Shown: positions 1-21,767, counted from the first letter of the stretch. The stretch is DNA of 21,767 nt from a virus (IMGVR_UViG_3300036985_004240:1-21767); one strand, 5' to 3'. A program made the numbers and translations. Notes: generated by a model from the sequence alone, not told the origin.

Positions 1-622
1 CAATTACTGGCAGTAATCCAGCAACTCCTCCTCCAATGCCACCACCTAATGTAGCTAGACTAGCAATGTTTTCTGCCGGAACTTCTACGCTTAAAGCAGG
101 AGCTGCGCCTAAAGCTGCTGAAACAGGTACAGCTCGTGCTAATGCAGGAACTAACGCCTCACCTCGCCCAACAAGTGCTGCTTTTGGTATGGGAGCCTTC
201 AAAGCACCAGCTAATTCTACGATTGGTGCGCCGCCGAGAAGTGGTACAGATTCAGGAACAACATAACCTTGTCGAACCTGTTCGCCACGAGCAATCGCTT
301 TTAACTCAGCTAGTTTTGCTCTTTCCTGCTCAAAAGATGTTGTCGATGGTTGACCAGTATAGAAACTAGCAAGGTCTGAAGCTATTGCAGAACCACCAGC
401 CGCAACATTACCAGTCAATCCAAACGTCAAGGCATCAGCTAAACTAAGCAATCCACCAGCTCCAACGGCAGCAGCTCTACGATATGGGGAACTTACATCG
501 AGTAAACTTGGCTCAAAAGTTGTTTGGAGTGTCCTTGTAGGAACTGCTGATGCGCTTGGCAAGCCAGCAGAACCTTCCAGAAAACGTAATGCTTCTTCAG
601 TTGTAAGCTCTCTTTCAGCCAT
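1..622 (-). CDS. Probable internal virion (ejection) protein, truncated by window edge
   Basis: Open reading frame from ATG at 622 leftwards off the window, giving at least 207 residues. The N-terminus (MAERELTTEEALRFLEG) is acidic and helical. The rest is rich in Ala, Gly, Leu and Pro, with long hydrophobic stretches near residues 48-75 and 165-207, ending in a run of glycines. Such composition is common in phage proteins that travel inside the capsid and cross the host envelope during DNA injection. It is the most distal gene seen of the late operon and starts only 4 bases after the stop of its upstream neighbour; no good Shine-Dalgarno is visible. No enzymatic motif (for example a transglycosylase) is seen in the visible part, but the larger C-terminal part may lie outside. 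The role is inferred from composition and place. Confidence 0.6.
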   Translation of the reverse strand, partial: MAERELTTEEALRFLEGSAGLPSASAVPTRTLQTTFEPSLLDVSSPYRRAAAVGAGGLLSLADALTFGLTGNVAAGGSAIASDLASFYTGQPSTTSFEQERAKLAELKAIARGEQVRQGYVVPESVPLLGGAPIVELAGALKAPIPKAALVGRGEALVPALARAVPVSAALGAAPALSVEVPAENIASLATLGGGIGGGVAGLLPVI

Positions 623-626
623 AAAA

Positions 627-1922
627 TTATGGTCTTACCCATCCTCCACCTGGTCCACGAACGAAACCAGCATCAAGCAATTTTTGGTCTGTTGCACTTA
701 CGTTACTTGGCAAATCACGCTCTGTTAAATTCGATAAGTAATCGTAAATTGGAACACGATTTTCATTGTATCTGCCACCTTTGAATACTTCTCGTTCTTT
801 GTATTTTATCCAAAGCGAATCTGCTCCAACTGCTGAACCCTTCTGCGTTATGTAAGATTCAACAAAGTCGGCATATTCCTGTTCTAAGTCTCCAATAACT
901 TCCATCTTACGAATAATTTTTTCATTCTCAGAAGGAGTATTAGAAGATGAGGGTCCAGCGCCGATAAGAATTTGATTTTCTTTTTCAGTAATAGCACCAG
1001 GAGATCGACCAATTTTCACTATATCGGGTTTGACGGAATCAAGGAGTTTAACTGCATCTTGCTTAGCTTGTTGTTCAGGACTAAAAACAGCCGCAGCTCG
1101 GGAAGCTCTTTCTCGTAAGCCTCCTAAAGCACCACCAGTCATTCCAGCGGCGTCTACTCCTGCACGAGCAGTAGACGTTATTTCATCAAACAACAATGCT
1201 CTCTCACGAGATTTATTAACGCGCTCTACGGCACCTTTGTTTGCCGTAGTATCAATAGTAAGATTCTTTTCGGCGTAAGCAAGAGCCTGATTAGCTGTCA
1301 TTCCCATGTCCTTGCCACGCTGAATCAAAGCATCTCTGCGACCAGCTAATGTTTCAGGGTCAAAAATATCCAACGGCTTACCAACAGTTCCAAGTTGACC
1401 AGCACCACCGCCACCGCCTCCTCCATCACTAATACGCCTTGCACCAGCTAATTCCGCTGCTTTACGAATATCTCGGTCGTATAGGGCAGAACCAAGTGGG
1501 CCCAACTCAAACTCAGCTAATCCAGTTCGCTTAGCTACTTCCTGGTCTACGAGTTGCTTCATCGCTGCTTGTTGAGCGGCAAGGCGAGTATTAACGCCTA
1601 ACAGCTTTTCCTGCATTAGAGCGTCTGGAGTTGACTCTATGATGCCTAAACGAGCCTGTGGAGTCTGAGCTTCTAGCAGTTGTAGTCCAAGTCTATTAGC
1701 TTCTAAGGACTGTTCAGCAGCAGACTGTCTAGCCTGATAGCCAAGCAAACCGCTTATAAGAGCGCCACCTAAAGCTATGCCTATGTTAGTGCCAGCACCC
1801 TGATAAGGATTCATCAAAGCAGGTAAAGACGAAGCTAATACCTGTGAGCTGGTACCATATCCAGTTTCTGCTGGGTCGTAGTTAAGTCCAGCTAGTGCTC
1901 CGTATAAATCTTCACCTGCCAT
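627..1922 (-). CDS. Probable internal virion protein, 431 aa
   Basis: This 431-residue protein has a hydrophobic Gly/Ala segment at about residues 42-62 (GAGTNIGIALGGALISGLLG), a long Gln/Glu/Ala-rich helical region to about 165, a run of eight glycines near residue 170, and a charged helical C-terminal half ending in GGGWVRP. The start at 1922 is supported by an upstream AAGGT a few bases away. It sits between two other low-complexity virion-type proteins at the distal end of the late operon, with 3-4 bases to each neighbour. This matches internal head/ejection proteins of podoviruses, which are helical, poorly conserved and encoded after the tail nozzle gene. No catalytic motif is recognised. 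Other possibilities include a tail-associated structural protein. Confidence 0.6.
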   Translation of the reverse strand: MAGEDLYGALAGLNYDPAETGYGTSSQVLASSLPALMNPYQGAGTNIGIALGGALISGLLGYQARQSAAEQSLEANRLGLQLLEAQTPQARLGIIESTPDALMQEKLLGVNTRLAAQQAAMKQLVDQEVAKRTGLAEFELGPLGSALYDRDIRKAAELAGARRISDGGGGGGGAGQLGTVGKPLDIFDPETLAGRRDALIQRGKDMGMTANQALAYAEKNLTIDTTANKGAVERVNKSRERALLFDEITSTARAGVDAAGMTGGALGGLRERASRAAAVFSPEQQAKQDAVKLLDSVKPDIVKIGRSPGAITEKENQILIGAGPSSSNTPSENEKIIRKMEVIGDLEQEYADFVESYITQKGSAVGADSLWIKYKEREVFKGGRYNENRVPIYDYLSNLTERDLPSNVSATDQKLLDAGFVRGPGGGWVRP

Positions 1923-1925
1923 ATT

Positions 1926-2975
1926 TTACCTTCTATTAGCTATTGCAAGAGGAACTGCGTTAGCAAAGCCAGTTGCGGCTGATTGCGTTGCAGATTGTTG
2001 TGGTTGTTGAGGTTGTCCGTACTGACTAGCAACGTAATTAGCGTAAGCATTTCCATCTTGCGATCCGCCTCCACCGCCTGACCTAGCCAGCCGCTCTTGT
2101 TGCTGTCGTCGCAACTTCTCTTGCTGAGCCTCAAACTTACGTTGTTTGTCTGCTTCTGTTGCAGCGAATATCTGTTGCTCAGAACCATACTGACCCTGCA
2201 AGCCAGCAATGTATGACGGTTGAATAGCTTGGAAGTATTCTGCCGGACTCATTGCTGTCTGATATGATTGTTTATAGGCTTGCTCCTGAACACCATAAGC
2301 AGCTTGCTCAGCGGCATTAGCAGCCTCTTGTCGTGCTCTATCTTCTCTATCATTAAGGTCACGCACCATAGCTTGAGCTGCTGGTGAGTTTGGATCTAGT
2401 CCACGCTCTACGATTGCTTGCTGTGTAGATTGACGCTCTCGGCCAAACTGCTCAGCATTGCGTCGCTCAAATTGGGATAGAACATTCTGCCTTGCTTTGT
2501 CCATTTCTGCTGTGAAACCCATCTCATATTTCTGCTGCATTGCGTATGGGTCAAAGTTGCCAAAGTCTTCTGTTATCTTTCCATAAGCCTCACCACCAGC
2601 GCGTACTGGTTGATCTCCAAGGTCTTCCATAGTTGGAGGCGCTGCTTCCGTTGGAGTGCCAGGAGCCGGAGCTTGTGTTGTTGGCTTTGGCGACTTACCT
2701 GGTTTACCTGGTTTACCTGGCTTATCCTTTTTAGGAGGTCGTGCACCAGGAATTGGCTTACCTTGAGAATTAACTAAATCACCTCTGGAATTGCGATAAA
2801 CACCAGGAGAAAGACGCTTTAAATCTTTTGGCTTTTCCTTGGGGTCTTTGGCCATGGAGCCAGGCGGTTTACCAGGCTTGCTGGGCGCTGGTTTGCTAGG
2901 TGCTGGCTTAGTTGGCGCTGGTTTGCTTGGCGGTGGTTTAGCTGAAGATTTTGTTGGTTTAGTTGGTTTTGCCAT
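1926..2975 (-). CDS. Pro/Lys- and Gln-rich virion-cluster protein with LKRLSPGVYR motif
   Basis: A 349-residue protein. Residues 1-100 are Pro/Lys-rich and probably disordered, with tandem PSKPA and KPG repeats. Residues 52-77 hold a conserved-looking block starting LKRLSPGVYR that is also present in the 277-aa protein two genes upstream. Residues 130-300 are strongly helical and Gln/Arg/Glu-rich, followed by five glycines and a Gln/Ala-rich tail. The ATG at 2975 is preferred over a GTG at 2990, because AGGT lies just upstream of the ATG and the 15 extra bases overlap the previous gene. The previous gene ends 2 bases away. The helical part resembles phage ejection proteins; the basic N-terminus could bind DNA or another virion part. 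No function is recognised. Confidence 0.6.
   Translation of the reverse strand: MAKPTKPTKSSAKPPPSKPAPTKPAPSKPAPSKPGKPPGSMAKDPKEKPKDLKRLSPGVYRNSRGDLVNSQGKPIPGARPPKKDKPGKPGKPGKSPKPTTQAPAPGTPTEAAPPTMEDLGDQPVRAGGEAYGKITEDFGNFDPYAMQQKYEMGFTAEMDKARQNVLSQFERRNAEQFGRERQSTQQAIVERGLDPNSPAAQAMVRDLNDREDRARQEAANAAEQAAYGVQEQAYKQSYQTAMSPAEYFQAIQPSYIAGLQGQYGSEQQIFAATEADKQRKFEAQQEKLRRQQQERLARSGGGGGSQDGNAYANYVASQYGQPQQPQQSATQSAATGFANAVPLAIANRR
2694..2723 (-). repeat. KPG tripeptide repeats
   Basis: Three successive copies of a 9-base unit (acctggttt/acctggctt on the plus strand) encode KPGKPGKPGK, residues about 85-94 of the 349-aa protein, just after its LKRLSPGVYR block. Confidence 0.65.
2862..2933 (-). repeat. 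Tandem PSKPA/PTKPA coding repeats
   Basis: Short direct repeats encode SKPAP-TKPAP-SKPAP-SKPG (residues about 15-38 of the 349-aa protein). The repeated DNA unit is visible on the plus strand as variants of ggcgctggtttgct. It makes a flexible, positively charged N-terminal arm and is a likely place for length variation between related phages. Confidence 0.7.
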
Positions 2976-2976
2976 A

Positions 2977-4512
2977 TTATACCTGACCACCCATATCGTA
3001 TCTTATCTCAAATCCTAGTATTTGCATGGTAGCGTTTTTTAGTGAACCACCAAAACGTATTGCTGCACAATGTCCCTGACCTTTAGTAGCAAACCTATCA
3101 AACGTATATTCGATGCCTGATGACCAAGGACTACCCCAAGGACTGCCCCAAGGGGTAAAGGTACTGGTTGGAGATGTCACTGAAGTAATGGCGTATCCTT
3201 GCTTGAAATCAGTATCAAGTCCGATATTTAATGTAACGCCACGACGAGTTTTAAGAATAGGTCGAATGTCTTTAAAGGCTTTGTAGTTAGAGCGTGACCC
3301 GTAGAAGCTAAATGCTCCAGTAGCTGAAAAGGTTATTGCTTGGCTGCTAGTTGCCGTAATTGCATCAGCTTGGCCAGTCTCACCACTCCAAATAATACCT
3401 GTAGAAGAAGCATAGAAAGGGAGCTTATTAAACAAGCAGCTTGATAAAGCGTGTTCGTCTGAATAGAGCTTAAACTTAGTCCATCCCTTTGTATCAATGG
3501 AATATACTAGGAAATAACAACCTGAACCCGATGAAGGTAAAGAGATGTATACTCGTCTACCTTGTGGCCAGAAGAAGCCAGTCCACTCATGGTCAAACCC
3601 TACTTGAGTAGCAAGCTCAGAGATAAGAGGGTTAATACGATAGCTAAGGATGTTTAGGGCTTGCTCTGGATCAGACTGAAACAGGCCAGAAAGAGGAACA
3701 ATACCTTGTTCAGTAATGACCCATATATCGTTGTTTACTCGTACAAACGCTCTATAGCCAAGAGGACGCCCAATGACGTAACGAGCAACTATGCCCCAGG
3801 TAGTAGGGTCTCCAGCGTATACACCGTTGTAAAAGACTATCTCGCCTTCTGAGCTACAAGCCCAAAAGTAATCTTGCGAGGTTGTGCTGGTTGTATTGCT
3901 AAAGCTACCAATGCCAACAAGATATCCGCCTCGTGTAAATACATAGCTAAAGTCAAAGCTAGTAAGAGCAGGAGTGCCACCACTACCAGTGACCTGTAAT
4001 CCACCATACCAAACCTTAGCGGTGTTTTTTTCGACAAAGTACAATCGTTCTTTGTAAGCTGTAACATTGACCAGATTGCTTAGAGTAACGCCAGTAAAAG
4101 TAAGATTAGAAAAAGTAGCAGCAGTCCCATCCCAAACCTGCGCAGTATCTTGACCGTTACAAAGGTAAATCCGGTTATTGTAAATAACCGTCTGCCAATC
4201 ACCCGATGTTGGAACTGTAGGGCCTGTACGATCCGTTACAACACCACCAGTTGTTACAGAGTAAAGTTTGGTATTAGTGCCAGCAATAAGCAGATTAGTT
4301 GCATCTGCTTTGATTAAAGGAGCTGCAAACTTTATAGGAGTTGCACTACCTATATCTGCAAACTGAGTATAGCCAAGACGAACCGTAGGAGCGGCATTGC
4401 CAGGAAACACGTTTACTAAGTCCAGCGCATAAGCTGGATCCATGTTATCAATCGGACTTACTAGGTCCAATCCCCCGTAAGGCGGGGATACTGTGAAACC
4501 TTGAAAAGCCAT
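2977..4512 (-). CDS. Tail nozzle/stabilisation protein, beta-propeller-like (P22 gp10-type candidate)
   Basis: A 511-residue, beta-rich protein. It starts MAFQGFTVSPPYGGLDLVSPIDNM, an opening typical of phage tail proteins that describe themselves as P22 gp10-like stabilisation or nozzle proteins. Repeated aromatic beta-hairpin blades follow (WQTVIYNNRIYLCNG, YKERLYFVEKN, YFWACSSEGEIVFYNG, VRVNNDIWVITEQG), consistent with a propeller. A WGSPWGSPW repeat lies near residues 452-462 before a C-terminal beta domain. In the virion it should form the distal short tail tube that closes the DNA channel. The stop is 2 bases before the next ATG, and the gene follows the adaptor gene by two genes, as expected for the tail module. 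The assignment rests on remembered family features and not on a search. Confidence 0.65.
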   Translation of the reverse strand: MAFQGFTVSPPYGGLDLVSPIDNMDPAYALDLVNVFPGNAAPTVRLGYTQFADIGSATPIKFAAPLIKADATNLLIAGTNTKLYSVTTGGVVTDRTGPTVPTSGDWQTVIYNNRIYLCNGQDTAQVWDGTAATFSNLTFTGVTLSNLVNVTAYKERLYFVEKNTAKVWYGGLQVTGSGGTPALTSFDFSYVFTRGGYLVGIGSFSNTTSTTSQDYFWACSSEGEIVFYNGVYAGDPTTWGIVARYVIGRPLGYRAFVRVNNDIWVITEQGIVPLSGLFQSDPEQALNILSYRINPLISELATQVGFDHEWTGFFWPQGRRVYISLPSSGSGCYFLVYSIDTKGWTKFKLYSDEHALSSCLFNKLPFYASSTGIIWSGETGQADAITATSSQAITFSATGAFSFYGSRSNYKAFKDIRPILKTRRGVTLNIGLDTDFKQGYAITSVTSPTSTFTPWGSPWGSPWSSGIEYTFDRFATKGQGHCAAIRFGGSLKNATMQILGFEIRYDMGGQV

Positions 4513-4514
4513 AA

Positions 4515-5348
4515 TTAGCTTATTGAACCAAACCTATTCGGATTTTGCGCTTTCATTTGTTGTAACTGCTGAACGGTCATTCGCTGGCCCCCAGGTCCAA
4601 TAGCCATACCATTTGGGTCCATATTTTGCGGCTGCCCGTATTGCTGTTGTGGCATCTGTTGCCCCATTTGCATCTGTTTCCACTGCTCAAATGATAACTC
4701 AGGCGTTGGCATATTCATTTGCGGATTCTGCATCATTGGTCGCCGTTGAAAACCTTGCTGCTGCTGAGCCAATGCTTGTTTTTTAGCTAAAGTTGCAGCG
4801 TATTCCTCTGGAGATTGTTGAGCGTATTGCTCCGCAGGTTGAAAATACTCCATTTGCGGCTCCTGCATCATTGGTTGTTGTTGTTGCCCACCTCGCTGCA
4901 AAAGTCCGCTAATAGAATTAGGTCTTTGAGGTTGCTCATACGCAAAACTTCCAGCCCCAGGGGGTGTGCCAAGTGGAGCAGGAGGACGAGTAGCAATTTG
5001 TCCTTGTTGTGGAGCTTGATTCATTGCTTCTACCAAACCACCCTGTCGCGCTCTATCTCGACCATCTCCCATGCCTTGTCCACCAGAAACTATATTAGCA
5101 ACATTACGTGCTCTATCTTTCATGGATGGTTGACCAGGTAATGGTTGCCCTTTAGAGCCTACAAGTTGCCCTGACGAGCTACGGTAAACACCAGGGGAAA
5201 GACGTTTAAGTGGCCCTGGTTTACCTTGAGCGACGCCATTAGCCATACTTGGCCCACCTGGTTTTAGGCCACGCAAACGATCCTTTTCAGATTGAGGAAC
5301 AGCAATGCTTACTGTTGGGTCTTTTTTCATTGCGGTTTTTCTTGCCAT
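4515..5348 (-). CDS. Gln/Met/Pro-rich virion-cluster protein with LKRLSPGVYR motif
   Basis: A 277-residue protein. It has a basic N-terminus, a conserved-looking block at residues 47-72 (LKRLSPGVYR then GQLVGSKGQPLPG), and from about residue 100 onward a low-complexity region dominated by Gln, Met and Pro (QQQPMMQEPQM, QMQMGQQMPQQQ). The block is shared with the 349-aa protein at 1926-2975. The start ATG at 5348 has TAGGTA just upstream. It lies between the 386-aa probable ejection protein (5-base gap) and the nozzle candidate (2-base gap). No enzyme motif is seen; it is probably a virion or assembly protein whose shared block docks to a common partner. The function is unknown. Confidence 0.55.
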   Translation of the reverse strand: MARKTAMKKDPTVSIAVPQSEKDRLRGLKPGGPSMANGVAQGKPGPLKRLSPGVYRSSSGQLVGSKGQPLPGQPSMKDRARNVANIVSGGQGMGDGRDRARQGGLVEAMNQAPQQGQIATRPPAPLGTPPGAGSFAYEQPQRPNSISGLLQRGGQQQQPMMQEPQMEYFQPAEQYAQQSPEEYAATLAKKQALAQQQQGFQRRPMMQNPQMNMPTPELSFEQWKQMQMGQQMPQQQYGQPQNMDPNGMAIGPGGQRMTVQQLQQMKAQNPNRFGSIS

Positions 5349-5353
5349 ATTAC

Positions 5354-6514
5354 CTACTTTTTACCCATGTTTGATTTGAGTATGTCACGAATGGATTTAC
5401 TTTCTTTTTTACCTTCTGGAACTGATACTTGTGGCTTATTAACTACGGGTGCCGTCTGTCGAGTGTTGGAAGGAGGAGGCAAATTTACACCAGCTTTCTT
5501 TGCAAACTCTGAACGACTTAGCATTGCATTTATGTTGGCTTTTACTTCTTCTTCAGTTTTAGCATTAGAAGTAGCGGCATTGACCAACATTCCTGTGTAC
5601 TGCTCAGGCTTAATCTTGCCATCTACATCTTTGTAGATATTACGAATCATTGGGTCGATTTGTTGAACTGCAAATTGAGCGAGAGGATTAGAGAAGTCTA
5701 CATCCCAAGCCTGACGAGTTTTCTTTTTATCAATATTCTCGCCGACGTTTTGCAACTTAGTTTTACCGTCTAAGCCAATATTGTACTGAGAACCATCAGC
5801 AAGAGTGACGTTATATGTATCGTTAGCAACGCCTGTTTGCTTTAGGAGGCCACGAAAATCATCGCGCATTGCTTGAGCATCTGATTTTCCAGAAGTCATC
5901 ATTTTACCAACGGAACGCTTACCAAGCAGTCTTAATCCAATATTTAGAGGAGCAGTATACGGATTCATATTGATTGCTTGATTTGCGTAATCAGCGCGGT
6001 TACCTCGTCCACGCACAATATCTTTCATTCCGCTTTCCCAGATATTGTTCAACATCAATGCGCTTACGGCTGCTGGCAATGCAACGGAACCTACCGAGCC
6101 AAGAGTCGAACCTGGTGCCGTAGGTGCAAGTGGTGCAGTAGTCTGCGCTCCAAGAAGTGGAGGAGTGGCTACAGTTGATCCAGCAGTGCCACCTACTGTT
6201 TGCGCTCCAAGGAGAGTAGGAGTTGTTACCGCACCAGTGCTAGCGCCAGATCCAAACAATCCACTCAAAGCAGGAAAGCCTTGCAAAGCCTGTTGAGTAA
6301 CAAGTAAGCCACCGATAGTTCCAGCAGTTTGAGCTAGTGCATTATTTTGAGCTTGTCCAGCTTGCTCTCGTGCTCTTTGGTCTGGTGTTTTTGGTGGCCC
6401 AAATCTTTGTTCAACCATTTGCACAGCTTGCATTGCTGGCATACGTTGACTCAGCAAATAAAGGTAATAAGCTCGTGGGTCTTGCTGTGTAATTGCTGGT
6501 TCTTGTCCGTTCAT
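5354..6514 (-). CDS. Probable internal virion/ejection protein, 386 aa
   Basis: A 386-residue protein. The N-terminus is helical (YYLYLLSQRMPAMQAVQMVEQRFGPP). Residues 60-155 are hydrophobic and rich in Ala, Gly and Thr, including a duplicated TPxLLGAQT unit at about 98-106 and 117-125 and a membrane-like stretch at 140-155. The C-terminal half is polar and charged, ending with a Lys-rich tail (SNMGKK). Its place directly after the adaptor gene is where P22-like and other podoviruses encode proteins that are injected with the DNA. The gene begins 2 bases after the adaptor stop, so translational coupling is likely. It could instead be a tail-needle or chaperone-like protein, but no coiled-coil needle pattern is seen. 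Confidence 0.55.
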   Translation of the reverse strand: MNGQEPAITQQDPRAYYLYLLSQRMPAMQAVQMVEQRFGPPKTPDQRAREQAGQAQNNALAQTAGTIGGLLVTQQALQGFPALSGLFGSGASTGAVTTPTLLGAQTVGGTAGSTVATPPLLGAQTTAPLAPTAPGSTLGSVGSVALPAAVSALMLNNIWESGMKDIVRGRGNRADYANQAINMNPYTAPLNIGLRLLGKRSVGKMMTSGKSDAQAMRDDFRGLLKQTGVANDTYNVTLADGSQYNIGLDGKTKLQNVGENIDKKKTRQAWDVDFSNPLAQFAVQQIDPMIRNIYKDVDGKIKPEQYTGMLVNAATSNAKTEEEVKANINAMLSRSEFAKKAGVNLPPPSNTRQTAPVVNKPQVSVPEGKKESKSIRDILKSNMGKK

Positions 6515-6516
6515 AG

Positions 6517-7380
6517 TTATATCCAGGTACCAAACACTGCTACGCCATTTCTAGCAAACATCGGGTCTCGCATGTGTCCTCCAGCGTAGAGAACTTTACC
6601 GTTTTGGTCCCGACTAAATTCTTCATTAAGCTGCACGTCAAATCTTGGCCGTATGCTGTCTAATCCGTGAATCTCTGCAAACCGTTCTAGTATACCTTGC
6701 TCAAGTAACTTTTCTTGGAAAACGCTACGGTCTGTATTGGCTAAGAACTCATTGTAAGGACCGTTGTAGTAGGCCCATGTGACACCACCATCGGATACGC
6801 TTCCGCTTGTGTGCGTGGGCGCTGTGGCTCCTGTAGTCCCACCAGCAGTGGTTTGATAGTAGTTGCCGTTATAGAAGCAATAAGAGTTAGCAGCAAACGC
6901 TGTAGAGGCAGTCCAGGTAACAGGACGTACAGAACGATCTGCAATGTACTCAAAGATAATGATGTCGCCGCTATAGGTAGCACCTGGGGTTGGTGAGATA
7001 AGCAGCTCAGAGTTAGTAATGCCTCTGATTTGGAATCTTTGATAAACGGCTGTGTTGAGTCCAAAACCCTGGATCTCCGCAAACTCTTGCTCAGTCATTG
7101 GACCAAGGACTCTCCAACGAGTGCTTTGATTCCAAAAGGTTTCGTAGTGATAATAAGAAAAAGCCGCTGGTAGTTGATAAGTTGCCTGACCTCCTACCAG
7201 CGTTATTGAACCAGAAGCGTAGCACTTGGGCCATGGATACGCTTCAAAGATGTCACGGTTGATTCTATTAGCAATGGCGAGGAGCTGCTTAGTTGTAACT
7301 TCATTGGAGGCGAGAATATTAGTCTCGACTGTATAGCCAGCTTCGTTTGCTACGTTTTGAATAACCGTTGAAATCGTCAT
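6517..7380 (-). CDS. Head-to-tail adaptor (tail tubular protein A / gp4-like) with inserted surface domain
   Basis: A 287-residue protein whose N-terminal half (MTISTVIQNVANEAGY, then LLAIANRINRDIFEAYPW and YQLPAAF) and C-terminal half (EFLANTDRSVFQEKLLEQGILERFAEIHGL) match the pattern of podovirus adaptor proteins that form the dodecameric ring under the portal. Between them, residues about 156-205 form a separate aromatic, Gly/Thr-rich unit (SYCFYNGNYYQTTAGGTTG, APTHTSG, SDGGVTWAYY) that resembles the small carbohydrate-binding-like modules often found in phage tail proteins. The ATG overlaps the stop of the upstream AT-hook gene by 4 bases, implying coupled translation. The adaptor call is fairly secure from fold pattern and context; the insert's binding role is inference. 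Confidence 0.65.
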   Translation of the reverse strand: MTISTVIQNVANEAGYTVETNILASNEVTTKQLLAIANRINRDIFEAYPWPKCYASGSITLVGGQATYQLPAAFSYYHYETFWNQSTRWRVLGPMTEQEFAEIQGFGLNTAVYQRFQIRGITNSELLISPTPGATYSGDIIIFEYIADRSVRPVTWTASTAFAANSYCFYNGNYYQTTAGGTTGATAPTHTSGSVSDGGVTWAYYNGPYNEFLANTDRSVFQEKLLEQGILERFAEIHGLDSIRPRFDVQLNEEFSRDQNGKVLYAGGHMRDPMFARNGVAVFGTWI

Positions 7381-8090
7381 ACTTTTCTAGGTCGTCCTCT
7401 TCTTCGCACTTCTGGTGCTGCGTCTCTTTCATCTTCAGCTTCGATGATGCCTTCTTCCAGAGCTTCCAAAGGCGTTGCTAATGCCTCAGTAGAACGGATC
7501 ACCTCCTTTCGTTGGTCACGAAGGTCAATGCCCTCGTTGGCTTCAACGCGCTGCAAAAGAAGTTCAACCTTGTGCTCTAGTGCTTTGCGTCGAGAAGTTT
7601 CTACGTCTAACAACTGCTTGAACTTGACTACTTCACCTTGGTCTGATTGTGCTGCCTCTAACCAATCTTTGGCTAATTTTACAAACTTAGACAAGGGGCC
7701 AAGTTTGCGTTTTACTTCGTCTGATGCAGCGGATAATTGCTCTACGGTTTTAAAGCCAAGGTACTGCAATTCACGCATAGCTGAACCAGTCATCATTGGC
7801 CATTCAGCTAAAGGTGAACCTTCTGATACTGGGTCTGAACCAGCCTTGAATCGAGCGTAAAGCTCTGGATACTCGGCCATGTCCTGTGGCTCAATCTTAC
7901 GAACCGTCTCATCCATTCCAGGCCATTGGATGCTGATAGAGGGAATCTCATCAAATATTGGACGACCTTGCGCTAACGACTTTTCTCGGTTCTCGTTATA
8001 AGCAAAGAAGAATTTAATGTTCGCTCCACTGTATCGTTTCTTTGGCTGCGAATTACCGCTCATTATGCTCTGCCAATCAATTTGTGCCAT
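7377..8090 (-). CDS. Conserved phage protein with HhH-like segment and C-terminal AT-hook
   Basis: A 237-residue protein, start ATG at 8090 with AGGAGA upstream. It has a polar N-terminal region, a segment at about 107-130 (ELQYLGFKTVEQLSAASDE) that resembles a helix-hairpin-helix, a long charged coiled helix at about 150-190, an acidic stretch (EEGIIEAEDERD), and a final RRRGRPRKV. The RGRP core with flanking Arg/Lys is a textbook AT-hook, a minor-groove DNA-binding peptide. The gene overlaps the adaptor gene by 4 bases and lies in the virion module, so it may bind packaged DNA or act during late expression or head completion. No named family is certain. Confidence 0.6.
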   Translation of the reverse strand: MAQIDWQSIMSGNSQPKKRYSGANIKFFFAYNENREKSLAQGRPIFDEIPSISIQWPGMDETVRKIEPQDMAEYPELYARFKAGSDPVSEGSPLAEWPMMTGSAMRELQYLGFKTVEQLSAASDEVKRKLGPLSKFVKLAKDWLEAAQSDQGEVVKFKQLLDVETSRRKALEHKVELLLQRVEANEGIDLRDQRKEVIRSTEALATPLEALEEGIIEAEDERDAAPEVRRRGRPRKV

Positions 8091-8093
8091 TCA

Positions 8094-8138
8094 TGTCTCC
8101 TGTTTTTATAGGCATAATTTGTATATCATAAATTATGC
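8094..8138 (-). promoter_or_regulatory. AT-rich stem-loop between lectin-like and AT-hook genes
   Basis: A perfect 9-bp inverted repeat, GCATAATTT (8112-8120) and AAATTATGC (8130-8138), with a 9-base loop, spans the stop codon of the lectin-like gene. On the minus strand it is followed by CTATAAAAACAGGAGAC and the AT-hook gene start. The stem is too AT-rich for a standard terminator. It may be an RNA processing site, a transcription pause, or a weak promoter/operator. Confidence 0.45.
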
Positions 8139-8915
8139 TGTAGCCCATTTTTGTTTTAAGTATGCGGCTATTCTATCTTTGTCAGTGGCACTCAAGACTG
8201 GTGAATAAATTAAAACCTCTCCAAAATCACAGCTAGAATAAAAAGCTCCTGTTAATGTTCCGTCACTAAAAAGGACAAAAGGTTGTTGGAAATCCATTGT
8301 TAAAGCAGAAGCTGTACCTTTCTGCACGTTATCAACGTATGCTTTTAAACTAGAACCGTGTTCGTAAGTTTGAACATAAGCAGTATTTGCAGCATACGTT
8401 TGAACCCATGAAATTGGTCTTTGAGTGCCCGCATTGTTACAAGCAACTACATAACTCGGATTGTACTGCCCTGCATTCATGATGTAACAAAAACCGTTTT
8501 TGCCAGTTGAGCCATCAACATTACCGTAAGGTCTTTCTTCGGCAGCAGCCGCAGTCCGCATTTTCATGACAGAAAACACAGTAAAATTTGAAGATCCTGT
8601 AATGCTAGTTGCCGCTAATAATCTATCATTTACGCCATCTCCTTTGACGGTTGGCAATCCATTTATAGAGTTTGTTTGAAATAATGGTCGTGCTGCTGCT
8701 GTGGATTGACTGAAGTTATTGTTCTGTCCAGATAAATCTCGCCATTGACCAACTGGGTCGTTATTAGCAGTTGCCTCAGCTCCACCTGTGGTTTGATATA
8801 AACTTGCCTTGGCGGAGGCATCTAGCCATAATTTTAATCCACTGATTTTTGTTGGATTGAACGATTCTGATACAACACTAATTGGTGTTGTACCAATACC
8901 AATGCCTAGATACAT
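8133..8915 (-). CDS. Concanavalin-A-like/LamG-type lectin-fold virion protein
   Basis: A 260-residue protein from the ATG at 8915, which follows a strong GGGAG 8 bases away and the stop of the spike-base-like gene. The longer frame to 8978 adds 21 residues inside that gene and is not preferred. The sequence shows signatures of phage laminin-G/concanavalin-like domains: GLKLWLDAS near residue 24, VGQWRDLSGQNNNF, a GDGVNDRL block, an antiparallel-sheet body, and a terminal helix-like ATDKDRIAAYLKQKW. Such domains bind sugars and in phages are found in spikes, fibres or capsid decorations. Its location after a small spike-base-like gene suggests the pair forms a host-binding or surface structure. 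No hydrolase motif is evident. Confidence 0.7.
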   Translation of the reverse strand: MYLGIGIGTTPISVVSESFNPTKISGLKLWLDASAKASLYQTTGGAEATANNDPVGQWRDLSGQNNNFSQSTAAARPLFQTNSINGLPTVKGDGVNDRLLAATSITGSSNFTVFSVMKMRTAAAAEERPYGNVDGSTGKNGFCYIMNAGQYNPSYVVACNNAGTQRPISWVQTYAANTAYVQTYEHGSSLKAYVDNVQKGTASALTMDFQQPFVLFSDGTLTGAFYSSCDFGEVLIYSPVLSATDKDRIAAYLKQKWATA

Positions 8916-8922
8916 AAGCTCC

Positions 8923-9177
8923 CTAATATAATGCAACAATAAGCGTTGCACTTGTTGCGGCCATAACATTCTTTGCAAACACTGGTAAGAGTGTCCCCGC
9001 TGGTACAGTCAGTGAAACGGCTGCGGAATCATCGACGCATTTAAGGCTTACAACACCAGCGCCGCCTACCCACAAAGCTCTACAACCAGTTAGGTCAGTA
9101 GAGTCTGATGGCGTTACAGCAGCAACACGTCGAGCAGAAAAAAGAGCGGTTGGATTAGAGGGTGTAAAATCTGGCAT
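8923..9177 (-). CDS. Spike-base-like small virion protein (RCAP_rcc01079-type candidate)
   Basis: An 84-residue protein with the pattern of the small phage/gene-transfer-agent spike base family: an AARxVAAVTPSDxTDL-like start (here ARRVAAVTPSDSTDL), CRALWVGGAGVVSL, a beta hairpin, VPAGTLLPVFAKNV, and a hydrophobic VALY end. The family forms a compact beta domain that carries spikes or fibres. It ends 7 bases before the lectin-like gene, which has its own strong ribosome site, so the two probably act together at the virion surface. The family name is recalled from pattern, not from a search. Confidence 0.6.
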   Translation of the reverse strand: MPDFTPSNPTALFSARRVAAVTPSDSTDLTGCRALWVGGAGVVSLKCVDDSAAVSLTVPAGTLLPVFAKNVMAATSATLIVALY

Positions 9178-9180
9178 AAA

Positions 9181-9423
9181 TTATTCTTTACCTAAAGACA
9201 CGGTAGTATCTACATCAAGTTCTGATGACTTAATTCCCAATCGTTTGAGAACATCTCCGATTGTGAACTTTTCTTTACTCTTAAAACCACTTAAAGCCTG
9301 ATCTAAGGAATCCATTCCAATAAATCGAGCAATTTTGGCTAAGTCATAGTCATCGTATTTCAGAAGATAGGGATCATCTGTAGTACGAGTGATAGAAGTC
9401 AGTGGAACAGATTTTTTATCCAT
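9181..9423 (-). CDS. Small unknown protein, 80 aa
   Basis: An 80-residue, mixed charged protein (MDKKSVPLTSITRTTDD, then a helical region IARFIGMDSLDQALSGF and a Lys-rich IGDVLKRLGIKSSEL). No family is recognised. The ATG lies only 8 bases after the base of the GGGGG/CCCCC terminator hairpin, and there is no Shine-Dalgarno between, which is unusual. Expression would require transcription past the hairpin and may be low. The stop is 3 bases before the spike-base-like gene. A later start at Met37 is possible, but there the frame would lose half the protein. Confidence 0.55.
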   Translation of the reverse strand: MDKKSVPLTSITRTTDDPYLLKYDDYDLAKIARFIGMDSLDQALSGFKSKEKFTIGDVLKRLGIKSSELDVDTTVSLGKE

Positions 9424-9449
9424 AAATTAAAGGGGGCTTTTCACCCCCA
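9424..9449 (-). terminator. Intrinsic terminator-like hairpin after the capsid accessory genes
   Basis: On the minus strand GGGGG (9448-9444), a 7-base loop TGAAAAG, CCCCC (9436-9432), then TTTAATTT. The T tract is interrupted, so partial termination is likely. It separates the 107-aa gene from the 80-aa gene. Confidence 0.6.
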
Positions 9450-9455
9450 TCGAAG

Positions 9456-9779
9456 CTATGTAGCTTTTGTGAACTTGTGATAGAAGTAAGAAGTGCCGTT
9501 TGACAAAACTATAAAGCAGTTAGTATCAGCGTCAGCATCTTTTACAATACCTATAAAACCAGCACCAACTGTAGCTGGAGCACCGAACGAAGTCGTAAGC
9601 TCTGCTGCTGATGGTGTAGTATCACCTACGTTGTTGATTGCTTGCTTGGTACGGATACCAGCAGCCGTAGCAACTACCTGTCCGGTAGGTGTTACAGTGC
9701 CAGAAAACACGCCATCAGCAGTTGCCGAAGCAAGCTCTGCTGGCATACCAAGTCCAATCAATGTGGTTGCGCTTGCCAT
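9456..9779 (-). CDS. Probable capsid decoration/accessory protein, 107 aa
   Basis: A 107-residue, Ala/Thr/Gly-rich, predicted beta protein. It starts MASATTLIGLGMPAELAS, has VSGTVTPTG-like small-residue stretches, and ends with the aromatic strand CFIVLSNGTSYFYHKF. Short Thr/Ala-rich proteins of this kind are frequently encoded directly after the major capsid gene and found in phage heads or head fibres. A good AAGGA lies 8 bases before the ATG. The gene is bracketed by two terminator hairpins (9796-9823 upstream, 9432-9448 downstream), so its level is probably set by readthrough. The decoration role is inference from place. Confidence 0.55.
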   Translation of the reverse strand: MASATTLIGLGMPAELASATADGVFSGTVTPTGQVVATAAGIRTKQAINNVGDTTPSAAELTTSFGAPATVGAGFIGIVKDADADTNCFIVLSNGTSYFYHKFTKAT

Positions 9780-9793
9780 ATTAAAATCCTTGT

Positions 9794-9823
9794 AAAAAGG
9801 GGCGCTGTACTAGCCGCCCCTTT
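9794..9823 (-). terminator. Strong intrinsic terminator after capsid block
   Basis: On the minus strand AAAGGGGCG (9823-9815), a 10-base loop, the perfect complement CGCCCCTTT (9804-9796), then two further Ts. It begins 4 bases after the stop of the 164-aa gene and should reduce transcription into all downstream tail genes. The flanking A/T runs also allow termination on the plus strand, which would block antisense transcription into the capsid genes. Confidence 0.75.
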
Positions 9824-9826
9824 CAA

Positions 9827-10321
9827 TTAGTCAATCGACAATGGTCTGGTTGATTGAAGTTCTGCCGAAGCTGCTGTAGCTCCTACAGTTGTGAGTCCAA
9901 TCACGCCAGGAAGTAGTACAAACGATCCACCAGAAGCGTCATCGCAAACGCCACCAGTTGCGGTCGTATATACCGAATTCTTGGCAGTATAATTGATAAG
10001 ACGACCTTTGATCCCCTTGCCACTACCACCACCAGCAATTCCACCAACCCATACCCAAAGGTACTCGTTGGTGCTTGCTGCTACCTGAGCTGCACCAAAA
10101 GAACGAACTTTTGTTGTTGCTTCAGTATTGTCCATCTGAACGACAGTATAATCATCCTTAATCGATACGAAATCGTATTGAGTAAGTGATTCTCCTGCTT
10201 TACAGAAAATGAAATCACCTTCTGGCAAAGAACCAAAAGCACCAAGCGAAGCTGGTAGCGGAAGTTCTGTATTTGTGAAGGTTTTCTTATAATTAACTCC
10301 GAATGATCCTGAACCTGACAT
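9827..10321 (-). CDS. Probable capsid decoration/stabilisation protein, 164 aa
   Basis: A 164-residue beta-rich protein directly after the major capsid gene (19-base gap with a GGAGGT ribosome site). A central EGDFIFCKAGESLTQYDFVSIKDDYTV segment, then VRSFGAAQVAA and WVWVGGIAG, resembles the small beta-barrel head proteins (DUF2190-like) that sit beside capsid genes in many phages. The end is Ser/Thr-rich. A strong terminator follows at once, so this gene and the capsid gene probably share the highest expression. It could also be a protease-independent head accessory protein; there is no catalytic motif. Confidence 0.55.
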   Translation of the reverse strand: MSGSGSFGVNYKKTFTNTELPLPASLGAFGSLPEGDFIFCKAGESLTQYDFVSIKDDYTVVQMDNTEATTKVRSFGAAQVAASTNEYLWVWVGGIAGGGSGKGIKGRLINYTAKNSVYTTATGGVCDDASGGSFVLLPGVIGLTTVGATAASAELQSTRPLSID

Positions 10322-10340
10322 ATTCTGTTACCTCCAAAAA

Positions 10341-11297
10341 TTAAGCGTAAATAACAGCTTGAAGTGCAGGAGCAGCGCAGCAGAGGTTTCCTTCAACGAT
10401 AATTACCGTGAAGAAAGCATCTTGGTCCACTGGTCGAGCCATCTCAGGAGCCAGGGGCTTGAAATCTGCGCCTCGGACTAAATCCATCGACCAGTACTTC
10501 GTATTAAGAAGTCGGCATGAATTAGTCTCAAGCACTGAAGAACCGTATCCACCGTCGAACACGAAATCGCATCCGTCGTACTGAAGCACACGGAATCCAG
10601 CTACAGCTTTCTTGGTAGGAAGCTGAATACGCTGAATAGCGGTGAGAGAGCTGTGGAGGTACTTCCAAGCAACACGATCCATGATTCCAAGGTCAGGCTG
10701 CTCATCGCCACGAGTAACTTGCGAAATCGCGTCGGTGATAGTCTCCTGTACGTTAGAAGCAGAGAGGGTCGTATTAACTGCAAGGTTACGTGCCCAAACA
10801 TTTGAAGAACGATCAATGGTTCCGTAGGTACCGCTCGATGGGGATGTAGAAATTGCTTTCTTCAAACCATCAAACTCAAGTCCGCTGCTTCCTGTTCCAT
10901 CGCCACGAAGGGATGTAGAAACTGTGTTCTTGAGACGAGCTACAGCAGCCTTAATCTTGCTTTCTGCAAGGTCAAGGAGAGCTGCTTCGTCACGATTAGC
11001 GCGACGATCACGTCCAGAGATTGCTACAGGCTCATAGCACTGCTTGATAGCAAATCGGAACGCCGTAAGGTCGTCGATTGCAGCAAGGTTGAACGAATCA
11101 AATCCAGCGTAGAAACCACCCTGAGCTGCATCATTGTACATGATGGGCTTGCGGAGTTCATATCCACCAGAAAATTTACGAATAAGTCCCTGATCGTCAA
11201 GAGATGCGAGAACTGGATTGTGGTGAAGAACCTCATCCGCAATAGCATCCGACTGATCGAAAAGGGTCGCTACGATTGCCTCTTCCAAATTAGCCAT
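10341..11297 (-). CDS. Major capsid protein (HK97-fold candidate)
   Basis: A 318-residue protein immediately downstream of the scaffold gene. It begins MANLEEAIVATLFDQSDAIADEV and has an N-arm, a glycine-rich E-loop-like region (YNDAAQGGFYAGFDSF), a long spine-helix-like segment (NRDEAALLDLAESKIKAAVARLKNTV), and a C-terminal beta region (FFTVIIVEGNLCCAAPALQAVIYA). This order matches HK97-fold capsid proteins of P22/podovirus-type phages that assemble on a separate scaffold. It would form the icosahedral shell. The start at 11297 lies just after a stem-loop that includes its GAGGA ribosome site. No protease gene is near, consistent with maturation without cleavage. Confidence 0.8.
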   Translation of the reverse strand: MANLEEAIVATLFDQSDAIADEVLHHNPVLASLDDQGLIRKFSGGYELRKPIMYNDAAQGGFYAGFDSFNLAAIDDLTAFRFAIKQCYEPVAISGRDRRANRDEAALLDLAESKIKAAVARLKNTVSTSLRGDGTGSSGLEFDGLKKAISTSPSSGTYGTIDRSSNVWARNLAVNTTLSASNVQETITDAISQVTRGDEQPDLGIMDRVAWKYLHSSLTAIQRIQLPTKKAVAGFRVLQYDGCDFVFDGGYGSSVLETNSCRLLNTKYWSMDLVRGADFKPLAPEMARPVDQDAFFTVIIVEGNLCCAAPALQAVIYA

Positions 11298-11302
11298 TTT
11301 AA

Positions 11303-11327
11303 TTATCCTCTAAAGTTTAGTGGATAA
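11303..11327 (-). promoter_or_regulatory. Stem-loop holding the major capsid ribosome binding site
   Basis: A 25-base palindrome with 11 of 12 pairs matched: outer arms TTATCC (11327-11322) and GGATAA (11308-11303), one mismatch, then inner arms CTAAA and TTTAG around a single C. The GAGGA ribosome site lies in the 3' arm, 5 bases before the ATG at 11297. It may control translation or protect/process the capsid mRNA, or be a protein-binding palindrome. Confidence 0.65.
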
Positions 11328-11346
11328 CCTCTTGGCTCAGAGTTAG

Positions 11347-12378
11347 CTAATCGCCAGTCATGCGCCGCCGCAGGTTATCCCGAATGTCTTTCGTTACTAC
11401 CCTGGGGGTTCCGCTGCCAGCAGAGCCAGATATTGATCTAGCAGCTTGCTTTGCCCTTTGCGTGGCTTGCATTTGCTGCTGTATGACCGGCTTGGCCTGA
11501 AGTTTTTGATTCAGGTTGGCAAATACCGGATTACCATTCACCACATAATTATAGGCAGTTTCTAGGATCTCCTCTTGGGAGCTATATCTGCCTGTCTGGG
11601 TTAAAGCTCTAACCACGGGGGCCATCTCACCTTCCAGTTGGGAAGCTGTTTCTGGGTCGCGGAACAAAGGCTTCTGGTTCATGAAAGATTCTACAATCTT
11701 TTGATTCATGTACTCAACTGCCTTTTTTTCTTGCTCTTGGTGCATTGATTGCCATCGCTCCTCAGCAATCCGCTCTGCCTCAGCGCGAGTAAGGTATTCT
11801 TGTTCTGCCTCCTGATATTCCGTTTGATTCTCACCTACAAGTTCTTCAGGAGAAATACCGTAAGATTCCAGCCATTCTACTGCTGTAGCATACGGGTTGT
11901 TTTTCATCGCTCTATCCCAAGCAACAGAGCGTTTGGCTACATCTTGTATTGAGATACCCTCTTTAGCGTAATCTTCCTCGTATTGTTTAATAGTGTTGTA
12001 AACTGTCGAGTTGCGCTCGATTAACTGATTAAGCTCTTGAGCCTTGCGATCATACTGAGTGCGAGTTTCGTGAGCCCGTCTATTAAGGTAGCCTTGAAGC
12101 ACATGAGAGTTTTCAGACGTAGGATTAAGAAAAGCCTCTTTCTCAGCCTTGTTCATATCAGCCGGAGGAGCATAAACAATCTGCTCAGACTGTGCCGCTG
12201 GTGCAGAAGTTTCAACCTCGGAATCCTCTTCCTTGGTTTCTTCAACTGCTTCTGTCTTACTTACTTCATCATTTTGACTATGAAGCTGCTTACGCAATGA
12301 ATGACGAATTTGTAAATCAGTTTCGTTTCGATCTGGGGTTACATTTTCAGGAGTTACTTCGGTTACATTATCTTCCAT
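11347..12378 (-). CDS. Scaffolding protein
   Basis: A 343-residue, very acidic and helical protein immediately upstream of the capsid gene, the standard scaffold position. The N-terminal 70 residues are Glu/Ser/Thr-rich and probably disordered. Residues 75-290 are helical, with Gln/Glu coiled segments (EYLTRAEAERIAEERWQ). Residues 290-315 are Gln/Ala/Lys-rich, and the C-terminus is basic (DIRDNLRRRMTGD), as in scaffolds that bind the capsid protein through a basic C-terminal helix. It directs procapsid assembly and leaves before or during packaging. The start overlaps the previous gene by 11 bases. No protease motif is fused to it. Confidence 0.75.
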   Translation of the reverse strand: MEDNVTEVTPENVTPDRNETDLQIRHSLRKQLHSQNDEVSKTEAVEETKEEDSEVETSAPAAQSEQIVYAPPADMNKAEKEAFLNPTSENSHVLQGYLNRRAHETRTQYDRKAQELNQLIERNSTVYNTIKQYEEDYAKEGISIQDVAKRSVAWDRAMKNNPYATAVEWLESYGISPEELVGENQTEYQEAEQEYLTRAEAERIAEERWQSMHQEQEKKAVEYMNQKIVESFMNQKPLFRDPETASQLEGEMAPVVRALTQTGRYSSQEEILETAYNYVVNGNPVFANLNQKLQAKPVIQQQMQATQRAKQAARSISGSAGSGTPRVVTKDIRDNLRRRMTGD

Positions 12379-12694
12379 TCCTGTACCTATCTATCATTTT
12401 GGCTTTTATGTTTTGGATGAGCTTACGTTCAGACGCACCAGATTCTCTTTCTGTTGTGTACCCTCTGTCGTAAGCATCTCCGACTTCTACTGCACCAGCC
12501 GCTCGATAAGCAGCTCGTAATTTGCTTTTGCTTGTGTAAATCTCTCTAGGATTAAGAGGGTTTCTAGTTGGTGGCATTTCATCGTGGATAAAGTGATGCG
12601 CTGCATTGGCATGAACTCGCACCATTACCTCTTCAACCGAAACAACCTTCTGCTGCACATGGCACCATTGGAATAGTTTGTGTTTTTCTGTCAT
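12368..12694 (-). CDS. Conserved small phage protein between portal and scaffold, 108 aa
   Basis: A 108-residue protein with one Cys and several His in its N-terminal half (FQWCHVQQ, HANAAHHFIHDEM), then the motif PTRNPLNPREIYTSKSKLRAAYRAAGAVEVGD, and a basic end (IKAKMIDRYRNGR). The YTSKSKxR..R..G.VEVGD pattern is, from memory, widespread in podoviruses at this locus; its role is not known to me. Its ATG overlaps the upstream stop (TAATG) and its end overlaps the scaffold start, so all three are translationally coupled. It may be a head assembly or regulatory protein; too few cysteines remain to call a zinc finger. Confidence 0.55.
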   Translation of the reverse strand: MTEKHKLFQWCHVQQKVVSVEEVMVRVHANAAHHFIHDEMPPTRNPLNPREIYTSKSKLRAAYRAAGAVEVGDAYDRGYTTERESGASERKLIQNIKAKMIDRYRNGR

Positions 12695-13095
12695 TAGTCA
12701 TCCATTGCAGTTAAAAGCAACAATGCTTTAATTTTTCTGTCTTTTTTCTTTTTCTTTTCAAAAGCTATCTTTCTTGCTTGCTCTAATAGCATTTCTGTAT
12801 GCGCTACTAGCTTTGCATTATACTCTGCAAGAATTGCAGAAACTTCAGTTTTCAATGCTTCTGTATCAAGAGTGTTGAGAATCTGTTCTTTTGGCGCTCC
12901 GGCTTCTAACTGCGCTTGTATCTGCTTCTTAAACTCAAGGGACGGACGCTTACGCTTCTTGGTTTTAGGCTGCTTTGATTGCAGTATTCTTGCTGCGTAC
13001 TCTTCTTCTAACCGATCGTACGCTTTTTTAAATCCATCAGGATCTAATAGTTGTACTTGCAGATAACTCTGCGGTGGTTTGAAGAATAGAAACAT
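12694..13095 (-). CDS. Basic coiled protein, 133 aa, unknown
   Basis: A 133-residue, Lys-rich, mainly helical protein. It has a hydrophobic start (MFLFFKPPQSYLQVQLL), a basic patch (KQPKTKKRKRPSLEFKKQ), a helix with regular Ala/Leu spacing (VSAILAEYNAKLVAHTEMLL), a lysine run (EKKKKKDRK), and a hydrophobic ALLLLTAMDD end. It might bind nucleic acid or the scaffold; no family is recognised. The start at 13095 has AGG 8 bases upstream. The end overlaps the next gene by one base (TAATG), which supports the frame as real. Confidence 0.5.
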   Translation of the reverse strand: MFLFFKPPQSYLQVQLLDPDGFKKAYDRLEEEYAARILQSKQPKTKKRKRPSLEFKKQIQAQLEAGAPKEQILNTLDTEALKTEVSAILAEYNAKLVAHTEMLLEQARKIAFEKKKKKDRKIKALLLLTAMDD

Positions 13096-13172
13096 TTTTA
13101 TACCTGTTCGGCATCCTCGAAGAAGCTAACGTAAGATTGTCCTTCCATATCTTGATGGCTCTGAATCTGACA

Positions 13173-13439
13173 TTACTCAATTTCAAATGTTACTGTGATG
13201 GCATTAAGAGCCTGTAAGCTAGCCTCCTGAGCTGCGACTTTAGCAGCTTCTTGAGCTTGTCTAACATTGTAACCTTCCACTTGTGCTCGAATGTAATTAT
13301 TTACATTTGCTTTTGCTGTCTCTTCTTTTGTGAGGACACTATCTATGGTCCAGCCTTGATCTATCGCTAATGCTTCAATAGCTGCGTCAATGAGAACTTC
13401 TTCGCCTTCGTAGCTCAAAACGATTTTCTTTATTGCCAT
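13173..13439 (-). CDS. Small unknown protein, 88 aa
   Basis: An 88-residue protein. It has a basic start (MAIKKIVLSYEGEEVLIDAAIEALA), a central helical region with TKEETAKANVNNYIRAQVEGYNVRQ, an Ala/Gln-rich helix, and a final beta strand (ITVTFEIE). It lies 1 base after the stop of a 47-aa gene and before a 77-base gap. No family is recognised; by place it may belong to the fibre or head completion group, for example as a fibre chaperone. Confidence 0.5.
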   Translation of the reverse strand: MAIKKIVLSYEGEEVLIDAAIEALAIDQGWTIDSVLTKEETAKANVNNYIRAQVEGYNVRQAQEAAKVAAQEASLQALNAITVTFEIE

Positions 13440-13440
13440 T

Positions 13441-13584
13441 TTATTCTTCCTTTTCTTCTACTTTCTCTTCTAGCACTTTAAGTATCTTGAGTGCTTCAAC
13501 GCCTTGATAGACTTCTGCGTACGGCTTGCTGATTAAATAATTTAAAATGCTTTTTACTATTTCTTCGTCAATTATGTATTTCAT
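13441..13584 (-). CDS. Very small unknown protein, 47 aa
   Basis: ATG at 13584 has a strong AAGGAGA 4-5 bases upstream, and the frame ends in TAA at 13441, only 1 base before the next ATG. The 47 residues start MKYIIDEEIVKSILNYLISKPYAEV and end with an acidic/basic helix (LKVLEEKVEEKEE). The pattern (two helices around SKPYAEV) resembles small phage proteins of unknown role found near structural genes. The good ribosome site and tight spacing are the main support. It is too short for most gene callers. Confidence 0.6.
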   Translation of the reverse strand: MKYIIDEEIVKSILNYLISKPYAEVYQGVEALKILKVLEEKVEEKEE

Positions 13585-13628
13585 TTTGTCTCCTTAGTTT
13601 TGATAAGGTTTTGTTGTAATTTATTTTC

Positions 13629-15035
13629 TTACACGCTTGTTACTGTTTCCCAACCTGTTGCTCCACCGATTCGCAGTTTATTTAGTGTAGTATCAAAATA
13701 CATCCCGCCTAATACATAAGCTGGTGCACCCGCTGTTGTTGCTTGTACTGGAAAGAATACAAAATTTTGATTTATTTTCATTCTTGTCGATCCGGCACTA
13801 TCTCTCCATTCCATTAAATTTACAGCCGATGCGGAAGCAGATCGAAAAATAGCGCCAATGGTTACATCGCTTAAAGCTGTGACATCTAGCATAGCTGCTG
13901 GTGATACAGCACCAATACCAACTCTTGTTGCGTTTGTTGCGTTAGCACTGCGGATAATAATGTTTGCGCCAATATTCTCAATCGATGGGAATGACGCAGT
14001 AGTGCCACCAAATTGAATTTTAACCGGACCTGTAAGCGATTCATTTCGGATTAAAAAATCGCCAGACGTACCGCTTGAAGCCAAATTCCATCGCTGTCCG
14101 TTAACAATACTAGCCGCAGCCGAACCACCAACACCGCCTGTAAAAGATCCCGAAGAAGTAATTCCATTTACGTTAATTCGCGCTCTTTCAGTACCTCCGC
14201 ATGTAAACGTAATATCAGTAGACCCGCTAGACGGCGTCCCCATGCCTGTCGTTGTCGCGTTTCTAAATGCGTAAACTGGCAACGTAGCAGTCGACACGGA
14301 ATTGATAATTGCAAAGCTACCGTTATTTATTCCTTGAATGTTTGAGCCTGCTGTCATAATAAGACCTGGGCCAGAGGTCATTGAGAAAGTAACAGGCGAG
14401 CCAGAACTAACAATGCTACTGGCAAGAGATAAAACCGTTGCGGTTGATGCGCTTAGCACAGTCAGCTTGTGTGTGCCTGTTGTGCCGCCAACAAGTAAAT
14501 TACCACCACCAACTCCTATTTGAATATTGCCAGTCGCTGCATTATTTAAAAGCAGAGGAGAGCCATTGATCCGAAGCTCTTGATAAACGTTATATGCATC
14601 ATTAATACTTGCTATCTCAGGTGACCCATTAGTGCCAACCATGATAAAGTTTTTATCGGTATTTGTATTAATTGAAAATTTAGCATTGTTTAAAACCGTT
14701 CCACTTGTCGCAATGCCGACATTACCGTTTGCGTTAAGAAGCACCCTAGATGTGCCAGCCGTTGTTAATCCAAGAATATTAGTACCGGCTATATAAACAC
14801 CAGTGTCGGTATCAGTAACAAAAGAATGAGAGGGAGCAGCCGCTGTACCACCTGTTGTTAATATATTGCCTAGCAGTGACAAGGTGTCTGTTGTCTTGTC
14901 GTATGTCATTCCAGCGTCACCACCGAATGAGCCAGAATCATTAAACTGAACCTGCCCAGTACTTCCACCAGGTGAAGAAGCAGCATCAGAAACAACGTCA
15001 AATGTACCTGTGAATGGATTAAAAACGTAAGCCAC
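13629..15035 (-). CDS. Tail fibre-like protein, 468 aa
   Basis: A 468-residue Gly/Ser/Thr/Ala/Asn-rich beta protein. The N-terminus (MAYVFNPFTGTFDVV) is short and probably anchors to the virion. The next part (GSTGQVQFNDSGSFGGDAGM, TYDKTTDTLSLLG) is a repeat unit common in phage fibres, followed by many TTAGTSRV/NGNVGI-like units. The last 30 residues (YVLGGMYFDTTLNKLRIGGATGWETV) look like a terminal tip domain. There is no peptidase S74 chaperone motif (no C-terminal catalytic Ser-Lys pair seen). It likely trimerises and binds the host. The start overlaps the 82-aa gene by one base. Its place between portal and scaffold is unusual. Confidence 0.7.
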   Translation of the reverse strand: MAYVFNPFTGTFDVVSDAASSPGGSTGQVQFNDSGSFGGDAGMTYDKTTDTLSLLGNILTTGGTAAAPSHSFVTDTDTGVYIAGTNILGLTTAGTSRVLLNANGNVGIATSGTVLNNAKFSINTNTDKNFIMVGTNGSPEIASINDAYNVYQELRINGSPLLLNNAATGNIQIGVGGGNLLVGGTTGTHKLTVLSASTATVLSLASSIVSSGSPVTFSMTSGPGLIMTAGSNIQGINNGSFAIINSVSTATLPVYAFRNATTTGMGTPSSGSTDITFTCGGTERARINVNGITSSGSFTGGVGGSAAASIVNGQRWNLASSGTSGDFLIRNESLTGPVKIQFGGTTASFPSIENIGANIIIRSANATNATRVGIGAVSPAAMLDVTALSDVTIGAIFRSASASAVNLMEWRDSAGSTRMKINQNFVFFPVQATTAGAPAYVLGGMYFDTTLNKLRIGGATGWETVTSV

Positions 15036-15283
15036 TATGACCTCACTACCGAATCAAGTTGGCTGCCAGTATAGGAAAGAGTAAGAGTCGCTACTGTTGC
15101 TCCAGCTAATTTGTAAACAACTGAAGTTAGATTGCTTCCAGTATATGCAAGTTCAATTTGATCGTATGGTTGATTAACAAGGCCCTGCACTATCTCTTGA
15201 TATACGTTGCCGCTACGAACAACTGTAGCGACAGGAATGTCAGGATTAACTGATGCTGCTGAGTTGGATACTGTTGTAGCCAT
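15035..15283 (-). CDS. Small beta-repeat protein, 82 aa
   Basis: An 82-residue protein with an internal duplication: LAYTGSNLTSVVYK (about 45-58) and LSYTGSQLDSVVRS (about 69-82), joined by a beta strand. The Y-T-G-S-x-L-x-S-V-V unit resembles a short beta-hairpin repeat, similar in style to YD/Rhs-type repeats. It is coupled to both neighbours by single-base stop/start overlaps (portal upstream, fibre downstream). It could be a fibre adaptor or portal-associated protein. The function is unknown. Confidence 0.55.
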   Translation of the reverse strand: MATTVSNSAASVNPDIPVATVVRSGNVYQEIVQGLVNQPYDQIELAYTGSNLTSVVYKLAGATVATLTLSYTGSQLDSVVRS

Positions 15284-17859
15284 TAGTCGATCTCCTCAAT
15301 ATCAATCCCAACAGGATTACCTTCTGAATCAGTAATGATAGTTCCTTTACGCTTTTTACTGCGGACCGGAGCTTTTTCGACCACCATTGGCTTATCAGTT
15401 TGAATCATAATTGGCGATTGCTGTGGAAGACGTTGAAGAGCTTCCATGCTCATGCGGATACGCTCAAGTTGGCCATCAGCTTGCAATCTGCGTTCTTCCA
15501 TAAGTTTTTCGGACTCAGAAAGTTTGATTCGCATTTGCTCAAGCTCAAGTTTCTGCAACTCAAGAATCTGCGCCATACGGTTTGTTTCTTGAGTGATGGC
15601 TTGCTTGTTAGCATCAGACTGACTAGCCGATTGAACTTTAAGCATTTCAACTTGAACATTAGATTGTTTAATCTGTACTTCTTGTTGAGCAATAGAAAGT
15701 TCTTGTTGTTGAATGTATTGGCCAAATTGTTGGTCTTGAACTTTGAGTTGAGCCTCAAGTTGATCACGTTGCATTTTGAGTTGCTGGTCTTGATAACTAA
15801 GTTGGTTCTTAGTTGATTTGTCCTGCATCTCCATCTGTGTCACTTGCAGCCTAGCTTGTGATTCAATTTGCGCTATCTGCATTCTTGCTTGCATTTCTTG
15901 CATTACTGGGTCTGGTGGAGGCGGCTGCTTAGCTGCTTCTTCTTTAGCTTTAGCAATCTCACCAATTTGCGTAAGAGCTTTCGTAAACAAGCCATCGATC
16001 TCTTTGCCTCCTTTGTAGCGTTTGATCATGTTTTGGAACAACGAAATAGAGAAGTCGATCAGAGGGGGGTACTGGTCGATAAGTCCACGCATTTGGTCAA
16101 AGAACGAACCTGCTGTTTGAATCAGCATGGTAGCTTCTTGTTGTTGCTGCTGTTGGTCGATAGCCATCATGGAATCGGTAGCGATTTGGATTCGATAGCT
16201 TCGCTTCTTATCGTCTCGCAATATCTCTAAGATTTGTCCTTTGACCCTATCAATCTCTGCAAGCGGATCGTAAGGCGGTGGCATTGGTGGTGCCATCTCA
16301 GGCATTGGAGGCATCATACCTGTCTCATCCTGTGGCATAGGTTCTGGTGCAGGAGGAGGTGGAGGAGGCGGTGGTAAAGTAGGCTCGATAAGAGCATCTG
16401 CATCAGCAACGTCAAAGATAGTCTCTGGCTCAAATACCTCAGCGATAATGGTTGCAAGATTGCTAATTGAGTCTGAAACAAATTTAGCAAACATGTTCTG
16501 TCGCACGATGAGTCCCATCGACGACCACTGATTTTCGAGTCTGTTAGCTGTTGCAGACTTGTACTGCTCTGAAGTACCGCGAAGCAAGTCGCTTACTTTC
16601 AGTGTTTCGTAGAGCTGTTGCAAAGCGTTCTGCCTAGCTCCCTGAAGGATGTTTAGAGCGTTGATGTATGGCTCTATGTTCATGGCTTCAATGCCATTAG
16701 CAAGACCACCACGTTGCTTATAGGACGGCCAGTTAGTGACTGGGATGAGCTTTAGGTCACCAGTCATGAGCATTTCAACTTGGTTCCCCAAAGTCGCGTC
16801 GTAGAGGCTATTTGTACGAATGGCCTGAGTAACAGCGTGGATACGGGTTGTAAGCCGCTCGACTTCGAGGATCTGGTCTTTTACATGGCTGTAATCCGAG
16901 ACAGGAATAACGCTATCGGGATCAGCAGACTGACGAATAACAGAGCAAGGGAAAAACTTTTCAAATCGAATCGGAGGTTCTGAGGTTTCGATAAGGGTCT
17001 TATCTCCACCTTTTTGAAGCCAATAAACCTTTCGTGAAGGGCGGTCCCATATCTCATAGAGTTCTGCCTTACCTTCGTAGCGGTCATCTTGTCGGGCAAT
17101 ATCTTTCTTTATGACTTCTGGATAGCTGTCGTATGTAAGTTGCTCAGCAATCTCATGGCCAAACAGGCTTTCTGCTTGGCTTCTATCCATGAAGGCTTTA
17201 CGAGCTTGCCACTCAATCTCTGCTTCACTACGAGCATCGTTGCAGTAGTAATCGTTGTATTGAACAACTTCGATAATAGCTTTTTCGCTGGTTTTCTTTT
17301 GAACCTGCATACCGCCGATGAGTATGCCGCCTTCACGTTCTTCTAGTTCTTCTTCTTCACCTTCGTAGTCGTTGCCTTCACCGTCAATCAACTTACCTTC
17401 TGGGTCGCGAATAACTGCGTATTCTTCATAGGCAGTTTCAAACTCAGCAACGTAGCGAGCCCACAAAACTGCTTGTCCAGTCAGCAAAAATTGCAGAGCA
17501 GCTTGATAACCAATTTTATCGAAATCAAAATGAACATCCATTGCGTATTGGGCATTACGCTCAAGGACGACAGAACCAAGCTCATAGGGCAGACTTCCAG
17601 CTCGTTTTCTAAGGTTTACTTCTGCTTTGGGAGTTGAAGAGTAGTAAGCAGGAAGAAGAGTATTAGTACAATACCACCAAACATTAAGTCGTCTTTCTGC
17701 GTCATTAAGAACACCCACCTGCTTTTGAGCGTTGTATACCCTAATACTTTCTTCAGCAGCTTCTATAAACTTTTTGCGACGTTCTTCCGCGCGAGTAATC
17801 TCATTTTTCCACCAACGACCACTATACTTTTCAACAGTAGGTTTAGGCTGAACTTTCAT
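15283..17859 (-). CDS. Portal protein, P22-like, with long Gln-rich barrel
   Basis: An 858-residue portal directly downstream of TerL, with a 4-base ATGA overlap. The N-terminal 480 residues carry the portal pattern: WWYCTNTLLPAYYSSTPKAEV near 61-81, an acidic insertion at 155-178, VVQYNDYYCNDARSEAEIEW near 198-217, a long helical stem region, and SDLLRGTSEQYKSATANRLENQW near 423-445. Residues 495-530 are proline-rich with eight consecutive prolines. Residues 569-574 are six glutamines. Residues 650-810 form a Gln/Met-rich coiled coil, probably the barrel that reaches into the head, followed by a basic segment (RSKKRKG). The dodecamer forms the DNA entry vertex. It is larger than P22 gp1 (725 aa). 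Confidence 0.8.
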   Translation of the reverse strand: MKVQPKPTVEKYSGRWWKNEITRAEERRKKFIEAAEESIRVYNAQKQVGVLNDAERRLNVWWYCTNTLLPAYYSSTPKAEVNLRKRAGSLPYELGSVVLERNAQYAMDVHFDFDKIGYQAALQFLLTGQAVLWARYVAEFETAYEEYAVIRDPEGKLIDGEGNDYEGEEEELEEREGGILIGGMQVQKKTSEKAIIEVVQYNDYYCNDARSEAEIEWQARKAFMDRSQAESLFGHEIAEQLTYDSYPEVIKKDIARQDDRYEGKAELYEIWDRPSRKVYWLQKGGDKTLIETSEPPIRFEKFFPCSVIRQSADPDSVIPVSDYSHVKDQILEVERLTTRIHAVTQAIRTNSLYDATLGNQVEMLMTGDLKLIPVTNWPSYKQRGGLANGIEAMNIEPYINALNILQGARQNALQQLYETLKVSDLLRGTSEQYKSATANRLENQWSSMGLIVRQNMFAKFVSDSISNLATIIAEVFEPETIFDVADADALIEPTLPPPPPPPPAPEPMPQDETGMMPPMPEMAPPMPPPYDPLAEIDRVKGQILEILRDDKKRSYRIQIATDSMMAIDQQQQQQEATMLIQTAGSFFDQMRGLIDQYPPLIDFSISLFQNMIKRYKGGKEIDGLFTKALTQIGEIAKAKEEAAKQPPPPDPVMQEMQARMQIAQIESQARLQVTQMEMQDKSTKNQLSYQDQQLKMQRDQLEAQLKVQDQQFGQYIQQQELSIAQQEVQIKQSNVQVEMLKVQSASQSDANKQAITQETNRMAQILELQKLELEQMRIKLSESEKLMEERRLQADGQLERIRMSMEALQRLPQQSPIMIQTDKPMVVEKAPVRSKKRKGTIITDSEGNPVGIDIEEID

Positions 17860-19265
17860 ATTTTTGCTCGTTGGTTGTTTTGTCTCATCTGTGAAATATA
17901 TGCTTGCAACTTAATCAAACCTTTGTTGAAAACCTCAGCGGGTTGTTCCCACTTAGCGTCGAGAAGTCTAGCTTTACACATATAGCGTAAAGCATCGACG
18001 GCATGATCGTTTCCGTTTGTATCCAAATCTTCTGGATTACGCTTGTCTATCGTCATGGATGGTAAAGTCTCTAGCAAGTATTGGCAATTAGCAAAGATAT
18101 AGAGTAACGGCGGTTTACCTACCAACCTTTGCCTAATCTGTGACCAACCGGAGATACGGTCATTATCTGCTGGCCTGAAACTTGGATGCTTAAACTTAGC
18201 AAACACAACATTGAACTGGTCGTTAATGCTTGGTCCACCCTCATGGTTAAAGATGCTTGGGTCAGCTACGGCTATTGGATTTTCTCCGATGGAAGCTGCT
18301 GCAATTCGATTAGCTTGCTCAACATTATCAACTCCCTTGGAGTGCATCTCTCGATATACGACAATGCTTCCTTTTGGATATGGCACTTCATTACCTTTGT
18401 CATCCCGTCCAGAACTAACAGCACCCCAAACAGCGGCGAAAGGAGAACGATAACCCCAGTCATAACCAAGGTAGCGAGGCCAGTGTTTAGGTAAATTAAA
18501 AGGAGCGATAATGTGTTTCCCACTGAATTCAGGAAAATAACTACCCTCGTGAATCTCGAAATCTCCTTCAAGCCAAGCTCTGACAAGTTCTGGACTACCG
18601 ACCATGTGCAATCGGTTGATGTACTCAGGATCTCTCGCAAGCAAGATTTGGTTGTCATGCACTCTCGAAGGTATGTAAATGTAGTCAAAACTACTACCAT
18701 TAGGCAGCTTCTTCTCTAGTACCTGCATCCCTTTAGGAGCTGGTTTGATAAACAACTCTTTAAGCCACCCATGACCTACGCCACCAGGGTTAAACGTAAG
18801 GATAACCTGACCGCCTCCCTTGCCTCGTAGAGCGCCGAATAGCTTCCAGATAGGGGAAGGGTCAGAGTAGTTACCAGCCTCTTCTATAGCGCAATCTGAG
18901 AGGTTCTGGCCCTGATACTTCTCAGCATCACCATCATTGCCTAAAGGTCTAAAACGTAGGCGACCACCCGATAAGAAGGTAAACTGCTTTTTCTGGTCCT
19001 GCCAATGCGCTTTGAGCGGTAAATATATCTGCTTAGCTCTTTCAATAAGGTCATCAGCTTGAGGCAATTCTTTACGAAAGAAGATAGCATTGAAATCAGC
19101 CCCCAACTGTTCTTGCTTTACAGCAAACTTACCTAAAACCCCGTCAGTCTTACCACCACCACGAGCACCGCCATAACCAACCAAAGTAATAGGGCAAGCT
19201 ACTAAAGCCTCTTGAGGACCGGCCTGAGGTGCCCATACAACATTTTGGTCTAAACTTTCTGTCAT
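17856..19265 (-). CDS. Terminase large subunit
   Basis: A 469-residue packaging motor. The ATPase domain has Walker A GGARGGGKT (32-40), Walker B LSDCAIEEAG (122-131, catalytic Glu), and coupling motif LTFNP (156-160). The nuclease domain has the RNase-H-like acidic residues: D269 in GYDWGYRSPFAAVW, D335 in VADPS, and D420/D423 in NDHAVDALRY. It cuts concatemeric DNA and pumps it through the portal. The stop TGA overlaps the portal ATG, and the start overlaps the zinc-ribbon gene. All key residues are present and the length is typical. Confidence 0.95.
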   Translation of the reverse strand: MTESLDQNVVWAPQAGPQEALVACPITLVGYGGARGGGKTDGVLGKFAVKQEQLGADFNAIFFRKELPQADDLIERAKQIYLPLKAHWQDQKKQFTFLSGGRLRFRPLGNDGDAEKYQGQNLSDCAIEEAGNYSDPSPIWKLFGALRGKGGGQVILTFNPGGVGHGWLKELFIKPAPKGMQVLEKKLPNGSSFDYIYIPSRVHDNQILLARDPEYINRLHMVGSPELVRAWLEGDFEIHEGSYFPEFSGKHIIAPFNLPKHWPRYLGYDWGYRSPFAAVWGAVSSGRDDKGNEVPYPKGSIVVYREMHSKGVDNVEQANRIAAASIGENPIAVADPSIFNHEGGPSINDQFNVVFAKFKHPSFRPADNDRISGWSQIRQRLVGKPPLLYIFANCQYLLETLPSMTIDKRNPEDLDTNGNDHAVDALRYMCKARLLDAKWEQPAEVFNKGLIKLQAYISQMRQNNQRAKI

Positions 19266-19462
19266 TTACCGCTAACCATCACAGCGTTAGTGCCGTAAAT
19301 CCGCTCTACATCACACCGAGGATTCTGACACACAAAATAAGGCCCAACAGCACCAGCAAACAAACTAACATACGGTACCTCCTCACATGCAACCTTTACA
19401 GTCGTTACATGCTCACACTTAGGGCACCGATAAACCTCACTCTCCCTCACCTTCTTTTCCAT
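19262..19462 (-). CDS. Small zinc-ribbon protein between the terminase genes
   Basis: A 66-residue protein with cysteines at 13 and 16 (YRCPKC), 26, 45 and 50 (FVCQNPRC), giving a probable four-Cys zinc-binding site. It overlaps both TerS (26 bases) and TerL (4 bases), so it is made together with the packaging proteins and may bind DNA or TerS/TerL. Residues 31-43 are hydrophobic (YVSLFAGAVGPYF), but short for a membrane segment. It could equally be a regulator of late genes. The frame is supported by the Cys pattern and overlaps. Confidence 0.65.
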   Translation of the reverse strand: MEKKVRESEVYRCPKCEHVTTVKVACEEVPYVSLFAGAVGPYFVCQNPRCDVERIYGTNAVMVSGK

Positions 19463-19934
19463 CCTGCGCTAAATACCTCAGTATAAACTCTTCCTTCGTT
19501 AATGGTTTAGAACTAACAACATTCCTAATCTCACCGCTAATCTCTAACGTCTGATGCTCACTCCACCCTAGCTTAGTTTTAAGCAAATGAAGCAAGATAG
19601 CCGTGTTCCCATCCATCGCCTCAGACACAGCCTTAGCAGCTAAACCTCGCTGCATATCAGCCTGGCCCTCCAAGAACTCATCCAAGTAATACTTCTCTAA
19701 GATGTAAGGAGTAACCCTAGCCGCTAACGCAGTGCTCTGCTTGCCTAGCCCTAGCTTAGCCATATCCCGTATCTGCAAACCTAACTGCTCATCCTTTACA
19801 TGATGCCTAGTATGCGGAATCTCCCTCAACACCGGAGGCAATACCTCTATAACGGCGTTTGGAGAAGGTTCAGGATTTTCTAATACTATAGGCTCTTGAG
19901 ATTCGGGAAGCTGTTTTAAATCTGTGTCGCTCAT
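19437..19934 (-). CDS. Terminase small subunit (candidate)
   Basis: A 165-residue protein with an acidic Pro/Glu-rich N-terminus (about 1-45), a helical DNA-binding-like part (VKDEQLGLQIRDMAKLGLGKQSTALAARV), a central helical oligomerisation region, and a polar C-terminus (TKEEFILRYLAQ). Its place first in the operon, just before TerL, and the helical plan fit TerS, which selects the phage DNA for packaging. The ATG at 19934 has no Shine-Dalgarno (the upstream sequence is GCACCCCCTAGTTTTT), and an in-frame stop lies 8 codons upstream, so no better start exists there. Confidence 0.65.
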   Translation of the reverse strand: MSDTDLKQLPESQEPIVLENPEPSPNAVIEVLPPVLREIPHTRHHVKDEQLGLQIRDMAKLGLGKQSTALAARVTPYILEKYYLDEFLEGQADMQRGLAAKAVSEAMDGNTAILLHLLKTKLGWSEHQTLEISGEIRNVVSSKPLTKEEFILRYLAQDGKEGEGE

Positions 19935-20113
19935 AAAAACTAGGGGGTGCGATTTTTATGTGGGAGGTTGGATATAGCTGGTACTGGTACCCTGCGAGTT
20001 TTCGAATTGGTTTGGATTTTGAAAAGCCTATTAGGGGATTTGTATGTAACCATTTGATATTACTATAGGTTTATGGATAGGTAACTAGTTTTCTAATTCT
20101 AGTGAAGTAGTAA
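19935..20113 (-). promoter_or_regulatory. Leader of the late operon with palindromes and repeats
   Basis: This 179-base gap lies upstream of TerS. It contains a perfect 5-2-5 inverted repeat GGTACTGGTACC (19980-19991) and a direct repeat GTAACTAG (20081-20088 and 20110-20117), the second copy overlapping the stop of the helix-turn-helix gene. The plus strand also carries ATTACTATAGG (20059-20069), similar to the core of a T7-type promoter but pointing away from TerS. No clear bacterial -35/-10 for the late genes was found by eye. The late promoter is expected here by position only. Confidence 0.4.
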
Positions 20114-20413
20114 CTAGGCGATGTCATTAAGTAATTTGATAAACTCCTCAGTGTTCATGCCGCTAGCCTCGAACAATACTGCGACTTCCATCGGATGATA
20201 CAACTGCTTGGCTCTCTCCCTATACCTCAGCGAGTCTACGTTGATGCCTAGTTTGTCGGCGAAGGGCTTGCGAGTCATCTTCAGGTGGGCTCGTACTGCT
20301 CGATACAGATTACCTCTAGAGCTTGGCAGTGTATGCCTGAATCCCTCTAGTATTCGTGCGGGATGCGGTGAGTATCTAGAAGCCTTCGGTTTATGGCGCA
20401 CTATGTTCCACAC
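20114..20413 (-). CDS. Cro/XRE-like helix-turn-helix regulator, 99 aa
   Basis: A 99-residue protein. After a basic N-terminal arm (HKPKASRYSPHPARILEGFR), residues about 36-95 fit a Cro/XRE helix-turn-helix: LYRAVRAHLKMTRKPFADKLGINVDSLRYRER, where TRKPFADKLGI is the turn-leading helix and NVDSLRYRE the recognition helix, followed by MEVAVLFEASGMNTEEFIKLL. The GTG at 20413 has no clear ribosome site; a GTG four codons later (GGAACATAGTG) is a reasonable alternative. It is divergent from the small plus-strand genes, with two operator-like repeats between, so it probably represses that operon and perhaps itself. It could be a lysis-lysogeny type switch or an early-late switch; no integrase is in view. 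Confidence 0.6.
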   Translation of the reverse strand: MWNIVRHKPKASRYSPHPARILEGFRHTLPSSRGNLYRAVRAHLKMTRKPFADKLGINVDSLRYRERAKQLYHPMEVAVLFEASGMNTEEFIKLLNDIA

Positions 20414-20463
20414 ACTTAAACCGTAAGTGAAAAATAATTAATTGTCCACCTCGAATATCTGAA

Positions 20464-20480
20464 ACTAACTGTAGACAGTC
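20464..20480. promoter_or_regulatory. Operator-like repeat, copy 1
   Basis: ACTAACTGTAGACAGTC contains the perfect 5-2-5 palindrome ACTGT-AG-ACAGT (20468-20479). A second 17-mer with 15 of 17 identical bases lies 34 bp away centre to centre, about three helical turns. It is a likely dimer site for the divergent helix-turn-helix protein (inference). Confidence 0.6.
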
Positions 20481-20492
20481 CGCATCGTACGC

Positions 20493-20520
20493 TTTACACT
20501 AACTGTACATAGTCAATAAC
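20493..20520 (+). promoter_or_regulatory. Candidate promoter for the small-gene operon
   Basis: A TTTACA -35-like box (20493-20498, 5 of 6 to the sigma-70 consensus), a 16-base spacer, and AATAAC (20515-20520, 4 of 6). The predicted start is almost on the ribosome site of the first gene, giving a very short leader. The -10 is weak, so the promoter might need an activator or be wrong. Confidence 0.4.
20498..20514. promoter_or_regulatory. Operator-like repeat, copy 2
   Basis: ACTAACTGTACATAGTC, 15 of 17 bases identical to the repeat at 20464-20480, with ACTGT-AC-ATAGT as an imperfect 5-2-5 palindrome. It fills the spacer between the candidate -35 and -10 of the plus-strand promoter, where a bound repressor would block RNA polymerase. 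Confidence 0.6.
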
Positions 20521-20527
20521 GACTACG

Positions 20528-20539
20528 GAGGATATATGA
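20528..20539 (+). promoter_or_regulatory. Shared ribosome-binding/start element, copy 1
   Basis: GAGGATATATGA, with the ATG at 20536. The same 12 bases begin the genes at 20763, 21083 and 21360. GAGGA is the Shine-Dalgarno, at 4 bases from the start codon. Confidence 0.8.
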
Positions 20540-20721
20540 ATATTGAAATTGACAACATTGTAGAGGGTATGGAGTACGGAGTCTACGTCAACGGCAAACT
20601 CATCGAGTCAGGTGTATGTGAACATGACGGTCAGGTCGACGACATTGTGAGTCAAGTCGCTATATCTCTGCACTCTGAATCGTTGCGTAGAAAAATTACC
20701 CTGACAGCTAAACCGCTTTAA
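20536..20721 (+). CDS. Small early-type protein, 61 aa, unknown
   Basis: A 61-residue protein (MNIEIDNIVEGMEYGVYVNGKLIESG...), with alternating beta-type residues in the first half, an acidic middle (EHDGQVDDIVSQ) and a basic end (LRRKITLTAKPL). It is the first gene of the plus-strand cluster, behind the candidate promoter and operators, with the GAGGATATATGA start. Small proteins of this kind made early by phages often bind and alter one host protein, but nothing here shows the target. Confidence 0.65.
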   Translation: MNIEIDNIVEGMEYGVYVNGKLIESGVCEHDGQVDDIVSQVAISLHSESLRRKITLTAKPL

Positions 20722-20754
20722 CGCTGTACTGATGAGACTAACGACTAAACAAGC

Positions 20755-20766
20755 GAGGATATATGA
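20755..20766 (+). promoter_or_regulatory. Shared ribosome-binding/start element, copy 2
   Basis: GAGGATATATGA with the ATG at 20763. Both this copy and copy 1 also have TAACGACTA 10-20 bases upstream, so the similarity extends beyond the ribosome site. Confidence 0.8.
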
Positions 20767-20939
20767 ATCAGCATAGAAAAATTGATATTTACTTACGTCC
20801 GTTTCAATCAAAGGTGTGGGTCTATGAGTGTTCTACGACTTGGAGCAAGACTCTGAAAGAGGCGAAAGCGGCGTTTTGTAAGAAACACGGGCTGGATACG
20901 ACACAAGTCAAAGTAAATTTTTCTGACCGATATAAATAG
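20763..20939 (+). CDS. Small early-type protein, 58 aa, unknown
   Basis: Frame from ATG at 20763 to TAG at 20937-20939. The 58 residues are basic and start MNQHRKIDIYLRPFQSKVWVYECST, followed by a helix KTLKEAKAAFCKKHGLDTTQVKVNF and a basic end. The layout strand-strand-helix-strand with positive charge suggests a small nucleic-acid or protein-binding fold. The strong GAGGA site supports it as a gene. No family is recognised. Confidence 0.65.
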   Translation: MNQHRKIDIYLRPFQSKVWVYECSTTWSKTLKEAKAAFCKKHGLDTTQVKVNFSDRYK

Positions 20940-20947
20940 GTAAGTAT

Positions 20948-21073
20948 ATGAACATCTTAGGCATCCAACTAAACACCGTTTATGACTGCATCACCCTCGG
21001 AGCTTTTATCGGTGCCGTAGCATCGGCAGTCTATCACAGCCTTGAGCGAGTAACAGAACGTTTTAGCAATTAG
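20948..21073 (+). CDS. Small membrane-type protein, 41 aa
   Basis: ATG at 20948 to TAG at 21071-21073, 41 residues. One hydrophobic segment (DCITLGAFIGAVASAVYHSL, about 13-32) could span a membrane, with a charged C-terminus (ERVTERFSN). The ribosome site is the weaker variant GGTAAGTATATGAA. Its last codons are made by the TTTAGCAATTAG repeat that also precedes the gene at 21360. It may be an inner-membrane protein used early, or a small holin-like protein; nothing decides. Confidence 0.5.
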   Translation: MNILGIQLNTVYDCITLGAFIGAVASAVYHSLERVTERFSN

Positions 21074-21086
21074 TGAGGATATATGA
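21062..21086 (+). repeat. 25-base leader repeat, copy A
   Basis: TTTAGCAATTAG followed by TGAGGATATATGA. It matches the copy at 21339-21363 at 24 of 25 bases. It joins the end of one small gene to the start of the next and includes the shared GAGGATATATGA (21075-21086). Confidence 0.85.
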
Positions 21087-21262
21087 CAGTGCAAGCATAC
21101 AACAGAGATTCACGATACGCAGGATTCGCAACTAGCGGTGAGATACTCAAGGCTATTGAGACGCTAGCTGGTGATGACATCCTAGAGGAAACTAGTGCCG
21201 CCTATAAATTATGGGCAGCTCCAACGGTCGAGCAAGATAATGACATTGCGGATCTAGCCTGA
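21083..21262 (+). CDS. Small early-type protein cut by in-frame TGA, 59 aa
   Basis: ATG at 21083 with the shared GAGGATATATGA start; 59 residues (MTVQAYNRDSRYAGFATSGEILKAIETLAGDD...) end at TGA 21260-21262. The same frame then continues for 20 codons to TAA at 21323-21325 with aromatic, acidic, gene-like sequence (NYADDETDTLYWGGNVAFKR). The original gene was probably 80 codons, with TGG (Trp) or CGA (Arg) at the TGA position. TGA is a true stop elsewhere (TerL, TerS, zinc ribbon), so the code is standard. It may be a mutation, sequencing error or readthrough. The function is unknown; the protein is acidic. Confidence 0.6.
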   Translation: MTVQAYNRDSRYAGFATSGEILKAIETLAGDDILEETSAAYKLWAAPTVEQDNDIADLA

Positions 21263-21325
21263 AATTATGCCGACGATGAGACCGATACCCTCTATTGGGG
21301 TGGTAACGTAGCGTTTAAGCGATAA
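21263..21325 (+). pseudogene. In-frame remainder of the small gene after TGA
   Basis: Twenty codons plus TAA in the same frame as the 59-aa gene upstream. They lack their own start codon or ribosome site and are followed by an intergenic stretch of normal length (34 bases to the next ATG), so they are best read as the C-terminus of a broken or read-through gene. Confidence 0.6.
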
Positions 21326-21338
21326 ACCTCTAAAACCG

Positions 21339-21363
21339 TTTAGCAATTAGCGAGGATATATGA
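21339..21363 (+). repeat. 25-base leader repeat, copy B
   Basis: TTTAGCAATTAG followed by CGAGGATATATGA, 24 of 25 bases identical to 21062-21086. Here the TTTAGCAATTAG part is non-coding. The shared ribosome element is at 21352-21363. Confidence 0.85.
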
Positions 21364-21617
21364 GCAAGAATAGTTTAATGCAGGTAGCAGAACAGAATTG
21401 GGCAGAGGATGAGGCCTATAATTTTTACTTGGACGTCCTGAAAGGTTGGCGACACTGGCAGTCTCAAGATTGGTACGAACGCAGGGTAGCTGATGAGCTT
21501 CACTACTTCGATACGAAGGTATGGAACGCTGAGACTGATTGCAGTGAGTTGACCGAAAGGTTTAAAAAAGAGATCCAGCGCCTTGACGTGGAGCACAAAG
21601 ATAGTCCCTTAGAATAA
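21360..21617 (+). CDS. Small early-type protein, 85 aa, unknown
   Basis: An 85-residue, acidic, Trp/Tyr-rich helical protein (five Trp; MSKNSLMQVAEQNWAEDEAYNFYLDVLKGWRHW...). The start is fixed by the shared GAGGATATATGA. Acidic small proteins encoded early by phages may mimic DNA or bind host enzymes, but this is only a possibility. It is the last gene of the cluster in view, followed by a hairpin region. No family is recognised. Confidence 0.65.
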   Translation: MSKNSLMQVAEQNWAEDEAYNFYLDVLKGWRHWQSQDWYERRVADELHYFDTKVWNAETDCSELTERFKKEIQRLDVEHKDSPLE

Positions 21618-21618
21618 C

Positions 21619-21662
21619 CCTCTAAAACCCTCTAGGTTGCGTTTTCTATCGTAACCTAGGGG
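21619..21662 (+). terminator. Stem-loop after the small-gene cluster
   Basis: CCTCTAGGTT (21629-21638) pairs with AACCTAGGGG (21653-21662), ten pairs counting one G-U, extended by GCG/CGT towards the loop. There is no T run after it, so it may work with Rho or be an RNA stabiliser and not a simple intrinsic terminator. TAA-C-CTCTAAAACC just before also occurs after the gene at 21083-21325. Confidence 0.45.
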
Positions 21663-21767
21663 CAACCCTACCCTCACCCTTTATCTTTCAATAGCGTTCG
21701 TTCTAGAGGCCTTATAGGTCAATCGGGTAGCTCGTCATGGTTACACTTTGGGCTTTCAGCCTTGTTA
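21663..21767. other. Right-end stretch with no supported gene
   Basis: About 105 bases, C-rich at first (CCCTACCCTCACCC), then mixed. An ATG at 21737 opens a frame to the window edge (MVTLWAFSLV) without a ribosome site, too short to judge. Possibly another promoter or leader region. Confidence 0.3.

Follow-up and report, generated by a model that had tools for sequence, protein, structure and literature searches.

A short ordered anchor in an otherwise disordered virion protein is an idea already known from T7. The T7 tail-channel protein gp7.3 is small and mostly unresolved. Only a short peptide of it is ordered, in six copies at the adaptor-nozzle junction, and it has been proposed to act as an assembly scaffold for the nozzle (PMC11784390). 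The mature virion shows order only in short loops of gp7.3 and of the core protein gp6.7; these are bound where adaptor meets nozzle and around the portal (PMC11784390). Another point of comparison is provided by the P22-like podophages Mx8, phiGT1, BUCT555 and ppBjS10J-1, which have portal, capsid, adaptor and nozzle proteins related to those of the locus described here. In these phages nothing separates the adaptor gene from the nozzle gene: the two genes that intervene here are missing, as is the sequence block that is the subject of this work. This adaptor-then-nozzle order is what was seen in the cultured relatives examined rather than a formal criterion.

The locus lies in a 21,767-nucleotide (21.8-kb) fragment of an uncultured phage (IMGVR_UViG_3300036985_004240), hereafter called the window, with genes on the minus strand. 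Their order is terminase large subunit, portal, tail-fibre-like genes, a scaffold-like gene (a label that reflects only where it lies and how long it is), major capsid protein, small genes, a 237-aa gene, an SU10-type adaptor, e386, u277, the nozzle, ND354, d431 and then a gene cut by the window end. The portal, major capsid, adaptor and nozzle form a head-tail set in that order (PHROGs 12082, 9953, 6013/PF24175 and 5107/3287, respectively), and the nozzle also matches proteins annotated as tubular tail B or stabilization proteins. The genes from adaptor to d431 are referred to below as the cassette (Table 1). Unlike the cultured relatives examined, the window and its relatives have e386 and u277 between adaptor and nozzle. 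Gene order and family names suggest that the proteins carrying the block are in the virion.

Table 1. Cassette genes of the window and the sequence elements within them
Feature	Position	Strand	Remarks
Adaptor (SU10-type) gene	6517..7380	-	Conserved cassette start; Pfam PF24175 E 7.9e-8, PHROG 6013
e386 family, 386-aa protein	5354..6514	-	Site A absent here; at C-terminus in other clades
C-terminal SIRDIL segment of e386	5357-5398	-	Still present despite absent site A
u277, 277-aa protein	4515..5348	-	Gln/Met-rich, mostly disordered; directly before nozzle gene; ATG at 5348
N-terminal motif RKTAMKKDP of u277	5316..5342	-	Shared with 349-aa family
Site B block LKRLSPGVYRSSSGQLVGSKGQPLPG	5133..5210	-	Residues 47-72 of 277-aa protein
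Full predicted micro-domain of site B	5088..5213	-	Residues 46-87: strands 48-51, 54-56, 62-63; helix 76-87
Nozzle (P22 gp10-like) gene	2977..4512	-	Between two block genes, without block; PHROG 5107 and 3287
ND354 family, 349-aa protein	1926..2975	-	ATG at 2975; GTG-extended ORF to 2990
Motif GSMAKDP of ND354	2841..2861	-	Counterpart of KTAMKKDP; aligned columns nearly invariant
Site D block LKRLSPGVYRNSRGDLVNSQGKPIPG	2745..2822	-	Residues 52-77 of 349-aa protein
d431, 431-aa gene	627..1922	-	Ends cassette, without block

How close is the resemblance to T7? Like gp7.3, u277 is mostly disordered with one short ordered segment, as predicted by AlphaFold2. However, gp7.3 relies on a loop of about 15 residues at its C-terminus, confined to that one protein, whereas a predicted folded unit is found here in up to three. 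No common motif was seen between gp6.7 and the block, and the gene neighbourhood differs. No kinship to gp7.3 or gp6.7 was detected, and u277 has no Pfam or PHROG match at E values up to 1.

The two blocks of the window and their predicted fold

An initial sequence-only reading of the window had noticed one block in both the 349-aa and the 277-aa protein, and its coordinates prove to be exact. At the DNA level both blocks (site B in u277, site D in ND354) read CGTCTTTC(C/T)CCTGGTGTTTA. Their likeness is above chance: a tblastn search of the window with the block finds the other copy at E 1.2e-10, and the local alignment of u277 with ND354 scores 131, compared with a maximum of 110 among 1000 shuffles keeping local composition. 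The same reading had described the surroundings as low-complexity sequence, which is true in part. ND354 consists of a disordered N-part and a conserved virion-protein part; this second half falls in PHROG 6121 ('virion structural protein'), a conserved family matched by 13 of 41 relatives.

Might the block have been copied between the two genes, as was also suggested? The DNA gives this idea no support. At residues shared by B and D the same codon is used in 37% of cases within one genome and 34% between genomes. Because codon identity within a genome is about that between genomes, a recent copying event or gene conversion linking the two sites was rejected. In addition, site D is found in several distant lineages, some of them very divergent (see below), and so a recent copy in the window's lineage is not likely. 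Six residues (R, S, P, G, Y and R) are invariant in all 68 of 68 B blocks, and each of them is encoded by two to six codons, with six for the first R. Invariant residues with varying codons indicate constraint on the protein. The pN/pS of the block relative to the rest is mixed in close pairs, with block pN higher in the comparison of the window with one relative (L005) and lower with another (L012), perhaps from recombination of blocks between phages, and this comparison is given no weight here.

The initial reading understated the case: relatives have two further sites, and both window proteins have a second N-terminal motif in common. This motif is a K-G/T/S-A-M/L-x-x-x-P element near the N-terminus of u277 and ND354. 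Its strict form is present in 42 of 68 u277 and 60 of 68 ND354 proteins, and most of the others fit a looser form by eye. The motif and the block are adjacent in some genomes, for example LKGALAREPKMTRLSPGVYRGEKGQL (u277 of L052) and MATALKKEPQQYTRVSPGIYRDSSGKLV (ND354 of L137). The two may represent a single bipartite module at the N-terminus, the halves of which have moved apart in the window.

An AlphaFold2 model of the window u277, built with 46 relatives, has a mean pLDDT of 58. Residues 51-70 reach 92-93, and the rest of the protein is mostly below 60. A model of e386 from a relative (L073, with 34 relatives) covers another of the sites, site A, and predicts strands at 366-369, 372-374 and 380-382 followed by a helix at 386-402, at a pLDDT of about 80-88; confidence at this site (about 80) is moderate. 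Thus two otherwise different carriers, u277 and e386, are predicted to have the same strand-PG-strand-(strand)-helix order. With the 277-aa model, the best Foldseek match has an E value of 2.0 and VIA-align gives no match with Z of at least 2, the domain being too small for such searches to exclude kinship. Ribosomal proteins and T4 lysozyme, matched by this model at E 2 and above, were rejected as chance. A mitochondrial ribosomal protein that is the best PDB match of the block profile (E 0.88) was likewise rejected. The e386 model gave only scattered Z scores below 4. A likeness of the strand-strand-helix unit to AP2-like DNA-binding domains was considered and dropped, there being no match in Pfam.

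Four sites in three carriers

Eighty relatives were drawn from IMG/VR with the nozzle gene as query. A block profile combined with an SPG.Y pattern gave 148 matches in plus-strand ORFs of at least 100 aa (260,566 aa), compared with 2 matches in the minus-strand frames (424,098 aa). The matches group into four sites, A-D. Site A is located about 30-42 residues before the e386 C-terminus (GQVVRVSPGMYVNDKGxVxPAKTVREALxxNY), sites B and C are in the N-part and C-part of u277, respectively (site C, GGQYRLSPGVYGTREQAMQQ), and site D is in the N-part of ND354. Of 72 related cassettes, 70 have the core R-h-SPG-h-Y. It occurs one to three times per cassette, only in the three genes that flank the nozzle gene, and is absent from the nozzle, adaptor and d431 proteins. 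No single site is universal, yet at least one copy is present in nearly every genome. Whether the block always lies around the nozzle gene, in one to several copies, was the check proposed by the sequence-only reading, and in these relatives it is indeed so confined.

By the strict pattern, the 72 distinct cassettes fall into the following classes, given as counts for A, u277 and D: (0,1,0) in 20, (1,2,0) in 14, (1,1,0) in 13, (0,1,1) in 10, (0,2,0) in 7, (1,1,1) in 6 and (0,0,0) in 2. Sites C and D are never found together. A looser count, which allowed S-A-G and similar variants at site A and drew on 72 rows, all with distinct nozzles, that differ slightly from the first set, also recorded a different hairpin-like element at the site D position, denoted 'w'. 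It gives ABC in 21, AB in 14, B with 'w' in 10, BD in 9, B in 8, ABD in 6, AC in 2 and only 'w' in 2. Two genomes (L030 and L031) lack every copy and keep the cassette, which indicates that the block is not strictly essential. Absence of the block in relatives from one of the two genes, which the sequence-only reading had counted against its own idea, does occur for site D. This site is missing in 56 of 72 relatives, making that copy optional. On the nozzle tree (maximum likelihood, 72 rows) site D turns up at four separate positions, a distribution for which the tree does not tell gains from losses.

Site A behaves independently of the body of its carrier. In sister phages with nozzles 99-100% identical (the pairs L073/L080, L074/L075, L070/L066 and L090/L071), e386 is either 401-422 or 527-553 aa long. 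The N-termini are near-identical, the bodies have 37-44% aligned identity, and both forms end in site A. By clade, site A is present in 0 of 20 members of the window and 'w' clades and in 41 of 49 elsewhere, and each group includes both body types; the script that assigned body type counted a few short e386 proteins as long, and the result by clade is unchanged. Therefore, whether the tag is present goes with the remainder of the phage and not with the body to which it is attached. The long bodies have Gly-zipper segments (at scores below Pfam cut-offs) and weak matches to lysin and internal virion protein families, which suggests that e386 may be an ejection-type protein.

Occurrence beyond the nozzle-selected relatives

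A scan of 2.9 million viral contigs in IMG/VR used the degenerate DNA of RLSPGVYR[GNS] alone, with no reference to the nozzle. It returned 118 confirmed loci, of which 80 were kept and 68 were new. In all 68 of the new loci the block is flanked by cassette genes (adaptor, e386, nozzle or d431), and its carrier is u277, ND354 or both. Scans for A-, C- and RVSPG-type modules added 161 loci, many of them on contigs already met in earlier scans, and 157 of the 161 have cassette genes. Twenty records of 27-38 kb contain 38 core matches in open frames with sizes that fit e386, u277 and ND354, an assignment of carriers that was made by us from frame size. A search of 257 Gb of bacterial and archaeal genomes gave 21 matches to the block pattern and 7 to the nozzle, none of them a true relative, and no host or prophage was found in that collection.

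The IMG/VR pattern scans thus return the nozzle cassette almost exclusively. Outside it, the block was met in divergent podophages whose gene types are similar and in the J protein of a siphophage. Two of the podophages (L313 and L323) have the block in a 155-186 aa ORF, and in L313 a P22 gp10-type head-closure gene (PHROG 578) is located upstream. The ORF two genes downstream of the block ORF has GAVxEHHGTID, common to the e386 of another relative (L125). The next ORF has ND354-like features; it starts YNYVSPGLYRSPTGQVVRRSQMNKAL and has a second, looser repeat, NAGKGFYRGADGNLISG. In other divergent podophages (L329-L334) the adaptor-like ORF measures 654-679 aa, the nozzle is divergent, and a block (YTRVSPGLYRDTSGNLV) is located at the start of the gene that comes next after the nozzle. 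The siphophage contigs (L316 and L318) have a tape-measure gene, two small tail genes and then a 1221-aa J protein (PHROG 31, E 1.5e-68) with the N-terminus TRVSPGVYRDATGNLLYIPN. A related block on the J protein of a particle that has no adaptor-nozzle tail implies that the partner is not nozzle-specific in all cases. Perhaps the R-h-SPG-h-Y micro-domain is an address tag across unrelated particle types, spanning several podophage lineages and the siphophage J N-terminus, although we put this forward tentatively and consider it less likely than not to hold.

Possible roles of the block

The best reading is that a portable micro-domain docks disordered virion proteins to a common tail or neck partner, and we give it a probability of about one half. 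It draws on a block that is conserved amid unconserved surroundings, present at least once in 70 of 72 genomes, carried by three neighbouring tail-region genes and kept through exchange of the carrier body. The block would be the folded core of a transferable micro-domain of about 25-40 residues, with a strand, a PG turn, a strand, a short strand and usually then a helix. In a short-tailed phage, the tag would tether disordered or mosaic virion proteins to one partner located around the portal, adaptor and nozzle. We infer both the docking and the partner, which would be a neck or tail ring protein. By analogy with T7 gp7.3 and gp6.7, such a ring might have several equivalent pockets, which would receive the tags of u277, of the ejection-like e386 family and of the ND354 family. 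Until ejection, the long flexible tails of the carriers would be suspended in the channel or close to it.

What else might the block do? The sequence-only reading had offered a docking motif or a processing signal. Docking survives as the best reading given the confinement to nozzle-flanking genes in one to three copies, and processing fares badly. Processing sites are often conserved short blocks in disordered surroundings, just as this one is. However, the block is predicted to be folded, it sits at N-terminal, internal and C-terminal sites, and there is no protease family among the window proteins scanned, all of which makes a cleavage or processing signal very improbable. The next most likely reading after an attachment tag, albeit an unlikely one, is homotypic assembly. 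Here the micro-domains would bind each other and the three carriers would co-assemble into a ring or plug, which would suit the several copies per cassette, the same micro-domain in three carriers and the 21 of 72 genomes whose u277 has two copies (B and C). It is harder to square with the 20 of 72 genomes that have a single strict-core match (18 of 72 by the looser count, with or without 'w') and with C and D never co-occurring. Nevertheless, a lone copy could still self-associate as a homo-oligomer.

The block might also bind the packaged-DNA end or channel DNA, as the lysines of T7 gp7.3 do. The mean net charge of +3.5 at site B and +3.3 at site D, the invariant arginines and the Lys-rich flanks in the 349-aa protein are in line with this. 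Site C, however, is nearly neutral (+0.8) and site A has only +2.5, and the RhSPGhY core is kept in both. The conserved feature is therefore not charge, and DNA binding is judged quite unlikely. Finally, a host envelope component, such as a cell-wall or periplasmic protein, might be bound during ejection. An ejection-like carrier with Gly-zipper segments would be in keeping with such a role, as would the location on the tail-tip J protein in the siphophage. On the other hand, nothing was found that names such a target, the bacterial genomes have no copy, and the block is within disordered proteins coded beside the nozzle. This leaves envelope binding improbable.

Returning to the attachment tag, no family in Pfam, PHROGs or PDB sequences covers the block, and none of the cultured phages in the collection searched was found to have it. 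A tblastn search of 50,697 phage records with the block gave only Erwinia phage matches, at E about 4 and above, and the strings SPGVYR, PGVYRN and LSPGVY were not found in the literature searched. The block is probably an undescribed attachment tag. In short-tailed phages, disordered virion proteins are difficult to assign, since little of each is ordered. With a tag that marks tail and ejection proteins, such proteins could be recognised from sequence in uncultured phages, and the tag would offer a defined piece of 25-40 residues with which to test for a partner.

The block and a partly similar element

In many relatives (L020-L055, L013, L030 and L031), site D, the copy of the R-h-SPG-h-Y block in the N-part of ND354, is absent and the same slot holds another hairpin-like element. 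This reads KRGNWxxxxxWVxxEGxxVDxYGKxIPG, and its second half (G.LV...GK.IPG) is similar to the block. The block itself is also found at the N-terminus of siphophage J-type proteins (loci L316, L318, L326 and L327), with no podophage cassette around them.

Neighboring structural genes

PHROG 5107 names the nozzle family 'amidase', a label that several phage entries in RefSeq also bear. Nozzle homologues carry the annotation of tail tube/stabilization proteins, and the 'amidase' label is probably a misannotation that has spread. The adaptor has an insert similar to tail fiber family repeats; adaptor-like ORFs of relatives L329-L334 are much larger (654-679 aa). Between the portal and scaffold/capsid genes lie tail-fiber-like genes, an uncommon place for them.

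Positions of features in the window and in one related locus
Feature	Position	Strand	Detail
Nozzle	2977-4512	-	
SIRDIL segment	5357-5398	-	
Adaptor	6517-7380	-	insert at residues about 154-205, similar to repeats in PHROGs 19864, 5342
Tail-fiber-like genes	13629-15283	-	
J-type protein	L316:4681-8346		

Exchanged bodies in e386

The 386-aa protein of the window lacks site A and retains a C-terminal SIRDIL segment, similar to TVREAL, the helix after site A in relatives. In the sister phages L073/L080, L074/L075, L070/L066 and L090/L071, the e386 ORFs have near-identical N-termini and a swapped middle; the nozzles are near-identical within each pair. Judged from these sequences, e386 is a mosaic, putatively ejection-like protein whose two bodies would be interchangeable.
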